Assembly: GCF_031458395.1 (NCBI RefSeq)
Contig: NZ_JAVDYJ010000001.1
Location: 2,542,001 to 2,606,000 of the forward strand
Origin: Enteractinococcus fodinae
GTDB lineage: Bacteria; Actinomycetota; Actinomycetes; Actinomycetales; Micrococcaceae
Direction: 5' to 3'
Length of the DNA: 64,000 bases
The notes under the pieces were generated by a model. It worked only from the letters and a program-made list of their open reading frames with translations, was not told the origin of the DNA and searched no databases. A program made the position numbers and the translations under genes. This document shows positions 1 through 64,000 of this stretch, in pieces; positions within the stretch are counted from its first letter, which is position 1; each line of letters begins with the position of its first letter.

Positions 1-177
1 ATGGGCGTGCTACGCGCCCAAGGAACAGTCGATGTCGGCAGATTGCGCACCACGGTAGAAGCGACCGGCAGGCTTGGTCGTCACATACCCGAATCAGCCC
101 AGTGGGATCGCGCGGTCACCGGTTTGGTTGATGACGGGCTGGCTGTGCTCAGCGAAGATGTTCTGACTCTGCCTTAG
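1..177 (+). CDS. mutY: C-terminal end of A/G-specific adenine glycosylase (partial)
   Basis: The frame is open from the window edge to a TAG stop, giving 58 visible residues; the real start lies upstream. The tail (RLRTTVEATGRL, then WDRAVTGLVDDGLAVL, ending LTLP) resembles the small winged C-terminal segment that closes actinobacterial MutY proteins, which remove adenine mispaired with 8-oxoguanine. The following acetyltransferase and clpC agree with the usual disA-mutY-acetyltransferase-clpC order in Micrococcaceae. The catalytic domain is not in the window, so the call rests on this short tail and on neighbourhood. Confidence 0.6.
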   Translation: MGVLRAQGTVDVGRLRTTVEATGRLGRHIPESAQWDRAVTGLVDDGLAVLSEDVLTLP

Positions 178-698
178 TCACCGAGTGGACGCTGCGCGAG
201 GTCCAGGATCATGCGGGTATTGCCCAGCGTGTTGGGTTTGACTCGAGCAAGATCTAGGAATTCTGCGACACCCTCGTCGGTGGATAGCAGCAGTTGGCTG
301 AAGACGTCTGGGTCCAGCACCGACTGGTCTTTCATGATTTCGAAACCATGGCGTTGGAAGAACGAGGTCTCAAAGGTCAGGCAGAAGACGTGTTGGACAC
401 CGAGGGCCTCGGCTTTATTGAGCAGGGCGTTCAAGACGAGCCCGCCGATACCGCGACCTTGGTGACCGTCGGCTGTTGCAAGGGTCCGGACCTCGGCTAG
501 ATGCTCCCACATCACGTGCAGGGCACCGAAACCAACGATCTCGCCCTCGTCGCTTTCTGCAACCATGAACTCCTGGACCGACTCGTAGTAGGCGACCTTG
601 TCTTTGTCGAGCAGTACACGTTCGCTCGCAAGCGGTTGCACCATTGAGCGAATGGTGGGGACGTCCTGGGTGCGGGCCGGGCGGATGTGAATTTCCAT
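174..698 (-). CDS. GNAT-family amino-acid N-acetyltransferase
   Basis: A 174-residue GNAT fold protein. The acetyl-CoA pyrophosphate loop QGRGIG is at residues 80-85, after the beta-4 strand RTLAT. It resembles the short ArgA-like amino-acid N-acetyltransferases of actinobacteria, which acetylate glutamate as the first step of arginine synthesis; the substrate is inferred from family and synteny. Its stop overlaps the mutY stop by four bases in convergent orientation. The ATG at 698 follows a TAATGT hexamer by seven bases and has no Shine-Dalgarno sequence, so translation is probably leaderless. Confidence 0.8.
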   Translation of the reverse strand: MEIHIRPARTQDVPTIRSMVQPLASERVLLDKDKVAYYESVQEFMVAESDEGEIVGFGALHVMWEHLAEVRTLATADGHQGRGIGGLVLNALLNKAEALGVQHVFCLTFETSFFQRHGFEIMKDQSVLDPDVFSQLLLSTDEGVAEFLDLARVKPNTLGNTRMILDLAQRPLGD

Positions 699-705
699 TA
701 TGCCA

Positions 706-711
706 ACATTA
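706..711 (-). promoter_or_regulatory. -10 hexamer TAATGT for leaderless acetyltransferase mRNA
   Basis: TAATGT on the minus strand, seven bases before the ATG at 698. That spacing places the transcription start at or next to the start codon. No convincing -35 box is seen. Confidence 0.55.
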
Positions 712-826
712 CTTGTTGTGACATTTCTCGGCTAATCTGAGGGCTGCGCTCCATTCTCGGCGGAAATACGCCATCTGCCAACACGCGCACGACGAGGCTA
801 GGCAAAGGGCTGGAAGTATCAGCACA

Positions 827-1339
827 ATGGTGACTATGAAAATTTTAACCGTATGCCTTGGAAATATTTGCCGCTCCCCCGCCGCCGAATCAGTGCTGAT
901 TCATGAATTCGAAAAAGCCGGGATCGACGCTGAAGTCGCATCGGCCGGCACCTCTGATTGGCACATCGGCACCGGAGCGCATCACCTGACCCAGAAAGTC
1001 GGCACCGAGCGCGGTTACGAATTCACGTCAGTGGCCGATCAAATCACCGCCGAGCATATCGAAGAAGCTGACCTTGTTCTGGCGATGGACGATTCGAATT
1101 TGAGCAACGTCTTGGATCTGGCCACCACCGAAGAACAACGAGCCAAGATCGTCCGCTTTGGCGCCTTCGCCTCCACAGTTGATGAAGAAGGCATCGCTAA
1201 TGTGCCAGATCCTTACGGTCACCCCGAAGAAGCCTATGTCTCAATGTACGACCAGATCGAAGATGCTGCCAAAGGTCTCGTTGAGGCGATCCGAAATGAC
1301 AGCCTGGACTCGGTATTGCAGCGCTACGGTGGCAAATGA
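827..1339 (+). CDS. Low-molecular-weight protein-tyrosine-phosphatase
   Basis: A 170-residue arsenate-reductase/LMW-PTP fold protein. The N-terminal P-loop CLGNICRS (C10 to R16) fits the C-x5-R catalytic signature, and the DPYG motif with the general acid D128 is near the C-terminus. It should dephosphorylate tyrosine on unknown partners in the cytoplasm. A start at 836 (MKIL) is equally possible; a GGAAG sequence lies upstream of 827. Its TGA stop overlaps the next gene as ATGA, so the two are translationally coupled and may act together. Confidence 0.88.
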   Translation: MVTMKILTVCLGNICRSPAAESVLIHEFEKAGIDAEVASAGTSDWHIGTGAHHLTQKVGTERGYEFTSVADQITAEHIEEADLVLAMDDSNLSNVLDLATTEEQRAKIVRFGAFASTVDEEGIANVPDPYGHPEEAYVSMYDQIEDAAKGLVEAIRNDSLDSVLQRYGGK

Positions 1340-2145
1340 GCCGAACCGGCACAACCTCAACCATCCGGCTAGCCGACGGGACCAAAGCTTTTCGCAAGGC
1401 GTTGACCAACGCACCAGCAGGATTCTTCCAATTCGAGGCCGCCGGTCTTGAGGCGTTAGGCCAGTTAGGCGCCAGGGTGCCGAAAGTCTACGAGGTCACC
1501 GACGACCACCTGGTCATCGAACTCATCTCAGCTGACACCAGCGTCGGGCGAGTCGAAGACCCAGAAGACGCATTTGGCCAGGAGCTGGCCCGCCTGCACC
1601 GTACAAGCCAAGAGCAAGCTGCTGCTGACCAGACTTTCGGTAGTCTGGCAGGTCTTTCGCACTGGTATCTGGGTGCAGCCGCCATCGACCTGCAACCGAC
1701 GACAACGCTGTATAAATCTTTAGTGACCAATAGGATTGTGCCGTTAACTGAACAGGCTGTCGAAGCGGGCCTCTTGGAGAGCACGGCGGTATCGATGGCC
1801 GAGGCAATCACCCCCGAACATTTGGGCCCAGAAGAACCGCCCACCGTCGTGCACGGTGATCTGTGGGCAGGCAACCGAATGGTGGACGCCGCAGGCACCA
1901 GTTGGCTGATCGACCCATCATGCCACTGGGGCCACCGCGAACAAGACATCGCGATGATGCACCTGTTTGGTGGCTTCGGTCCGGCCGTCATGACCGGCTA
2001 CACCGATGAGTTTCCGCTGGCCGACGGTTGGCAGCAGCGCATCCCGGTCTTCCAGCTTGTCCCGCTGTTGGTGCACGTGCTGTTATTTGGCGCAGGCTAT
2101 GCGGCATCGACGATGCGTGCGCTGAGCACTACCCTGGACACGTGA
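1336..2145 (+). CDS. Fructosamine-3-kinase family protein
   Basis: A 269-residue aminoglycoside-phosphotransferase-fold kinase. The catalytic loop HGDLWAGN (173-180) is followed by the metal-binding IDPSCHWGHREQDIAM segment (192-207) and LFGGF, the signature of the fructosamine/ketosamine-3-kinase family. Members phosphorylate sugar adducts on amines so that the glycation product falls apart; the exact substrate here is unknown. The start overlaps the phosphatase stop by four bases. Pairing of this kinase with a LMW-PTP suggests a shared role in protein or metabolite repair, but that is inference. Confidence 0.85.
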   Translation: MSRTGTTSTIRLADGTKAFRKALTNAPAGFFQFEAAGLEALGQLGARVPKVYEVTDDHLVIELISADTSVGRVEDPEDAFGQELARLHRTSQEQAAADQTFGSLAGLSHWYLGAAAIDLQPTTTLYKSLVTNRIVPLTEQAVEAGLLESTAVSMAEAITPEHLGPEEPPTVVHGDLWAGNRMVDAAGTSWLIDPSCHWGHREQDIAMMHLFGGFGPAVMTGYTDEFPLADGWQQRIPVFQLVPLLVHVLLFGAGYAASTMRALSTTLDT

Positions 2146-2176
2146 CGCCACACCAACACTGGAGAGGATAGTAGTC

Positions 2177-2599
2177 ATGTCAGCGACTCGACCCTACCGA
2201 CCAGGATTAGATCATGTTGCACGTCTGCTGATGTTCATTGGGCTTGCGAGTCTCTTGGCGGGCTTTCCGGTGTTCTCCCAGCATCAAACTTCTGGCGCCA
2301 TATGGTGGTTGGTCGCAGCGTTCTGTCTCTGGATTCTCGGGATTGTTGCGCAGCGGTTCAGTACGCCGGTCCCGTTGGAACAGATCCCTACACCACCTGG
2401 CTGGCACTGGATGTTCTTTTCGATAGTAGTGCTGCCAATGGTGGGCACCTGGGTCGACTGGCAAGGGCTGTGGATTGCGGTACCAATTATTTTTGGTGTG
2501 GTTATTGGCGGCTGGGCATCCTACCTTCCGGAACACCGACGCCAAGAGGTAGCCAAGCAATACCAGAGCAGAGACGAAAACGTCTCAACGGGCTGCTAA
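2177..2599 (+). CDS. Small integral membrane protein, unknown function
   Basis: A 140-residue protein with about four hydrophobic segments (roughly residues 15-32, 42-60, 75-92 and 97-112), a basic N-terminus and a charged C-terminal tail. I do not recognise a family. The ATG follows GGAGAGGATAGTAGTC, a usable ribosome binding site. It sits 31 bases after the kinase gene and is probably in the same transcript. Confidence 0.6.
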   Translation: MSATRPYRPGLDHVARLLMFIGLASLLAGFPVFSQHQTSGAIWWLVAAFCLWILGIVAQRFSTPVPLEQIPTPPGWHWMFFSIVVLPMVGTWVDWQGLWIAVPIIFGVVIGGWASYLPEHRRQEVAKQYQSRDENVSTGC

Positions 2600-2610
2600 T
2601 TTAAGCCGGG

Positions 2611-2616
2611 TATGAT
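2611..2616 (+). promoter_or_regulatory. -10 hexamer TATGAT before the alpha-hydroxy-acid oxidase
   Basis: TATGAT fits the TANNNT actinobacterial -10 consensus and lies 22 bases before the ATG at 2639, leaving a short leader with AGGATGG as a possible ribosome binding site. The -35 region is not obvious. Confidence 0.4.
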
Positions 2617-2638
2617 GGCGGCCAGGATGGTGAGCTAG

Positions 2639-3934
2639 ATGACAAACGAACTTCCCGCTGGCCGGCGATTACAGAATCTTATCTATCGGGCAGGTCTTTA
2701 CGGCCGCCGCCCGCACGTGCCGGTCAACAGTACTGCCCTGTACGATGCCGCGGCCAAGAAGATGTCACCCCGAGCCCGCGGCTACATCAACGGTTCAGCG
2801 GGCACCGAAGCCACTGCCGCAGCAAATCGTACCGCCTTTGATCGGTGGCAGCTGGTCCCCCGGATGGCCACCCCGGTGACCGTACGCGACACTTCGGTAA
2901 CGCTATTTGGCGAGCCCCTGGACTCGCCTTTTGTCCTGGCACCCATTGGTGTGGCCGAGATGGTGCACCAGCAAGCTGATCTTGCGACCGCCGAAGCGGC
3001 TGCCACCACTAGGACCCCGATGACGGTCTCGACCCAGGCTTCCGTGCCGATGGAGAAGATTGCCGCTAAATTAGCCGGCACACCGTGGTACTACCAGTTG
3101 TATTGGGGCAGCAGCGATGAGGTGGCCTTCAGCATGGTGCGGCGGGCTGAGGCCGCTGGCGCCTCCGCTATCGTCGTCACCCTCGATACGTTTATGCTGG
3201 GTTGGCGCACTCAAGATTTAGACAACGGCTTTTTACCCTTCGCCCACGGGATGGGCATCGGTCAATATACCTCAGATCCAGAGTTCGCCAAACTCGTGGA
3301 AGCTCGTCTACAAGCCACCTCCCCAAAGGAGAAGTCAAGTGATGAGGCTAGGCCGACGCTAGCTGCAGTGCGTGCACTGATGAACATGAGTAGGCGCTAT
3401 CCGGGTTCCCTGCGTCAAAATCTGAGGTCGCCTTATCCCAGGGCAGCTGTGGAGACGTTCCTGGAGATCTTTTCTCGTACGGATCTCGGGTGGACCGAAC
3501 TAGCCCGGCTGCGAGACACCACTGATCTTCCGATTATGATCAAAGGGATCCAACATGCCGATGATGCTCGGCAGGCTCAACGTCTCGGCTTTGATGCGCT
3601 GTGGATTTCGAATCATGGTGGACGGCAACTTGATGGGGCGATACCCTCGTTGGACGCCTTGGTCGACGTGCGCCAGACTGTTGGCGCAGAGATGCTGCTG
3701 ATCTTTGACAGCGGTGTCCGCACTGCCGCAGATGCCATTAAAGCGCTGGCGCTCGGCGCTTCAGCAGTGGCCATCGGTCGGCCGTATCTCTACGGGCTAG
3801 CCCTCCACGGGGCTGCTGGTGTGAGCAGTGTCCTGGATTACTTCGCCGCTGAGCTGGATATTAGTCTCGGGCTGATGGGGGTATCCGATATCGCCGATCT
3901 CGACGAACAGCATATCCGACCTGCTCGCAGTTGA
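2639..3934 (+). CDS. FMN-dependent alpha-hydroxy-acid oxidising protein (lactate 2-monooxygenase-like)
   Basis: A 431-residue TIM-barrel flavoprotein. The family active-site segment SNHGGRQLDG, with its catalytic His at about residue 325, is followed by DSGVRTAADAIKALALGA and AIGRPYLYGL, which bind the FMN phosphate. The protein has an extended middle loop (about residues 210-260) as in lactate 2-monooxygenase, longer than in lactate oxidase or glycolate oxidase. It would oxidise a 2-hydroxy acid such as lactate in the cytoplasm; substrate is inferred. It ends just before a strong hairpin that separates it from clpC. Confidence 0.85.
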   Translation: MTNELPAGRRLQNLIYRAGLYGRRPHVPVNSTALYDAAAKKMSPRARGYINGSAGTEATAAANRTAFDRWQLVPRMATPVTVRDTSVTLFGEPLDSPFVLAPIGVAEMVHQQADLATAEAAATTRTPMTVSTQASVPMEKIAAKLAGTPWYYQLYWGSSDEVAFSMVRRAEAAGASAIVVTLDTFMLGWRTQDLDNGFLPFAHGMGIGQYTSDPEFAKLVEARLQATSPKEKSSDEARPTLAAVRALMNMSRRYPGSLRQNLRSPYPRAAVETFLEIFSRTDLGWTELARLRDTTDLPIMIKGIQHADDARQAQRLGFDALWISNHGGRQLDGAIPSLDALVDVRQTVGAEMLLIFDSGVRTAADAIKALALGASAVAIGRPYLYGLALHGAAGVSSVLDYFAAELDISLGLMGVSDIADLDEQHIRPARS

Positions 3935-3995
3935 CGGTTCGATACCGGTGGAGAGACGTTCGCCGAAGTTGTTAGAAGGGCGCATAGCAACAAAA

Positions 3996-4027
3996 AATCG
4001 CCGGTACCCTTGCGGGTCCCGGCGATT
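3996..4027. terminator. Bidirectional terminator between oxidase gene and clpC
   Basis: The nine-base arms AATCGCCGG (3996-4004) and CCGGCGATT (4019-4027) pair perfectly, with an inner ACCC/GGGT pairing. A run of A before the left arm serves as a U-tract for clpC on the minus strand, and TTCTTTG follows the right arm for the plus strand. Confidence 0.85.
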
Positions 4028-4042
4028 CTTTGTTAGATCAGG

Positions 4043-6577
4043 TTAGCTGTCGCTGCCTGCTTCAATAGCTTCACGTTCTGGTGGAGCTTCAATCGATTCG
4101 GTTGGCTCAATGATCTCAAATTCCAACTCGTCATCTTTGCCGTCACCCGTTGCGGTGACTTTGATGTGCGAGTGGGCTGGGATCTCACCGTAGAGCAGCT
4201 TCTCGGACAGTTTGTCTTCCAGCAAGTCTTGCACTGTACGACGTAGCGGACGGGCGCCCATAGAGGGGTCGTAACCGCGGTTTGCCAGCAGGTACTTGGC
4301 TTGGTCGTTGAGTTCGATGCTCAGGTTCTGTTCGGTCAGACGATCCTGCAGGCTCTTGACGAACAGGTCGACAATTTCGACGATCTCGTCGCGAGATAGC
4401 TGTGGGAACACAATGACGTCATCAACACGGTTGAGGAACTCCGGACGGAAGTGCTGACGGAGCTCTTCCTGCACGGTGGCCTTCATCCGCTCGTAACCGG
4501 TCTGGGTGTCGGAGACCGACTGGAAACCGGTCTGAACACCGCGGGATATGTCCCGGGTACCAAGGTTGGTGGTCATGATGATCACGGTGTTCTTGAAGTC
4601 CACCACACGGCCCTGGGAGTCGGTCAGGCGACCTTCTTCCAGAATCTGCAACAGCGAGTTGAACAGGTCCGCGTGGGCCTTTTCAACTTCGTCAAACAAC
4701 ACGACGGAGAACGGACGACGACGAACGCGTTCGGTCAGCTGACCGCCTTCTTCGTAGCCAACGTAACCCGGAGGGGCACCGAAGAGTCGTGAGACTGTGT
4801 GCTTTTCTTGGAATTCTGACATGTCCAAGGTGATGAGTGCTTCTTCGTCACCGAAGAGGAACTCAGCCAGGGTCTTGGCCAGCTCAGTTTTACCAACACC
4901 CGTTGGGCCAGCAAAGATGAACGAACCGGTTGGACGGTTCGGATCCTTCAGCCCGGCACGGGTACGACGGATCGCACGCGATAAAGACTTGACTGCTTCG
5001 TCCTGGCCAATGACCCGGCGGTGCAGTTCGCCTTCCATGTTGCGCAGACGTTCGGCTTCGGTTTCGGACAACCGGAAGACCGGGATACCGGTGGACTTGG
5101 ACAGCACTTCGGCGATCATGTCCTCATCAACTTCGGCGATGCCGGTGGCTGCTTCTTCGCGCCATTCGCGTTCTTTAGTATTGCGCTCGTCTTGCAGCTG
5201 CTGTTCTTTGTCACGCAGCGAGGCGGCGCCTTCGAAGTCTTGGCCGTCAATGGCGGCTTCCTTCTCCTGGCGCACTTTCTCGATGCGAGCATCGTATTCT
5301 TTGATCTCCGGTGGGGTCGACATCCGTTGGATGCGCAACCGAGCGCCGGCCTCATCGATCAGGTCGACTGCCTTATCGGGCAGGAAGCGATCCGAGATGT
5401 AGCGGTCAGCCATCACGGCGGCTGAGTGCAGTGCATCATCGGTGATGGACACGCGGTGGTGGGTCTCGTAGCGGTCACGCAGACCGCGCAGAATCTCCAC
5501 GGTGTCTTCCACGGATGGTTCATCTACCTGGATGGGCTGGAAGCGACGTTCCAGGGCAGCATCTTTTTCGATGTGCTTGCGGTATTCGTCCAGCGTGGTG
5601 GCACCGATGGTCTGGAGTTCACCACGGGCCAGCATTGGCTTCAGGATGGAGGCGGCGTCGATAGCGCCTTCGGCGGCACCGGCCCCAACCAACGTGTGAA
5701 TTTCGTCGATGAACAGGATGATGTCGCCGCGGGTGCGGATTTCTTTGAGCACCTTTTTCAGGCGTTCTTCGAAGTCACCGCGGTAGCGGGACCCTGCAAC
5801 CAGCGATCCCAGGTCCAGGGTGTAGAGCTGTTTGTTCTTCAGGGTTTCTGGGACATCATCGCGCACGATGGCTTGTGCCAGCCCTTCGACAACAGCGGTT
5901 TTACCGACACCGGGTTCACCGATGAGGACCGGGTTGTTTTTGGTACGACGTGAGAGTACCTGCATGACACGTTCCATTTCATCGGAACGACCAATAACAG
6001 GATCAAGCTTCGATTCGCGAGCTGCTGCGGTGAGGTTGGTACCGAACTGGTCCAGGACAACTGAACCGGCCGGCTGGCCCTGGCTGGAACCACTCTGGGA
6101 CACGCCCGCTGGTTCTTTGCCTTCGCCTTCGCCCGAGCCTTGGTAGCCCGACAGCAACTGAATGACGGTCTGGCGGACGCGATTCAGATCAGCGCCAAGC
6201 TGTACCAGAACCTGAGCGGCTACGCCTTCGCCTTCACGGATCAGACCCAGCAGGATGTGCTCGGTGCCAATGTAGTTGTGGCCCAGCTGCAGTGCTTCAC
6301 GCAGCGAGAGTTCTAAAACTTTTTTGGCGCGCGGGGTAAATGGGATGTGGCCGGATGGGGCTTGCTGGCCCTGGCCAATAATTTCTCGTACCTGCTCGCG
6401 CACAGCACCCAATGAGACATCGAGAGACTGTAAGGCTTTGGCGGCAACGCCATCACCTTCGTGGATCAACCCGAGCAGGATGTGCTCGGTACCGATGTAC
6501 GAGTGGTTGAGCATGCGCGCTTCTTCCTGCGCAAGCACTACGACTCGTCGGGCCCGATCGGTGAATCTTTCAAACAT
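4043..6577 (-). CDS. clpC: ATP-dependent Clp protease ATP-binding subunit ClpC
   Basis: An 844-residue HSP100 unfoldase that feeds substrates to ClpP. Two N-domain repeats ([11 protein letters not shown] appears twice, about residues 28 and 104) precede AAA module 1 (Walker A GEPGVGKT about 220; Walker B LFIDEIH), a central UVR-type coiled segment (about 430-465) and AAA module 2 (GPTGVGKT about 555). The ATG at 6577 is preferred over the GTG at 6583 because AAGGAG lies seven bases upstream and family members begin [10 protein letters not shown]. The gene ends at a strong terminator. Its upstream region holds a palindrome and a DnaA box. Confidence 0.97.
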
Positions 6578-6685
6578 GGGCACACTCCTTGCTGACTGTT
6601 GAATCTGATCGTACTGAGTTATATGAGGTATTGAGACTGCTGTTCACTGCTGGGCGAAGGGAATGTGCCATTATTTACCCTAAGC

Positions 6686-6702
6686 TGAGTCACCCTGACT
6701 CA
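6686..6702. promoter_or_regulatory. Perfect palindrome TGAGTCA-CCC-TGACTCA upstream of clpC
   Basis: Seven-base arms separated by CCC, about 110 bases upstream of the clpC ATG. No U-tract follows, so it looks like an operator rather than a terminator. It does not match the ClgR or HspR consensus as I know them. The binding protein is unknown. Confidence 0.45.
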
Positions 6703-6752
6703 TGGTAGGTTCGCACACACCGTTCCTATCCCACAAACGTAGTGGTTGAGGC

Positions 6753-6761
6753 TGTGGATAA
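6753..6761 (-). promoter_or_regulatory. Consensus DnaA box upstream of clpC
   Basis: TGTGGATAA on the plus strand is the exact reverse complement of the DnaA box TTATCCACA. It lies in the intergenic region between clpC and the small membrane protein gene. Confidence 0.4.
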
Positions 6762-6791
6762 CCAGAGTTGGTGCAGCGTTATTCCGAAGCG

Positions 6792-7001
6792 TTACAGCTT
6801 TTCGATCACAGCGTCATCGTCGCCGTCTCGTTCCGCGGCTTTCTTCTGCGCCCACAGTTGGGCTTCGCGTTCTTCGGCTTCACGGCGGGCGTCGCGCTCA
6901 CCGGAGTCACCCCGAAACAGCGAGCGCATGACTAACCAAAAGATAAAGAACAGCCCGATGGATGGGGCTAGTACTTCAAAGTAATCCATGAAAACGTCCA
7001 C
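6792..7001 (-). CDS. Small single-pass membrane protein downstream of lysS
   Basis: A 69-residue protein with one hydrophobic segment (about residues 10-28, VLAPSIGLFFIFWLVMRSL) and a highly charged C-terminal half rich in Glu, Arg and Lys that is probably helical or coiled coil. The GTG start at 7001 has AAGGAG five bases upstream, and that site overlaps the lysS stop codon, so the two genes are cotranscribed. Function unknown. Small proteins of this shape commonly sit beside lysS in Micrococcaceae, as far as I recall. Confidence 0.7.
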   Translation of the reverse strand: MDVFMDYFEVLAPSIGLFFIFWLVMRSLFRGDSGERDARREAEEREAQLWAQKKAAERDGDDDAVIEKL

Positions 7002-7010
7002 GGTGTCTCC

Positions 7011-8564
7011 TTACTCGTTGCCCTCTTCTGGTTTGAGCAGCGGGAACAGGATCGTTTCACGAATCCCGGTCCCGGTGAGTAACATGACCAGCCGGTCGAC
7101 ACCCATGCCCAGACCACCAGTTGGTGGGGCACCATATTCTAGAGCACGCAGGAAGTCGTGGTCTAGCTGCATGGCTTCTTCATCACCGGCAGCCGCGGCC
7201 TCGGATTGCGAGGTCAGACGCTCACGCTGGATGACCGGGTCGATGAGCTCGGAGAATGCGGTGCCAATTTCATAGCCGTCGATGATCAGATCCCAGGCTT
7301 CGACCATGCGCGGGTCTTGCCGGTGCGGGCGCGCCAGTGGTTGGGCGGCCTGCGGGTAGTGATACACGAAGGTCGGCTGCACCAGGTTGGGCTCGACGAG
7401 CTCGTCGAAGAGTTCCAGCGCTAGTTCTTGTGCGTCGTTGTGCTTGCTGGCATCAACGTCGATGTTTTGGGCTTTGGCGATCGCCAGTAGTTCTTCGGCG
7501 GTGGTATCCGGGGTGACTTCTTGGCCCACAGCTTCGGAAACGGCCGGGTAGAACTCGCGCCATTCCCACTCGGTGTCCAACACGATCGTGTTGCCTTCTG
7601 GGGTGGTGAGTTCTTGTTCGACGCCGGCGGCTTTGGCCGCGGCCAAGATGACCTCGCGGATCCTCTCGGCCATGCCGTACATATCCGAGTAGGCCTCGTA
7701 GGCTTCTAGCATCGTAAATTCTGGCGAGTGCGTGGAGTCGACACCTTCGTTGCGGAAGACCCGGCCGATTTCGAAAATCTTGTCAATCCCGCCGACGACG
7801 GCGCGCTTGAGGTACAGCTCGGTGGCGATACGCAGCGTCATCGTCTGGTCAAACGCGTTGAGGTGCGTCTCAAACGGGCGGGCCTGTGCCCCACCGTGAA
7901 TCAGCTGCAGGATCGGGGTTTCGACTTCGATGTACCCCTGGTCTTCCAGGGTGCGTCGGATCGCCCGAACCACACCGGCACGTTTGTGGACCATTTCGGC
8001 GGCTTCTTGGCGGACAATCAAGTCCGCGTAGCGCTGGCGGACCCGGGTTTCTTCGGCCAGGTCGGCGTGCAGCACCGGCAGTGGCCGTAGCGCTTTGGAG
8101 GCCATGGTCCAGGAGTCCGCCATGATGGACAGTTCACCGCGCTTGGAGGTGATGACCTCACCGGTGACCGAAATGTGGTCACCCAGATCGACCAGGTGCT
8201 TATACGAATCCAGCGAGTCGGCACCAACCCGAGCCTGGGACAGCATGACCTGCAGACGAGGATGCTCGCCGGCGGCACCGCCTTCTTGCAGGCTGGCAAA
8301 ACACAGCTTTCCGGTGTTGCGCTGGAATACGACGCGACCGGCCACCGAGACGATGTCACCGGTTTCAACCCCCGGTTCCAGATCGGGGTACTTTTCCCGG
8401 ATCTCGGCGAGCGTATGCGTGCGGTCTACCTCAACCGGGTAGGCGGCAACACCTGCGTCAAGCAGTTCCTGGCGTTTGGCCTGGCGAACTTTGCGTTGAT
8501 CGCGGGTGTTCTCGACGTCGTCGACGGTGGAGGGGCTGGTGTTTGAAGTGTTGGTCGTACTCAC
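7011..8564 (-). CDS. lysS: Lysyl-tRNA synthetase, class II
   Basis: A 517-residue enzyme that charges tRNA-Lys. An N-terminal OB-fold anticodon-binding domain (about residues 65-170) precedes the class II catalytic core: motif 2 KIFEIGRVFRNEG and motif 3 GLGMGVDRLVMLL close to the C-terminus. Length is normal for the family. The GTG start at 8564 sits seven bases after TAGACT with no ribosome binding site, so the mRNA is probably leaderless. The region around this start closely resembles that of panC 9.6 kb away. Confidence 0.96.
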   Translation of the reverse strand: MSTTNTSNTSPSTVDDVENTRDQRKVRQAKRQELLDAGVAAYPVEVDRTHTLAEIREKYPDLEPGVETGDIVSVAGRVVFQRNTGKLCFASLQEGGAAGEHPRLQVMLSQARVGADSLDSYKHLVDLGDHISVTGEVITSKRGELSIMADSWTMASKALRPLPVLHADLAEETRVRQRYADLIVRQEAAEMVHKRAGVVRAIRRTLEDQGYIEVETPILQLIHGGAQARPFETHLNAFDQTMTLRIATELYLKRAVVGGIDKIFEIGRVFRNEGVDSTHSPEFTMLEAYEAYSDMYGMAERIREVILAAAKAAGVEQELTTPEGNTIVLDTEWEWREFYPAVSEAVGQEVTPDTTAEELLAIAKAQNIDVDASKHNDAQELALELFDELVEPNLVQPTFVYHYPQAAQPLARPHRQDPRMVEAWDLIIDGYEIGTAFSELIDPVIQRERLTSQSEAAAAGDEEAMQLDHDFLRALEYGAPPTGGLGMGVDRLVMLLTGTGIRETILFPLLKPEEGNE

Positions 8565-8571
8565 GTCCCAT

Positions 8572-8577
8572 AGTCTA
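8572..8577 (-). promoter_or_regulatory. -10 hexamer TAGACT for leaderless lysS mRNA
   Basis: TAGACT on the minus strand, seven bases before the GTG start. An identical hexamer with identical spacing precedes panC. Confidence 0.6.
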
Positions 8578-8638
8578 GCCCGGTGCGGCCGCTCATACCG
8601 GCGTTATGTCCGGTTTGGGCGGATTAATCGCCCCTGGC

Positions 8639-9556
8639 TCACGATCGACTGCGCCCCGAGACCTCGATCGGGCCCGGGGTCAGTTCCGGATAGCGGGCCT
8701 GCGCGAATGTAGCCAGCTGTTCCGCGAGAGCTTGCACCTGCTCGCTGGCGTAGTGATCTGCCCGCCAGCCGGCATGCAACCCGACCGACAGCACGTGCCC
8801 GCGCGAGGTAATCTTTGCCGGCTTCAGGCCGAAGAACGCATCTTCGGTGACCACTGCGACGCCGTTGCCCGTGGCGACCAGCGCTTGGGCGACGCGACCC
8901 GAATTGGTTTCGACGATATCGGGCACGGTCAGGCCCGCGACGTCGATGGCGCCGTCCAGCACACGTCGTGACATAAACTCTGGCGTGGCGACCACGACGC
9001 GTTCGTCGACGAGCTCTTCCAGCCGAATTTCGTCGCGCTGCGCCCAGGGATGAGTCGGGGCGACATAGGCCCACACAGGTAGCTCGACCAGGGCGACCGA
9101 GGCGAGTTGGCGGGGAGGCTCAGACGGCATGATGACTAAGTCGGCGGTATGGACTGCTTGCTCGAGCGAACTTCCCAGTGGGGTTTCAATGACGTGGGAG
9201 TGCAGTTCGGACGAATCCAGGGTCGCAACAAATGGGATGACCACATCGATGAGCGTGGTGCCCGGGGCGGCAAAGGTGATCTCGCTAAACCGTCCCGTCG
9301 ACAGCATCTTGGCAAACGCCTCAGCTTTATGGATTTCGTTGACGAGTTGTTGTGCGACCGGCAGGAACTCTTCGCCCGCGGCGGTCAGCGTGACCCCCGA
9401 ATGACTCGACTGCAAGAGGGTGACCTGCAGGTGGCGTTGGAGTTTTTGCAGTTGCCGCGACAGCGCCGGTTGGGTGATATTAAGTTTGCCCGCCGCCACC
9501 GATACGTTGCGCGTGTCGGCGACCGTGAGAAATGCTGTGAGTAACCGCTCGTCCAT
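8639..9556 (-). CDS. LysR-family transcriptional regulator
   Basis: A 305-residue regulator. The N-terminal winged helix-turn-helix (about residues 3-60) contains NVSVAAGKLNITQPALSRQLQKL, a standard LysR recognition helix, followed by a periplasmic-binding-like effector domain. It is divergent from gabT across 112 bases, the typical LysR arrangement, so it probably controls gabT in response to an amino or organic acid; the effector is unknown. The ATG follows TATGCT by eight bases, indicating leaderless translation. Confidence 0.85.
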   Translation of the reverse strand: MDERLLTAFLTVADTRNVSVAAGKLNITQPALSRQLQKLQRHLQVTLLQSSHSGVTLTAAGEEFLPVAQQLVNEIHKAEAFAKMLSTGRFSEITFAAPGTTLIDVVIPFVATLDSSELHSHVIETPLGSSLEQAVHTADLVIMPSEPPRQLASVALVELPVWAYVAPTHPWAQRDEIRLEELVDERVVVATPEFMSRRVLDGAIDVAGLTVPDIVETNSGRVAQALVATGNGVAVVTEDAFFGLKPAKITSRGHVLSVGLHAGWRADHYASEQVQALAEQLATFAQARYPELTPGPIEVSGRSRS

Positions 9557-9564
9557 AACCGTTA

Positions 9565-9570
9565 AGCATA
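9565..9570 (-). promoter_or_regulatory. -10 hexamer TATGCT for leaderless LysR gene
   Basis: TATGCT on the minus strand, eight bases before the ATG at 9556. It lies in the intergenic region shared with gabT, where LysR proteins usually repress themselves. Confidence 0.5.
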
Positions 9571-9668
9571 CCTGCGATGACGAGATTCTATTGGCCGCGC
9601 ATAGCCGTGGTGCCGCATAATGGGAAGGACAACCCGTTGTCTTATCGAGCCGTCAAAAAGGATTTCCC

Positions 9669-11024
9669 ATGTCGCGTGAACCGTTAGATCAGTCCCGCAA
9701 ACTTGTGACCGAATTGCCTGGACCAAAAGCCCGTGAAATGCGTGAACGGATGGAAACCTACGTTCCCAAAGCGCTCAGCCCTTCGACCCCGGCGTTTGCC
9801 TCGCGTGTTGAAGGTGGCATCCTCGAAGATGTGGACGGCAACCGCCTGATCGATCTGGGCGCTGGTATCGCCGTTACGACCGTGGGCGCTTCACACCCGA
9901 AAGTCGTCGAAGCCGTCAAACAACAGGTCGAAGACTTCACCCACACCTGCTTTATGGTCACCCCGTATGACTCCTACACCCAGTTGGCGCAGCGCCTAGA
10001 TGAGCTGGTCCCCATCTCGGGCCAGACCCGCAGCGTGCTGTTGAACTCGGGAGCCGAAGCCGTCGAGAACGCAGTAAAAATTGCCCGCGCCTACACCGGC
10101 AAGCAAGCGATCGCCGCCTTTGATCACGCCTATCACGGTCGCACGACCCTGACCATGGGGCTGACCGCCAAAAACATGCCCTATAAGGACTCCTTCGGCC
10201 CATTTGCGTCCGAACTCTACCGCGTACCGGGCTCCTACCCCTTCCGCGATGGGCTCAGCGGCGAAGAAGCAGCCGCCCGCACCATCTCCTCGCTGGAATC
10301 GCAGATCGGTGCGAATAACCTCGCCGCGGTGATCATGGAACCAATTCAGGGCGAAGGTGGGTTTATTGTGCCCGCCGAAGGCTTCCTGGCCAAGGTCGTC
10401 GAATGGTGTAAAGCCAACGACGTGCTATTCATTGCCGATGAAGTCCAGACCGGTTTCGTCCGTACCGGCACCTGGTTCGCCTCCGAGACTGAAGGCATCG
10501 AACCTGATCTGATCACCCTGGCCAAAGGCATCGCCAACGGTATGCCGCTATCTGCGGTCACCGGGCGGGCTGAAGTCATGGATGCTGTGCACCCCGGCGG
10601 CCTGGGCGGCACCTATGGCGGTAACCCCGTTGCCGTGGCAGCAGGGCTGGCAGCCATTGAGGTCATGGAAGAAGAAAACCTCACTGCAAAAGCCACCCGC
10701 ATCGGTGAGATCATTACCGACCACTTCCAGCAGGTACAACAAGACGACCCGCGCGTCGCTGACATTCGTGGTCGCGGTGCGATGATGGCCGTGGAACTCG
10801 TTGACCCCGAAACGAAAGCACCGTTGGCAGAGCTGGTCAATCAGATTGCCGTCGAAGCCCGGAAACAAGGCGTCATTACGCTGACCGCTGGCACCTACGG
10901 CAACGTGTTGCGCTTCCTACCGCCGGTGGTCATCGGTGAAGACCTCCTGAAAGAAGGCCTGAGCGTGATCACTGATATCCTGGCCGAAACTCGCAGCGAT
11001 CAGTCCGTGAGCGTCGACGCCTAG
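9669..11024 (+). CDS. gabT: 4-aminobutyrate aminotransferase (class III PLP enzyme)
   Basis: A 451-residue class III aminotransferase. D257 in FIADEVQTG and the PLP-binding K286 in LAKGIANGMPLSAV are present, as are NSGAEAVENAVKIAR for cofactor phosphate binding and the C-terminal VLRFLPPVV. GabT moves the amino group of GABA to 2-oxoglutarate, giving succinate semialdehyde. No dedicated succinate-semialdehyde dehydrogenase is adjacent. The ATG has AAAAAGGAT upstream. The gene is divergent from the LysR regulator and ends at a strong terminator. Related omega-amino-acid substrates such as 5-aminovalerate are possible. Confidence 0.88.
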   Translation: MSREPLDQSRKLVTELPGPKAREMRERMETYVPKALSPSTPAFASRVEGGILEDVDGNRLIDLGAGIAVTTVGASHPKVVEAVKQQVEDFTHTCFMVTPYDSYTQLAQRLDELVPISGQTRSVLLNSGAEAVENAVKIARAYTGKQAIAAFDHAYHGRTTLTMGLTAKNMPYKDSFGPFASELYRVPGSYPFRDGLSGEEAAARTISSLESQIGANNLAAVIMEPIQGEGGFIVPAEGFLAKVVEWCKANDVLFIADEVQTGFVRTGTWFASETEGIEPDLITLAKGIANGMPLSAVTGRAEVMDAVHPGGLGGTYGGNPVAVAAGLAAIEVMEEENLTAKATRIGEIITDHFQQVQQDDPRVADIRGRGAMMAVELVDPETKAPLAELVNQIAVEARKQGVITLTAGTYGNVLRFLPPVVIGEDLLKEGLSVITDILAETRSDQSVSVDA

Positions 11025-11042
11025 AACCTCAACACACGACAA

Positions 11043-11078
11043 AATGCCCGCATGCTGAACGTTTAGCATGCGGGCATT
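11043..11078. terminator. Strong terminator downstream of gabT
   Basis: Perfect 14-base arms AATGCCCGCATGCT (11043-11056) and AGCATGCGGGCATT (11065-11078) with an eight-base loop, followed by GTGTTTTTA. An A-run before the left arm could also end transcription of the convergent amidotransferase gene. Confidence 0.92.
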
Positions 11079-11120
11079 GTGTTTTTATGGGGACGGGGTT
11101 TATGGAGCAGAAAGTATGCT

Positions 11121-11885
11121 TTAGCGAGACTGTGCCTGCGGTGCGGGTTGCAGCTGTTGGACAAAGTTTCGGGCGAGTTTTTGCACTTGGGGCATGATCT
11201 CATCGTCAGCCTCTGCAACGTGCTGCTTCTGTTCCGCAAAGAACTCTGCCAGTTCTGGTTTCTGCGCTACATCCGAGGCACACCAACTACTGAACAGCTC
11301 TGGCGACGCTTCCGGGTGGAACTGCACTCCCACGGCGCTACCGATGCGGAAGACTTGATTGGGATAGCGCTCGCCTCGACCCAACAGCACCGCATGCTCA
11401 GGTAAGGCGGTAATGCCGTCGTAGTGAAATGCCGTCGCACGGAATCCCGGCGACAGGTCACCCACGAGCGGATCGTGCAGGGCAGCTTCGGTCCAGTCGA
11501 TATCGACCACCCCGGTCTCTGGGCCGATGGGCGAATTCACCGTGACCTCACCGTCGAAGGCTGCCGCCAGCAATTGAGCTCCCAGACAGATCCCCAAGGT
11601 CGGAATGTTTGCTGCTGTGGCACGCCGGCAGAGCGCCGCAATGTCTTCCAGCCACGGGAACTCTTCGACGTGGTGATAGCTCATCGTCCCGCCCAATATG
11701 ATCAACCCATCAGCTGTCACCTCGGACGGTATCTGGTCGCCCCGAAAGGGCTGCACCACCGTGGTTTCCGCACCAGATTCTGCCAGCCACTGACGGAAAC
11801 GGCCTAATGGTGCCCGTACGTCAGGTTGGATGACCAGCACTTTGCGGGATGCCACGTGCCCGTTGGTGTTCTGGTTTTGTGTCAC
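11121..11885 (-). CDS. Class I glutamine amidotransferase (GMP-synthase-like)
   Basis: A 254-residue stand-alone amidotransferase domain. The catalytic triad is complete: C100 in GICLGAQLL, with H190 and E192 in GVQFHPEA. Such proteins release ammonia from glutamine or hydrolyse gamma-glutamyl compounds, and several act in gamma-glutamyl-polyamine or amino-acid breakdown, which would fit the neighbouring gabT; the substrate is inferred. A much longer frame exists, but the GTG at 11885 has AGGAGGAG just upstream and avoids overlapping the PEBP gene, so it is chosen. Confidence 0.8.
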   Translation of the reverse strand: MTQNQNTNGHVASRKVLVIQPDVRAPLGRFRQWLAESGAETTVVQPFRGDQIPSEVTADGLIILGGTMSYHHVEEFPWLEDIAALCRRATAANIPTLGICLGAQLLAAAFDGEVTVNSPIGPETGVVDIDWTEAALHDPLVGDLSPGFRATAFHYDGITALPEHAVLLGRGERYPNQVFRIGSAVGVQFHPEASPELFSSWCASDVAQKPELAEFFAEQKQHVAEADDEIMPQVQKLARNFVQQLQPAPQAQSR

Positions 11886-11925
11886 GACTCCTCCTCTCAC
11901 GGTTTGGGTGTAGCCCTGGGACTGG

Positions 11926-12468
11926 TTAGCGGCCAAAGACCCCGGTGATTCGACCGCGGCCAATGGCATGTTGGAAGAGATTGAACCCCACCTGATCCGG
12001 GGTCGCATCCGCGCCAAGATCCAAGGCCGTGTCGACCGCGTGGATGACGAACATGTAGCGGTGCTCGCCGTGCCCAACCGGTGGACGTGCACCCGTATAG
12101 CCGGCAACATTGCGCGAGTTCCGTACAAAGACCGGACCTTCGCCTGCTGCCGAGACCCCGAAGGCCTCCCAGTCAATCGTGTCCCAGCGGACCGCACCGC
12201 CCGGGATCGACGTCACGGAAGCCGGAATGTTGAACGCCGACATATGCCAGAATCCGGCGGCAGTTGGCGCGTCTGGATCCAGGCACGTCAGCGCGAACGT
12301 CTGGGTTCCTGCTGGGATATTGGACCAGGTCAGCTGCGGTAGTTCATCCTTACCGCCAAGCTCTGCCATCACCGAGCGCGTCGGTAATTGCCCGCCGTCG
12401 TCGAAGTCCTCACTCGTCAACGTCATGGCAGGCAATTGTGGTAACGGATCATAAGGATCAAAACGCAT
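11926..12468 (-). CDS. YbhB/YbcL-type PEBP (Raf kinase inhibitor-like) protein
   Basis: A 180-residue phosphatidylethanolamine-binding-protein fold. The conserved anion-pocket motif CLDPDAPTAAGFWHM (about residues 62-76) and the downstream GEHRYMFVIHAVD segment identify the family. No signal peptide is seen, so it is cytoplasmic. Biochemical roles of bacterial members are poorly known. A good ribosome binding site (GAGAGGATG) precedes the ATG. It lies 40 bases before the amidotransferase gene on the same strand and is probably cotranscribed. Confidence 0.85.
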   Translation of the reverse strand: MRFDPYDPLPQLPAMTLTSEDFDDGGQLPTRSVMAELGGKDELPQLTWSNIPAGTQTFALTCLDPDAPTAAGFWHMSAFNIPASVTSIPGGAVRWDTIDWEAFGVSAAGEGPVFVRNSRNVAGYTGARPPVGHGEHRYMFVIHAVDTALDLGADATPDQVGFNLFQHAIGRGRITGVFGR

Positions 12469-12621
12469 ATGGGCATCCTCTCATGCGGTTCCATCAACGT
12501 CTAGCAGCTCTCACTCACGGCTCATCTGCTCCTAGCGTGTCCACGGGCAGCTGGTCGGCGGTTTCGCGAGATCTAGCCGATCGTTAGGCTGGCCGTGCAA
12601 CCCGAATTTTGATCGTTATAG

Positions 12622-12633
12622 CTTGAGAAAGTG
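12622..12633 (+). repeat. 12-base leader element shared with the second oxidase gene, copy 1
   Basis: CTTGAGAAAGTG, 11 bases before the first oxidase start; the same 12 bases occur at 13939-13950. Both are preceded by TANANC. It may be part of the promoter or translation signal retained after duplication. Confidence 0.5.
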
Positions 12634-12644
12634 GTGAGCAGATC

Positions 12645-13808
12645 ATGGAACATGTAGACGTATTGGTCGTAGGTGCCGGATCGATTGGCGCCATGACCTT
12701 ATGGCAACTTAGTCAACGCTCAGATCTGAAGGTCGTGGGAATTGACGCCTACCCGCGGATGAACTTGAACTCTTCGTATGCTGGGGAATCGCGGCTGTTC
12801 CGGACCATCGTCAAAGAGGGTTCCTTATTCAATGAGCACGTGGACGTTTCGCTTGATCTGTGGCACGAACTGCAAGACTTCTCCTCCCAGTCGCTGCTGC
12901 ACCAGTGCGGGATGCTCAGCATCGGCCCACCCGAGATTGACGACATCCGCGTGACCCGAGAGCTCGCTGAAGAATACGACTTACCTCACGAGCTATTGGA
13001 CCCTGATGAATTATTCTCCCGGTACCCGCAGTTCAGCCCGGACTCGCACGACATCGGGATATTAGATACCCGAGGTGGGGTGCTCCGCCCCGAGGTCGCG
13101 GTCGCCGCGGGCCAGCTCGCCGCCGAACGCAACGGTGCCCAACTGCATTTCAGAACCAAGGTGACCGATCTGACCTCCCGGGCCGAGGGCGTTGAGGTCA
13201 CCACAACCAACGGGAGCTATCTGGCCAATCACGTGGTGGTCGCCGCCGGGTCCTGGACCAGCCGGCTCCTGCCTGAGCTCGGCACCTACGTCGAAGCTCG
13301 GCCAATTGGTTCCACCTGGGCGATGCCACATGACATCAACCAATTTAAGCCGGACGTCTTCCCCGGGTTCATCCGTGATCGAATCCATGAGGATGGCGAA
13401 GAAAGCCACTGGTTCGGGGTGCCAAGTTTAGACGGCTACAGTATCAAAATCGGCTACTACCCGGAACCTTCGGAAGAGCGAGTCGATGTGAACCCCGATG
13501 AGGACCTGCGCAAATACTCCACCGAACAGCTGTCCTTTGTCGGCGAGATGGTGCAAAAGTGCATCCCGGATCTCCTCCCCTCACCGGTCCGCCACGAAAT
13601 GCACCACGACACGTATGCTTCCAACCAAATGCCAATTTTTGATCGTCTCGAAGCAGACGACCGCGTGCTGTATGCCGCCGGCTTGTACGGTGTTGGGTTC
13701 AAATTCACCACCTCCTACGGCAAGATGCTCACCGAAATGGTGGTCGATGGCGAATCACAGCTGTGGCGGGACGAATTCAGTCTGGCCGCCCACGACCCGC
13801 TCACCTAA
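12645..13808 (+). CDS. Sarcosine-oxidase-family FAD-dependent amine oxidase, copy 1
   Basis: A 387-residue flavoenzyme of the monomeric sarcosine oxidase/N-methyltryptophan oxidase family. The Rossmann GAGSIG (10-15), the arginines of ESRLFR (R50, R53) that bind the substrate carboxylate in sarcosine oxidase, the lysine of YSIKIG (about 268) used for oxygen activation, and C-terminal AAGLYGVGFKF are present. The cysteine that covalently holds FAD in relatives (CxYTxTxD) appears here as D322 in HHDTYASN, so flavin attachment is probably non-covalent. The substrate is a secondary or N-methylated amino acid by inference. A tandem paralogue follows. Confidence 0.8.
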   Translation: MEHVDVLVVGAGSIGAMTLWQLSQRSDLKVVGIDAYPRMNLNSSYAGESRLFRTIVKEGSLFNEHVDVSLDLWHELQDFSSQSLLHQCGMLSIGPPEIDDIRVTRELAEEYDLPHELLDPDELFSRYPQFSPDSHDIGILDTRGGVLRPEVAVAAGQLAAERNGAQLHFRTKVTDLTSRAEGVEVTTTNGSYLANHVVVAAGSWTSRLLPELGTYVEARPIGSTWAMPHDINQFKPDVFPGFIRDRIHEDGEESHWFGVPSLDGYSIKIGYYPEPSEERVDVNPDEDLRKYSTEQLSFVGEMVQKCIPDLLPSPVRHEMHHDTYASNQMPIFDRLEADDRVLYAAGLYGVGFKFTTSYGKMLTEMVVDGESQLWRDEFSLAAHDPLT

Positions 13809-13840
13809 AACGCAGTGACACCCGCTGCACAGGACACTGA

Positions 13841-13872
13841 AGGCGAGCTGACAGAAAAATCACCTCGCCTTG
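13841..13872. terminator. Weak hairpin between the two oxidase genes
   Basis: AAGGCGAG (13841-13848) and CTCGCCTT (13865-13872) pair perfectly around a 16-base loop; no U-tract follows. It may attenuate rather than terminate. Confidence 0.3.
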
Positions 13873-13938
13873 TCAGTATGTTGTCGGTTCATTGGCTAGC
13901 GTTGCCTTGGGTACACTCCTCCGTGCGCCCAGCTACAA

Positions 13939-13950
13939 CTTGAGAAAGTG
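13939..13950 (+). repeat. 12-base leader element, copy 2
   Basis: CTTGAGAAAGTG, identical to 12622-12633, placed 13 bases before the second oxidase start. Surrounding intergenic sequence is otherwise different between the two genes. Confidence 0.5.
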
Positions 13951-13963
13951 ACGTGATGACACC

Positions 13964-15124
13964 GTGGAATACGCCGATGTGGTGGTCATCGGAGCCGGAA
14001 CAATCGGATCGATGACCCTGTGGCAGCTCAGCCAACAATCCGATCTGAAAGTCGTCGGGATCGATGCCCACGCCCAGGTCAACCTGCGCTCCTCGTATGC
14101 CGGTGAATCACGGCTGTTTCGCACCGCGGTCAAAGAAGGCCCGGTCTTCAACGACCACGCTGACGCCTCGATTGATTTGTGGCGTGAGTTAGAAGCCGCC
14201 TCGAACCGGCCGATCCTAGACCAGTGCGGAGCGCTGAGCATCGGGCCACCGGATTTCGAAGCCATGCGCACCACGCGCGAAGTCGTTGAGCGCTACGATC
14301 TGCCGCATGAAATACTCACTGCCGAGGAACTGCACGCGCGGTATCCGCAATTTAGTCCGGATCCAGACGACATCGGCATTCTCGATACGCGCGGTGGGGC
14401 CCTACGGCCCGAAGTCGCCGTCACCGCCGCACACACGGCAGCCGAAGACCAGGGCGCACCACTGTATTTCAACACCCGCGTCACCGAGCTAACTCCGACC
14501 GCCGAGGGCATCGAAGTCGTGACCGATGCTGGCACATTTGCCGCACGACAGGTGATTGTGACGATCGGGTCCTGGACTGGACAATTGTTACCGCAGCTCA
14601 GCGAGTATGTGGAAGTCCGGCCGATCGGTCTGACCTGGGCTATGCCGCGGAATATTGACCAATTCCAGCCCGAGGTATTCCCGGTGTTTATGCGCGACCG
14701 GGTGGCAGCTGACGGCACCGTCACCCACTGGTTCGGCGCACCAACCTTGGATGGCTACAGCATCAAAATTGGCACCTATCCAGAACCGTGGATCAGTCCG
14801 ATGTCCCCGGATGACCGCCCCGCCGATTACACACCAGAACAACTGGCCTGGGTCGGAGAGATCGTGGCCGAATGCGTGCCGGATTTAATCGCCTCGCCGG
14901 TGCGACATTCAGTGCATCACGATAGCTATGCATCGAATAAGATCCCCATTTTCGATCGCCTGCCTGCGGATGATCGCATCCTTTACGCGACCGGGATGCA
15001 CGGCAATGCCTTCAAATTCGCCCCGTCATACGGCAAGATGCTGGCCGAAATGGCCGTGGATGGCACGTCACCCTTGTGGCGCGAGGAGTTCAGTCTAAAC
15101 GCCCATCAAAAACTCGCCCGGTGA
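13964..15124 (+). CDS. Sarcosine-oxidase-family FAD-dependent amine oxidase, copy 2
   Basis: A 386-residue tandem paralogue of the preceding gene, collinear throughout. The Rossmann GAGTIG, ESRLFR, YSIKIG and the C-terminal GMHGNAFKFAPSYGKM are kept. The covalent-flavin cysteine is again absent, here D320 in HHDSYASN. Differences cluster in surface and substrate-facing segments, suggesting divergence towards a different amine. The only usable start is the GTG at 13964, since an in-frame stop lies 15 bases upstream. Each gene has its own leader, so the copies may be expressed separately. Confidence 0.8.
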   Translation: MEYADVVVIGAGTIGSMTLWQLSQQSDLKVVGIDAHAQVNLRSSYAGESRLFRTAVKEGPVFNDHADASIDLWRELEAASNRPILDQCGALSIGPPDFEAMRTTREVVERYDLPHEILTAEELHARYPQFSPDPDDIGILDTRGGALRPEVAVTAAHTAAEDQGAPLYFNTRVTELTPTAEGIEVVTDAGTFAARQVIVTIGSWTGQLLPQLSEYVEVRPIGLTWAMPRNIDQFQPEVFPVFMRDRVAADGTVTHWFGAPTLDGYSIKIGTYPEPWISPMSPDDRPADYTPEQLAWVGEIVAECVPDLIASPVRHSVHHDSYASNKIPIFDRLPADDRILYATGMHGNAFKFAPSYGKMLAEMAVDGTSPLWREEFSLNAHQKLAR

Positions 15125-15149
15125 GCATTCTCCGGTGAGATGACGCTGG

Positions 15150-15172
15150 GGCCGGTTCGTGGTGAACCGGCC
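15150..15172. terminator. Hairpin between convergent oxidase and M13 peptidase genes
   Basis: GGCCGGTTC (15150-15158) pairs with GAACCGGCC (15164-15172) around a five-base loop. There is no U-run on either side, so it is terminator-like by position and stability only. Confidence 0.5.
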
Positions 15173-15192
15173 ACAGCATCGTCTTGAACCTA

Positions 15193-17211
15193 TTACCAGA
15201 TGGTGACGCGCTCTTTGGGCTCGAGCCACATGTCATCGCCCGGTTTGGTGTCGTAGGCTTCATGGAAAGCGTCCAAGTTTTTCACCACTTGGTTCGCTCG
15301 GAACTCGTTGGGTGAATGCGGGTCAGTCGACACGCGCGTGATCGCTGCTTCCGGACGAATCAGCTGACGCCACACGGCAGCCCAGGACTCAAAGAACTGT
15401 CGATCGATGACTTTCCGATCTTCTGGATCGTTGGGGTCGCATCCTTGTTCCTTGGCTGCATCGGGGTTTTGTTCTAAATACAGGTAGAGCGCTTTATGGC
15501 TGATGCCCAGTCCGCCGAGGTCGCCAATGTTCTCGCCTAAGGTCAGTTCGCCATTGACGTTATGATCAGGCGCTTCGGCTGGGGCCAGGACCTTGTACTG
15601 GTCGATCAGCGTTTGGGTGCGTTGGGTAAATGCGGCCCGGTCTTCATCCGTCCACCAGTTATTCAGCGCGCCATCGCCGTCGTATTGGGAACCTTGGTCA
15701 TCAAAACCGTGCCCAATTTCGTGGCCAATGACCGCACCGATCCCACCGAAGTTCTGCGCCGGGGTGGCGTCCGGGGAGAAAAATGGTGGCTGCAAGATTG
15801 CTGCTGGGAAGACGATCGCGTTTTCCAACGGTGAGTAATAGGCGTTGACCGTCTGAGGGCTCATATGCCACTCTTCGGGGTCCGGTCCCTTTTCGATCTT
15901 GGCCAGGTTTTCTTCCAGATCGTGTTCGGCGATGCGGTTGAGCGTGCCGATCAGATCGGTCGCGTTGACCTTGATGTCTGAATAGTCGTGCCATTTGACC
16001 GGGTAGCCGACCATTGGATTGAACTTTTCGAGTTTTTCGAGCGCTTTTTCTCGAGTTTGCTGGCTCATCCATGGCAATTCCGAGATCGACTGGCGGTAGG
16101 CCTGCTGCAGCGCATCGACCAGCTGGTCCATATGTTCGCGGTGCGATTCGGTGTAGTGCTTGGCAACATAGAGCCGACCCACATCTTCACCGAGGCTCGA
16201 GTTCACTAAAGCCACGGCACGCTTCCATCGCGGCAGGAGTTCCTCGGTGCCGGTGAGGACTTTGCTGAATTCAAAGTGTGCCTGAACGAAGTCATCGGAC
16301 AGGTACGGCGCGTGGGAGGACAGCAGGTGCAGCTTCAACCAGATGCGCCAGGATTTGGTGGGCTCGGATTCCAAGAGCTCTTCTAGGCCGCTGAGGAAAT
16401 CTGGCTGCCAGACCACGACCTCTTCTGAGCGGTTTTCGTGTTTTTGTCCGGGCGCCATCTTCATGCCCTTGAGCCAGTGCATGCCCGACGGGAAGATTTC
16501 GAGCAGTTCTTCCCGGCTCATGAGGTTATAGCGTTTGACGGCATCGCGGACCGAGACAATGTCCCAGTGTTTTTCGGCAATCTTCGTTTCCAGATCGAGC
16601 ACCCGTTTGGCCATCTTGCGGGCCCGTTTTTCGGTGGGCGCGATTTCCGACAGTAAGAACAGTTTTTCGATGTAGGTGCGGTAGGCCTCGACGATGTCGG
16701 CGAATTTCTCGTCGCGATAATAGGATTCATCCGGCAACCCCAGACCGCTTTGAATCATGTGCAGCAAGACCCGGTCCGGGTTGCCAGCATCGGGCATGGC
16801 ACCGGTTCCGACCGGCCCGCCAACAATACCTTTGCGTTGCAACTTGCCGGTCAATTTGAGGAAGTCTGCGGTTTCGGAAATGTCCGAAATTTTGTCCAGC
16901 GTTTCCCACAGCGGGGTGACATGCAGCGCTTCGATGGTCTCTTCGTCCATCATCGCGGTGTACAGCGCACCGATACGTTGTTTGGCACCTTCGTCGGAGT
17001 GGTCTGCGACAAACGCGTGGCGACGCTGCTTTTTGGTCAGGTCTTGAGCTGCTGCTTTAAGGATCTCGTGCACGGCATGTTCCGACTTTTCATGTAACTC
17101 CATGAACGCGCCATAGGTGCCACGATCCGCTGGGATGGCATTATTTTCCATCCAGTCACCATTGACGTAGCGATACAGATCTTGAGTCGGTTTCGGGGCT
17201 GTGGTTGTCAC
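15193..17211 (-). CDS. M13 family zinc metallopeptidase (PepO/neprilysin-like)
   Basis: A 672-residue endopeptidase of the neprilysin family. The zinc site is complete: HEIGH in VIGHEIGHGFDDQG (about residue 495) and the third ligand Glu in GENIGDLGG. The substrate-binding VNAYYSPLENAIVFPAAILQ motif precedes it. It lacks a signal peptide and starts directly with the domain (DLYRYVNGDWM), so it is a cytoplasmic oligopeptidase. The GTG start at 17211 has AAGGAGACGC immediately upstream. It probably recycles peptides; no specific partner is evident. Confidence 0.92.
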   Translation of the reverse strand: MTTTAPKPTQDLYRYVNGDWMENNAIPADRGTYGAFMELHEKSEHAVHEILKAAAQDLTKKQRRHAFVADHSDEGAKQRIGALYTAMMDEETIEALHVTPLWETLDKISDISETADFLKLTGKLQRKGIVGGPVGTGAMPDAGNPDRVLLHMIQSGLGLPDESYYRDEKFADIVEAYRTYIEKLFLLSEIAPTEKRARKMAKRVLDLETKIAEKHWDIVSVRDAVKRYNLMSREELLEIFPSGMHWLKGMKMAPGQKHENRSEEVVVWQPDFLSGLEELLESEPTKSWRIWLKLHLLSSHAPYLSDDFVQAHFEFSKVLTGTEELLPRWKRAVALVNSSLGEDVGRLYVAKHYTESHREHMDQLVDALQQAYRQSISELPWMSQQTREKALEKLEKFNPMVGYPVKWHDYSDIKVNATDLIGTLNRIAEHDLEENLAKIEKGPDPEEWHMSPQTVNAYYSPLENAIVFPAAILQPPFFSPDATPAQNFGGIGAVIGHEIGHGFDDQGSQYDGDGALNNWWTDEDRAAFTQRTQTLIDQYKVLAPAEAPDHNVNGELTLGENIGDLGGLGISHKALYLYLEQNPDAAKEQGCDPNDPEDRKVIDRQFFESWAAVWRQLIRPEAAITRVSTDPHSPNEFRANQVVKNLDAFHEAYDTKPGDDMWLEPKERVTIW

Positions 17212-17251
17212 GCGTCTCCTTCAACGATGATGCCGCTATCCAGCAAGTAGC

Positions 17252-18166
17252 TTACGGCGCTAACAACATGTTGTCGATCAAGCGAACAGGCGGCACCCAG
17301 GCCGCGACTAAGGCCAGCGCCTCGCGTTCTAACGGAACCGCCAGTTGCTCATCGGATAGTGGGGTCAGGGTTTCCGGATCGACAATCTCTAGATAGTCTA
17401 AGTCTACGTTTTCCTGGGCCCGAATGATGTCGCGGGCAGCCGAAACATCCAAAGGTTCACCTTGTGTTGCCTGATCCGCAAGATAGTGCAGCGCCTTGGA
17501 TAGGCCCAAGGCTTTTTCCATCCCGTGATCATCGAGTCGCACATTGCGCGACGACAGCGCCAGCCCGGAGGGTGCCCGGACTAAGTCCACCGGACATATT
17601 TCGACGTCGATGTTGAGGTCTTTGGCCATGCGGGTGACGATGGCTAACTGTTGGGCGTCTTTTTGCCCAAAGTAACTGCGAAAGACCGCCGGGGACGGTG
17701 GCATCAAGATGTTCCAGAGTTTGGCCACCACCGTACACACCCCGTCAAAGTGGCCGGGGCGGGAAGCGCCTTCAAACATCTGGCCCATTTGGCCGGCCGA
17801 CACGGTGATATGAGGGCCTGCGGGATAGCCCGGATACATGTGCTCGGTGGATGGGGCAAAGACGATATCGCCGCCGTATTCGGTGATCAGCTCGAGGTCC
17901 GCGGTCAGATCCCGCGGATAGTGCTCGTAGTCTTCGGGCTGGTCAAATTGCAGCGGGTTGACGAAGACCGAGGCGACCACCAGGTCGTTTTCGTCTCGAG
18001 CCTGTTGAAACAGCGCCCCGTGCCCGTCATGCAAGGCTCCCATGGTCGGCACGAGGCCAACCGTGGGGCGGGGGTTGCCGGCTTCGATGAGCTCAGCAAC
18101 CTGCTGGGCGATCAAGGATTTCGCTGCGTCAGCCGTGGTGGCAAGGAGGGCTTGTTGGTCAGTCAC
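17252..18166 (-). CDS. panC: Pantothenate synthetase
   Basis: A 304-residue enzyme that joins pantoate and beta-alanine using ATP, the last step of vitamin B5 synthesis. The HIGH-like motif PTMGALHDGH and the KMSKS-region equivalent SSRNVRL are present, with FVNPLQF and GQKDAQQ between them. A longer frame to 18196 exists, but the GTG at 18166 sits seven bases after TAGACT, the arrangement seen at lysS, so a leaderless start is chosen. It follows the DUF2520 gene by under 60 bases and may also be reached by read-through. Confidence 0.93.
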   Translation of the reverse strand: MTDQQALLATTADAAKSLIAQQVAELIEAGNPRPTVGLVPTMGALHDGHGALFQQARDENDLVVASVFVNPLQFDQPEDYEHYPRDLTADLELITEYGGDIVFAPSTEHMYPGYPAGPHITVSAGQMGQMFEGASRPGHFDGVCTVVAKLWNILMPPSPAVFRSYFGQKDAQQLAIVTRMAKDLNIDVEICPVDLVRAPSGLALSSRNVRLDDHGMEKALGLSKALHYLADQATQGEPLDVSAARDIIRAQENVDLDYLEIVDPETLTPLSDEQLAVPLEREALALVAAWVPPVRLIDNMLLAP

Positions 18167-18173
18167 GTCACAC

Positions 18174-18179
18174 AGTCTA
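18174..18179 (-). promoter_or_regulatory. -10 hexamer TAGACT for leaderless panC mRNA
   Basis: TAGACT on the minus strand, seven bases before GTG at 18166. It gives panC its own promoter inside the larger gene run. Confidence 0.55.
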
Positions 18180-18222
18180 GTCACAAGCGCGACCACACCG
18201 CCCCGATGTGCCTGGGTGGCGG

Positions 18223-19131
18223 TTAGGCTTCCAAGATCTGCAAGAGCTCTTCGAGTTTCGCCGCGTTGATGAAGTCGGCTTCGGCTGCTCGGCGTGCGGT
18301 TGCCAACGCCATGCCCCGGTAGGTTTCGAACAGGTCGGGATCATCCAGGGCTTTCAGAGTTTCTAAATGTTTGGCCACCGTGCCGGTATCGCCGCGAGAA
18401 ACCGGCCCGGTCAGTGCCTGGTCGCCATTGGTCAGCGCGTTCTCCAGGCTCGCGGTCATCAGGTTGCCCAGCAACTTGGAGGCGTGGTCAATGCCGGCTG
18501 CTTCAAGCATCGCTTGGGCCTGGGCGGTCAGGGTGACAAGGTGGTTGGAGGCATGCGCCATGGCCGCGTGATAGGTCGGGCGTGCGGCTTCCGGGATGGT
18601 CACCGGGATGCCGCCCATCTCAACCACCATGGCTTCGGCAATCGGTGCGACCACGGGGTCGGCTGTGATGCCAAAGGCTGTGTTCTGCAAGCGATCCACA
18701 TCCAGAGACAGCCCGGTGAAAGTCATGGCCGGATGGATCGCCACCGGGATCGCCCCGTGCTCGCGCACCGGCTTCATCACGGCGGTGCCGTACCGTCCAG
18801 ACGTATGGACCAACAGGTGTCCGGTTTGGATGTGCCCGGCGGCGGCGAGACCAGAAACCAACGGTTCCAGCACATCATCAGGGACCGCAAAAATCACGGC
18901 CTCTGAGCGACGAAGAATATCGGGGATTTCGAGGATCGGCGCCTCGGGCAAGAGCGCCTCGGCCCGGGCAATCGAGGCTTCCGAGACCGCGTGGACGCCG
19001 GTGACGGTATGGCCGGCTTGCTGAAGCGCTCGGCCCAGGACTGCTCCGACCCGGCCGGCACCAATGATGCCGATCCCCAGTCGATTTGGTTGGCCGATTG
19101 CTTCGGTGGTCAGGGGTTCATCAACGCTCAC
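18223..19131 (-). CDS. Rossmann-like and DUF2520 domain-containing protein
   Basis: A 302-residue oxidoreductase-like protein. The N-terminal NAD(P)-binding GIIGAGRVGAVLGRAL (about residues 20-35) is followed by AVPDDVL and HTSGRYG segments, then the helical DUF2520 C-terminal domain with HPAMTFTG and AMAHASNHLVTL. This family is related to ketopantoate and pyrroline-5-carboxylate reductases and typically sits next to panC in actinobacteria. It may therefore supply ketopantoate reductase activity, but this is inference. GTG start; an AAGGA sequence lies upstream. Confidence 0.85.
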   Translation of the reverse strand: MSVDEPLTTEAIGQPNRLGIGIIGAGRVGAVLGRALQQAGHTVTGVHAVSEASIARAEALLPEAPILEIPDILRRSEAVIFAVPDDVLEPLVSGLAAAGHIQTGHLLVHTSGRYGTAVMKPVREHGAIPVAIHPAMTFTGLSLDVDRLQNTAFGITADPVVAPIAEAMVVEMGGIPVTIPEAARPTYHAAMAHASNHLVTLTAQAQAMLEAAGIDHASKLLGNLMTASLENALTNGDQALTGPVSRGDTGTVAKHLETLKALDDPDLFETYRGMALATARRAAEADFINAAKLEELLQILEA

Positions 19132-19148
19132 TACGGTGAGATCCTTCC

Positions 19149-19646
19149 TTAGAGTCCAGCCAGTCGTGCATAGCCGCGCGAACAGAGGTCATCACGCAGG
19201 CGGGTGGCTTCGCGGGTGGGCAGGCCGTGGATGGTTGCGGTCGAGCCTGCGGTGGTGATGGTCAGATCTGCCAGCCCAAATTTGCGCTGCAACGGGCCTT
19301 GTTTGACGATGACGAACTGCAACCGCCCGTAGGGCACCGCGTCATAGTTGCGGAAGATCGCCCCGGAGCGGACGAGCAGGTCATCGGATTGTTCGGCCCA
19401 GCCGTGGATACGGACCTGATACGGGGTCAGGATGATCTGGCCCACGTCGTAAAGCAGGGCCCAGGCTGCCGGGATATAGCTCAACCCGTGCCAGAAATCA
19501 GGGTCCACTTGGGCGTTAAAGATGACGGCCGCCAAGGTCAACAGCGGCACAAAGCACACCATGCTGATCACGTTCTGGATCTGCCGGTAGGTTGTCAGCT
19601 GCGCTCGGACGGGCCGAAACTCGAGGTCAGCAGGGAAATCTTTCAC
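19149..19646 (-). CDS. PH-domain membrane protein, YdbS-like, copy B
   Basis: A 165-residue protein with two membrane segments (about residues 22-45 and 55-75) followed by a bacterial PH-like (DUF304) domain carrying VPYGRLQFVIVKQGPLQRKFGL. The GTGA start overlaps the stop of the larger PH protein by four bases. It is a clear paralogue of the protein at 21316-21831, so the large YdbT-like gene is flanked by two YdbS-like genes. Bacillus YdbS/YdbT are linked to resistance to bacteriocins; the role here is unknown. Confidence 0.82.
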   Translation of the reverse strand: MKDFPADLEFRPVRAQLTTYRQIQNVISMVCFVPLLTLAAVIFNAQVDPDFWHGLSYIPAAWALLYDVGQIILTPYQVRIHGWAEQSDDLLVRSGAIFRNYDAVPYGRLQFVIVKQGPLQRKFGLADLTITTAGSTATIHGLPTREATRLRDDLCSRGYARLAGL

Positions 19647-21319
19647 GCTGTCTCACCTGCCGCGAGGGCTTTTTCTGCCGCTTTCTCAAAGTTTTCGAGT
19701 TCCTCTTCGGCCATCCACTGGTTTTTGTCAGAGATGCGTCGGGCGTGGGCGGCGATTTCGGCTTCTTCGAAGAACAGTTGCACTAATCCGGCGGGTTCTT
19801 GGTTACTCAGGTGCACGCGGACCGGGCCGGGTGGGGTGACGAACCGCGCCGAAGCGGTACCGGAGAGTTTGTCGAACAGCGTCTGATGGACCGCGGATTG
19901 TTGGATGCGCTCGTGCGGGATCATCGCCAGATTCCGGCGGAGGCGCCCGAACCGGATCAACAATAAGGTCGGCGTGGTGCGATACCCATGCCGGCGGCCT
20001 GCGACCGGCTGCCACATGCGGGCACGGCCGGGGACTTTCGTGAAGCCATCGTCGTCGGAAGTGTGCTTGAGTGCCGTGTAGAGCAGGTCGTTGGCGTGCT
20101 CGACACCGGGGTCGGGGGCTAGGACCGACAGCATGATGATCACATCGTCGAAGGTCCCCACGGGCAGGACGGTCGTGGACGGGTCGGTGAGACCGTACCC
20201 GGCGACGGTGACTTGGATGCGGTACCACCCGAAGATGCGATAGAGCAGTGGTTGGGTGATTTGGATGGCCTGGATTCGTCCGGGCGGGATGGTGTGCGAG
20301 GTGGTCGAAAGCATGCCCGAGGTCAACCGCACGCCCGAGTCGGCGGTTTTGGCGGTGAAGTTGAAGTTCGCATTGACCTGACCAAAAGCGGTGATCAGTG
20401 CCGTGAACAGTCCGATCCCGGCAAAAATCAACAGCATCAGCAAGCTCACTGGGATCGCACCCGAGTCGGCGTCGCCGCGGGCACCCAACCAGATGAAGAA
20501 CCCGGTGGTAACCCCACCGGTCAGCGCGGTGAACACGCCGGTGGACAGTCCGGTCAGCAGGGCTGCCCCGATGACGCGGCCAAAGGGGATGGTGAGGAGT
20601 TCTCGGCTGGATTGCCGGGTGGTGTGGTCTGCGGGGACCTCTTCGTTGAGCCCGTGCGGATTGTGCTGCACATACTGGGCCAGGTACCCGTCGTATGGGT
20701 AGTGGGGCACCTGGGCGATAGCGGCATGCGGTGCGTCGTCGGTGGTGGGATCAAGGGCTGGGTCGCCTTGGGCACCCGAAGCTAGGTAGAGAATTTCGTG
20801 GCGCAACCGTTCGGCGTCGGATTCGCGCACGTACTCCAGCGTCAGGGTGGTTTCCCCGCCGTCAGCAGCGTGCAGCGAGAGTTTCGAGAGCCCAAAGATG
20901 CGAGCAAAGAAGGGCCGGACGATGTCCACGGCTTGCAGCCGGTCCAGGCGCATGTAGCGGCGCTGGCGGAAGATGACCCCCGCGTGGAGTTCGACCGCTT
21001 CGGTGGTGATCCGGAATTGATAGAACCGCCACGCAATCGCGTACAGGCCGGCTGCTACCACCAGGATCCCGATCACCAGGCCCAACAGGATCAGCAGTGA
21101 TTGGCCCACCGAAAGGTTCACGGCCTCAATGAAGCTTTGGAGCTCGCGCACCGAAAAGCTCATGATGAGATAGACGAAGATCAGCAGCGCGGACCACGAC
21201 CGGATGAACGGTGAAATCGGGTGGACACGGCGCCACGGCTGTTCGGCGGCATGTGCGCTCTCGGGTGCGGCGTTGGCGTCTGGGGTTGGCTCTGGTCCGG
21301 GATGGTGCGGTTGACTCAT
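19643..21319 (-). CDS. PH-domain membrane protein, YdbT-like
   Basis: A 558-residue multi-spanning membrane protein with repeated bacterial PH-like (DUF304) domains. Two hydrophobic segments follow a 30-residue Pro/Ala-rich N-terminus, then PH domain 1 (RRYMRLDRLQAVDIVRPF), a second hydrophobic region with PH domain 2 (TIPPGRIQAIQITQPL), and PH domain 3 (IPHERIQQSAVHQ). It overlaps both flanking YdbS-like genes by ATGA/GTGA, so the three are translationally coupled and likely form one membrane complex. Confidence 0.85.
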   Translation of the reverse strand: MSQPHHPGPEPTPDANAAPESAHAAEQPWRRVHPISPFIRSWSALLIFVYLIMSFSVRELQSFIEAVNLSVGQSLLILLGLVIGILVVAAGLYAIAWRFYQFRITTEAVELHAGVIFRQRRYMRLDRLQAVDIVRPFFARIFGLSKLSLHAADGGETTLTLEYVRESDAERLRHEILYLASGAQGDPALDPTTDDAPHAAIAQVPHYPYDGYLAQYVQHNPHGLNEEVPADHTTRQSSRELLTIPFGRVIGAALLTGLSTGVFTALTGGVTTGFFIWLGARGDADSGAIPVSLLMLLIFAGIGLFTALITAFGQVNANFNFTAKTADSGVRLTSGMLSTTSHTIPPGRIQAIQITQPLLYRIFGWYRIQVTVAGYGLTDPSTTVLPVGTFDDVIIMLSVLAPDPGVEHANDLLYTALKHTSDDDGFTKVPGRARMWQPVAGRRHGYRTTPTLLLIRFGRLRRNLAMIPHERIQQSAVHQTLFDKLSGTASARFVTPPGPVRVHLSNQEPAGLVQLFFEEAEIAAHARRISDKNQWMAEEELENFEKAAEKALAAGETA

Positions 21320-21831
21320 GACTCCCCCAGTTCTGCCAGCCGGGCATAACCGCGCTGGGTGAGTTCATCGCGCAACCGTTCGGCTTCAGCCATTTCCAAA
21401 CCTTCAAAGGTGGAGGCGGTGCCGCCCCCGGCGGTTGTGATCACGATGTAGGTGATGCCCAGCATGCGCTGCAGCGGACCCTGGCGGATGTCGACGTATT
21501 GGATGCGCCCGTATGGGACCGCGACCTGATGACGAAACAGGATGCCGCGTCGTAGCAGTAAGTCGTCACGTTTTTCGAGGTAGCCCATGGCCCGGACCTG
21601 ACGGGGAATGATAAAAGCGTAGATGATGCCCCAGATCAGCAGTCCGGCGGGAATGAGAAATAGCAGGTAGGCGATCGGGTACAGCTCGAAAAATGGGGTC
21701 ACGTTGTGAAGGACGAGCAGCCCGACGGTTGTGGCGATGACCGGGATGCCCAGCAGCAGGGCGTTGTAAATTTGGCGCAGCGGTATCAGCTTGGTGGAGA
21801 CCCGTTTATAGGGCAACTGTTCGTGATCCAT
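21316..21831 (-). CDS. PH-domain membrane protein, YdbS-like, copy A
   Basis: A 171-residue protein with two membrane segments (about residues 22-45 and 50-72) and a PH-like domain with VPYGRIQYVDIRQGPLQRMLG. It is paralogous to the 19149-19646 product, sharing the PYGR(I/L)Q and QGPLQR cores and the C-terminal RGYARLAEL. It is the first gene of the coupled PH trio, 21 bases after the DUF3180 gene. Its ribosome binding site is weak (GCAGGC). Confidence 0.83.
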   Translation of the reverse strand: MDHEQLPYKRVSTKLIPLRQIYNALLLGIPVIATTVGLLVLHNVTPFFELYPIAYLLFLIPAGLLIWGIIYAFIIPRQVRAMGYLEKRDDLLLRRGILFRHQVAVPYGRIQYVDIRQGPLQRMLGITYIVITTAGGGTASTFEGLEMAEAERLRDELTQRGYARLAELGES

Positions 21832-21852
21832 GCCTGCATTCTGGTGGTGGGG

Positions 21853-22386
21853 CTAAAATTGTGGCCGCTCAATCGGGTCGGCCTGCCGGGTGGTCGGCTG
21901 TGCTCCGGAGGCATTTGGTGGCCTCCGGTTATGGTTCCCATTATTGTCGGTATCATCCGGTGGGATCCTGCACCATTGTTCCACAATAAAACCAACTGCC
22001 ACGAGGATCAACGCCGTGACCGACTGGACGATGGATTCGGTAACCACGGTTGAGCCAAATCCGCTGGCGGGTAGCCGGTGTAACAGCATCCCAATGTGCC
22101 AGCCGGCAATCGCAGCTCCCGCGTACGTGCCGGCTTGTGCCAACACCAGGGTGCGGGCGGCGGCCACCGGGTTCATGCGATCGGCCACCGGGCGCTCCCG
22201 GTCTTTGAGCACGCGCAAACCCAGGATCAGCTCCAGCACCATGACCCCGGTCAGGGTGATGACCGAGGTGTAGCCCAGTACCGGGGCGCGCCACCCGTTT
22301 TCAGCGGAATAGAAACCGCCCATCCACCCGAAGACTGCGGTCACGACCACCACCAGTAGGACCCACCCGATGCGTATCGATGTCAC
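21853..22386 (-). CDS. DUF3180 family membrane protein
   Basis: A 177-residue protein with four membrane helices (about residues 5-22, 38-56, 78-98 and 118-138) and a hydrophilic Asn/Pro-rich C-terminal tail. It contains RMNPVAAARTLVLAQAGTYAGA, the best conserved segment of DUF3180, a family found beside folK in actinobacteria. The start overlaps the folK stop as ATGA. Function is unknown; position suggests a link to the folate or membrane cluster. Confidence 0.83.
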   Translation of the reverse strand: MTSIRIGWVLLVVVVTAVFGWMGGFYSAENGWRAPVLGYTSVITLTGVMVLELILGLRVLKDRERPVADRMNPVAAARTLVLAQAGTYAGAAIAGWHIGMLLHRLPASGFGSTVVTESIVQSVTALILVAVGFIVEQWCRIPPDDTDNNGNHNRRPPNASGAQPTTRQADPIERPQF

Positions 22387-22925
22387 GGGGTGCCCTCCTG
22401 GCGGGTGGATACTTGTTGCACGGTGGCTGCGTCGTCGGCTTGGGCAGCCAACTGGGTGACGGGCACCCCGTTGAGTGTCGCCTCGGAGTCAGCCCAGGCC
22501 CACGGGGTGAGCACAAACGCGCGCTGCTGCGCCCTGGGGTGGGGCAACGTGAGCACCGGGTGGTCCGAAACCACCTCGTCGTAGGTAATAATATCGACGT
22601 CCAAGGTGCGCGGGCCCCAGCGAATATCCCGGACCCGAGCGGCGGCCTGTTCGAGTTTCTGGGCCAGCTCCAACAGCTCATAGGGCGCCAGGGTGGTGTC
22701 GATCAGGACCACCTGGTTGAGGAAATCTGGTTGTGCAGGTCCCCCGACCGGTGCGGTTTTGGCCAACGGTGACACCGCGGTGACGTGAACCTGCGCGTGG
22801 GCGCGCAGGGCTTCGACGGCGTCGTGCAAGATCTGCTGGGAGTCTCCCAGATTCGAACCCAGCGCGAGCACCGCCGATACCGGATGGGCGGGCGCGGTCG
22901 TGAGGTCCTCGGGCAGCTGGTCCAT
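22383..22925 (-). CDS. folK: 2-amino-4-hydroxy-6-hydroxymethyldihydropteridine diphosphokinase
   Basis: A 180-residue HPPK that transfers pyrophosphate from ATP to hydroxymethyl-dihydropterin, the step before dihydropteroate synthase. The hallmarks LALGSNLGDS, PDFLNQVVLI and the signature RWGPRTLDVDIITYD followed by LPHPRAQQRAFVL are all present. It follows folB by ten bases with AAGGG as ribosome binding site. In Micrococcaceae folB and folK are often adjacent or fused; here they are separate proteins. Confidence 0.95.
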   Translation of the reverse strand: MDQLPEDLTTAPAHPVSAVLALGSNLGDSQQILHDAVEALRAHAQVHVTAVSPLAKTAPVGGPAQPDFLNQVVLIDTTLAPYELLELAQKLEQAAARVRDIRWGPRTLDVDIITYDEVVSDHPVLTLPHPRAQQRAFVLTPWAWADSEATLNGVPVTQLAAQADDAATVQQVSTRQEGTP

Positions 22926-22935
22926 GCTCGTGCCC

Positions 22936-23301
22936 TTAGGCAGTCCTGTGGCGAACGACAGTCACGGCGACGTTGGCGAAGTCCGCCGGGATGGGCGCTT
23001 GGGGTTTGTTGACGGTCACGACCACCGAGTTCACCAGGCCAAATTCTGCCCGGATGGTCTCGGCAATATTGACCGCCAGGGTCTCAATGAGATTGACCGG
23101 GGGCCCGGCGATAATCCGTTCAACAACTGTTGCCACGTCGGCGTAGTTGACGGTGTCTGCGACGTCATCGGTTTCCGCCGCCTGGTCCACGTCAACATCG
23201 AGTTCGAGATCGACGACGAACATTTGGCCGGTTTCTCGTTCGTGGTCGAGCACGCCGTGGTGGCCGCGCACGCGCAGTCCGGTCAGACTGATCTTGGCCA
23301 T
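22936..23301 (-). CDS. folB: Dihydroneopterin aldolase
   Basis: A 121-residue protein matching the usual FolB length. The frame extends 28 codons further upstream, but the ATG at 23301 gives the family N-terminus MAKISLTGLRVRGHHGV and sits only five bases after the folP stop. The catalytic Glu of GHHGVLDHERETGQ, the NYADVATVV segment and the C-terminal VTVNKPQAPI are present. It cleaves dihydroneopterin to hydroxymethyl-dihydropterin and glycolaldehyde. Confidence 0.95.
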   Translation of the reverse strand: MAKISLTGLRVRGHHGVLDHERETGQMFVVDLELDVDVDQAAETDDVADTVNYADVATVVERIIAGPPVNLIETLAVNIAETIRAEFGLVNSVVVTVNKPQAPIPADFANVAVTVVRHRTA

Positions 23302-23306
23302 CGGGA

Positions 23307-24215
23307 CTACTTCGCGGCTTGGCGTGCGGTAACTGTTTTGACGGCATCCACGTTCGGGATGACTGAGTGGACGCGAACCGCCCAAACGCCGGCTTCGGCC
23401 ACCTGGGTGGTGATCGCCGCGGTCGCGTGGTCACGTTGGCGCGGCTCAACGGGTTCGCCCGAGTTGTCGGCCAGCATCGAGCCGAGGAACCGTTTGCGGG
23501 AGGCACCAATGAGCACCGGGTAACCCAGGGCTTGGAACGCTTCAAGGTTATTGAGTAGCTGCCAGTTTTGGTCGCCGGCCTTGGAGAAGCCCAGACCTGG
23601 ATCCACGATTAGCTGGTCTTTGGTCACCCCGGCGGCCAAGAACGTGTCGATGACCTGTTGGGTTTCGGCCACCATGTCGTCGACCAGGTTGGTGTAGTCG
23701 GTCAGGCCGTCCATGGTTTTGGAGTTCCCACGGTTGTGCATCACGACGTAACGGGCACCGGATTCGGCGATGAGCTTGGGCATGTCCGCTTCGTGGCGCA
23801 GCCCGGAGACGTCGTTGATCATGACTTCGCCGTATTCGAGTGCGGCACGAGCGGTTTCGGTGTGGCGGGTGTCAACCGAAACGTAGACGCCGGCTTTGAT
23901 GAGTGCTTCAACGACCGGCAGGATGCGGGCCTGTTCTTCTTCGGGGCTGATCTCATCGGTGCCCGGGGCGGTGGATTCCCCGCCAACGTCGACGATGTCA
24001 GCTCCGGCGTAGTGCATGCGCAGCCCGTGGTCGATGGCCTTGGCCGTGTCGAAGTTCTCGCCACCGTCGGAAAATGAGTTGTCGGTGACATTGAGGATGC
24101 CCATGACCAGGGTGCGGTCGGTTGGCAGATCCGCGAATTTCTTGCGGGTGGCCTTACGCACGACCGATAGTGGGCCCGAGGCCGGACCGGTTCCTGGGAC
24201 AGCTCCGATTGACAT
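23307..24215 (-). CDS. folP: Dihydropteroate synthase
   Basis: A 302-residue TIM-barrel enzyme joining p-aminobenzoate to hydroxymethyl-dihydropterin diphosphate; it is the sulfonamide target. Signature 1 MGILNVTDNSFSDGG (about residues 38-52), IVDVGGESTAPG, SVDT, INDVSG, and the C-terminal GASRKRF are all present. An N-terminal 35-residue Gly/Pro-rich extension is typical of actinobacterial FolP. AGGAAGGATCC precedes the ATG. It lies in the folE-folP-folB-folK run. Confidence 0.96.
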   Translation of the reverse strand: MSIGAVPGTGPASGPLSVVRKATRKKFADLPTDRTLVMGILNVTDNSFSDGGENFDTAKAIDHGLRMHYAGADIVDVGGESTAPGTDEISPEEEQARILPVVEALIKAGVYVSVDTRHTETARAALEYGEVMINDVSGLRHEADMPKLIAESGARYVVMHNRGNSKTMDGLTDYTNLVDDMVAETQQVIDTFLAAGVTKDQLIVDPGLGFSKAGDQNWQLLNNLEAFQALGYPVLIGASRKRFLGSMLADNSGEPVEPRQRDHATAAITTQVAEAGVWAVRVHSVIPNVDAVKTVTARQAAK

Positions 24216-24249
24216 GGGGATCCTTCCTTCTTGGGTGATAACGCGGGGC

Positions 24250-24822
24250 TTAGTGTATCCCGGCGTTGAGAATCAGGCTCATGGCCTCATTCCGCGTCGA
24301 CGGATCGCGCAATTGACCGCGCACCGCCGACGTCACAGTTTTAGCATGAGGTTTCTGCACACCGCGCATGGACATGCACATGTGCTCGGCCGACAACACG
24401 ACGATGGCGCCGGCCGGGTTGAGGTGCTCCATGAGCGACTCGACAATTTGGGTGGTCAGGCGTTCTTGGACTTGGGGACGACGTGCAAACAGGTCCACCA
24501 GGCGTGCCAGCTTCGACAGTCCGGTGACCTTGCCTTCGGCCGATGGGATGTAGCCGATGTGGGCGGAACCGTGGAATGGGACCAGGTGGTGTTCGCACAT
24601 CGAATAGAACTCGATATCTTTGACCAGGACCAGTTCGTCGTGGGCGATGTCGAACGTCGTGCCCAAAATTTCGGCCGGGTCGCGGTGCAGGCCGGCGAAG
24701 AACTCTTCGTAGGCTCGCGCCACCCGCGCGGGGGTTTCCACCAGACCATCTCGATCCGGGTCTTCCCCGATGGCAAGTAAGACTTCACGAATCGCAGCTT
24801 CGATTCGAGGTTGGTCAATCAT
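24250..24822 (-). CDS. folE: GTP cyclohydrolase I
   Basis: A 190-residue enzyme that converts GTP to dihydroneopterin triphosphate, opening folate synthesis. The zinc site is seen in [14 protein letters not shown], with the third ligand Cys in [10 protein letters not shown], and the substrate loop [20 protein letters not shown] is intact. Length is normal. Its ATG directly abuts the ftsH stop (TAG-ATG), so translation is coupled to ftsH. Confidence 0.97.
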
Positions 24823-26817
24823 CTAGGACTCCTGGTGGTCACCGCGGGCCGGCTGTTCGCCGTTCTGATGTGTTTCCGGATGCGACTTGTTATCGGTCGC
24901 TGTGCCGGCCGGCATTTCGACCGGTGGCAGATCCGAAACCGGGCGGTCCTCGTGGAATAACCAGGTTTCGCGCGGCCGATACTTTCGCACATTGGAAAAC
25001 AGCTCGGCCAGCTCGTGACGGTTCAGGGTTTCCTGTTCCAACAGACGCGAGGCCAACTCATCGAGGATATCGCGGTTTTCGTTGAGCACCCAGTAGGCTT
25101 CAGCGTGCGCGCCGTCGAGCAGCTGGCGCACTTCCTCATCCACCACGAATGCCAGCTCATCGGAATACTCCCGGCTTGAGCCCATCCCGGAGCGTCCTAG
25201 GAACGGTTCATCGTCACCCGAGCCGAGTTTGACGGTTCCCACCCGCGACGACATGCCGTATTCGGTGACCATCTTCCGGGCTGTTTCGGTGGCCTTGGTG
25301 ATGTCATTGGAGGCCCCGGTGGAGGGGTCGTGGAACACGATTTCTTCGGCCACGCGACCACCCATCGCATAGGCCAACTGGTCTAGCAGCTCATTGCGGG
25401 TCACCGAGTATTTATCTTCGTCCGGCACGACCATGGTGTAGCCCAGGGCGCGACCGCGCGGCAGAATCGTCACCTTGGATACCGGCGCCGAGTGGTTCAA
25501 CCCGGCGGCGACCAGTGCGTGCCCGCCTTCGTGGTACGCGGTCACTTTGCGCTCGTGGTCATTCATGAGTCGGGTGCGTTTCTGCGGTCCCGCCATGACA
25601 CGGTCGACCGCTTCGTCCAGAGCCCGGTTATCGATCAGATGCGCGTTCGAGCGGGCTGTCAGCAGCGCGGCCTCATTGAGCACGTTGGCAAGGTCAGCGC
25701 CCGAAAAGCCCGGGGTGCGCTGGGCCAGACCGTACAAATCGATGTCATCGACTAACGGTTTGCCACGGGCGTGCACCCGCAAAATTTCTAGGCGTCCCTC
25801 AAGTGATGGCGCCTCAACCGGCACCTGCCGGTCGAAACGGCCCGGACGCAACAGGGCCGGATCCAAGACGTCGGGACGGTTGGTGGCCGCGATCAAAATG
25901 ACGTTGGCGTTTTCGTCAAAGCCATCCATCTCGACCAGCAGCTGGTTCAGGGTCTGTTCGCGTTCGTCGTTACCGCCGCCCACGCCGGCACCACGGTGGC
26001 GTCCGACCGCATCGATTTCGTCGACGAAAATAATGGCCGGCGCGTTCTTCTTCGCTTCGTTAAACAGGTCACGCACACGAGAAGCACCCACACCGACGAA
26101 CATCTCAACGAAGTCGGAACCCGAAATCGTGTAGAACGGCACACCGGCTTCACCGGCCAGTGCGCGCGCGATGAGGGTTTTGCCGGTTCCGGGCGGACCA
26201 TAGAGCAGCACACCGGTTGGGATTTTGGCGCCGACTGCTTTGAACTTGTCGGGCTCCGTCAAGAACTCTTTGATTTCCTGGAGCTCTTCGACGGCTTCTT
26301 CGGCACCGGCAACGTCAGTAAACGTGACCTGCGGGTTGTCCTTGGACATGAGTTTGGCCTGCGATTTGCCAAACTTCATCATCTGGCTGCCGCCACCTTG
26401 CATCCGGGACAGCAAGAACCAGAAGAGCAAGACAATGATCAGGAAGGGTATTAAGAAGCCCAGCATCGACAAGAACCAGTTGGATGTCACCGGCTGGTCG
26501 GTGTAATCGTCCAGGTCAGCGCCCGCAATCAGGTCCACGATGGTTTCGGCGCGATCCTTCGAGTAGAAGAAGTGCACCTCGGTGCCCAGATTGCGGTCCT
26601 CGTGGACGAAGTCTTCTTGCAGCGACAGCTCGACCCGATGATCATTATCATCAAGCAGCGCTTCGTCAGCCCGGTTGTTTTCTAACAGTTCGATACCCAC
26701 CGAGGTGTCAACACGACTCGAGGACGAACCCGATAGAACAGGCACGACGAGCAGCAACGCAAGTACTGCAAGGACGATCCAAATGACCGGCCCTTTAAAG
26801 ATGTTCTTGGCTTTCAC
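24823..26817 (-). CDS. ftsH: ATP-dependent zinc metalloprotease FtsH
   Basis: A 664-residue membrane-anchored AAA protease. Two transmembrane helices (about residues 10-28 and 110-130) flank a small extracytoplasmic domain; the AAA module has Walker A GPPGTGKT (about 210), Walker [13 protein letters not shown] and the second-region-of-homology arginines; the protease HEGGH (about 430) binds zinc. The C-terminus is a Pro/Glu-rich tail. The GTG at 26817 is seven bases after TAGCTT, so the mRNA is probably leaderless. It heads the folate gene run. A DnaA box lies upstream. Confidence 0.97.
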
Positions 26818-26824
26818 CCTTCTA

Positions 26825-26830
26825 AAGCTA
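26825..26830 (-). promoter_or_regulatory. -10 hexamer TAGCTT for leaderless ftsH-fol mRNA
   Basis: TAGCTT on the minus strand, seven bases before GTG at 26817. The AGAAGG that follows is too close to the GTG to serve as a ribosome binding site. Confidence 0.5.
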
Positions 26831-26904
26831 CCCCTTTCCCAGGCACCAGGCGCGCACGTCTCATTTCCTTTCGCAATGGGTGGAAGGTCAAAGACTGCCC
26901 AAAG

Positions 26905-26913
26905 TTATCCACA
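26905..26913 (+). promoter_or_regulatory. Consensus DnaA box in the ftsH upstream region
   Basis: TTATCCACA, an exact match to the DnaA-box consensus, 88 bases upstream of the ftsH start and between two divergent genes. It could let DnaA tie ftsH or the HNH gene to replication status. Confidence 0.45.
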
Positions 26914-26991
26914 TTCACACTTTTCACCGTCCAGGTTTCGCGTGAAACGCGCCATACTTTTGCCAACGAACGAGTCGAAAGGAGGTGCCCT

Positions 26992-28815
26992 ATGACCCAA
27001 CCCTTAGCTACCCCAGCCACTGCGCAAAGCGCTGATGCTCAGCCAGCTACTGACACGAGCGAACCGTCCGCCACGCAAGGCCTTTTTGCCGCACACGATG
27101 CGAACGTGCAAAAGCTTCGCGCCCGTTACGGGGCCGAGCTTTCCGGCATGAACGGCGGCGAACTGCTTGCTTTGCAATCACTGATCGCGGAACAATTGGC
27201 CGCGACCTCCGATCAGCAGCTCATCGAGACGGCCACCGATGATGAGGCAGCATTGTCGCTGGCTGATGTATCCCGGATCGCGGAAGAGAATCATCGTCGG
27301 TTTTATAATTTTCAGTGTCGGCTCGCCCTGCTACTGGAGGGCTGGTTTGAGACTATAGAGGCCCGCGGTGCAAGACTGGCGCAGCAGGGCAAGGAACCGT
27401 TTAAGAATGCCAAGGATTTTATCGCCCGGCTCGTTGGGATCGATATCAAAGAGGTTGAACGACGGTTACGGATCGCCACGGCGAACCCCACAAAACCCGG
27501 CGCTTCGAAGATGCGCGCAGCCAAGATCGAAAAGGCTATGGCTCAGGGCAAGATTGACCCTTCGTCGGCAAATTATATTATCGACCGGCTGCGTTCCATC
27601 CGGGCTGCGTCCAAGCGTGCTGGCGCCACCGATACCCAAGCCGACCAGTTGGTGGCGACCAAAGAAGGGGAACTGTTAGCCAAGGCCCTCCATGCCGGAC
27701 CGGATGAAGTACGCAAATTCGCTGATCGAATCAAGCGCAGCACCAATCGCCAGTTCACCAAACCGGGCACCAGGCTGACCCCCAAGCAACGTCAATACGA
27801 AGAAGGGCTGCGGTTTGTGGCCCCGCTAGGAGACAACCATGTGCGCCTCGATTGGGTCATGACGAGATGGCAGTATCGGCACGTCTTGGAACGATTGCGT
27901 CAACATATCAATAACCTGCGCGCAGAGGTATCGCGCATCAATGACCCACCATCCGAGTCTGAACCCCGAAAATCCGGCGCCGAACGTATCACCCCGGCAG
28001 ACGACGAGCTCGAGATACCGCTGCTTTATGATGACCGCACCGCGGCCCAGCGGTGGTCACACTTTCTGTTAGATATTTTGGAAACCGGAATCGTGCTCAC
28101 CAGCTCACCCGTCGGCCAGGCCCAAGAGGCATTGGATCAGCATGCCAGCGACAACAATGAGCTGGCCAGCTCTCCCACTGGGCCTCTGGATCAGCCACAT
28201 GAAGAGATAAACCCTGCTAATATTGCCCCGTCGGGTGCCGTCATCCCGGGGCTTGGCCGCTTAGTCAATGTCGCACCAAGCGTGACTGTCGGGTTGCAGT
28301 ACGCAGATTTGGCCGGTGATTACTTGGATTTCGGATCAGAAAATCCGAATGTGCAAGCCGAAATCGCCGCCCTGGTGGAAGGCCGGAAACCATTTCCAGA
28401 ACTCTATGACTACGACACCATGGACTTGGATTGGGCCACACTGCGCATGATGTCTTGTAACGCGTCGATCATCCCGGCGGTTTTAAACTCCAAGGGCGAG
28501 CCACTAGATGTCGGACGAGCCCAACGAGCATTTCCCGCCAGCATACGCCGCGCGGTCATTCTCCCGGACGGAGGCTGCGCCTACCCGGGATGCAACATGC
28601 CGCATATTTATTCAGAAATTCACCACATCCGGCACTGGCAAAATAACGGTCCAACATCATTAGAAAACGCGGTCATGCTATGCCGCTACCATCACACGGT
28701 CATCCACCAAACGGACGTACTCGTCCGGACCAGTGAGCAGCATTTCCCAGAGTTTCTTTTAAACCCTACAACCGCAGAAGCGATCTGGGTGCGCAACCAT
28801 ATGCATCGCGGATAA
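26992..28815 (+). CDS. DUF222 and HNH endonuclease domain protein (13E12-like)
   Basis: A 607-residue protein. An N-terminal low-complexity Ala/Thr region precedes the helical DUF222 domain (about residues 40-330); an acidic linker (about 370-425) leads to a C-terminal HNH nuclease module: DGGCAYPGC, then EIHHIRHWQNNGPTSLENAVMLC and RYHHTVIH, with the paired Cys and His residues that hold zinc. This family occurs in many copies in actinobacterial genomes and resembles the mycobacterial 13E12 repeats. Its cellular role is unknown. A perfect AAAGGAGGTG ribosome binding site precedes the ATG. It interrupts the ftsH-hpt order. Confidence 0.88.
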   Translation: MTQPLATPATAQSADAQPATDTSEPSATQGLFAAHDANVQKLRARYGAELSGMNGGELLALQSLIAEQLAATSDQQLIETATDDEAALSLADVSRIAEENHRRFYNFQCRLALLLEGWFETIEARGARLAQQGKEPFKNAKDFIARLVGIDIKEVERRLRIATANPTKPGASKMRAAKIEKAMAQGKIDPSSANYIIDRLRSIRAASKRAGATDTQADQLVATKEGELLAKALHAGPDEVRKFADRIKRSTNRQFTKPGTRLTPKQRQYEEGLRFVAPLGDNHVRLDWVMTRWQYRHVLERLRQHINNLRAEVSRINDPPSESEPRKSGAERITPADDELEIPLLYDDRTAAQRWSHFLLDILETGIVLTSSPVGQAQEALDQHASDNNELASSPTGPLDQPHEEINPANIAPSGAVIPGLGRLVNVAPSVTVGLQYADLAGDYLDFGSENPNVQAEIAALVEGRKPFPELYDYDTMDLDWATLRMMSCNASIIPAVLNSKGEPLDVGRAQRAFPASIRRAVILPDGGCAYPGCNMPHIYSEIHHIRHWQNNGPTSLENAVMLCRYHHTVIHQTDVLVRTSEQHFPEFLLNPTTAEAIWVRNHMHRG

Positions 28816-28830
28816 ATCGAGCAATAGGAC

Positions 28831-28870
28831 GCGTATTCAGGTACCCCAATTACGGGCTACCTGAATACGC
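28831..28870. terminator. Hairpin between convergent HNH gene and hpt
   Basis: Perfect 13-base arms GCGTATTCAGGTA (28831-28843) and TACCTGAATACGC (28858-28870) with an inner CCC/GGG pairing. No U-tract follows on either strand, so it may end transcription in both directions by stability alone or protect 3-prime ends. Confidence 0.6.
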
Positions 28871-28881
28871 AGCCGAGCACC

Positions 28882-29433
28882 TTACTGGTAAACGTGGGGC
28901 GCGAGCGTCCCCAGAACGTCAAGGTTGCGATACTTCTGGTCGAAGTCCAGGCCGTACCCGACGACGAATTCATTGGGGATATCGCGACCAATGTATTTGA
29001 CATCAATATCGACTGCCAATGCTTCAGGTTTGCGCAGCAGGGTGACGATCTCCACGGAAGCCGGACCGCGTGACTCTAAGTTGGTTTTCAACCACGACAG
29101 CGTCAGGCCGGAGTCGATAATATCTTCGACGATAACCACATGCCGGTCCATGAGGTCTTCTTCAAGGTCTTTCAGGATTCGGACGACACCAGAGGATTTT
29201 GTTCCAGACCCATAGGATGAGACCGCCATAAAATCGAGGGTGACATTTGATTTCATGGCACGTGAAAGATCCGCCATGATCATCAGCGCGCCCTTGAGAA
29301 CGCCAACCAACAAGATGTCTTTACCTTCGTAGTCACGATCGATTTGGGCTGCGAGGTCCTGGACGATCTCGTCAATCTCTTCGCGGGTGAGTAGCACCGA
29401 GTCTAAATCGTCTGCAACGTCTTCGGCCTTCAT
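28882..29433 (-). CDS. hpt: Hypoxanthine phosphoribosyltransferase
   Basis: A 183-residue purine-salvage enzyme making IMP/GMP from hypoxanthine/guanine and PRPP. The PRPP motif HVVIVEDIIDSGLTLSW (about residues 98-114) and the base-binding IPNEFVVGYGLDFDQKYRNL are present. The ATG at 29433 has AGGAG five bases upstream and is preferred to the GTG at 29439. It follows tilS by about 20 bases, the conserved tilS-hpt pairing; ftsH, normally next, is displaced by the HNH gene. Confidence 0.96.
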   Translation of the reverse strand: MKAEDVADDLDSVLLTREEIDEIVQDLAAQIDRDYEGKDILLVGVLKGALMIMADLSRAMKSNVTLDFMAVSSYGSGTKSSGVVRILKDLEEDLMDRHVVIVEDIIDSGLTLSWLKTNLESRGPASVEIVTLLRKPEALAVDIDVKYIGRDIPNEFVVGYGLDFDQKYRNLDVLGTLAPHVYQ

Positions 29434-29455
29434 GGTCACTCCTCAGTATGTCTGG

Positions 29456-30586
29456 TTAGTTCCTCGGCTGCGAGGTGATGACTAATAGTTTTGCATATTC
29501 TTGCTCAGCTTTTTGCCGGTAAGCGCTCAGATGTCCCTCCAATTGGATGGGCCCCGCCGACGACGCCCTGCCAACGGGTGGGAAGATCAATTCCTGCAGC
29601 GACCGTAACCGTTCAAAAGACGGTTGTGGCGCTCCGAAATGCTGTACTGCGAGCGCTAAAACCCTACGCAATATCGCTGGATGAGATGTTTGTAACGTTT
29701 CGAGTTGGAAACTGATCCGGTCGCCTTCAATGTGAGCCATCGCTTCGAACGCTTCGGCGGCCTGTGCATCAAGGAGGTCCGCATCGTCGGCCGCAAGGGT
29801 GGCGGTGGTCACCAGCCCGGAAAACACTCCGGGCCCCAGTCCTGTCGCGGGGTCTGCCAAAGCCGGTAACAGGTGCTTCCGGACGCGAATGCGAGCGATG
29901 GTCGCGTCTTCGTTCATGGGATCTTCGAAATACTCGATTCCCGCCCACGCACAGATGGTTTCGGTGTCGCTGCGCGTCAATCCTAAAAGTGGGCGCCCAA
30001 TGCGCACCGGGTCATAGCCTGGCAGATGGTGTTCACGGTCTTGTCGGATGCCGGCTATCGATCGGGCCCCGGATCCGCGCGCTAATCCCAGCAATACCTG
30101 TTCGGCTTGATCATTCGCCGTGTGTGCGGTCAGCACGCCGGCTGCGTGGTGCCGATGAGCACACCGAACGAATGCATCGTAGCGGGCGCGTCGGGCCGCT
30201 GCTTCAAGGCCCTCGGTGGCAGGGGTGACGGTAAGGTCTTCTCGCACGACGGGGTCTAGTCCCAGCCGCGTGCATAGCTCAGCGGTACGTTGCGCCACGG
30301 CAGCAGTGACGCCTTGGAGCTGATGATCGAATACGACCGCGCCAAACCGTATCCCGGTAACGCGTTGTGTCTCCGCGGCCAACACGGCCAGCGCTAAGGA
30401 ATCTGCCCCGCCCGAGACTGCGACCAGTACTGGGCGGCTGTGCTGGTCAATTCGGAGATCCCAGCGGGCGATCACATCCTTGAGCTGGGCTACCCCGGCG
30501 TGCACTGCTTGTGGCCAGGCTCGGCTCGGGGGCCAGGTGGCAGGGCCTTGAGGTACGGGTTTGCCAGTATAGTCAGAGGTGGTCAC
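29456..30586 (-). CDS. tilS: tRNA(Ile)-lysidine synthase
   Basis: A 376-residue PP-loop ATPase that adds lysine to C34 of tRNA-Ile(CAU), turning an AUG reader into an AUA reader. The PP-loop SGGADS is at residues 58-63; HTANDQAEQVLLGLARGSG follows, with the fold extending through GRPLLGLTR. The C-terminal extension is short, as in other actinobacteria. GTG start, five bases after the metalloprotease stop, so coupled translation is likely. Confidence 0.93.
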   Translation of the reverse strand: MTTSDYTGKPVPQGPATWPPSRAWPQAVHAGVAQLKDVIARWDLRIDQHSRPVLVAVSGGADSLALAVLAAETQRVTGIRFGAVVFDHQLQGVTAAVAQRTAELCTRLGLDPVVREDLTVTPATEGLEAAARRARYDAFVRCAHRHHAAGVLTAHTANDQAEQVLLGLARGSGARSIAGIRQDREHHLPGYDPVRIGRPLLGLTRSDTETICAWAGIEYFEDPMNEDATIARIRVRKHLLPALADPATGLGPGVFSGLVTTATLAADDADLLDAQAAEAFEAMAHIEGDRISFQLETLQTSHPAILRRVLALAVQHFGAPQPSFERLRSLQELIFPPVGRASSAGPIQLEGHLSAYRQKAEQEYAKLLVITSQPRN

Positions 30587-30590
30587 AGCT

Positions 30591-31625
30591 TTACCGTGCG
30601 TGTTCGTGCACGACCCGACTGATCCATGCCTCAGCGTTGGTCAGTTCATCCTTGGTCGGCAGGTTCTCCGGGCGTTGCCAGACCGTGTTGAATTGTTCGA
30701 TGCCCACGCGGTCTACCACCGTCGAAACGAACGCTTGGCCCTGCTTGTATTGTTTGGCTTTAGCATCCAATCCGATGAGCTTTCGGATCAGTTGGCTCAA
30801 CCAATTATGGTTAGCAGATCGTTCGTTGAAGCGTTTCCGGATGGTTTTAACGCTGGGTACAATACTCTGATCGACGGCATCCATGATGACGTTGGCGTGT
30901 CCCTCCAGCAGGGACATGACCCCGGTCAGCTGCGATTCAAGGTCTTTACTGTGAGCGGCTTTTTGCTCTGCTGTCATCTCACTAGCGCTGTCTGGAAGGA
31001 GATGATGCAGCAAGAACTCGGTGGCGGTCTCTAAGATGTGGTCGGCCAGCCACGGGGCTTGGGCAAATTGGGCTACGTGGGTGAGCTCGTGCAGAGCGAC
31101 CCAGAACCGGAAGTCTTCGGCATTAAGGTTCAGTTCGTCCCGGATCGTCATGACGTTTGGTGCCACTAGCATCAGCCGGGGTTTGTCTGGCCCGTTGGCA
31201 GCTCGTGCGGCATAGGGTTCAAACTGGCCGAGCACTTTCGTGCCCAGAAACGCTAGGACGGCTCCCACTTGCGCCCCTGAAAATCGTGCTGTGAGGTCCG
31301 AGGAGATGCTCTTCAGCAGGTCTTCGTGCAGTTCTCCAAGACGGTGAAATGCTGGTTCGAGCATGACTTGCAGGGATTCAGCGTTGGCGTTTATCCAGCC
31401 CGGACGATCGATGACGAGCAGGTTGATCTCGTCGTCGATGGTGCTCGGAGTCCAGTGGGCAATGGCAGGCAGTTTACTCAGTTGAGGTACGTGCTCTACG
31501 GCCGAGTAGGCGGCGGCGCGGAGTGCTTCGGCTTCAACGATCGCATCGGTGGCGGGGACTCGCGGGCCAGGGGGCACAAGGTTGCGTCCGGTGGCCGCTG
31601 CCGCCTCTTTGCTGAAAATCTGCAT
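30591..31625 (-). CDS. DUF2342-type zinc-dependent metalloprotease
   Basis: A 344-residue protein of the actinobacterial family named either zinc-dependent metalloprotease or coenzyme F420 biosynthesis-associated protein. HELTH (179-183) in WVALHELTHVAQF and a downstream LLEGHANVIMD segment give a metallopeptidase-like zinc site. Its position between dacB and tilS is conserved. Natural substrate is unknown. Two upstream in-frame ATGs exist (31649 and 31640), but AAGGGA eight bases before 31625 supports this start. Confidence 0.85.
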   Translation of the reverse strand: MQIFSKEAAAATGRNLVPPGPRVPATDAIVEAEALRAAAYSAVEHVPQLSKLPAIAHWTPSTIDDEINLLVIDRPGWINANAESLQVMLEPAFHRLGELHEDLLKSISSDLTARFSGAQVGAVLAFLGTKVLGQFEPYAARAANGPDKPRLMLVAPNVMTIRDELNLNAEDFRFWVALHELTHVAQFAQAPWLADHILETATEFLLHHLLPDSASEMTAEQKAAHSKDLESQLTGVMSLLEGHANVIMDAVDQSIVPSVKTIRKRFNERSANHNWLSQLIRKLIGLDAKAKQYKQGQAFVSTVVDRVGIEQFNTVWQRPENLPTKDELTNAEAWISRVVHEHAR

Positions 31626-31682
31626 GGGTTGTCCCTTCATAGTGACCATGGTGTCACGTTTTTTCGCGGTCGTGGGTCGGGG

Positions 31683-33242
31683 TTACTCGGCTGTGCACTG
31701 GCAGTTGGTAAGCACTTGGGTGAGGTGGTCTTGTTCGGCGCGCGTAGTTTCGTAGTCTCCCTCACTGCCGGTGGTATTGATCGCAAACCATAGGGCGCGT
31801 CCCTGGGTGGTGACCGTGAAGCCCGCATTGGAACTGGCGACTTCCAGTGTGCCGGTTTTGGTGCGGACGACGCCGGAGTATGGTGCTTCGGTGAGCCGGT
31901 TTTCCATGGTGCCGTCATAGCCTGCCACGGTTAAGGTGTGCAGCAGGGGCCGATAATGTTCGTTCGTTAACATCAGCTCGAACAGCTCGACGGTCGTCTC
32001 CAAAGTGGCGCGGCTGCGCGGTGACAGCCCGCTGTTGTCGGCAAATACGAGCGGTTGGGTGTCGATGCCCAACTGGTCCAAGGTTGCCACGGTGGCCTGC
32101 GTGGACCCTGTGAAATCCGGGGTGCTTCCCGCTGCGATCGCGGCTTCACGGCCAAACATTTCAAACAGCATGTTGTTGGACTGTTTCATCGCGTACTCGA
32201 GCTGCCGACCCAGCGGCGCCGAGCGGACTTCAGCCACTTGTTCGGCCTCATCAGGCACGCTGGTCTGACCCGTGTATTGAAATTCGACGGTGGCTCCTGC
32301 CGCGTCGGCGAGCTGGTTCAGGTGACTGGTGTAGGTACTGGCGGCCAGGCCGGCCCCATCTTCGACTGCCGTATCGGCATAGGCCGGATGCCCCGTCAGC
32401 CCGCCGTAGACATTCAGCGGGTAGACAGGTGAGACCCAGCCGGCCTCTTGTAGCCCTTCGGTCCAGTCTGGATGCAGCCACGGCCGGTTGTAACGGGACA
32501 CATCGACCCCGACGTTGACGGTGGCCACGCCGGCCGCCGTGACATCTTCACCGATGGCGTTCCAGGTCTTTTGGGCCAAATCTGCCAGGCCAGCGTACCC
32601 GACGGTGGACCCGGTGCTCTCCCCCAGTGCTAGCAACCCGTCACCGCCACCCACCAGGGTCACACCCTGGCTGGGGGTATACCGTGCCGCGGTGACGAAG
32701 CGATGATTTGGGTCTAGATGGTGCAACAGGCTGATGCCGGTAAATAGTTTCAGCGTTGAAGCTGGGACCACTGAGTCTTGGCCGCCGCGGTCATAAAGGG
32801 TCTCACCGGTTGCCGCATCGACGACGAGCATCCGATGCCCCAATCCCAGCTCTCCCATCGCCTCATCCAAAACGGCAGTCAGCTGATGTGCATCCGGTGC
32901 CGGCGCATTGACATCAATGAGGTCAGCGACCCCATCGTCGAGTAAGTCATCGTTGGTCTCGGGCTCAGGCGGCAATGCGACCGGGGGTGCGGCATAGATC
33001 TGCGGATCCCCCTTCCAGGTGCGGGTCCCGGTGGTTTCGCTGCCCGATACCAGCTGGCGCATGTGTTGGTACCAGTCGGCGGCTTGGACTTTGATCATGT
33101 CGGTGCTTGGCGGCGGATAGGCTCCGGCCAGCCCTGCCCCGCCGAGCAGCCCCACAATGACACCGATGATGACCGGCACCCAAGCACGTCGCCCAGGTCG
33201 ACGGCCTGCGGCGCGTCGCCCGGCTTGTTTCGCTGCCATCAT
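31683..33242 (-). CDS. dacB: D-alanyl-D-alanine carboxypeptidase/endopeptidase (PBP4 type)
   Basis: A 519-residue S13-family penicillin-binding protein that trims or cleaves peptidoglycan peptides outside the membrane. After a strongly basic N-terminus (KQAGRRAAGRRPGRR) comes one signal/anchor helix (about residues 22-42). The active-site triad motifs are S162-T-L-K165, SNN in MKQSNNMLFEMFG, and KTGT in VRTKTGTLE. A longer frame to 33389 was rejected because the ATG pair at 33242/33239 follows AGGTGA and yields a normal signal peptide. It is divergent from ppa. Confidence 0.92.
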   Translation of the reverse strand: MMAAKQAGRRAAGRRPGRRAWVPVIIGVIVGLLGGAGLAGAYPPPSTDMIKVQAADWYQHMRQLVSGSETTGTRTWKGDPQIYAAPPVALPPEPETNDDLLDDGVADLIDVNAPAPDAHQLTAVLDEAMGELGLGHRMLVVDAATGETLYDRGGQDSVVPASTLKLFTGISLLHHLDPNHRFVTAARYTPSQGVTLVGGGDGLLALGESTGSTVGYAGLADLAQKTWNAIGEDVTAAGVATVNVGVDVSRYNRPWLHPDWTEGLQEAGWVSPVYPLNVYGGLTGHPAYADTAVEDGAGLAASTYTSHLNQLADAAGATVEFQYTGQTSVPDEAEQVAEVRSAPLGRQLEYAMKQSNNMLFEMFGREAAIAAGSTPDFTGSTQATVATLDQLGIDTQPLVFADNSGLSPRSRATLETTVELFELMLTNEHYRPLLHTLTVAGYDGTMENRLTEAPYSGVVRTKTGTLEVASSNAGFTVTTQGRALWFAINTTGSEGDYETTRAEQDHLTQVLTNCQCTAE

Positions 33243-33404
33243 GGTGTCACCTGTAAAACTATTTCGCGTTGTTGAATGCTTGTGAACGTCCCCGTCAACA
33301 TATTTGGGTGATGCACCCGTGCACGTAATAACCTTAGAGCAAGGATACGCTTGCCCTTGTGTATTCAACGCGGCAAGTCCTACCAGCAATCAGATGGAGA
33401 AATA

Positions 33405-33884
33405 ATGCAGCACGACGTCACCATTGAGATCCCAGCCGGCTCACGCGTCAAGTATGAGATCAACGAAGAAACCGGTCGCCTCCACTTGGACCGTATTTTG
33501 TACACTCCAATGGCGTACCCCACGCACTATGGTTTCTTTGACAACACGTTGGGCGAAGACGGCGACCCGCTGGATGCGATGGTGTACCTGCCGGGCTTTG
33601 ATCTGCTGCCAAATGTTGTCGTGGAAGCCCGCCCCATCGGCATCTTTTCGATGACCGACGATGGCGGGGGCGACGACAAGGTGCTGTGTGTCCCCACAGA
33701 CTTACGCTATGACCACATTAAAGAACTTGAAGATATCGACCAGTACCTGATCCGGGAGATCGAACACTTCTTCACCCGTTACAAGGATCTGGAACCCGGC
33801 AAATGGGTTAAAGCCGAAGGGTGGAAAGGTCGCGCCGCCGCTGAAGCCGAACTCCAGGCGTCCATTGAGCGTTTCAAGGGTTAA
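33405..33884 (+). CDS. ppa: Inorganic pyrophosphatase
   Basis: A 159-residue family I soluble pyrophosphatase. The signature [11 protein letters not shown] and preceding [11 protein letters not shown] and following [12 protein letters not shown] provide the metal-binding aspartates and basic residues. It drives biosynthetic reactions by removing pyrophosphate. The ATG at 33405 has GGAG seven bases upstream; an 18-codon upstream extension is not supported. The dacB-ppa divergent order is common in Micrococcales. Confidence 0.97.
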
Positions 33885-34072
33885 CCACTCCCCGGCGGGT
33901 CATTCGCTTAACAAATCTGTCAGTTTCTCTTGATATCGACGTCGTTTTGAGCAATTTCGCGACGAGAAAATCTTGGATCATGACAGCCACCGCAGCGGCG
34001 TCGATCGCCGTGAGAGCCGCTTCTTGTGGCATTTCGGCGATCGCGCCCGTGTCGGGGTCTCCGCCTCTGCGC

Positions 34073-34078
34073 TAAAAT
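34073..34078 (+). promoter_or_regulatory. -10 hexamer TAAAAT before the SatD/MarR-like gene
   Basis: TAAAAT lies seven bases before a GTG that opens a four-codon reading frame, placing the transcription start at that GTG. The 230-base region between ppa and here holds no other gene I can support. Confidence 0.55.
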
Positions 34079-34085
34079 CTCTCGC

Positions 34086-34100
34086 GTGAGCTTGAGGTGA
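34086..34100 (+). other. Possible leaderless four-residue upstream ORF (M-S-L-R)
   Basis: GTG-AGC-TTG-AGG-TGA starts seven bases after TAAAAT. Its TGA overlaps an in-frame GTG (34097) of the following regulator gene as GTGA. This would allow translation of a leaderless mini-ORF to feed reinitiation on the regulator. The spacing is seen directly; expression is inferred. Confidence 0.35.
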
Positions 34101-34117
34101 CATGCAAAGATGGAACC

Positions 34118-34759
34118 ATGTTTGTTGTGACCATGACCCAACGTTCGGCAGAACCCAGTGAGCAATACGTCGCATCGTTTCACCAGGATCTGGAAGAACG
34201 ACTTGGTGTTGCTCTTCCAGGGTCTTGGGCCACGGATGCGACCTGGTATCGTCAGGTTTTTTCCGATTCTCAACACGTCGTCGAGACCGCGCTGTGCGCG
34301 ATGCGTTCCGGCACCTGGAATGTGGGGATCGGCATCGGCAAGGCCACCGAGCACGATGATCACACCGTCGACGGTTCCGGTGTGAAAGCCGCAGATTTCG
34401 CGGTTTCCTTGGCTGCGAAGCAGGGCCAGTTAGTCCCGCTACGTGTTGAGGCCGCCAAACCACCCCGCGGGGTGGAGCAGACGCAACTGGGTAAACACGC
34501 CCAGAGTGTTTTACAGCTGTTAGGCCACATCGTCACCCGTCGTTCGGCTGCCGAGTGGGCGGTCATTGATCGTCTGAAGCCGGGCATCCGCGGCCAGCAG
34601 CGCCGAGTGGCCGCTGAGTTAGGGATGACGGTGCAAGCGGTATCGCAGGCGATGAAGCGGTCGTTATATAACACCGAACACGAAGTCCGTGCGGCAGTGA
34701 GTTTACTGCTCGACCAGGCCGATGCGGCCGTCGATATTCAGACCAACAGTGGCCTGTAG
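34118..34759 (+). CDS. SatD/MarR-like helix-turn-helix protein
   Basis: A 213-residue protein. The N-terminal half (FVVTMTQRSAEPSE, ETALCAMRSGTWNVGIGIG) matches a family in actinobacteria annotated as SatD-like or MarR-like. The C-terminal half carries a helix-turn-helix: RGQQRRVAAELGMTVQAVSQAMKR (about residues 165-188). It is likely a cytoplasmic DNA-binding regulator; targets are unknown. The start is ambiguous: ATG 34118 gives the family-like MFVVTM N-terminus, while GTG 34097 overlaps the mini-ORF stop. Confidence 0.75.
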   Translation: MFVVTMTQRSAEPSEQYVASFHQDLEERLGVALPGSWATDATWYRQVFSDSQHVVETALCAMRSGTWNVGIGIGKATEHDDHTVDGSGVKAADFAVSLAAKQGQLVPLRVEAAKPPRGVEQTQLGKHAQSVLQLLGHIVTRRSAAEWAVIDRLKPGIRGQQRRVAAELGMTVQAVSQAMKRSLYNTEHEVRAAVSLLLDQADAAVDIQTNSGL

Positions 34760-34793
34760 GCGACTCGACACCTTAGCGGGGTAGCTTGGCCCG

Positions 34794-35609
34794 TCAGCTG
34801 CGCTGGTCTGCGGGGCTTCGAAGTAAGGTGCGCAGCACGGTGGCCAGCCCACCTTCACGCACCGTTCCGGTGATTTCGTCCGCGACGGCTTTGACTTCTT
34901 GGGGTGCTTGGCCCATGGCCACACCCCGGCCGGCCCATTCCAACATCTCGACGTCGTTGAAGCCGTCCCCAATGGCAACGGTATCTTCGGGATCGACGTG
35001 CAGAATCCGGCGGAGCGCTTCGAGCCCGGAAGCTTTCGAGACGCCGGCACCGGCAACATCCAGCCACGCGTTGTACCCAACCGAATAGGTAATACCTTGC
35101 AGCCCCAGCGATTCGATGGCCGAGGCGAATTCTCGGGTGGAGGCACCGTGCGAGAACACCACGAGCCGAACGGCAGTGGTTTCTTGGAGCTCTTCGAACG
35201 ACACCCCGGTGGCCTGCACACCGAAACTAAAGTCCTGGAACCGCTCGGTCGACAGGTAGTTCCCGTGCTCATCTTCGATCGCAAAGCGCGCGGTTGGGAT
35301 GCGCCGACGGAAGGATTCCAACACCGAGGCGGGGTCGAAGGTGCTGCGAGCGATGACTTCGAACCCTTCGTCAAGCTCGGGGTCTAAGCGCAAGCTAACA
35401 CCGCCGTTGGAGCACACAGAATACCCCGAGTGCAGGCCGATGTCCCGGATGATGGGCAACGTCGCGTGGTATGACCGCCCCGTGGCGATCAGCACATGGT
35501 GCCCGGCCTCCATGACGTTTATGATTTCATCACGGACTTCTGGGTACATGTGGCCGTCAAAGTCCACAATCGTACCGTCTACGTCTAAACAGACCATCTT
35601 TTTCTTCAT
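34794..35609 (-). CDS. Cof-type HAD-IIB phosphatase
   Basis: A 271-residue haloacid-dehalogenase-superfamily phosphatase. Motif I DVDGTIVD (8-15), motif II Thr in LIATGRSYH, and motif III/IV GDGFNDVEMLEWAGRGVAMGQAP are intact, with the IIB cap between them. Such enzymes hydrolyse small phosphorylated metabolites or FMN-like cofactors; the specific substrate is unknown. It is transcribed with the same polarity as serS, 100 bases downstream. A second HAD-IIB gene lies at 46149-47102. Confidence 0.88.
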   Translation of the reverse strand: MKKKMVCLDVDGTIVDFDGHMYPEVRDEIINVMEAGHHVLIATGRSYHATLPIIRDIGLHSGYSVCSNGGVSLRLDPELDEGFEVIARSTFDPASVLESFRRRIPTARFAIEDEHGNYLSTERFQDFSFGVQATGVSFEELQETTAVRLVVFSHGASTREFASAIESLGLQGITYSVGYNAWLDVAGAGVSKASGLEALRRILHVDPEDTVAIGDGFNDVEMLEWAGRGVAMGQAPQEVKAVADEITGTVREGGLATVLRTLLRSPADQRS

Positions 35610-35708
35610 AATGACCAGTCAATCATGTTCGGTAACGTTGCGCTGAACAAACCGTGAATTCCAGCCGTCTAGCGAAGGAAGTCCTCCGGGTCGGACGCCA
35701 CGAGGGTG

Positions 35709-36989
35709 TTATGCGATGGGCTCCAGAACGGTTTTGCCGCCCATATACGGCTGCAAAGCCTCCGGCACGTTGACCGAGCCATCGGCGTTCTGATGGTTTT
35801 CCAGGATAGCAACCAACCAGCGCGTCGTGGCCAAGGTGCCATTGAGCGTGGCGGCCATGCGGGTGCCGGCTTTGCTCCCGTCATCGTTATACAGGCGTTC
35901 GCGCACATTATGACGACGCGTCTGGAACGTGGTGCAGTTGGACGTTGAGGTCAGCTCGCGGTATGCGTCTTGGGTTGGCACCCACGCTTCGCAGTCGAAT
36001 TTGCGTGCCGCCGACGGGCCAAGGTCACCGGCTGCGGTGTCGATGACCCGGTAAGGGACCTCAATTTTGGCCAGCATCTGTTCTTCCCAGGCCAACAGGC
36101 GTTCGTGTTCGGCTTCGGCTTGGTCGACGGTGGTGTAGACGAACATTTCCAGTTTGTTGAACTGGTGGACCCGGATGATCCCGCGGGTGTCTTTGCCTGC
36201 GGCACCGGCCTCGCGGCGGTAGCAGGTCGAGTATCCGGCGAACCGAATGGGACCGTCGCTGAAGTCCAAGATTTCGTCGGCGTGGTACCCGGCCAAGGCG
36301 ACCTCGGAGGTGCCGACCAGGTACAGATCGTCTTTTTCGATGCGGTAAATCTCATCGTCGTGCTCAACGTTGAATCCGGTGCCGTTCATGGTTTCGGGGC
36401 GAACCAAGGTTGGTGTGATGATCGGGTTGAACCCGGCCTCAAGCGCTTGGGCCATGCCCATCTGCGTCAGCGCCATCTCCAGTTGCGCGCCGACACCCTT
36501 GAGGAAATAGAACCGCGAACCGGAAACTTTTGCGCCGCGTTCCATATCGATGGCACCGAGCAGTTCGCCAAGTTCTAAATGGTCGCGGGGTTCAAAATCG
36601 AACTCGGGCAGCTCGCCCACGGTTTTGAGCACCGCGAAGTTATCCTCGCCGCCGGACGGGATGCCGTCGACGATCAGGTTCGGGAACTTGTTGTTGAGCT
36701 CCGCAAGCTCCTGGCTTTTCGCATCGGCTTGGGCTTCGGCTGCCTTGACGTTGGCTGACAGCTCTTTGGCCTGGGCCAGGAGGGCTTGTTTTTCGTCGCC
36801 CTTGGCCGGTCCAATCTTTTTGGAGAGCACTTTTTGTTCGGCACGCAGGTTTTCAAACGTCTGCAGTGCGGCTCGGCGGTCGGCGTCAGCGGCGATGATC
36901 TGATCGACCAGCGATTCGTCCTCTTCACGGGCTCGTTGCGAGGCGCGGTACAGGTCAGGGTTTTCGGCAAGATGCTTTACGTCAATCAC
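35709..36989 (-). CDS. serS: Seryl-tRNA synthetase
   Basis: A 426-residue class II synthetase charging tRNA-Ser (and tRNA-Sec where present). The N-terminal long coiled coil (about residues 25-105) binds tRNA; catalytic motifs include [13 protein letters not shown], motif 2 [21 protein letters not shown] and motif 3 [15 protein letters not shown]. The GTG at 36989 lies seven bases after TAAGCT with no ribosome binding site, so the mRNA is probably leaderless. It is divergent from the lipid kinase gene across only 44 bases. Confidence 0.97.
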
Positions 36990-36996
36990 ATGGTTC

Positions 36997-37002
36997 AGCT
37001 TA
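36997..37002 (-). promoter_or_regulatory. -10 hexamer TAAGCT for leaderless serS mRNA
   Basis: TAAGCT on the minus strand, seven bases before GTG at 36989. The divergent lipid-kinase -10 is only 18 bases away. Confidence 0.6.
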
Positions 37003-37020
37003 CCCGAGCCAACGGTCCCC

Positions 37021-37026
37021 TACACT
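37021..37026 (+). promoter_or_regulatory. -10 hexamer TACACT for leaderless lipid kinase mRNA
   Basis: TACACT followed by TGGTGAC (seven bases) and ATG at 37034. Its -35 region would overlap the serS -10. Confidence 0.65.
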
Positions 37027-37033
37027 TGGTGAC

Positions 37034-38191
37034 ATGACCGCCTTATCGATCGTGCTCCTCGTTGTCGCTGTCCTCGCGGTGGCTGGGACAATCATTGCTC
37101 TCGCCGCGTGGGCCAAGGCCAAGGAGCGCGCGACACGTGCGGAAGCAGTGAACCGGGACTTATCGGAGCAGCTCTCCCACGCCTATGAGTTGCCTCATGT
37201 GGCATCACGGTTAGGGGTCCCGAATCGGGTGGCGATGGTGTACAATCCCTCCAAGCCCGCCTCGGAACAAGCCTTACCGTTGGTCTCGCAGGCCTGTGCG
37301 TTGTTCGGGTTGGATGCGCCACGACTCTATGAAACCGACCCAGACGATTCCGGGTTATTGGCGGTCCAGCAAGCGGTGACGGACGGCGCTGAGCTGGTGA
37401 TCGTTGCCGGTGGGGATGGCACCGTGCGAGCCGCGGCAAAAGTATTGGTCAACACCGCTGTGCAGATGGCCATCATCCCGACGGGGACGGGGAATCTGTT
37501 GGCGCGCAACCTAGAACTACCAATCAATGACGTCCAAGCGTGCACATATATTGCCTTTAACGGTCAGGTTCGACCCATCGATGTGATCTCGTTGGACATG
37601 GTTCATGAGGATGACAGTCGCCACGCCTATGTGTCCACGGTTATTGCTGGGGCCGGGTTCGATGCTGAGATCATGCATTCGACCTCCGACCGGCTCAAGG
37701 CCGCAGCCGGCTGGCTGGCTTATACCGAGGCCGGGATGCGCAAATTGCGCGGCAAGCGGCACTCGGTGGCCGTCACCACCGCTGACGGTGAGACCAAACG
37801 TGTTCGGGTCCGCTCGGCCATGATCGCCAACTGCGGGATCCTCACCGGTGGTATCAATATGATCCCCGAGGCCGTGATTGACGACGGCCTGTTAGATGTT
37901 GCCCTGTTAGATCCACGAAACCTGGTCGACTGGATTCAGGTCGCCTCATCGGTGATCATTCCGAAACGCAAAAGCCAGCGGGTGACTACGTTCGCGCTGC
38001 GCAACTGCAAATTGGTCTTCGAGGAACCGCTGGTCGCCCAGATCGATGGCGACCCGATTCCAAAAACCAAGGAAATCGTCGCGAACACCATCCCGCGGTC
38101 CTTACAAATTCGGGTTCCAGCAGCACAAACTCCCACGGCACAAGTCAGCACCGAACAAGCCGCCTCGCTCCCACCCGGCGGCGATCGCTAG
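37034..38191 (+). CDS. Diacylglycerol/sphingosine kinase family lipid kinase
   Basis: A 385-residue protein. An N-terminal membrane helix (about residues 4-27) anchors a DAGK catalytic domain with AGGDGTVRAAAKVL (about 117-130) and IPTGTGNLLARNLEL, the nucleotide-binding signatures. The C-terminal lobe shows VRSAMIANCGILTGGINMIPEA and ends in a Thr/Ala-rich tail. It would phosphorylate a lipid such as diacylglycerol at the membrane; a biosynthetic role in phosphatidylinositol-mannoside or glycolipid metabolism is possible. The ATG is leaderless. Confidence 0.88.
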   Translation: MTALSIVLLVVAVLAVAGTIIALAAWAKAKERATRAEAVNRDLSEQLSHAYELPHVASRLGVPNRVAMVYNPSKPASEQALPLVSQACALFGLDAPRLYETDPDDSGLLAVQQAVTDGAELVIVAGGDGTVRAAAKVLVNTAVQMAIIPTGTGNLLARNLELPINDVQACTYIAFNGQVRPIDVISLDMVHEDDSRHAYVSTVIAGAGFDAEIMHSTSDRLKAAAGWLAYTEAGMRKLRGKRHSVAVTTADGETKRVRVRSAMIANCGILTGGINMIPEAVIDDGLLDVALLDPRNLVDWIQVASSVIIPKRKSQRVTTFALRNCKLVFEEPLVAQIDGDPIPKTKEIVANTIPRSLQIRVPAAQTPTAQVSTEQAASLPPGGDR

Positions 38192-38194
38192 AGC

Positions 38195-39121
38195 TTAGCG
38201 GTCCAGGATGCTGCGCACCCAGGCCCGACCGCGCTGGTAGGCCTCGTCGGTGGTGTATTCGGGGATCGTGTAATCGTGATGCTCGGCCCCCGGATACGAC
38301 CCGAGAAAACGCACCCCCGGGATCATCCGGTAGAGCGCAGCCAGGGCGGCACTGACGCGTTCTTCGACCAGGTGACCTTCTAGGTCAATGGAGAAAAAGT
38401 AGGTGCCCAAGGATTCGCCGGTTGGGCGGGACTCGATCCGGGTCAGGTTCACGCCGCGCGTGGAAAACTGGTCCATAATCTGCCCCAGCGCACCCGGTCG
38501 ATCTTCGGGCAGCGGCACAACCACCGAGGTTTTATCGGATCCGGTGGGCTCTGGCAGACTGCCGGCTTTGGCGACCACCACAAAGCGGGTGACTGCATCC
38601 GGGGTGTCTTCAATACCTTCGGCCAGGATCGGCAAGCCAAGATGGCGCGCTAAATGGGGCGCACAGACGGCCGCATCGTAGGTTGAGGAAGCATCCAGCA
38701 GCCCGTGCGCGCCGGCCGCTGTGGAGGCGGCTTGGACGAAAGCGGCATTAGGAATATTCGCCTCAGCCCAAATCCGAACTTGTGCCCAGGCGTGGGTGTG
38801 CGTGGCAACGCTGTGCAACTCGGGCAGACTCTGGGGCCCGTCCGGCCGACCGACCAGCACGAAACTAATGGGCACCAGCACTTCGCGGACGATGTGGAGT
38901 TCATCGCCGGAAGCGATCGCGTCCAGGGTTGCGGTGACGCCACCCTCGACCGAGTTTTCGATCGGGACGACAGCAGCATCCACTTCGCCGCTGCGAACCT
39001 GATTCAGCGCGGTGATGACCGAGCCCAGCGGAACATGATCCGCCCCGCGGGCTTCGGGCACGCGCTGCAGTGCGGCCTCGGTGAAGGTGCCTTCGGGTCC
39101 CAGATACGCAAACGTTTTCAT
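38195..39121 (-). CDS. pheA: Prephenate dehydratase
   Basis: A 308-residue monofunctional enzyme that makes phenylpyruvate from prephenate for phenylalanine synthesis. The catalytic domain opens with FAYLGPEGTFTEAAL and has PIENSVEGGVTATLDA and TRFVVVAK; the C-terminal ACT domain (about residues 205-285, with RPGALGQIMDQFSTRGVNLTRIESRP) binds Phe for feedback control. ATG eight bases after TAAGAT indicates a leaderless mRNA. It converges with the lipid kinase, three bases apart. Confidence 0.95.
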   Translation of the reverse strand: MKTFAYLGPEGTFTEAALQRVPEARGADHVPLGSVITALNQVRSGEVDAAVVPIENSVEGGVTATLDAIASGDELHIVREVLVPISFVLVGRPDGPQSLPELHSVATHTHAWAQVRIWAEANIPNAAFVQAASTAAGAHGLLDASSTYDAAVCAPHLARHLGLPILAEGIEDTPDAVTRFVVVAKAGSLPEPTGSDKTSVVVPLPEDRPGALGQIMDQFSTRGVNLTRIESRPTGESLGTYFFSIDLEGHLVEERVSAALAALYRMIPGVRFLGSYPGAEHHDYTIPEYTTDEAYQRGRAWVRSILDR

Positions 39122-39129
39122 GGTTGCCC

Positions 39130-39135
39130 ATCTTA
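39130..39135 (-). promoter_or_regulatory. -10 hexamer TAAGAT for leaderless pheA mRNA
   Basis: TAAGAT on the minus strand, eight bases before ATG at 39121. No ribosome binding site lies between. Confidence 0.5.
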
Positions 39136-39173
39136 CGTCAGGATCCCAAGGCCCCTGTCACCTCAGCCAAGGG

Positions 39174-39500
39174 TTAGCGCACGATGGGGTCGGCTCCGGT
39201 TTCGGAAACCAGTGGCTTGTCGGCTTCCAGCCAGGCCCCACACCCACCGGCTACGTTCACGGCCGAGTAGCCGTGCATTTCCATGTATTGGGTCGCGCGG
39301 GCGGAGCGCCCTCCGGTGCGACAGATGACGAAATAGTCGGTGTCGGGATCGAGTTCGTCAATGCGCAGTGGGAGCTGATCCAGCGGGATATTGAGGGCCC
39401 CCGGAATGTGTCCGGCATCGAATTCATACGGGTCGCGGACGTCGAGGATGTCAGCGTCGTCGGGTACGTCGTTTACGGTAAGGGTTTCAAAGTCGTTCAT
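39174..39500 (-). CDS. Single-domain rhodanese-like sulfurtransferase
   Basis: A 108-residue stand-alone rhodanese domain with the active-site C60 in VICRTGGRSARA and the flanking LDVRDPYEFDAGHIPGALNIP. Such proteins carry persulfide sulfur in cytoplasmic sulfur transfer or cyanide detoxification. The ATG at 39500 follows TACCAT by seven bases and is preferred to the upstream ATG at 39509, which lies inside that hexamer. It is divergent from the amidase gene and 52 bases upstream of pheA on the same strand. Confidence 0.88.
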   Translation of the reverse strand: MNDFETLTVNDVPDDADILDVRDPYEFDAGHIPGALNIPLDQLPLRIDELDPDTDYFVICRTGGRSARATQYMEMHGYSAVNVAGGCGAWLEADKPLVSETGADPIVR

Positions 39501-39507
39501 GTGGCCC

Positions 39508-39513
39508 ATGGTA
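39508..39513 (-). promoter_or_regulatory. -10 hexamer TACCAT for leaderless rhodanese mRNA
   Basis: TACCAT on the minus strand, seven bases before ATG at 39500. Confidence 0.45.
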
Positions 39514-39569
39514 AATCACCGAAACACTCGGCGACCAGCAAAACGGGACGTTTTACCCCCGATGGCGTA

Positions 39570-39575
39570 TACAGT
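39570..39575 (+). promoter_or_regulatory. -10 hexamer TACAGT for leaderless amidase mRNA
   Basis: TACAGT followed by six bases (GAAAGC) and ATG at 39582. It is divergent from the rhodanese promoter within an 81-base intergenic region. Confidence 0.5.
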
Positions 39576-39581
39576 GAAAGC

Positions 39582-40985
39582 ATGACTGAACACGATGCCA
39601 TCGCCTCGCTCACCGCCGCCCAGTTGCGGGATGCGATCGCCGCCGGTACCTATACTGCCCGTCAAGTCACCGAATACTATCTCGCTCAGATCAGCCGACG
39701 CACCGACCTTGGTGCCTTCATGGCGGTGCACGCCGATGCCGCCTTGGAACGGGCCGATGAACTTGACGCCGCGTATCAGTCGACGGGCGTAGTGGGGCCA
39801 CTGCACGGTCTCCCGTCGGCATTTAAGGACACCGTGAACGTGTCCGGGATGGTCACCACCTTTGGGTCAGAACTGTTTGCTGACTCGGCACCGCAGACCG
39901 AAGACGACCCGGTGTCGCTGAATTTCAATACTGCAGGCGCTATTCAGGTCGGCAAAACGACGATCCCGGAGTTCGCGTTGCCGTGTCACTCGGACAGCCG
40001 TATTTCCGATCCGGCCCGAAACCCGCTCAATACTGAGCTGACCGCGGGCGGGTCATCTGGTGGGGCAGCCGCAGCGGTTGCGGCCGGTTTGTTGCCGGTT
40101 GCCCCCGGAACCGACGGTGGCGGCTCTATCCGGATTCCGGCTGCGGCCACCGGCTTGGTCGGGGTCAAACCCGGACGCGGCACCATCCCCACCGACGAGC
40201 AACGCGATGACGTCACCAACCTGACGGTCACCGGTCCCCTGGCCCGCACCGTCGAGGATGCCGGTATGCTGTTGGACGCGCTGGTGGATCCCACACAGCA
40301 AAACGGTCGCTATCAAACCGCAGCCCAGAACGGGCGCGAGTCCGCCGGTGAGCTGAACATCGGCTACACCACGGCCTCACCGTTTCAACCCGATCTGAAC
40401 ATCACGCTCTCCCAGGCTGCCGTCCAAGCACTCACCCTGGCGGTGACGCTGCTGAGCCGCGACGGTTTAGCCATCGAAGAGATGGACTTTTCCTACCTGC
40501 CGGATTATCACCGAAACTTCCAAACCGTCTGGACCAATGGGCTCGCTTCCATGCCCTTGCCGGAGGGCGGCGAGGAACGCCTCGGCGCGTTAGCCAGAAG
40601 CTTCCTGGAGCAGGCTCGCGAGCGCACCCAAGAACAGTACGACGACGCCGTCACTGCGCTCACCGATTGGGCCAACGATACTCGGCGCACGTTTGCCGAC
40701 TACGATGTGGTCCTCACCCCGGTTCTGGCATTTACGCCACCACCGGTGGGCACTTTCTCGGCGATGCCACCGCAAGAAGACTACGAATACCAGTGCAAAT
40801 TCACCCCGTACACATCCATGATCAATGTGCTGGGGCTGCCGGCCATTTCGGTTCCGGTCAAAAACGATGACAACGGGATGTCGTGGTCGATCCAAGCGGT
40901 GGGGCGTGTTGGGACAGAAGATAAGCTGTTGCGACTTGGGGCACGACTAGAAGCACTCGTTGCGGCGCCGAAGCCGACAGAGTAA
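39582..40985 (+). CDS. Amidase signature family protein
   Basis: A 467-residue amidase-signature hydrolase. The Lys-cisSer-Ser triad is complete: K82 in SAFKDTVN, S158 in AGGSSGG and S182 in GTDGGGSIRIPA. It hydrolyses a carboxamide; natural substrate is unknown, and the family includes 6-aminohexanoate-cyclic-dimer and aryl amidases. It is not GatA by context, as no gatB or gatC is nearby. A much longer upstream frame is an artefact; the ATG at 39582 begins MTEHDAIASLTAAQLRDAI, a normal family N-terminus, directly after a -10 box. Confidence 0.88.
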   Translation: MTEHDAIASLTAAQLRDAIAAGTYTARQVTEYYLAQISRRTDLGAFMAVHADAALERADELDAAYQSTGVVGPLHGLPSAFKDTVNVSGMVTTFGSELFADSAPQTEDDPVSLNFNTAGAIQVGKTTIPEFALPCHSDSRISDPARNPLNTELTAGGSSGGAAAAVAAGLLPVAPGTDGGGSIRIPAAATGLVGVKPGRGTIPTDEQRDDVTNLTVTGPLARTVEDAGMLLDALVDPTQQNGRYQTAAQNGRESAGELNIGYTTASPFQPDLNITLSQAAVQALTLAVTLLSRDGLAIEEMDFSYLPDYHRNFQTVWTNGLASMPLPEGGEERLGALARSFLEQARERTQEQYDDAVTALTDWANDTRRTFADYDVVLTPVLAFTPPPVGTFSAMPPQEDYEYQCKFTPYTSMINVLGLPAISVPVKNDDNGMSWSIQAVGRVGTEDKLLRLGARLEALVAAPKPTE

Positions 40986-41044
40986 TGCTCCTCCCACAGC
41001 TGAGGTTGTGAGCGGGGTTATCGTGCACGTAGGTGGCCGCCGCT

Positions 41045-41050
41045 ACACTA
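41045..41050 (+). promoter_or_regulatory. -10 hexamer TACACT for leaderless thioesterase mRNA
   Basis: TACACT, six bases (ACAAAA), then T-ATG context with ATG at 41057. No ribosome binding site is possible in this space. Confidence 0.6.
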
Positions 41051-41056
41051 CAAAAT

Positions 41057-41506
41057 ATGTCTGATGCTTCAATTTCCCCCAAAACCCAACAATTCAGCGT
41101 GCTTGACGACGGGATGAATTTCAATACCCGTAAATGGGTCAAGCCCGAAGACCTTAATCCCAATGGGACCTTATTTGGTGGCGCATTATTGCGCTGGGTC
41201 GATGAGGAAGCCGCGATCTATGCGATGTTACAGATGGGTAATTATCGTGCCGTGACCAAGATGATGTCGGAGATCAACTTCGTTGCGTCCGCTCAGCAGG
41301 GTGACATGATCGAAATGGGTCTCAAAGCTACGCATTTCGGTCGAACTTCTTTGACGATGCGCGCCGAAGTTCGCAATATGGTCACGCGCAACATCATTCT
41401 GAGCATCGATAAAATCGTGTTCGTTTCACTGGGTGAAGATGGCAAGCCGAAGCCCCACGGGTACACGGAGATCACCTACGAACGAGACCGTTTACCGACC
41501 CGCTAG
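41057..41506 (+). CDS. Acyl-CoA thioesterase (hotdog fold)
   Basis: A 149-residue hotdog-fold protein of the YciA/BFIT acyl-CoA thioester hydrolase type. NPNGTLFGGALLRWVDEEAAIYA (about residues 34-56) is the family N-x-x-G-x-x-x-G-G-x-x-L-x-W-x-D motif with the catalytic Asp, and it ends with the NIILSIDKIVFVSLGEDGKPKPHG strand pair. It would release CoA from acyl-CoA in the cytoplasm; chain-length preference cannot be read. The start is leaderless. Confidence 0.88.
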   Translation: MSDASISPKTQQFSVLDDGMNFNTRKWVKPEDLNPNGTLFGGALLRWVDEEAAIYAMLQMGNYRAVTKMMSEINFVASAQQGDMIEMGLKATHFGRTSLTMRAEVRNMVTRNIILSIDKIVFVSLGEDGKPKPHGYTEITYERDRLPTR

Positions 41507-41590
41507 TTCCTAACGCATCGGCCTACGCTTCAAGAGCGACCAACCTCGTGGTCCCGCGGGGCTAGCATGCCGCCGAGACGGATATGTTGG

Positions 41591-42472
41591 TTATTCTTTA
41601 TGCAGTTTGTCTTGAACGGTGCCGGCTATTTTCTCTGCCGCATTCGGTAATTCTGTGGTACCGAAAAGTCGGCTGTCCGGGTGTGTTGGGGCAGGCATCG
41701 GCGCGGAGGTGTCCGGCCCGTCGAGATAGGTAAATTCGCCGTGCCCATCTGGCGTCGGGCCTTCTGCCCAGGACCCTTTGGCAGCATCCTGGCCGTCCGA
41801 GAAGTTAATGTACTGATGCGACACGGGCGTATGCTCTTTGGAGCGCGGGAAGTTACTGGGCACTGGCAGCTGCTCGGCGCCTTCTTCTTGGAGTTCACGG
41901 GCCGCGGCAATCCATTGGTTTTGGTGCATGGTATCTCGGGCAAGCAGGAAGGAGAGCAGGTCGCGCACACCGGTGTCATCGGTCATGTGATAGAGCCGAG
42001 CGACTTGTAACCGGCCCTGCATCTCGGCGTTCGCGTTCGAAGTGAAGTCTGCTAATAAGTTTCCGCTGGCGGTGACATAGGAGCCACTCCACGGGTTGCC
42101 CATGCTGTCGACAGGACGGGCCCCTGCGCCAGAGACGATGGCGTGTTGCAAATCGGTGCCGCCGACAACGGCCGCCACGGCTGGGTCGGACTGGACGTCT
42201 TCATCGGTAATACCAAGTGGTGACTTCTCGAGCAGTTGGGCAATCATTTTGGCCAACATTTCGATATGGCCGAACTCTTCGGCGGCGATCCCGTAGAGCA
42301 GGTCTTTGTATTTACCGGGAATGTGGATGTTCCACGCCTGGAAGCTATATTGCATGGCAACGGTAATCTCGCCGTATTGTCCACCGAGGACTTCTTGGAG
42401 TTTGCGAGCATAGACCGCGTCGGGATGATCTGGGACTGAGTTGTACTGAAGTTCTTGTTTATGGAAAAACAT
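41591..42472 (-). CDS. Manganese catalase
   Basis: A 293-residue non-haem catalase with a ferritin-like four-helix core. Metal-binding Glu and His residues appear in YGEITVAMQYSFQAW and AAEEFGHIEMLAKMIA (about residues 62-77) and again in RDTMHQNQW. The C-terminal extension PEFTYLDGPD-type segment is typical of the family. It destroys hydrogen peroxide in the cytoplasm, independent of haem. GGGAGCG upstream of the ATG is a plausible ribosome binding site. The upstream DNA contains an extended inverted repeat that would fold in the mRNA leader. Confidence 0.93.
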   Translation of the reverse strand: MFFHKQELQYNSVPDHPDAVYARKLQEVLGGQYGEITVAMQYSFQAWNIHIPGKYKDLLYGIAAEEFGHIEMLAKMIAQLLEKSPLGITDEDVQSDPAVAAVVGGTDLQHAIVSGAGARPVDSMGNPWSGSYVTASGNLLADFTSNANAEMQGRLQVARLYHMTDDTGVRDLLSFLLARDTMHQNQWIAAARELQEEGAEQLPVPSNFPRSKEHTPVSHQYINFSDGQDAAKGSWAEGPTPDGHGEFTYLDGPDTSAPMPAPTHPDSRLFGTTELPNAAEKIAGTVQDKLHKE

Positions 42473-42497
42473 AACGTACGCTCCCTAAGATAGAGCA

Positions 42498-42547
42498 CAC
42501 AAGCACCCTGCAGGTGACTCTTCGGTCTGAGTTCACCGGCGCTTGTG
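42498..42547 (-). promoter_or_regulatory. Extended stem-loop in the manganese catalase leader
   Basis: Outer arms CACAAGC (42498-42504) and GCTTGTG (42541-42547) enclose a second pairing of GGTGACTC with GAGTTCACC (one bulged base). Read on the minus strand it lies about 25 bases before the catalase ATG. It could be a 5-prime mRNA structure or a protein-binding site; no known riboswitch consensus was recognised. Confidence 0.4.
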
Positions 42548-42654
42548 CTCGGTAGGCATCAGCGTAGTGACCCTGTTCAGGGGAGCAGAAGAGCTGAGAT
42601 ACAGTTTCAACCAGTACACAGGTAGTGCACAGCATCGAACATGAGGGGAGCCCC

Positions 42655-42789
42655 ATGGACACAGAGGACATCCGAAAGCGCCAGTCAGAGCTGGTTACCC
42701 GCTTATCGCAGCAGCTGTCGCCGCAAGAGCTTGCGGACGCCAGCCAAGAGTTAGAAGAGCTTGCCCGGCAACTAGAACAGCGCAACTAG
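42655..42789 (+). CDS. 44-residue coiled-coil small protein
   Basis: A short reading frame with GAGGGGAGCCCC directly before its ATG, a strong ribosome binding site. The product, starting MDTEDIRKRQSEL and ending ARQLEQRN, is wholly helical in appearance, rich in Gln, Glu and Leu with heptad-like spacing and no membrane segment. It is divergent from the manganese catalase gene. I recognise no family. The ribosome binding site and biased composition support it being real. Confidence 0.6.
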   Translation: MDTEDIRKRQSELVTRLSQQLSPQELADASQELEELARQLEQRN

Positions 42790-42866
42790 TGCCCATCGTC
42801 GAGTCGATTGTTCAACTCGCATGAGACGCGGCCCAGCGAGTCCTGCGCGTAGGGTGCGTGCTGGAG

Positions 42867-43496
42867 CTAGTCGACAAGTTCATCGTCTTGATCGATCCAT
42901 TCGATCTGCCACCGCTGTTGGGCTTCGTTATAGGTCAGTTCAGCCCACCAGCCCTCAAGCGTAGTTTCGGCGACACGCTCGTCCTCCACTAACTCGCCAT
43001 CCAGGTAGAAATCGCTGGCCGGTTCGGTCACGTTGAAAATGACCGCGGTCCACTCTTCTTGATTTTCTTCGTCGAGATAGGACTGGGTCTCGACTATTTC
43101 AATTTCTGTGGCTCCGTCGAGCGTTGCCCATGAGCCAGCGTCGTGGATCTGTTGCCATCGGAAGATCGATTCGGTGCACATATCGCACGTAAAATACGAA
43201 ACGCTCGCTGCAGGCTGGGCGTGACCGGTCTGTCGAACATAATCAATGCCCTCCCAGAAGTACTCCAGGGTCGCTTTGGCACCTTCCGGCGAGTTCTGCT
43301 GAGCGACCTCTGGAAGTTCCGGTTCGGCCACGTCTTGGGCAGATCCCTCCTCCGACTCGTGGGCTTCAAGCGGGACAATCTCCACTGTCTCTTCAAGTTC
43401 GAGGGGTTGGGCTTCTTGGGCTGTGCAGCCGACCAGAGCTGCGCTGAAAGTCATACCTGCTAGTCCGAGGAAACGGCTCGATTTTAAAGACGTCAA
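42867..43496 (-). CDS. DUF6318-like lipoprotein
   Basis: A 209-residue predicted lipoprotein. Starting at the TTG at 43496, six bases after AAGGAG, the protein begins with a short basic N-terminus, a hydrophobic stretch and a lipobox AALVGC, so the mature protein would be lipid-anchored at residue C24. The acidic Glu/Pro-rich linker is followed by a folded domain with EYFWEGIDYVRQTGHAQP and FTCDMCTESI, which resembles DUF6318 of Micrococcales. The CxxC pair may form a disulfide. Longer upstream frames lack a signal peptide and were rejected. Confidence 0.72.
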   Translation of the reverse strand: MTSLKSSRFLGLAGMTFSAALVGCTAQEAQPLELEETVEIVPLEAHESEEGSAQDVAEPELPEVAQQNSPEGAKATLEYFWEGIDYVRQTGHAQPAASVSYFTCDMCTESIFRWQQIHDAGSWATLDGATEIEIVETQSYLDEENQEEWTAVIFNVTEPASDFYLDGELVEDERVAETTLEGWWAELTYNEAQQRWQIEWIDQDDELVD

Positions 43497-43579
43497 CAAT
43501 AACTCCTTGTGTTGGATGTTCGTGGCTACTGCTGACGGTACTGTTCCCGGTGATTCGCGACTGCTTGCTGACGACAGAT

Positions 43580-43588
43580 TGTGGATAA
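43580..43588 (-). promoter_or_regulatory. Consensus DnaA box upstream of the lipoprotein gene
   Basis: TGTGGATAA on the plus strand (TTATCCACA on the minus strand), an exact DnaA-box match about 85 bases before the lipoprotein TTG start. Confidence 0.35.
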
Positions 43589-43702
43589 CCGCACCGAGGA
43601 GCCTCCCGATAAAGGTTTTCCACACGATCCGGTTATGAGCCGGCGGCAACTGCTGGATTGGTGCAGCATGGGTGCCAGAACGAACAACGAAAGGCATCAA
43701 CC

Positions 43703-43873
43703 ATGAACGCAATGACGACACACACCACGACGGCCACCGAGCAATACTTTTCATTCCCTGTCAGAAATGGCCAGGTTGATCTGGAAGCAGTCGCAAGTCC
43801 AGAGCTGGCTCGGTTGGTTTCGCATGTCCTGGGCATTTTGGCCGCCCGAAAAACCGAAGATGAGGCGTCCTAG
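43703..43873 (+). CDS. 56-residue hypothetical protein
   Basis: A short frame with GAAAGG eight bases before the ATG. After a Thr-rich N-terminus comes YFSFPVRNGQVDLEAVASPELARLVSHVLGILAARK, an amphipathic helical segment. No membrane helix, signal peptide or recognised family. It converges with the aldehyde dehydrogenase-like gene 24 bases away. Reality is supported only by the ribosome binding site and sensible composition. Confidence 0.5.
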   Translation: MNAMTTHTTTATEQYFSFPVRNGQVDLEAVASPELARLVSHVLGILAARKTEDEAS

Positions 43874-43896
43874 GCCGCCGTAGGAACGTCGGCCGA

Positions 43897-45318
43897 TTAG
43901 CGGAGTTTGTCGATGAACCGCTGCCCGTAGGTTGGGTCAGGCGGATACGCCGCCTGGAGGGTATCGAGCTGGGTGGGCTTATAGAAGTGCGTACGGTATT
44001 GCGAAAAGAGCCGGAAGCTCTCGTACCCGCCCCACGTGCCAAAACCGGCTGCCCCAGTGAAGTTATGGGGCATTGATGGCAGGGCTGCCTGAATGACGGT
44101 GACGTTCATGACGGCTGCACCCGCGTTAATCCGGTGCATAAAGTCCTTGCGGATGCGGCGTCGCTCGGAGAACAGGTACGCTGCCGGAGCGGTAGGTTTG
44201 GCATTGACGAGTTCGACGGCTTCCTCGTAGGTGTCCACCACGAGGATCGGCAGGATTGGCCCGAGAATTTGTTCTTGCATCACCGCCGAATTCGGGTGGA
44301 CATCAGCCAGGATGGTGGGGGCCAGAAACGCCGCGTCGGTGTGGTATTTTCCGCCGTAGACCAACCGGGCAGGGGTCGCATCGACTGATCCCTTGAGGGT
44401 GGCTTGAATGAGATCCACCAAATGTTGGGTGTGCTCGGACGTAATGAGGCGACCGTATTGCGTGGATTTGGCGGGAGTCGGTCCGTAGAACTCTTCAATC
44501 GCGTCGATAACAGCGTCTTTGACCTTCGCGGCGACATCATGTCCCACGGCTAATAAATAGTCCGGGCTGACCATGCTCTGCCCTGCGTTGGTGAACTTAC
44601 CGTAGGCAATCCGGCGTCCAATAGTTTTCCAGTCGCTGCCATCCACGACGATTACCGGAGATTTTCCACCCAGCTGTAATGTCACCGGGATCAGATGCTG
44701 AGCTGCGGTGGTGTAGACACGGCGCCCTAAACCTTCCGAACCGGTGAAAAATAGGTGATCCAGGGGTTGGGTTGCTAACTCATCGAGCGTCTCTTCGCCG
44801 CCGGTAACGGTGATAATAGACCGCGGGTTGAGATATTCCGGCAGCACCTTGCCCAACAGCTTGGCAGTGCGAGGGGTGTGCATCGAGGGTTTCAGCACTA
44901 GACAGTTGCCGGCCGCGACCGCTCCAACTAAGGGCGCCATCAACGTGTAGAACGGGTGGGTCCAGTTGCCCACGATGCCAACAATACCCAGCGGTCTGGG
45001 TTTCACCATGGCTTTGCCAGGCCGCAGCGCGTACGGGATCGATCGCGGCTGTGGTTCCATCCAGTCGGTCAGATGCAACATCGCATGAGCGATTTCATCT
45101 TTGACCGGCCAAAATTCCGTCTGATTCGTCTGAGCGGTGGACTTGCCAATATCATGCCATAAGGTGTCTTGAAGATCGGTCGCGTAATCTTCGAATAATT
45201 CACGCAGCCCCTTGAGCTGGTCCATGCGGTAGGAGCGCGAATGTGTTGCCCGGGTGGCGGCGAAGGCTCGCAGGTCTGCCATCCTGGCGGAGAGGGTTTC
45301 GTGGGCACCAGTGGTCAT
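43897..45318 (-). CDS. Aldehyde dehydrogenase-fold protein lacking catalytic residues (probable pseudoenzyme)
   Basis: A 473-residue class-3-like aldehyde dehydrogenase fold, complete from end to end. Fold motifs are kept (KPRPLGIVGIVGNW, AAGNCLVLKPS, FFTGSEGLGRR, LGGKSPVIV), but key residues are not: the WNYP Asn is T120 (WTHP); the KPSE Glu is M146; the LELGG general-base Glu is Q215 (LQLGG); the nucleophile Cys of GQTC is M249 (GQSM); the EEIFGP Glu is Q350 (EQILGP). I confirmed each substitution from the nucleotides. Dehydrogenase activity is therefore not expected. ATG 45318 is leaderless; the gene is divergent from a degenerate LCP gene. Confidence 0.85.
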   Translation of the reverse strand: MTTGAHETLSARMADLRAFAATRATHSRSYRMDQLKGLRELFEDYATDLQDTLWHDIGKSTAQTNQTEFWPVKDEIAHAMLHLTDWMEPQPRSIPYALRPGKAMVKPRPLGIVGIVGNWTHPFYTLMAPLVGAVAAGNCLVLKPSMHTPRTAKLLGKVLPEYLNPRSIITVTGGEETLDELATQPLDHLFFTGSEGLGRRVYTTAAQHLIPVTLQLGGKSPVIVVDGSDWKTIGRRIAYGKFTNAGQSMVSPDYLLAVGHDVAAKVKDAVIDAIEEFYGPTPAKSTQYGRLITSEHTQHLVDLIQATLKGSVDATPARLVYGGKYHTDAAFLAPTILADVHPNSAVMQEQILGPILPILVVDTYEEAVELVNAKPTAPAAYLFSERRRIRKDFMHRINAGAAVMNVTVIQAALPSMPHNFTGAAGFGTWGGYESFRLFSQYRTHFYKPTQLDTLQAAYPPDPTYGQRFIDKLR

Positions 45319-45325
45319 GTATTCC

Positions 45326-45331
45326 ACCGTA
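45326..45331 (-). promoter_or_regulatory. -10 hexamer TACGGT for leaderless aldehyde dehydrogenase-like mRNA
   Basis: TACGGT on the minus strand, seven bases (GGAATAC) before ATG at 45318. This supports the ATG over the GTG at 45327, which would lie inside the promoter. Confidence 0.55.
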
Positions 45332-45378
45332 CGTCACTTTTCGATCCCAATATTGAAGGCACCCTGGTCCAGGTCAGC

Positions 45379-45384
45379 TAGAAT
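45379..45384 (+). promoter_or_regulatory. -10 hexamer TAGAAT for leaderless LCP-like mRNA
   Basis: TAGAAT, seven bases (CCCAGAC), then ATG at 45392. It is back-to-back with the aldehyde dehydrogenase-like promoter, with the two start codons only 73 bases apart. Confidence 0.6.
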
Positions 45385-45391
45385 CCCAGAC

Positions 45392-46132
45392 ATGGCTGAA
45401 GCATCGCGACGTACCAAAATTTGGGTGTGGGTCATCGTGCTGACGCTGTTTGCTGGTGCCGCACTTTTTGCCGTCAATACGCTGCGGTCTAGCATGCAAC
45501 CGTTGGGTGTGCTCAATGATCCGTTCCCCGACGAACAGGCCCGCCCCGGAGGATCTGAAGCTGCCCGCGGGGCGGTGAATTTCTTGGTTTTTGGCGAAGC
45601 CGCCGCAACGCACCAGACGGTGTCTATTTTCCATCTGGCGGAAGGGCGCCGTCGTATTGATATCGTCAATTTTCCCTCGGATTCTGCTCACTTGAGCAAT
45701 ATCCAAGATGTCCCTGGCACGGTGCAAGAAGTCGAGGATCTGACCCAGGCCCGGATGGAACATGTGATGCTGTGGGATCTGGAATTCCTCACCGAACTTG
45801 AGTCCGCTGCGGTCACCGCAGAGGCCATCACTGCCGACCCCGAAGCTTTTGACGCCGATACCGTGTGGACCATGGTGCTTCAAGAAGCGCTCGACATACG
45901 GGACCCAGGCCAACTCAACACCCTGGCCGCAACCCTCACGCCCTATGTTGCCGCGGATGCGGGCCTCAACACCGGGCGGATCACCGACCTAGCTCGCTCC
46001 CTGCGCCATGTGTCCCCCGATAATATTGCGTCCTGCGAGCTTCCCACAGAACTTAGCGCAGCCGAACAAGATGCGCTCGCCAGGTACTTTGACCAGGGCA
46101 CTCCGCGGTGGTGCGCGCAGTTATTTGAGTAA
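45392..46132 (+). CDS. Degenerate LytR-CpsA-Psr (LCP) family membrane protein
   Basis: A 246-residue protein: basic N-terminus, one membrane helix (about residues 9-29), then an extracellular domain. VNFLVFGEAA, HQTVSIFHLAEGRRRIDIVNFPSD and MEHVMLWDLEFLTEL align in order with LCP landmarks (NFLLMGSD, RSDTMMLVH, SIPRD, the ligase core), and the segment around LNTLAATLTPYVAADAGL and DLARSLRHVS matches an LCP C-terminus. The Arg and Asp residues used by LCP enzymes to bind pyrophosphate and metal are absent (PSD for PRD, HQT for RSD). It is probably non-catalytic. Two Cys near the C-terminus may pair. Confidence 0.6.
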   Translation: MAEASRRTKIWVWVIVLTLFAGAALFAVNTLRSSMQPLGVLNDPFPDEQARPGGSEAARGAVNFLVFGEAAATHQTVSIFHLAEGRRRIDIVNFPSDSAHLSNIQDVPGTVQEVEDLTQARMEHVMLWDLEFLTELESAAVTAEAITADPEAFDADTVWTMVLQEALDIRDPGQLNTLAATLTPYVAADAGLNTGRITDLARSLRHVSPDNIASCELPTELSAAEQDALARYFDQGTPRWCAQLFE

Positions 46133-46148
46133 CTCCCGCTGGTTCGGA

Positions 46149-47102
46149 CTATTCGGGCAAGGTCAGGAGATGTTCGATCATTTCTGCGACGCCGTCATCG
46201 TCACAGGCCGGCGCAACGACATCGGCTTGGGCCAGTAGGTCGGGATGACCTGACTTCAACGCATATCCGGTGCCGGCCCAGCGCAGCATTTGTTCATCAT
46301 TGCGTTGATCGCCAAAAGCAACCACGTCGTTGGCATGGATGCCCAGGCTGGCCGCATAGTCCGCCAGGGTCGAGGCTTTATGCACATCCCCGCGGGAGAT
46401 TTCTAACAGTGCGACTCCGGGCACCGAGTGGGTCACTTGCACCAATGAGCCAAAGTGGGCCCGGACTGCCATGAGCAGCTCGTCGGGGTCGTGGCCATGA
46501 ACTTTGACCATCAATTTGACGACTTCGGGGTGCTCATCGAGTCGGTCGGTGATGTAGTCGGTTTCGATCCAGCGTGAAGACCGGACGGCGACGGTGTTGG
46601 TCGGTTCAGCGGTGGCGGCCACGACCTGATCGACTTCACGGGCAGCAGCACGAGCCGATGCCGGGATGAAATTGGGTTCCATGATGAGCCCGGTGAGGGT
46701 TTCGGCGCCAAAGATCGCTCCCGAAAAGAGGCCTCGCAGCTGGTTCGTCACATCGGCGACCAGGTGCTGGTCCATTGGGTGGGCTTCGAGCACTCGATCG
46801 GCGTTCATGTCATAAATCACGGCACCATTGGATACGATCGCCGGTCCCATCGGACCGAGCAGGGGCGCCAAAGCTGGCATCCACCGCATGGGACGCCCGG
46901 TGACAAACGCCACCCCGATTCCAGCCCCGATGGCCGCCGCAAAAGCCGCCAGGGTCCGCGGCGATACATACCCGGTGTGGGTTTCGGTGTACGGGATGAT
47001 CGTACCGTCCAGGTCTGTGGCGATCAGTTGTGGCCGCACCACCGGGTGACCGATCTCGTCGCGTTCGACTTCGGCACCGTGATGCGCCAAATGCTTAGGC
47101 AT
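46149..47102 (-). CDS. HAD-IIB family phosphatase
   Basis: A 317-residue HAD hydrolase. Motif I DLDGTIIPY (about residues 31-39), VTGRP with the motif II Thr, a IIB cap, and motif III/IV VAFGDQRNDEQMLRWAGTGYALKSGHP are intact. A 28-residue N-terminal extension is present. AAGGAAAGGAAG provides a ribosome binding site. Substrate unknown; it is the second Cof-type phosphatase in the window. It is divergent from the NCS2 permease and converges with the LCP-like gene. Confidence 0.87.
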   Translation of the reverse strand: MPKHLAHHGAEVERDEIGHPVVRPQLIATDLDGTIIPYTETHTGYVSPRTLAAFAAAIGAGIGVAFVTGRPMRWMPALAPLLGPMGPAIVSNGAVIYDMNADRVLEAHPMDQHLVADVTNQLRGLFSGAIFGAETLTGLIMEPNFIPASARAAAREVDQVVAATAEPTNTVAVRSSRWIETDYITDRLDEHPEVVKLMVKVHGHDPDELLMAVRAHFGSLVQVTHSVPGVALLEISRGDVHKASTLADYAASLGIHANDVVAFGDQRNDEQMLRWAGTGYALKSGHPDLLAQADVVAPACDDDGVAEMIEHLLTLPE

Positions 47103-47209
47103 GCAGGCTTCCTTTCCTTACCCAAGAATGTTAGCGCGGATTGGTGCCGCAGGGGTCATTAGTTGGTAAAGTCTTGCTGGCAACGAATACCGGTGTGACA
47201 GGAGCCGTA

Positions 47210-48547
47210 ATGGCAGCATCTTTCCGCAAGCGATGGGGTTTGGCCTGGGATATTCACGGGGATGGGAAATCCATCACCCCCGGCGAGGTGGTCAAACCGG
47301 ATGAGCGGTTGGCAGCACCGCAAACCATCGGGATCGGTTTACAACACGTGATGGCCATGTTTGGCGCGACCGTGCTGGTGCCCGCGCTGACCGGTTTTCC
47401 ACCGACGGCGGCGCTGTTCTTTTCCGGGATCGGTACGTTATTGTTCTTGATCATTACCAAGGGCAAGGTGCCCAGTTACCTGGGTTCCTCATTTGCGTTC
47501 ATCGCCCCGCTCACCGCAGCTACCTCCATGCATTCGATTGGTGCGGCCTCGGGCGGGATTCTGGTCACCGGTGTTGCGCTGGTGATCATCGGGTTCATCG
47601 TGCATAAGGCCGGTACCCGATGGATTCATGCGGTCATGCCACCGGCGGTCATGGGCACCATTTTGGCGCTGATTGGGTTGAACCTGGCCGGGGCAACCAC
47701 TGACGGCATGCAAGAGGTCCCGTTGACCACCTTCGGGACCACGGCGGCCGTGATCATTGCAGCGGTGCTCTTCCGGGGCTTTCTGGGGCGGTTATCCATC
47801 CTGATCGGCATTGTCGTTGGCTATCTGCTGGCGCTGGCACAGGACGAAATTGATTTCCAGCCGGTCGCCGACGCCGCATGGATCGGGCTCCCCGCCTTCC
47901 ACACGCCCGAATTCCGGTTCGATGTCTTATTCTTATTCCTACCGGTGGTGTTCGTACTGGTTGCCGAAAACATCGGGCATGTGCGCACGGTCGGTCTCAT
48001 GACCCACAGGAACTTGGATCCGCATAACGGCCGGGCGCTGATCGGCGATGGGATCGCGACCATGCTGTCCGGGACCGGCGGTGGCGTGGGGACCACCACC
48101 TATGCCGAAAATATCGGGGTCATGGCGTCCTCGAGGATTTATTCGACGGCTGCCTACTGGATCGCCGGGTTCGTGGCGATATGCCTCGCGTTCTTCCCGA
48201 AATTTGGTGCGCTTATTGCGACCATTCCGATGGGGGTAGCCGCCGGGGCGGGCATTATTTTATACGGCATGATCGGGATCATGGGCGCCCGCATCTGGGT
48301 CAACAACAAGGTGGATTTCTCCAACACCATCAACCTCATGGCCGCCGGCGCGGGGCTGATCATCGCCATCGCCGATCCGGTCATTGACATAGGCGGCATG
48401 CAATTCGGTGGCATCGCGCTGGGGACCATCGCCGTGTTGGGCATCTATCACATCATGTCGGCCATTGCCCGGTGGCGCGACACCGCACCCATCGAACAGC
48501 TCGACGACACACCGGCCACCGTCGGTGGGCCCGGTCGCGTCGAATAA
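47210..48547 (+). CDS. Uracil/xanthine permease (NCS2 family)
   Basis: A 445-residue transporter with about 12-14 membrane helices. The NCS2 features are seen: LQHVMAMFGATVLVPALTGFPP near the N-terminus, SSFAFIAPLTAA, and the signature VFVLVAENIGHVRTVGLM with the key Glu, followed by GDGIATMLSGTGGGVGTTTYAENIGVMA. It is closest to uracil permeases (UraA/PyrP type) by these motifs. It imports a nucleobase with protons. The ATG at 47210 has AGGAG five to six bases upstream; upstream frame extension is not supported. Confidence 0.92.
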   Translation: MAASFRKRWGLAWDIHGDGKSITPGEVVKPDERLAAPQTIGIGLQHVMAMFGATVLVPALTGFPPTAALFFSGIGTLLFLIITKGKVPSYLGSSFAFIAPLTAATSMHSIGAASGGILVTGVALVIIGFIVHKAGTRWIHAVMPPAVMGTILALIGLNLAGATTDGMQEVPLTTFGTTAAVIIAAVLFRGFLGRLSILIGIVVGYLLALAQDEIDFQPVADAAWIGLPAFHTPEFRFDVLFLFLPVVFVLVAENIGHVRTVGLMTHRNLDPHNGRALIGDGIATMLSGTGGGVGTTTYAENIGVMASSRIYSTAAYWIAGFVAICLAFFPKFGALIATIPMGVAAGAGIILYGMIGIMGARIWVNNKVDFSNTINLMAAGAGLIIAIADPVIDIGGMQFGGIALGTIAVLGIYHIMSAIARWRDTAPIEQLDDTPATVGGPGRVE

Positions 48548-48560
48548 CCTCTCAGGAGCC

Positions 48561-49223
48561 CTAGCGGCTGGAGCGCGGCCGGCGGCCTTTGGTCACGCCA
48601 ATGAAATCCTGGATCAGCTCCGAGTCGGCGGCCTTGCGCCAGGCCAGCCCAACTTCCCATCCCGGGTGCACATTGGTTGGCAGCACTAGCACGTCCTTTT
48701 GCCCGAACATGCGCGCGACCGAGGCCGGCAACAGCGTGTAACCCGAGCCGGTAGCAGCCAGTTGAATGGCCATCCGCTCCCCCGCGGCTACTTCTTCGGG
48801 GGTATCCAGCGGATCCGTGACCGGTTCGGAGGCATAGTCTTTCGGATCCCAAAAGGTCTCCCCGGCCAATTCTTCGGCAGTGACTTCACCATCGTCCTCG
48901 GTCCAGGCCGCCAACAGGTGATCCTTGGAGACCATGACCACGGGTGCTTCGTCGTAGAGGCGCACCACGTGAATCTCGTCGGGGTCCAGACCATCGGCCG
49001 CGACAAGGTCCTGCCAAGTCTGATCTGCTCGCCAGCGCAGATACCCCAGCTGAGGCAAATAGCGCGGCGGGTCATGGGGGTGTAAAAACAACGTTTGGGA
49101 CTGCTCATCTTGGGTGACTAGCTGGACGACAGAGCCCCGTGCTTTGAAACGGTGGGCCCACTTGGACGGGGTCGCCCCCGGGATGGTGGAAAGAAATAGT
49201 GTCTCAACGGCCTGGTCAGTCAT
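48561..49223 (-). CDS. LysR-type substrate-binding domain protein without a DNA-binding domain
   Basis: A 220-residue protein consisting of a LysR effector-binding (type 2 periplasmic-binding) fold: VETLFLSTIPGATPSKWAHRF at the N-terminus, a hinge around VVMVSKDHLLAA, and GSGYTLLPASVARMF typical of LysR C-terminal domains. No helix-turn-helix and no signal peptide are present. The C-terminus is basic (GRRPRSSR). Similar truncated proteins occur in other Micrococcaceae as I recall. Start ATG 49223 is seven bases after TAAAGT, so leaderless; the alternative GTG at 49232 lies inside the promoter. Confidence 0.75.
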   Translation of the reverse strand: MTDQAVETLFLSTIPGATPSKWAHRFKARGSVVQLVTQDEQSQTLFLHPHDPPRYLPQLGYLRWRADQTWQDLVAADGLDPDEIHVVRLYDEAPVVMVSKDHLLAAWTEDDGEVTAEELAGETFWDPKDYASEPVTDPLDTPEEVAAGERMAIQLAATGSGYTLLPASVARMFGQKDVLVLPTNVHPGWEVGLAWRKAADSELIQDFIGVTKGRRPRSSR

Positions 49224-49230
49224 GGTGTTC

Positions 49231-49236
49231 ACTTTA
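49231..49236 (-). promoter_or_regulatory. -10 hexamer TAAAGT for leaderless LysR-effector-domain gene
   Basis: TAAAGT on the minus strand, seven bases (GAACACC) before ATG at 49223. The yceI terminator ends just upstream. Confidence 0.5.
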
Positions 49237-49245
49237 ACGCAAAAA

Positions 49246-49281
49246 CGCCGCCCGGCGATCCAAACGGATCACCGGGCGGCG
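49246..49281 (-). terminator. Rho-independent terminator of yceI
   Basis: Arms CGCCGCCCGG (49246-49255) and CCGGGCGGCG (49272-49281) pair perfectly, with inner GATCC/GGATC pairing and an AAAC loop. On the minus strand the hairpin is followed by five U residues. Confidence 0.92.
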
Positions 49282-49295
49282 AGGAAAGCTAGCGC

Positions 49296-49838
49296 TTAGT
49301 CTTCGTCTTTGGTGAAGGAAACGTCCAGCGTGATGCGGACCTTATCCGAGACCAGGAAGCCACCGGCTTCAAGCGGAGCGTTCCAGGTCAGACCGAAGTC
49401 TTCACGGGAGATTTCGGTGGTCGCTTCGAAACCTGCGCGGGTCATACCGAACGCATCAACGGTCTGACCGCCAAATTCGCCTTTGAATTCGACTTTTTTA
49501 GTCACGCCACGGATGGTGAGGTTGCCGGTGAGGTTGAACTCTTCACCGTCGAAGTCGGTGACGGTCAGGGATTCGAATTTCAGGACCGGGTGGTTGGCAA
49601 CATCGAAGAAGTCTTCGCCGCGCAGGTGCTCATCGCGACCTTCGTTGCGGGTGTTGATCGATGCGGCCATAACTTCGGCCTGAATGACCGAGCCGTCAAG
49701 GTTTTCAGTGAATTCAGCGCTTCCGGAGAAGTCCTCGAAGTTCCCGCGAACGCGCGAGATGCCAGCGTGGCGCACGCTGAACATGGCTTCCGAGTGGGAA
49801 GTGTCGAGTGTCCATTTACCTGCGGTCAATGTTGTCAT
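49296..49838 (-). CDS. YceI family protein
   Basis: A 180-residue beta-barrel lipid-binding protein of the YceI/TT1927b family. WTLDTSHSEAMFSVRHAGISRVRGNFEDFSG near the N-terminus and FKGEFGGQTVDAFGMTRAGFEATTEISREDFGL are diagnostic. No signal peptide is seen, so a cytoplasmic location and an isoprenoid or amphiphile ligand are inferred. ATG 49838 is preferred to the extension at 49850 because GGAGG lies five bases upstream. It ends in a strong terminator; a 200-base upstream region with inverted repeats separates it from the DtxR-type gene. Confidence 0.93.
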   Translation of the reverse strand: MTTLTAGKWTLDTSHSEAMFSVRHAGISRVRGNFEDFSGSAEFTENLDGSVIQAEVMAASINTRNEGRDEHLRGEDFFDVANHPVLKFESLTVTDFDGEEFNLTGNLTIRGVTKKVEFKGEFGGQTVDAFGMTRAGFEATTEISREDFGLTWNAPLEAGGFLVSDKVRITLDVSFTKDED

Positions 49839-49878
49839 ATGTTCCTCCAAAATTCGGTTTGTGGCCTTACAGATTTTC

Positions 49879-49909
49879 GGAAGACCACGTGGTTCGTAAA
49901 ACGTCTTCC
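49879..49909. promoter_or_regulatory. Inverted repeat with internal palindrome upstream of yceI
   Basis: GGAAGAC (49879-49885) and GTCTTCC (49903-49909) are perfect inverted arms, and CCACGTGG (49885-49892) is an eight-base palindrome inside. It lies about 40-70 bases before yceI and 135-165 bases before the DtxR-type gene. Operator or leader structure; binding factor unknown. Confidence 0.35.
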
Positions 49910-50029
49910 ACCAGAAAACTATTCCAGATTTGAAATACTTTGTCCACTCGCCAGGGGTTCATCAACCTCATGGTGACACCCAAAAAACGTCACGATCCTT
50001 GAGTTTCTGCGGAAAGTAAGCGTTGTTGG

Positions 50030-50035
50030 TACGTT
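50030..50035 (+). promoter_or_regulatory. -10 hexamer TACGTT for leaderless dtxR-type gene
   Basis: TACGTT followed by seven bases (AACATTT) and ATG at 50043. Confidence 0.5.
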
Positions 50036-50042
50036 AACATTT

Positions 50043-50711
50043 ATGTCGAGCGCTGAACTTTCGGATTCCACCCAGGACTATCTCAAGGCCATTTGGTTGG
50101 CCGGTGAGTGGTCCGATGAGCCGGTCACGGCCACCAGTATCGCCCAACGGGTCGGAGTCACGTTATCCACGACCTCGGATGCACTGCGACGACTCCGGCA
50201 GGCCGGGCTGATTAATCACGCCCCGTACAGTGCGATCCGATTGACCGATACGGGACGGGCGCATGCGGTCGAGGTCGTGCGTCGTCATCGACTGCTTGAG
50301 ACGTTTCTCGTCCAGGCGTTGGGGTACACCTGGGATCAGGTCCACGATGAGGCCGAGGTGTTAGAGCACGCGGTCTCGGATTTTATGGTCGACAAAATTG
50401 CAGAGTATCTGGGGCACCCAGAGCGGGATCCGCACGGGGATCCGATCCCCAGCGCCGATGGCAGCGTTCAACGGCTGACTGCGATCCCCTTGACCGAATT
50501 AGGGTTCGGCGTGGGCGCTGTGGTGGAACGCATCGCCGACGACGACCCGCAGTTATTGCAGTATTTCGCTTCCCAGGGCATCGCCCACGGCACGGTGGTC
50601 GAGCTGACCGAGGGCGCCCCGTTTTCGGATACCGTCACGTTGGTGGCACCCGAGGCGCAGTTGACGTTGGGACCGGCCGCGGTGGCGGCCGTGTGGGTGA
50701 CGCCGGTTTAG
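50043..50711 (+). CDS. DtxR/MntR-family metal-dependent transcriptional regulator
   Basis: A 222-residue regulator. The N-terminal winged helix (STQDYLKAIWLAGEWSD, TATSIAQRVGVTLSTTSDALRRLRQAGL) is followed by the dimerisation/metal domain (RRHRLLETFLVQALGYTWDQVHDEAEVLEHAVSD region, with His, Glu and Cys/Asp-type ligands; GHPERDPHGDPIP) and a C-terminal FeoA/SH3-like domain (about residues 150-222). It senses Mn(II) or Fe(II). A manganese catalase is nearby but not linked. The ATG is leaderless. Its stop is one base from the convergent vanW-like stop. Confidence 0.9.
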   Translation: MSSAELSDSTQDYLKAIWLAGEWSDEPVTATSIAQRVGVTLSTTSDALRRLRQAGLINHAPYSAIRLTDTGRAHAVEVVRRHRLLETFLVQALGYTWDQVHDEAEVLEHAVSDFMVDKIAEYLGHPERDPHGDPIPSADGSVQRLTAIPLTELGFGVGAVVERIADDDPQLLQYFASQGIAHGTVVELTEGAPFSDTVTLVAPEAQLTLGPAAVAAVWVTPV

Positions 50712-50712
50712 A

Positions 50713-52899
50713 TTATTCGCAGATGACCGTCGGCCAGCCGGAGTAGGCCCAGCTCCATGACTCGCGGATTGGGTCGCCACCTGGTGGGGTTTTGGTCCGG
50801 TGGACATCGACGGTGAAACCTTCGCGGCCCCCACGCTCGGGAACACATTCGTCGTCGCTGGAGCGAATTGTCGGCGACGCGGTGGGGTTATACGGCTCTG
50901 ACGTGGAGGTTTCGACATCATAGTAGTCCGATCCCCACAGCCGGGTGTGGACCTGGTTGTCGGCCAGCCACATTTCGACGATGACCGGCGCGTCGGTGTC
51001 GTTGGCCCACCGCACGTTGATCTGGCCTTCCCAATACGTGGATTCCCGGCCTTGCGGGTAGCGGTCGAACCACCGGGAGTGCGGCTTATGTTCGACGATG
51101 TCCATGCCGCCCAAGAAACCCGCGTTATAGGCCATGGTCGCGATCTGCGACAGCCCACCGCCCACGGCGGTCGTGGTCACACCGGATTCCACGACCCCGG
51201 ACTGGTGATAACCGTTGGCTTCGGTCACCGGGGCCAACAGCGAGTTCAGATTGAATTCTTCGCCCGGCATGACCACGGTGCCGTTGATGCGGTCTGCTCC
51301 GACCCGCAGGTTGGCCGTCCTGGGGCCATCTTCGGGTGGGTACGGGGTCGCATATTCGGCCACCACGTGGTTGACATCCCAGGCTTCGGCGTCTTCGGTG
51401 GTGATCTCTGGTTCGATTTCCTGCAGCTCGACCGTAATGGTGCGGGACTGGTCGCCGTTGAGGTCGGCCAGGATTTCGTCGACGACCTGTTCACCATCTA
51501 CCCCGCGTCCCACCGAGCCGGGCACGACTTCAGGTTGCCCGGACCCCGGAGAACCGGTGAGCTCCACCGTGGCATCTTGATTGGTGGATTCAAAATCGGA
51601 GTTATTTTGCGCAAGCGCATCGGTCAGCTGTTCATCGTCCAACACCAACACCGGCTGTGCACCGTCAGTGGTGTCCTCGGACTCGGCGGGCTCTGCCTCA
51701 TCAGTTTCGGCGGTCGCTTCGGAGGGTTCGTCGACGAGCACCTCGGCGGCGGACCCCAGCTGGGCCGGCGTCAATTGGGTACTAATGTCGCCTGCGGTGA
51801 CCGTGTAGTCGCCGTCGACCAGCGGCTGGGCGACCTCGGTCACGAACTGTTCCCACTGATCGGCAGACACCGCCGGATCGGCAACTTCACCGGGGGCGGT
51901 CAGTTCCTGCGTGTCGCTCAACCAGACCTCGTCGAGTTGAGCGGCCAGCTCCTCGGAATTCACCGTGAAACCATCGATTGGTTCGGTGTAGTCCAGCTCA
52001 GCTCCTGCATAGACGACGGAGCCTTCGGTTGGTTCAAAACTCAGCTGCTCGTCAAGCCCTGCAATCGCTTCGGAGGCGGCGGCTTCATCGACCTGGGTTT
52101 CAGCCGACACGTGAGCTTCCCCGAAGAGGCGGGACCACAGCGCTCCCGGATGGAAGGTCAGTTCGGTCAGTTCATCGAGCGTGGCTTCAACGTCGTAGCT
52201 ATAGCCGGCTTGTGCCGGGACAATGGTGGCTGAGGCATCTTCGGCGTCGGCAACGTTGACGGTGATTTCTCGTTCGGCGCGCTCGGCAAAGGCATCTTCT
52301 AAGACCGGGGCTGCTTCTTCGACGGACATCCCGGAGACGTCGACGTCTTCAACGGTCAGGGTGGCCGGCAGCGTATCTTGGGTCGCATAGGCCAGGCCAA
52401 CATAGCCTGCACCAAGCAACAACACGACAAGGGCCACAATCCAGGGCCAGCGGCGCTTTTTCGACGGCTGTTTCGTGGCAGGTACCGTTGTGGAACCTGG
52501 GGGCGCATCGTTTCCGCCCGCGGCGGCGATCGGACTCAACATAGCGGTGCGTTCCGTCCGGGCTTCGACCGGTTCCTGGATCGGGCCAGGTTCGTTCGGG
52601 TTCGCAGTCGCCGAGACTGGTTCGGCATCACTGGCGTTATCGGCGCCAAGCACTTCGGTCGGTTCTTGGTCTGTGGTGGGCTCAGAGGCCACAGGCTGCT
52701 CATCAGACGCGTCTTCTTCGGACTGATCGGCGGCGGGATGGGTCGATTCGTCCTCGTGCAGGGCCGCGATCTGGTCCAGCATCCGAGTTTCGGGGTCTGG
52801 ATCGTGGGGCTCGGGACGTGACGTCGCGCCGTCTTCGGGTCGTGCCTCGTCGTCGTGGGATGTCGACGGATCGCGGTCAGAGTCTTTTTCGTCAGCCAT
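50713..52899 (-). CDS. VanW family protein with YoaR-type peptidoglycan-binding domains
   Basis: A 728-residue membrane-anchored wall protein. A 145-residue acidic, Pro/Thr/Glu-rich cytoplasmic region is followed by KKRRWPW and one membrane helix (about residues 150-170), then putative peptidoglycan-binding repeats (with LTVEDVDVSGMSVEEAAPVL), and finally the VanW domain: VMPGEEFNLNSLLAPVTEANGYHQSG, VGGGLSQIATMAYNAGFLGGMDIVEHKPHSRWF. Cell-envelope function is inferred. A start by leaderless or unleadered initiation is possible, as no ribosome binding site is clear before the ATG. Confidence 0.88.
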   Translation of the reverse strand: MADEKDSDRDPSTSHDDEARPEDGATSRPEPHDPDPETRMLDQIAALHEDESTHPAADQSEEDASDEQPVASEPTTDQEPTEVLGADNASDAEPVSATANPNEPGPIQEPVEARTERTAMLSPIAAAGGNDAPPGSTTVPATKQPSKKRRWPWIVALVVLLLGAGYVGLAYATQDTLPATLTVEDVDVSGMSVEEAAPVLEDAFAERAEREITVNVADAEDASATIVPAQAGYSYDVEATLDELTELTFHPGALWSRLFGEAHVSAETQVDEAAASEAIAGLDEQLSFEPTEGSVVYAGAELDYTEPIDGFTVNSEELAAQLDEVWLSDTQELTAPGEVADPAVSADQWEQFVTEVAQPLVDGDYTVTAGDISTQLTPAQLGSAAEVLVDEPSEATAETDEAEPAESEDTTDGAQPVLVLDDEQLTDALAQNNSDFESTNQDATVELTGSPGSGQPEVVPGSVGRGVDGEQVVDEILADLNGDQSRTITVELQEIEPEITTEDAEAWDVNHVVAEYATPYPPEDGPRTANLRVGADRINGTVVMPGEEFNLNSLLAPVTEANGYHQSGVVESGVTTTAVGGGLSQIATMAYNAGFLGGMDIVEHKPHSRWFDRYPQGRESTYWEGQINVRWANDTDAPVIVEMWLADNQVHTRLWGSDYYDVETSTSEPYNPTASPTIRSSDDECVPERGGREGFTVDVHRTKTPPGGDPIRESWSWAYSGWPTVICE

Positions 52900-53153
52900 A
52901 TGTTCTACTCATACAATAGGACAGCGGCATTCGTCGTGAACGCCGCTGTGAAGATACGCAACTGTTACATGTCATCGCATGCAGCGAAAGTCTAGCCTAC
53001 TGGGCGACTTCTTACGTGTCGGCGTCTGATAGTGCTCCGCTAGACTCGTTATGCGGCGTCATCCTCTAACGGTTCCATGCGTTACCAATCGCTGGTGGCC
53101 CCGTGCACTGCTGAACTCAGACACGCCTTAACTCGTGAAAAAGGACTCTGTAC

Positions 53154-54353
53154 ATGACGAACTCATCTTCATCGGAACCGGTCGATCTGTCCGATCCATC
53201 GATCTCGCCACACCGGCTCCATGAATTGGCCCAAACCCACCCGGAATTCTGGGATGAGATCTTGGCGCACCCCAACGTGTATCCGGGGTTGACCGATTGG
53301 ATTCGTGACCGGCAGACCGAGTTGGCCGCCACCGGGAATGCGGAGCCTGTTGCGGAGTCGGATGCGGTAGCCCAGGCAGCAGTTGATGAGGCAGCTGCTC
53401 AAGAGGCTGAACGCGCTGCGGATTCCACTACGCAGTCGGTCGAAGATGAACAAGCAGATGATCCAGCCACACCCGATGCGGAAACGACGTGGGCGTTCCC
53501 GTCCGGAGCGGGCTCTGAGCCACGAACCGGTTCAACGGCTGCCAGTGTATCGTCGGAACGCGACACGGATGCGGAGATTTCAGAGGGTACTGAGCAGGCC
53601 GCCCAAGACCACATGACGTGGGGTTGGTCGCAGCCTGCTGGACAGTCCAGCTCCCAGCCGCAAGCTGATGCAGGCCAGTATGCGCAGCAGCCTTCGCCTC
53701 AACAGCCACAGCCCGGCTATCAGCACGTTGGGTACGGCCAGGCCCATGCTCAGCAACAGCAGCAGTTTGGCCAGCAGCGCCAGGCAGCTCAACAGCGGGG
53801 CGCATCACGCATCGATTTGGATAGTGCACGCACCTGGGGCCTGTTTGTTGCCGGTGGGGCAGCGTTTCTGAGCCTGTTCGGGTTCATCTTCACCCCGACG
53901 CTGGACACGACCATGCCGTTTACCTCGCATCTGACAGCCGGCGGTTGGATCATTGTGCTGCTATTCATCGCAACCGTTGCCCTGTCACTGTTGCAACTGC
54001 TGAAACCGTCACCGTGGATGAGTTTCTTCTTCGTCGCCGTGAGTCTTGGGGCGGGGTTTGTGATGATCGGGCGGGCTTTGACGCTCATCGGGTTCTTCAC
54101 GATGCGCTACACCGGGTTTTCGGTGCTCTGGTTATTGTTTATGTCCCTGGTGCTCATAGCGGGCACACTGATCTTTTTGGCACCGAAGTCCTCGGATGCC
54201 AACCCAGCAGCGCCGTCGAACCGGCAACAAAGCTACCCGTCGCAGCAGTACGGTCCGCAGTCCGGTTATGGGCAACAGCATCCCGGGTATCCCACCAATC
54301 CAGGTGGACCACAGCAGTACGGGGGCTATTCACCGGGTGGACCCCAGCAATAA
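53154..54353 (+). CDS. Variant leucine-rich-repeat protein with Gln-rich linker and membrane domain
   Basis: A 399-residue protein in three parts. Residues 1-60 (SPHRLHELAQTHPEFWDEILAHPNVYPGLTDWI) match the short variant leucine-rich repeat seen in actinobacterial membrane proteins. Residues 65-215 are low complexity, first Ala/Glu/Asp/Ser-rich, then Gln-rich. Residues 225-350 carry four membrane helices. The C-terminal 50 residues are Gln/Gly/Pro/Tyr-rich. AAAAAGGA lies nine bases before the ATG. Function unknown; the repetitive composition suggests a flexible envelope-associated scaffold. Confidence 0.7.
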   Translation: MTNSSSSEPVDLSDPSISPHRLHELAQTHPEFWDEILAHPNVYPGLTDWIRDRQTELAATGNAEPVAESDAVAQAAVDEAAAQEAERAADSTTQSVEDEQADDPATPDAETTWAFPSGAGSEPRTGSTAASVSSERDTDAEISEGTEQAAQDHMTWGWSQPAGQSSSQPQADAGQYAQQPSPQQPQPGYQHVGYGQAHAQQQQQFGQQRQAAQQRGASRIDLDSARTWGLFVAGGAAFLSLFGFIFTPTLDTTMPFTSHLTAGGWIIVLLFIATVALSLLQLLKPSPWMSFFFVAVSLGAGFVMIGRALTLIGFFTMRYTGFSVLWLLFMSLVLIAGTLIFLAPKSSDANPAAPSNRQQSYPSQQYGPQSGYGQQHPGYPTNPGGPQQYGGYSPGGPQQ

Positions 54354-54372
54354 CCCCCGTTAGCGGTGTGTG

Positions 54373-54843
54373 TTAGTCGGTGACTTCAGCGCCGGAGGCG
54401 ACACCTTCGGCGAGGTCAGCGAGTTTTTCGACCGATGCGGCCAGTGCCTCTTCGGTATAGGATCGGGCGCGTTCAAATCGCGTTTCGTCCGTCAGGTCGG
54501 TCCAGTCATAGGTGTGCCGGACCAAGGTGGTGACGTCATCGACGGGTTCAAGTTCCCACCGCCAGATGTGACCGCGGGGTTCTTCGCCCACGGGGGCGGG
54601 TTTCCAGGCGATGCGCCGACCTTCTTCGAACTCAATCACATGGTTCGTACGGGTTTGCCCGTTGGTCAGCTCCATGGTGAAGCTCTGATCCACCGCGGTG
54701 ATACGTTGGCCCTGGTCGGCGTGCGATAAATTATCGTTGCCGTCCCATTCGGGCTGCCGTACCGGGTCGGCGATCAGTTTGAAAATCACTTCGGCTGGGG
54801 CAGAGACGTGGCGCTCAGCGCTCACAATACGTTGTTCACTCAT
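54373..54843 (-). CDS. SRPBCC family (polyketide-cyclase-like) protein
   Basis: A 156-residue helix-grip protein. RIVSAERHVSAPAEVIFKLIADPVRQPEWDGND at the N-terminus, the central TMELTNGQTRTNHVIEFEEGRRIAWKP and the long C-terminal helix are typical of SRPBCC proteins annotated as polyketide cyclase or activator of Hsp90-like. It binds a hydrophobic ligand; which one is unknown. The ATG at 54843 follows GTGGAGTCC; an in-frame GTG at 54852 is less likely. Confidence 0.85.
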   Translation of the reverse strand: MSEQRIVSAERHVSAPAEVIFKLIADPVRQPEWDGNDNLSHADQGQRITAVDQSFTMELTNGQTRTNHVIEFEEGRRIAWKPAPVGEEPRGHIWRWELEPVDDVTTLVRHTYDWTDLTDETRFERARSYTEEALAASVEKLADLAEGVASGAEVTD

Positions 54844-54917
54844 GGACTCCACTCTTCCACTCGTGCCCGGCCTCGTCTAGAGGTCAGGTGCACGAGTGAA
54901 AGCGTGGTTGGTGAAGC

Positions 54918-56405
54918 TTAGCGGCTGGTCTGTCCCGAGGATGCCCGACGGTTGCCGCGTCGGTTGCTTTGTGGCCGTCCGCCACCGGCACCCGCGCGAG
55001 CATTTGAGCGTGGCGAGTCGCTATTGCGGGAGCTGCTGCGTGGGCTGTGCCCGCTGCGCTGTCCCTCATTGCGACCGCGACCTCGCCCATTGCGAGATTT
55101 GCCGCGTCTCTGGCGCTGATCTGGCACCGGGGTGGAGACGCCAAGCAGTTTGTCGACCTCAGCCTGGGAATGGAACCGTCGTGGTCCGGGAACCAGTTCA
55201 TCGAGCAGCTCGTCGTTGGCGCCATCACTATGGACGGTAGGGCTGATCTTGGCGGCCTTCATCAGGTGACGGACTTCGTGTTGCAGATCGGTGGTCGCCA
55301 ACGTGATAACGGTCCCGGCCTGGCCGGCGCGTGCGGTCCGGCCCGAGCGGTGCAAATAGGCTTTGTGTTCTGCCGGTGGATCAGCATGGATGACGAGTTC
55401 TACGTCGTCGACGTGGATCCCGCGGGCTGCGATATCGGTGGCGACCAGCGTGCCGGCGGCACCGTCGTGGAAGGCCTGGAGGTTCCTGGTCCGGGCGTTC
55501 TGTGACAGGTTGCCGTGCAGTTCCAACGCGGTGACCCCGCGCTGACGCAATTGTTTGGCCGTGCGCTTGGCGCCGTGTTTGGTGCGGGTAAACACAATGG
55601 TGCGACCTTCGGCGGCGGTCATCTTCGCCAAGGTCTCAACACGATCATCGGCATCTACGACGATGACGTGGTGATCCATTTTCGCAACCGGTGAGGCTGC
55701 GGAGTCGGCTTCGTGCACGACCGGGTTTTTCAGGTAGCGCTTGACGAGCACACCCACACCGGCGTCCAGGGTCGCGGAGAACAGCATCTTCTGCGCGTTC
55801 GCGGGAACCTGGTCCAGAATACGGCGAACCATGGGCAAAAAGCCCATGTCGGCCATGTGGTCGGCTTCGTCAATGACGAGAATTTCGATGTCTGACAGGT
55901 CGGCGTGGCCTTGACCCATCAGGTCCAGGAGTCGGCCCGGGCAGGCGACCAGCACGTCAACGCCGCGCTGGAGTTTCCTGACCTGCGGGTTTTGGCCCAC
56001 GCCACCAAACACGGTGGCGGTGCTCAGCCCGGTGGCCTGGCTGAGTGGTTCAACGGCTTCGGCAAGCTGCAGTGCAAGCTCGCGGGTTGGTGCTAAGACC
56101 AGCGCGCGAGGACGGCGGCTGGCGGCGCGTTGTCCGTCGCTCAGTCGTGCTGCGGTGGGAAGCAAGAATGCATAGGATTTACCGGATCCGGTGCGGCCAC
56201 GGCCCAGCACATCGCGCCCAGCAAGCGAGTCGGGCAGCGTGGCTGCCTGAATCGGGGTGGGGTTCGTAATGTCTTGGCGTGCTAGTGTTTCGGCCAGTTT
56301 TGTGGGCACACCCAGCGGGAGAAAGCCGTTGGCTGCTGGTGTGGCGCTGGAAGAAGGCACGGTGGAAGAACCGCCGGTTTGGGCGGCATGATGAATTGAA
56401 GTCAC
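54918..56405 (-). CDS. DEAD-box RNA helicase
   Basis: A 495-residue ATP-dependent RNA helicase. The Q motif (TPIQAATLP), motif I GRGRTGSGKS, Ia PTRELALQ, II DEAD in VIDEADHMADMG, III SAT and VI HRSGRTARAG are in order. The C-terminal 90 residues are Arg/Gly/Ser/Asn-rich (an RGG-like tail) suited to RNA binding. Likely role is ribosome assembly or RNA turnover, perhaps in the cold. The GTG at 56405 is chosen because longer frames add residues unlike the family; no strong ribosome binding site is seen. Confidence 0.93.
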   Translation of the reverse strand: MTSIHHAAQTGGSSTVPSSSATPAANGFLPLGVPTKLAETLARQDITNPTPIQAATLPDSLAGRDVLGRGRTGSGKSYAFLLPTAARLSDGQRAASRRPRALVLAPTRELALQLAEAVEPLSQATGLSTATVFGGVGQNPQVRKLQRGVDVLVACPGRLLDLMGQGHADLSDIEILVIDEADHMADMGFLPMVRRILDQVPANAQKMLFSATLDAGVGVLVKRYLKNPVVHEADSAASPVAKMDHHVIVVDADDRVETLAKMTAAEGRTIVFTRTKHGAKRTAKQLRQRGVTALELHGNLSQNARTRNLQAFHDGAAGTLVATDIAARGIHVDDVELVIHADPPAEHKAYLHRSGRTARAGQAGTVITLATTDLQHEVRHLMKAAKISPTVHSDGANDELLDELVPGPRRFHSQAEVDKLLGVSTPVPDQRQRRGKSRNGRGRGRNEGQRSGHSPRSSSRNSDSPRSNARAGAGGGRPQSNRRGNRRASSGQTSR

Positions 56406-56609
56406 GTAAAAAATGATTCCGTTCGGGAAAGAAAGACCCGACCCTGGCACAGGCGGAGCGACCATACAAAAGTCCCTCAACGCGGTACTGGACGGCACCG
56501 GAAAGGCAGTTCCTGACCGGCTGGCTCATCACAGTCTACGCTACGACACCAGCAAACGACGAAACGCCGCGAAAACCCAGCCCACACACCAGCCCTCGAC
56601 CAATTGTTT

Positions 56610-57857
56610 TTAGCCCCAGGTCACACCCAGTCCGGTGACACTGGCGAGCAAGCCGGCCACCGCACCAATCAGCACCACGGCCCAGGCGGGCAGTTTGGCA
56701 AACTGCAACAGTGCGAAACACCCCAGCGCGATGACCAGGGCTGCGATGCCGGTGATCCCTGAGGTGATGATCGGGGTGATCAACGCTGCGGCCAGAACCC
56801 CGACGACCGCTGCGTTGGCGCCGGCCATTGCCGCGGCCACCGTGGTGTTATTGCGGACCGCATTCCAAAACGGCAGCACGGCTAGCAACAGCAGCAGACC
56901 GGGCACAAAGACCGCCACCAGGGCCACCGCCGCTGAGATCCACGCGGTGGCGCCATCCCCCATTTCGAAGCCGAGGAAGGCCGCAAAGGTAAATAAGGGG
57001 CCCGGGACGGCTTGCGCGGCACCGTAACCGGCCAAGAACTGATCTTGGGTCACCGACGAGGTAATGGCTGGTTCGCCTTGTAATAACGGTAACACCACGT
57101 GTCCGCCGCCGAACACTAGCGCACCGGCGCGGTAGAACGCATCGGTCATGGCAACCCAGGCGTTGTTCGTTGCTGCCACCAGCAGCGGCAGACCGGCCAG
57201 CAGCAACCCGAACACCACCGCGCAGCTGATCCCGACGCGCTTGGATACCCGGACCGATAAGGGTTGTTGGTCTGTGGAGACAACCCGTCGGCACACCAGC
57301 ATGCCAAGGGCCAGCCCGGTGATGATCGCCAACAATTGGCCAGCGGTACCGGGTACAAATAATGCGAGCGCGAGCGCACCGCAGCCGATGATGATGCGGC
57401 GTAGATCCGGGGTGAGCGTTTTGGCCATGCCCCATACGGCGTGCGCGACCACGGCGACGGCCACGGCCTTGAGCCCCAGCAGTAGCCCCTGGCCCACGGG
57501 TCCATAAAGGGCCACCGCTCCCATCGCAAACAGCACCAGCAGCACCGCGGACGGCACGGTGAAGGCGAACCACGCGGCGAAGGCCCCGAGGTATCCGCCG
57601 CGTATCAGGCCTAAGGCAAACCCGACCTGGCTGGAAGCCGGGCCGGGCAGAAACTGACACAGCGCCACGAGCTGACCGTATTGCTGGTCGGTCACCCAGC
57701 CCCGACGATGGACCAGCTCATCTCGGAAGTAGCCCAGATGCGCGGCCGGTCCGCCAAAGGAGGTCACGCCGAGCTTGAGGAAGGCGCGAAAGACCTCAGT
57801 CGGGCCGGATGCTGTCATGGTGTCCTTGGTGGTTGCCGCGTCGGTGGGTTCATGCAC
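56610..57857 (-). CDS. chrA: Chromate transporter (CHR family, long chain)
   Basis: A 415-residue two-domain CHR transporter with about 10-12 helices. Each half carries the CHR motif set: FLKLGVTSFGGPAAHLGYFRDE and CQFLPGPASSQVGFALG in the first, and FYRAGALVFGGGHVVLPLL with FLAGYGAAQAVPGPLFTFAAFLG in the second. It would export chromate or a similar oxyanion. The GTG at 57857 lies seven bases after TAGGCT, giving a leaderless start; an internal ATG at 57818 after AAGGA is the alternative. No chromate regulator (ChrB) is nearby. Confidence 0.9.
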   Translation of the reverse strand: MHEPTDAATTKDTMTASGPTEVFRAFLKLGVTSFGGPAAHLGYFRDELVHRRGWVTDQQYGQLVALCQFLPGPASSQVGFALGLIRGGYLGAFAAWFAFTVPSAVLLVLFAMGAVALYGPVGQGLLLGLKAVAVAVVAHAVWGMAKTLTPDLRRIIIGCGALALALFVPGTAGQLLAIITGLALGMLVCRRVVSTDQQPLSVRVSKRVGISCAVVFGLLLAGLPLLVAATNNAWVAMTDAFYRAGALVFGGGHVVLPLLQGEPAITSSVTQDQFLAGYGAAQAVPGPLFTFAAFLGFEMGDGATAWISAAVALVAVFVPGLLLLLAVLPFWNAVRNNTTVAAAMAGANAAVVGVLAAALITPIITSGITGIAALVIALGCFALLQFAKLPAWAVVLIGAVAGLLASVTGLGVTWG

Positions 57858-57864
57858 GTGCCCT

Positions 57865-57870
57865 AGCCTA
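57865..57870 (-). promoter_or_regulatory. -10 hexamer TAGGCT for leaderless chrA mRNA
   Basis: TAGGCT on the minus strand, seven bases (AGGGCAC) before GTG at 57857. Confidence 0.5.
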
Positions 57871-57967
57871 ATGAACCCAGACCGTCGAGCAAGCACTTGA
57901 GCCGGTAACACCGCAACGTTTACTGCCCCGTCCCCGAGTGTTCACGTCTCCGCACCGGGCAGGGCTG

Positions 57968-59083
57968 CTACGAGTCGTGCGAAACCGCGGTGGGGGCGGT
58001 CTTCGAGCGGCGCGTATAGCGGATGAGGTTGAGTGCCATGGCAGCGAAAATGATGAAGCCCATATAGCCCAACAAGGGGTAGACGGTGCCCACCAATTCG
58101 GTGAACCCAATGAAGCCGAACCCGAAGGCCACAAGCCCAACCACCACGGCGGCGATGCGGAAGTGCTTGGTTTCGACCGTAAAGAACCGTGCGGTGAACG
58201 AGTAGAACATCGGGACTGCCGTATTGAAGATCATTGCCAGCAGCACGACGGCCATCGCCACGCCGACACCCGGATGGATTTCGGTGGCCAGCATCAGCAT
58301 CGGCATATCCGTGCCGACCAGGTCATCGATGTTGAGGTACATCGCCAGGTTGATAACCAAAGCGATCGCGCCTAGTGCGAGGCCGCCCAGTACAGCACCA
58401 CGTTTGGCTGCCCGGTAGTTCTTTTCGGTGGCTCCAATCATCGCCATGATACTGACGGTGATGGTGACATTAAAGGACACGTGCAAAAATGCCGACAGCA
58501 ACCAGTGCGGTGAGGCCAACTGGTCCTGGGTAGCTGCCACGGCTTCCAGATCAACACCCGTGGTGTCGGCGGTGAGAGCGGCATATCCGGCCAGCACGAT
58601 CACCAGGACAAATGCGAAGGGGGCAAGACTGCTGATGACATTGAGTACCCGGCGCAGACTCAATAATAGGGCGAGGATCACCAGCACGGTCATGAGCACA
58701 TACCCGATCACCGGTTCAATGCCGAACTGTTGGTGAAAGAGTGACCCGGCACCGGCGATCATAATGACGCCGACCCCAAAGAGGAAAAATGCTAAGAGCA
58801 CGTCGATGACGGCCCCTAAGTATTTGCCGCAAATATGGTAAATCACGCTTTTGTGCGACCGGGCTTGGACCCGTTTACCGAGCACAATCAGGTAGTACCC
58901 CAGCAGCGGGTACATGACCATAGATACCAGGGTGCCAAGGATTCCCCACCAACCGTAGCCGGTGAAAAACTGTAAAATTTCCTGGCCTGAAGCGTACCCG
59001 GCGCCGATAATCGTGCCGATATACACTCCCGCGATGCGAAGCGTGTCTCTCAACGGGTCTTCCTTGGATGCTGAACGGGGCAA
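57968..59083 (-). CDS. YkvI-type APC-superfamily membrane transporter
   Basis: A 371-residue membrane protein with about ten helices. RIAGVYIGTIIGAGYASGQEILQFF near the N-terminus is the unwound helix 1 motif of the amino-acid/polyamine superfamily, and the whole resembles the YkvI family related to branched-chain amino-acid carriers. Substrate and direction are unknown. The TTG at 59083 has AGGAG eight bases upstream; an ATG at 59137 would add 18 residues with a poorly spaced ribosome binding site, so the shorter form is preferred with limited confidence. Confidence 0.8.
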   Translation of the reverse strand: MPRSASKEDPLRDTLRIAGVYIGTIIGAGYASGQEILQFFTGYGWWGILGTLVSMVMYPLLGYYLIVLGKRVQARSHKSVIYHICGKYLGAVIDVLLAFFLFGVGVIMIAGAGSLFHQQFGIEPVIGYVLMTVLVILALLLSLRRVLNVISSLAPFAFVLVIVLAGYAALTADTTGVDLEAVAATQDQLASPHWLLSAFLHVSFNVTITVSIMAMIGATEKNYRAAKRGAVLGGLALGAIALVINLAMYLNIDDLVGTDMPMLMLATEIHPGVGVAMAVVLLAMIFNTAVPMFYSFTARFFTVETKHFRIAAVVVGLVAFGFGFIGFTELVGTVYPLLGYMGFIIFAAMALNLIRYTRRSKTAPTAVSHDS

Positions 59084-59216
59084 ACTGTGCTCTCCTACCC
59101 TAACCGGTCGGTGAGTTACCTCTCCGGCGGTCGGCATCCTCCAAGTGTTTCCAGCGTGTCACCGGTCAGCTAGCATGCAACCAGGATTTTAGCCGCACAG
59201 CGCTAGGAGTAAACCG

Positions 59217-60461
59217 GTGGTTCGGAGATTGAGCTTGAGTCAAGCCCGTCGCGTCGCGATTGCCGCTCAAGGCTTAGAACGTGCACGGCCCGCCACAGTC
59301 ACGCTGCGACATCTGACCGACACGATCAAACGGATCGGGCTGTTACAAATCGATTCGGTCAATGTGCTGGCCCGGGCCCACTTACTGCCGTTATTTGCTC
59401 GCTTGGGTCCTTATGACACCACACTGTTGGAACGGGCCACCGGGCACGCGCCGCGGCGCATTCTTGAAACGTGGGCGCACGAAGCCTCCTTTGTGCCAGC
59501 CACCACGTTCCCGTTGCTGACCTGGAATCGGCGACGCTGGTCGCGGATGGATCCGGTAGCTTTTGAGGCAAAACAGCCCGGCCTGTTGAGCTTGGTACGT
59601 GAGATCGCGACCGAACATGGGCCGCTGACCAGCCGCGAAATCGAAGCGTTTGTGCACCGCGATCAGGCCCGCCGACCCGAAGGGCACTGGGGTTGGTCGT
59701 GGAGTCCAGCAAAAACCGCCTCCGAGTTACTCTTCGATGCCGGAACATTCACCCCGGCTCGTCGCAATGCGCAATTTGAGCGCGTCTTTGATCTCACCGA
59801 ACGCGTCGTGCCGCCAGCCATCCGCGAAACGCTGGACTGTCCCAAAGAAGACGCGATCCGAGAGCTAGTGCGGATCGCAGTGCGAGCACACGGGATCGGC
59901 ACGGTGCGCTGCTTTGCCGACTACTTCCGATTCCCCCAGCGCGACACCGCCCGCGCCCTAGGCGAGCTGGAAGCCGTAGGCGAAGTCATTCCGGTTGAAG
60001 TGACCGGCTGGCAGCGCCCAACATGGATGCACGCCGGGGCGCGAGTGCCTCGCACGGTTGATGCTCAAGCACTGCTGGCGCCATTTGACCCACTGGTGTT
60101 TGAACGGCGACGACTCCTGGAGCTCTTTGGCATGCACTACCGGTTAGAAATTTACACGCCAGCGCACAAACGCCAATACGGGTACTACGTGCTGCCGTTT
60201 GTACTCGGCGAACACCTGGTCGCGCGGCTCGATCTCAAACACGACCGTTCCCACAACCAGCTGCTCGTTCGTTCAGCATTTTCCGAAGAACCCCGGACAG
60301 ATGCTGGGGACCAAACGCCCTGGCCCGATCGCGGGGCGATCAGCCAAGCGCTCGCCGCTGAACTGTCCACCATGGCCACGTGGCTGGGTGCCGGTGAGGT
60401 GGCCGTTGAGGATCACGCCCCCGGCGATCTCACTGGCGAGCTGTCCGCGGCCCTTGAGTAA
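59217..60461 (+). CDS. AlkZ/YcaQ-type winged-helix DNA glycosylase
   Basis: A 414-residue HTH_42-family protein made of tandem winged helices. The catalytic QID motif (Q44 to D46 in RIGLLQIDSVNVLARAHLL) marks the YcaQ type that unhooks interstrand crosslinks and removes alkylated purines. LETWAHEASFVP, HRDQARRPEGHWGWSWSP and LLAPFDPLVFERRRLLELFGMHYRLEIY are also family-typical. GTG start with AGGAG seven bases upstream. It converges with the PNPOx-like gene with no gap between stops. Confidence 0.9.
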   Translation: MVRRLSLSQARRVAIAAQGLERARPATVTLRHLTDTIKRIGLLQIDSVNVLARAHLLPLFARLGPYDTTLLERATGHAPRRILETWAHEASFVPATTFPLLTWNRRRWSRMDPVAFEAKQPGLLSLVREIATEHGPLTSREIEAFVHRDQARRPEGHWGWSWSPAKTASELLFDAGTFTPARRNAQFERVFDLTERVVPPAIRETLDCPKEDAIRELVRIAVRAHGIGTVRCFADYFRFPQRDTARALGELEAVGEVIPVEVTGWQRPTWMHAGARVPRTVDAQALLAPFDPLVFERRRLLELFGMHYRLEIYTPAHKRQYGYYVLPFVLGEHLVARLDLKHDRSHNQLLVRSAFSEEPRTDAGDQTPWPDRGAISQALAAELSTMATWLGAGEVAVEDHAPGDLTGELSAALE

Positions 60462-61010
60462 CTAAGGGACCACCGGGTGCCCAGTCCAGGTAGTACCCGT
60501 TCGCTGGAACTGCCACCGCTGATGTGGGTCAGTTGCCAGATCTAACCAGTCGAGGCGGTCCAGTCGGATGCTGATCCAGGCGAACCGTTCAAATGCGGTG
60601 CGCGCATCTGGGGCATCAGCGGTCTCCAACGGGGTGCCCGGCGGCGCAGTCGGTGCATAGAGTTCCCGGCTGTGCGGTGCCAACGTGTCCCACACGCGGT
60701 GGCGCTCGGCGGGATCCTCGATGATCTGGGCTTGCCCTTCGGCGCGCAACTGCACCGATGTCGCCGCATCATAGAACATCAGCGCGACGGTAGGACGGGC
60801 CAGCATTTCAGGGAGCTTGTCTGAAGCAGTGTGGGTCGCGAAGTACACCCGTTCCGGGTCGGTGGCGAAGTCACGGATAATCACCGACCGAGCACGGGGC
60901 TGTCCCGCTGCGGTCACGGTCGCCAACGTTGCCAGGGTGAACCCGGTCCGCTGTGTCGTGGCAGCACGCAGCGATTCCCAAATCGATGCCAGCAGATCCT
61001 GATGGTCCAT
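60462..61010 (-). CDS. Pyridoxamine-5-phosphate-oxidase-like FMN-binding protein
   Basis: A 182-residue split-barrel flavin-binding protein. FTLATLATVTAAGQPRARSVIIRDF, VYFATHTASDKLPEMLARPTVALMFYD and the C-terminal LDRLDWLDL match the general-stress/PNPOx-like Alr4036 group rather than true PdxH. It may oxidise or sequester a small molecule using FMN. ATG 61010 follows AGAGAG; longer frames overlap the upstream oxidoreductase gene. The two are probably cotranscribed, which could supply flavin-dependent chemistry together. Confidence 0.82.
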   Translation of the reverse strand: MDHQDLLASIWESLRAATTQRTGFTLATLATVTAAGQPRARSVIIRDFATDPERVYFATHTASDKLPEMLARPTVALMFYDAATSVQLRAEGQAQIIEDPAERHRVWDTLAPHSRELYAPTAPPGTPLETADAPDARTAFERFAWISIRLDRLDWLDLATDPHQRWQFQRTGTTWTGHPVVP

Positions 61011-61035
61011 GGATAACTCTCTATAGACGCGCCAG

Positions 61036-62025
61036 TTAGAACCAGGTCTCGGCGAGGAGCTCATACGAGCGATCGCGCACTGCCGGATCATACGCATAAG
61101 TCACGGTGATCAGTTCGTCCGCACCGGTCCGTTCGACGAATGCTTCGAGTTCCTGTTTTACGGTGTGCGGGGTACCCACCGCTTTCATCCGAAGCATCGC
61201 ATGATCTGCCGGACCGCGAGCGCTGAATTGCTCGGCGTTCAGTGGAGGCTGCAGCAGCCGGCGTTGGCCGGTCTGAATGTCTTGGAACATCTGCTCGACG
61301 ACGGTGAACTCTCGTTGTGCTTCGTCGTCGTTGTCGGCCACCATGACATTGATGCCCGCCATCACGTACGGCTCCTCAAGTTCCGCTGTAGGGGCCGCGG
61401 GGTTGAAGGCGTCGCGGTAGACCTGAATGGCCTGATCCAGCTGATCGGGGGCAAAGTGCGAGGCCACCGAAAACGGTAGCCCGAGTTGGCCAGCAATGGA
61501 GGCCCCATTGACCGTGGAACCCAGCACCCAGATGGGCACGTTGGTACCCGCTGATACGGCGGAAACAATAGGCATGCTATAGGCCGTGCCATCTTCGGCA
61601 AACCAGCCCTGCAGGTCATAGATGTGCTGGGCGAACTGTTGCGGTTCGGCAGAGGAACGGCTCAAGGCTTGGGCGGTCATCATGTCGGTACCCGGTGCGC
61701 GCCCCAGACCCAGATCGATCCGGTTGCCGTGCATATTGGCCAGGGTTCCGTATTGTTCGGCAACCATCAGGGGCGCATGGTTGGGCAACATGACCCCACC
61801 GGAACCAAGGCGAATCTTGTCGGTGCACTGGGCGGCCTGGGAGATCAGCAGCGCGGTCGAGCTGGCCGCCAGGTTGGGCGTGTTGTGGTGTTCAGCGAAC
61901 CAGATCCGGCGATAACCCCACTCATCGGCGAGCCGTGCCGAGTTCATCGAGGCCTCAATGGCGTCGCGGGCCGTCGAGCCTTCAGAGATGGAGACGAGAT
62001 CGAGAATACTTAGCGGTACAGACAA
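61036..62025 (-). CDS. LLM-class flavin-dependent oxidoreductase (MsnO8-like)
   Basis: A 329-residue bacterial-luciferase-like monooxygenase. VPLSILDLVSISEGSTARDAI at the N-terminus, WFAEHHNTPNLAASSTALLI, LGSGGVMLPNHAPLMVAEQYGTL and DLGLGRAPGTD identify the MsnO8 subgroup. It uses reduced flavin to oxidise an organic substrate; the substrate is not evident. The TTG at 62025 gives the family-length N-terminus and has AAGGAAAA upstream at slightly long spacing; the GTG at 62055 is the alternative. Confidence 0.88.
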   Translation of the reverse strand: MSVPLSILDLVSISEGSTARDAIEASMNSARLADEWGYRRIWFAEHHNTPNLAASSTALLISQAAQCTDKIRLGSGGVMLPNHAPLMVAEQYGTLANMHGNRIDLGLGRAPGTDMMTAQALSRSSAEPQQFAQHIYDLQGWFAEDGTAYSMPIVSAVSAGTNVPIWVLGSTVNGASIAGQLGLPFSVASHFAPDQLDQAIQVYRDAFNPAAPTAELEEPYVMAGINVMVADNDDEAQREFTVVEQMFQDIQTGQRRLLQPPLNAEQFSARGPADHAMLRMKAVGTPHTVKQELEAFVERTGADELITVTYAYDPAVRDRSYELLAETWF

Positions 62026-62150
62026 GGTCGGAGTTTTCCTTTCGTGGGCACACACCCATGCGCCGTATGAGGTACTCCTCGCAGCCTAGCTGGCCTCGCC
62101 ACTGGCTCGCATCGAGGGTGACCTTCCCCGTCATACGTTGCCGCTCTCGG

Positions 62151-62561
62151 CTAAGCAAGGATTAATCCGACGCCGCACGTGGCCAGTCCAGCGACCAAAA
62201 AGACCACTCCCACCCAGAGCAGAACAATCCAGCGGCTCGGTGAGGTTCGACCAGCGCCCATGGCCGAGAAGAAGAACCCTGCCGGCATCAGAATGGCGGC
62301 GATGAGCACTCCGGTGCGGCTCAGCCACAACCACCCGTCGGTCAGCGAGGTGGTCTCTGTTAAGAGGAGACATACTAATCCGAGGGTAATCAGCACACCG
62401 GCGTGTGCGTGTCCGGCGCGATAGAACGCCTTTTGAAAATCCGTGGCGGCGACACTGCCACGCAAGATTTGCAGCAATAGCCATCCGCCACTGGCGACCG
62501 TGATCGCGGCGAGGAGCACGATCCCAGCGGTGGTCTGTGCTGCAGGCGAGATCTCAAACAT
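62151..62561 (-). CDS. Four-helix membrane protein, likely target of the divergent TetR regulator
   Basis: A 136-residue protein with four membrane helices (about residues 9-27, 47-65, 72-92 and 108-132) and an FYRAGHAHAGVLITLG segment whose His residues face the second helix. I recognise no named family. GAGGGGG precedes the ATG, and a perfect TATAAT -10 lies 36 bases upstream. That -10 overlaps the palindrome next to tetR, which strongly suggests repression by the neighbouring regulator. Transport or small-molecule resistance would be a reasonable guess. Confidence 0.72.
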   Translation of the reverse strand: MFEISPAAQTTAGIVLLAAITVASGGWLLLQILRGSVAATDFQKAFYRAGHAHAGVLITLGLVCLLLTETTSLTDGWLWLSRTGVLIAAILMPAGFFFSAMGAGRTSPSRWIVLLWVGVVFLVAGLATCGVGLILA

Positions 62562-62596
62562 GGGGACCCCCTCGGGGTGAAGCGTTCGATACACGA

Positions 62597-62602
62597 ATTA
62601 TA
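62597..62602 (-). promoter_or_regulatory. Consensus -10 TATAAT of the membrane protein gene
   Basis: TATAAT on the minus strand, 35 bases upstream of the ATG at 62561. Three of its bases lie within the ATAAC-GCT-GTTAT palindrome. Confidence 0.6.
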
Positions 62603-62612
62603 ACGCTGTTAT
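62600..62612. promoter_or_regulatory. Probable TetR operator ATAAC-GCT-GTTAT
   Basis: A perfect five-base inverted repeat with a three-base centre, placed between divergent genes so that it overlaps the -10 of the membrane gene and sits between the expected -35 and -10 of the tetR gene. Binding would repress both. Confidence 0.6.
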
Positions 62613-62626
62613 GAAACCTGCGGCAG

Positions 62627-62632
62627 TACTAT
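62627..62632 (+). promoter_or_regulatory. -10 hexamer TACTAT of the tetR gene
   Basis: TACTAT lies 11 bases before ATG at 62644, giving a leader of only about four or five bases without a ribosome binding site. Confidence 0.5.
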
Positions 62633-62643
62633 AGACTCGAAAA

Positions 62644-63219
62644 ATGGCTCGCCCAAAAACCCACGACGACACGGTACGCCGTCGCCTGTTAGAAGCGGCT
62701 TCTGAAATTATTGCCCAACAGGGCGTTGACGCGTTATCCATGCGGAAAGCCGCCACAACAGCAAACACCACGACCACGGCCATCTATTCACTCTTTGGCG
62801 GTCGTGAAGCGCTCATCGACGCCGTCGTCACAGAGGGTTTTCAACGCTTCGCCGCGCACCTTCGTGCCGTGCCCCACACCGACGACCCCGACGCCGATCT
62901 GCTCGCGTTAGGCCGCTCCTACCGAATCAACGCATTAGAGAACCCGCATTTTTATCGCGTGATGTTCAACAACACCCTCGGGTCCTCCACGCCCGAACGC
63001 AGCGCAGCAACCTTCGACATGCTCGTCGATGCTGTTGCACGCGCCGCCCAATGCAGCCCACCCCAAGCGCAGAGCAGGGCTTATCGTTTATGGGCCTATA
63101 TTCACGGTCTGGTGACCCTGGAACTCAGTGGTTTCACGACACCACCGAACGATAGCGACAATCGGGAACAAGCCTTCGTTGCAGCCTTACGCGCCTCGAC
63201 ATCATTATTCAGACACTGA
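62644..63219 (+). CDS. TetR/AcrR-family regulator (WHG-domain type)
   Basis: A 191-residue regulator. The N-terminal helix-turn-helix (DTVRRRLLEAASEIIAQQG, LSMRKAATTANTTTTAIYSLFGGREALIDAV) is standard TetR, and the C-terminal domain with NPHFYRVMFNN and LWAYIHGLVTLELSGF resembles the WHG group. It probably represses itself and the divergent membrane protein through the palindrome at 62600-62612. Ligand unknown. The next gene follows six bases after its stop, so the hydrolase may share its transcript. Confidence 0.88.
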   Translation: MARPKTHDDTVRRRLLEAASEIIAQQGVDALSMRKAATTANTTTTAIYSLFGGREALIDAVVTEGFQRFAAHLRAVPHTDDPDADLLALGRSYRINALENPHFYRVMFNNTLGSSTPERSAATFDMLVDAVARAAQCSPPQAQSRAYRLWAYIHGLVTLELSGFTTPPNDSDNREQAFVAALRASTSLFRH

Positions 63220-63279
63220 TAGGCGTTGCAACTGTCCCACATCGACATATTGACGCATCAAACTTACGAGAGGTTGAGC

Positions 63280-63924
63280 TTGCCACTAGTAGACCTGAGC
63301 CACCCGATGACCCCTGGCATGCCCGTGTATCCCGGTGACCCCACCGTTGCTTTCGCCCCGGCAGCCACGCTTGCCGATGACGGCGCTAATGTGTCAGCCC
63401 TGCGATTTGGTTCTCACACCGGCACTCACCTGGATGCTCCCTCGCATATGATCGCCGGAGGGCGCACGGTCGACCAGTTGAATCTGGCTGCATTGCAGGG
63501 CACGGCCTATGTGTTGCATACGCGATCAAACGAAACAGCAGCGCTCCGCGATCAACCCCTCGGGCTCTCCGATCTGGCGCCGATACCAGCGCAGCTTCCT
63601 AACATTGTCTGTATCGCCACCGGGTGGGACCGATACTTTCATGAGCCCGTCTATGAGCACCACCCGTACCTCGAACTTGAACTGGTCGAAGCGCTGTGGG
63701 ACAAGGGCGCGCGGGTCTTAGGAGTGGATATGTTCAGCCCGGACCCGACGCACAGCACTTTGAGCGCACCGGTGCATGAATTCTGGTTAGGGCAGGACGG
63801 GATCATCGTGGAAAATCTCACCGGCCTTCAGCAGCTGCCAGAACGCGTGGAGATGACCATTCTTCCGCTGCCGCTGGCGGGACTCGATGGCTCACCGGTT
63901 CGGGCAATTGCGAGCTACCCCTAG
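63280..63924 (+). CDS. Cyclase family protein (kynurenine-formamidase-like metal hydrolase)
   Basis: A 214-residue metal-dependent hydrolase of the cyclase family. The metal motif HTGTHLDAPSHM (residues 46-57) is intact, and PMTPGMPVYPGDP opens the protein; VDMFSPDPT provides the usual second-half segment. Relatives hydrolyse N-formylkynurenine or isatin; substrate here is not certain. The TTG at 63280 follows GAGAGG by six bases and gives a family-like N-terminus; a TTG at 63226 would add 18 unrelated residues. Transcribed with tetR. Confidence 0.85.
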   Translation: MPLVDLSHPMTPGMPVYPGDPTVAFAPAATLADDGANVSALRFGSHTGTHLDAPSHMIAGGRTVDQLNLAALQGTAYVLHTRSNETAALRDQPLGLSDLAPIPAQLPNIVCIATGWDRYFHEPVYEHHPYLELELVEALWDKGARVLGVDMFSPDPTHSTLSAPVHEFWLGQDGIIVENLTGLQQLPERVEMTILPLPLAGLDGSPVRAIASYP

Positions 63925-63945
63925 CAGCCTCGTTCCGGGCGGCGA

Positions 63946-63951
63946 TAAAAT
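63946..63951 (+). promoter_or_regulatory. -10 hexamer TAAAAT for leaderless mRNA at the window end
   Basis: TAAAAT, six bases (CGGCAC), then ATG at 63958. Confidence 0.55.
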
Positions 63952-63957
63952 CGGCAC

Positions 63958-64000
63958 ATGGCTAACATTGCAAAAGAATTAGCGGACAGTTTTACCAACA
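63958..64000 (+). CDS. N-terminus of an unidentified protein (cut by window end)
   Basis: Only 14 codons are visible (starting MANIAKELADSF), too few to assign. The leaderless promoter arrangement and a helical, well-composed N-terminus support a real gene that continues beyond the window. Confidence 0.5.
   Translation, partial: MANIAKELADSFTN

Follow-up and report, generated by a model that had tools for sequence, protein, structure and literature searches.

ALDH folds kept without aldehyde dehydrogenase (ALDH) activity occur in the omega-crystallins of the cephalopod lens and in the ALDH-superfamily domain of some PutA proteins, a domain that is defined by its fusion to proline dehydrogenase. 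Inactive ALDH2, another non-catalytic member, is a population variant. According to the parts of the sources that were accessible, human ALDH16A1 is a pseudoenzyme of the superfamily that lacks the catalytic triad and is thought to act through protein binding (PMC10650815, PMC8160307), and ALDH16 carries a large added non-functional C-terminal domain, described together with a bacterial ALDH16 structure (PMC8160307). GRM1 microcompartment loci can hold two AldDHs, and in the accessible portion of the article describing them the catalytic Cys of one is changed to Ser or Pro and a role as scaffold or regulator is suggested (PMC4207490). Within ALDH2 heterotetramers, inactive chains inhibit their active partners, and the AdoMetDC and TbPRMT1 prozymes likewise modulate through heteromerisation, as given in the table of a partly accessible article (PMC10211241). 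In the literature covered, with most subscription papers outside its scope, we found no class-3 pseudo-ALDH, nor any pseudo-ALDH in Micrococcaceae. ALDH pseudoenzymes as such are already known; what appears to be new is a class-3 member that underwent the conversion at its ancestral locus. An earlier sequence-only reading of this DNA had gone further and knew of no described function for such a protein, which was too strong a statement in view of what the available texts report on ALDH16A1, the GRM1 loci and inactive ALDH2.

In this study we describe such a protein from Enteractinococcus fodinae. The window, that is, the whole stretch of DNA analysed (64,000 nucleotides, contig positions 2542001-2606000), carries on its minus strand, a strand that the sequence-only reading had left unstated, a frame of 473 codons without internal stop (Table 1). 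Its product belongs to the ALDH superfamily by its match to PF00171 (E 5.5e-66, residues 18-443, 223.4 bits against a gathering cut-off of 23), so that the full-length, intact ALDH frame claimed in the sequence-only reading stands. The nearest solved structures by sequence are class-3 ALDHs, namely 9pxh (E 1.4e-90), human ALDH3A1 (3sza, E 1.5e-87) and 1ad3, and the class-3 match covers the full length (297.7 bits, residues 10-463). An AlphaFold2 model built on a shallow alignment (the window protein, L044, L045 and L192) reached a mean pLDDT of 48.7 and a pTM of 0.43, too poor to judge either the fold or a dimer surface. As judged from its sequence, the 473-aa protein is a class-3-type ALDH with an intact frame and replaced catalytic residues.

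Table 1. Features of the pseudo-ALDH locus in the window, with the codons that differ from those of active relatives
Feature	Position	Strand	Remark
Prephenate dehydratase	38195..39121	-	syntenic marker
Amidase	39081..40985	+	syntenic marker
Pseudo-aldehyde dehydrogenase	43897..45318	-	473 aa, ATG at 45318
Codon 352 (CTC, Leu)	44263..44265	-	EEIFGP Phe in active relatives
Codon 350 (CAA, Gln; EQILGP)	44269..44271	-	EEIFGP Glu in active relatives
Codon 249 (ATG, Met; GQSM)	44572..44574	-	nucleophile Cys in active relatives
Codon 215 (CAG, Gln; LQLGG)	44674..44676	-	general-base Glu in active relatives
Codon 146 (ATG, Met; KPSM)	44881..44883	-	KPSE Glu in active relatives
Codon 120 (ACC, Thr; WTHP)	44959..44961	-	oxyanion Asn in active relatives; position computed from ATG
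Gap between the two divergent start codons	45319..45391	.	73 bp; possible promoter region
Divergent 246-aa protein	45392..46132	+	hydrophobic N-terminus, at most distantly LCP/LytR-like; beside pseudo-ALDH in 7/7 genus loci
HAD-family phosphatase	46149..47102	-	syntenic marker shared with active relatives' loci
NCS2 nucleobase permease	47141..48547	+	syntenic marker

The nearest bacterial precedent that we found, as far as the accessible text describes it, is the second AldDH of the GRM1 loci, where an inactive ALDH has been retained alongside an active one. That protein is encoded next to the active AldDH within a microcompartment locus, and the change reported there is the one at the Cys. 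The protein of the window is, in contrast, a class-3 chain that appears to have lost the whole active site, is unlinked to the active paralogue and has intact positional orthologues in sister genera. No shell-protein family was found among the Pfam-scanned neighbours in the window, and the active paralogue lies 1.8 Mb away. With ALDH16A1, as portrayed in the accessible text, it shares the absence of the whole catalytic triad; it differs in being a single 473-aa chain with one PF00171 stretch and no second C-terminal pseudo-ALDH domain. Unlike omega-crystallin, a lens protein, and the PutA domain, which is fused to proline dehydrogenase, it is a free-standing bacterial class-3 protein that matches PF00171 only. 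Inactive ALDH2 and the AdoMetDC and TbPRMT1 prozymes are models for a role as partner; the prozymes have unrelated folds, and a heteromer is hypothetical here.

The resemblance to active class-3 enzymes such as the dimeric, NADP-preferring ALDH3A1 (3sza, 1ad3) extends over the full length and includes the Gly and Pro residues of the fold and the NAD-site Lys, whereas the Cys, the general-base Glu, the oxyanion Asn, the KPSE Glu and the Glu and Phe of EEIFGP are replaced. The five replacements named in the sequence-only reading (T120, M146, Q215, M249 and Q350) are all present, and its observation is thereby confirmed. The Cys, the general base and the oxyanion Asn are gone, but the NAD-site Lys143 is retained. 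Further changes, which that reading had missed, are F352 to L, Y121 to H, L114 to G, the PFGG stretch at 417-420 and YH to WG at 429-430. When 18 motif residues were checked in rat ALDH3 numbering, using a list that we take to be the conserved set, 11 (Arg, Gly, Pro, Asn and Lys143) were kept and seven (N, C, E, F, G, E, E) changed, each of them in all seven pseudo-ALDHs known from the genus. Lys143 and ten fold residues, Gly and Pro among them, are thus retained in 7/7, while Gly420 of the list is lost; among the 112 intact relatives, 11 have Ser at the position of the NAD-site Lys. The minimum number of base changes from the codons of the relatives is one for Asn to Thr, Glu to Gln and Phe to Leu, two for Glu to Met, and two or three for Cys to Leu, Ile or Met. 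The protein has lost the catalytic triad and much of the nicotinamide and ribose side of the NAD pocket, with the fold residues kept.

Orthologues of the pseudo-ALDH were found in seven of the nine Enteractinococcus genomes searched, the own genome and six others at 75-84% identity, including Enteractinococcus helveticum (84%) and E. coprophilus (83%). The two genomes without an orthologue are 88% and 71% complete; they have no neighbouring HAD gene at E<=1e-60 either, but the amidase is present in both. Because the HAD neighbour is missing there too, the locus is probably unassembled in these genomes and the absence says little. In all seven assembled loci the catalytic residues are gone. M146, Q215 and, on the nicotinamide side, Q350 and L352 are fixed, position 120 is Thr in five and Ala in two, and position 249, which is Cys in 112/112 relatives, is Leu in five, Met in one and Ile in one, the two variable positions thus holding small or aliphatic residues. 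Hence the T/M/Q/M/Q pattern proposed for conservation is fixed at its M146, Q215 and Q350 and varies at 120 and 249.

Outside the genus the active site is preserved. A search of 295 Micrococcaceae genomes, including the nine of the genus, gave 119 matches at E<=1e-100, seven from the genus and 112 from elsewhere in the family, and in each of the 112 the Asn, the KPSE Glu, the LELGG Glu, the Cys and the Glu and Phe of EEIFGP are intact. No relative with a lost active site was found outside the genus among 295 genomes of the family (E<=1e-100), 396 of the order (E<=1e-105) and 394 of the class (E<=1e-110), thresholds that more divergent ones would escape. These genome sets partly overlap, and ten non-genus matches from the order and one from the class (L191, which is gene L087 of genome G038) were already among the 112 relatives. 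A scan of viral contigs yielded four distant ALDHs, one of which was used as an alignment row.

Purifying selection on the gene is evident from the pairwise dN/dS values (Nei-Gojobori), which range from 0.024 to 0.106 over the 21 pairs of the seven genes. In most of these pairs dS approaches saturation; the two furthest from it gave 0.024 (L020-L021, dS 0.93) and 0.047 (L017-L018, dS 0.83). In the same two genome pairs the dN of the active paralogue is about 2.6 times that of the pseudo-ALDH gene (0.059 against 0.022 and 0.102 against 0.040). A total of 303 of the 473 positions are invariant among the seven proteins. Of the 124 positions that are at least 95% conserved in the 112 relatives, 28 are lost in all seven, and 17 of these 28 are invariant, a proportion no higher than in the protein at large (p 0.69). 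The 28 positions seem to have been refixed on average and not left to drift, yet they are not singled out; because invariance there is the same as elsewhere, there is no sign of a new site exactly at the formerly conserved positions. The loss of the catalytic motif under retained purifying selection is that of a pseudoenzyme. The check suggested by the sequence-only reading, a conserved loss with low dN/dS, came out as expected, and its proposal of selection for a non-catalytic role is well supported by the genus-wide loss and the low dN/dS. From these comparisons the pseudo-ALDH is very probably a protein that selection maintains in a non-catalytic role. The long stem branch (see below) and the many lost conserved residues might point to a pseudogene in decay or to an error of sequencing or assembly, but both readings are refuted because seven separate genomes carry the gene without internal stops and at a dN/dS near 0.05.

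Where did the protein come from: is it the resident enzyme or a side copy? In the tree the seven pseudo-ALDHs form one clade (100/100) with a stem of 1.46 changes per site and inner branches of 0.02-0.13. This clade is placed inside the active Micrococcaceae clade, where the nearest genus is ambiguous (fork 81/57, open forks). The loci of nine out of ten relatives examined have two or more of four neighbours (HAD, NCS2, prephenate dehydratase and amidase) in common with the window, while the tenth (L076) shares none. Because of the tree position and the neighbours shared in 9/10 loci we consider the pseudo-ALDH to be the positional orthologue of the intact enzyme and not a side copy. Catalysis is, on this reconstruction, lost in place on one long Enteractinococcus stem branch. 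The five losses, which had been called independent, all fall on that branch. In the loci of three relatives the intact gene faces a phosphoglucomutase-like gene (3/3) and follows a glycerophosphodiesterase-like gene (2/3), names that come from reading the open reading frames without a family search.

The surroundings of the gene are variable on one side. The interval between the ALDH and amidase genes differs between genomes: in the window it holds a manganese catalase (41591-43873), and in E. helveticum (L069:10856-14082) it holds an apparent alkylation-repair set, by reading an ECF sigma factor and Ada/MGMT-like, AlkB-like, Tag-like and AlkA-like proteins. Possibly this interval is a local insertion hot spot. 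In the amidase of the window about 195 N-terminal residues precede the Pfam domain, and its frame has 41 bp in common with that of the opposite-strand prephenate dehydratase. Among the six other loci of the genus, four match the amidase as two or three pieces.

The genome contains 15 other ALDH-like matches. The nearest of them, L002, is an intact class-3 enzyme, and with it the separate active paralogue that the sequence-only reading had proposed to look for was found. The L002 type is present in eight of the nine genomes of the genus and was not found in the 71%-complete G007. When 100 family genomes were searched with L002 at E<=1e-80, with up to 16 candidates scored in each, two class-3 matches, the L002 type and the pseudo-ALDH, were obtained in 5/5 Enteractinococcus genomes; of the 95 other genomes, 57 gave exactly one match, 38 gave none and not one gave two. 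To judge by the coordinates, the gene matched in 42 of these 57 genomes is the one that the pseudo-ALDH also finds. At E<=1e-130 the L002 type was found in 6/6 genomes drawn from the genus and in 1/114 others (G013), and at E<=1e-125 the other matches among 325 genomes of the class came from 11 genomes in two genera of other families, at 45-47%. In the tree L002 joins one of these two genera and the same-family genome G013, on long branches and with a long-branch warning. The extra class-3 enzyme of Enteractinococcus was probably gained from outside the family, which is moderately supported.

How could an enzyme lose its reaction and still be kept? As the best explanation we propose that Enteractinococcus gained a second, intact class-3 ALDH of the L002 type, probably from outside the family, and that aldehyde oxidation passed to this enzyme, which released the resident protein from catalysis. 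The resident would then have become a pseudoenzyme, its most likely action being non-catalytic binding: like a prozyme, it would associate with the active class-3 enzyme or regulate it. The order of events in this account, gain before loss of catalysis, is assumed. To the account as a whole, with catalysis lost in place, takeover by the second enzyme and the resident as heteromeric partner or regulator of L002, we assign a probability of roughly 0.4. We favour a partnership with L002 for two reasons: among the structures closest in sequence, those of human class-3 enzymes are named as dimeric, and both traits mark the same genus. Against it stand the distance between the two genes (2.586 Mb for the pseudo-ALDH, 0.786 Mb for L002) and their identity of 34%, and the link to L002 is one that we infer. 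It is rather doubtful that the protein is, more specifically, a bacterial prozyme born by displacement, in which the resident at the ancestral locus now serves the gained class-3 ALDH either as an obligate subunit without catalysis or as its allosteric regulator.

A role as sensor is nearly as likely as that of heteromeric partner or regulator of L002. The pseudo-ALDH might be a stand-alone protein whose old aldehyde or cofactor cleft binds a metabolite without turnover and signals or buffers independently of L002, a tentative reading that we hold to be possible. It is in line with the retention of Lys143 in 7/7 and with the 48 residues that are invariant in the seven pseudo-ALDHs and found in at most one of the 112 relatives. 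These 48 include several aromatic ones (Y45, W54, Y124, Y364, W429, Y441 and Y446), a pattern that remodelling of the cleft or surface might produce. However, the protein has no output domain, no regulator is directly adjacent among the scanned neighbours, and the loss of Glu146, Glu350 and Phe352 would argue against ordinary NAD binding.

Alternatively, the pseudo-ALDH could be a structural or scaffolding (moonlighting) protein that contacts a partner other than L002 through its surface, for example the divergently encoded membrane protein. Such a role, or that of a regulator, is proposed for the Cys-less ALDHs of GRM1 microcompartment loci in the accessible part of their description (PMC4207490). 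The divergent gene adjoins that of the pseudo-ALDH in all seven loci of the genus, with 72-73 bp between the start codons, and its 246-aa product is 56-66% identical across them. This product has no Pfam match at E<=1, and the model of LCP glycopolymer transferases matches one of the seven members of its family weakly (E 0.031). Possibly it is an LCP protein in degenerate form, which might make it a second pseudoenzyme. In genome G024 a relative of the divergent protein (L079:15829-16701) lies near an intact ALDH gene, from which it is separated by an ABC transporter operon of the branched-chain amino-acid type (as named by reading the frames). The idea that the divergent protein arose together with the catalytic loss was dropped on account of this relative. 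With other genes between the two in G024, the pair does not track the loss, and we regard a scaffold of this kind as unlikely. As to the promoter of its own that had been ascribed to the pseudo-ALDH gene, a scan for sigma-70-like sites, the one type covered, gave 0 in 43500-45600 (mean of shuffles 0.9) and lends that claim no support.

Could the protein still be an enzyme, with a migrated nucleophile or a different chemistry? Ser251, two residues past the lost Cys, is fixed in 7/7 and is Ala in 112/112 relatives, and might be considered for such a role. C139 is the sole Cys in six of the seven pseudo-ALDHs, yet it also occurs in 11 of the 112 intact relatives. The general base, the oxyanion Asn and the nicotinamide contacts were lost together, and continued catalysis is accordingly very unlikely in our estimation.

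In conclusion, we characterized a class-3 ALDH that very probably continues as a non-enzyme at the place of its active ancestor. The case calls for caution in annotation, where PF00171 matches may be named dehydrogenases with the active site left unchecked. The locus offers the states before and after the loss at one chromosomal position in sister genera; a single branch carries the loss, the protein has been strictly maintained, and the genus is also marked by a second class-3 enzyme, which is intact. Two questions are thereby open to test in culturable bacteria, such as the type strain E. coprophilus DSM 24083: by which route an enzyme is turned into a non-enzyme, and whether the latter then enters into a partnership with the enzyme that replaced it.
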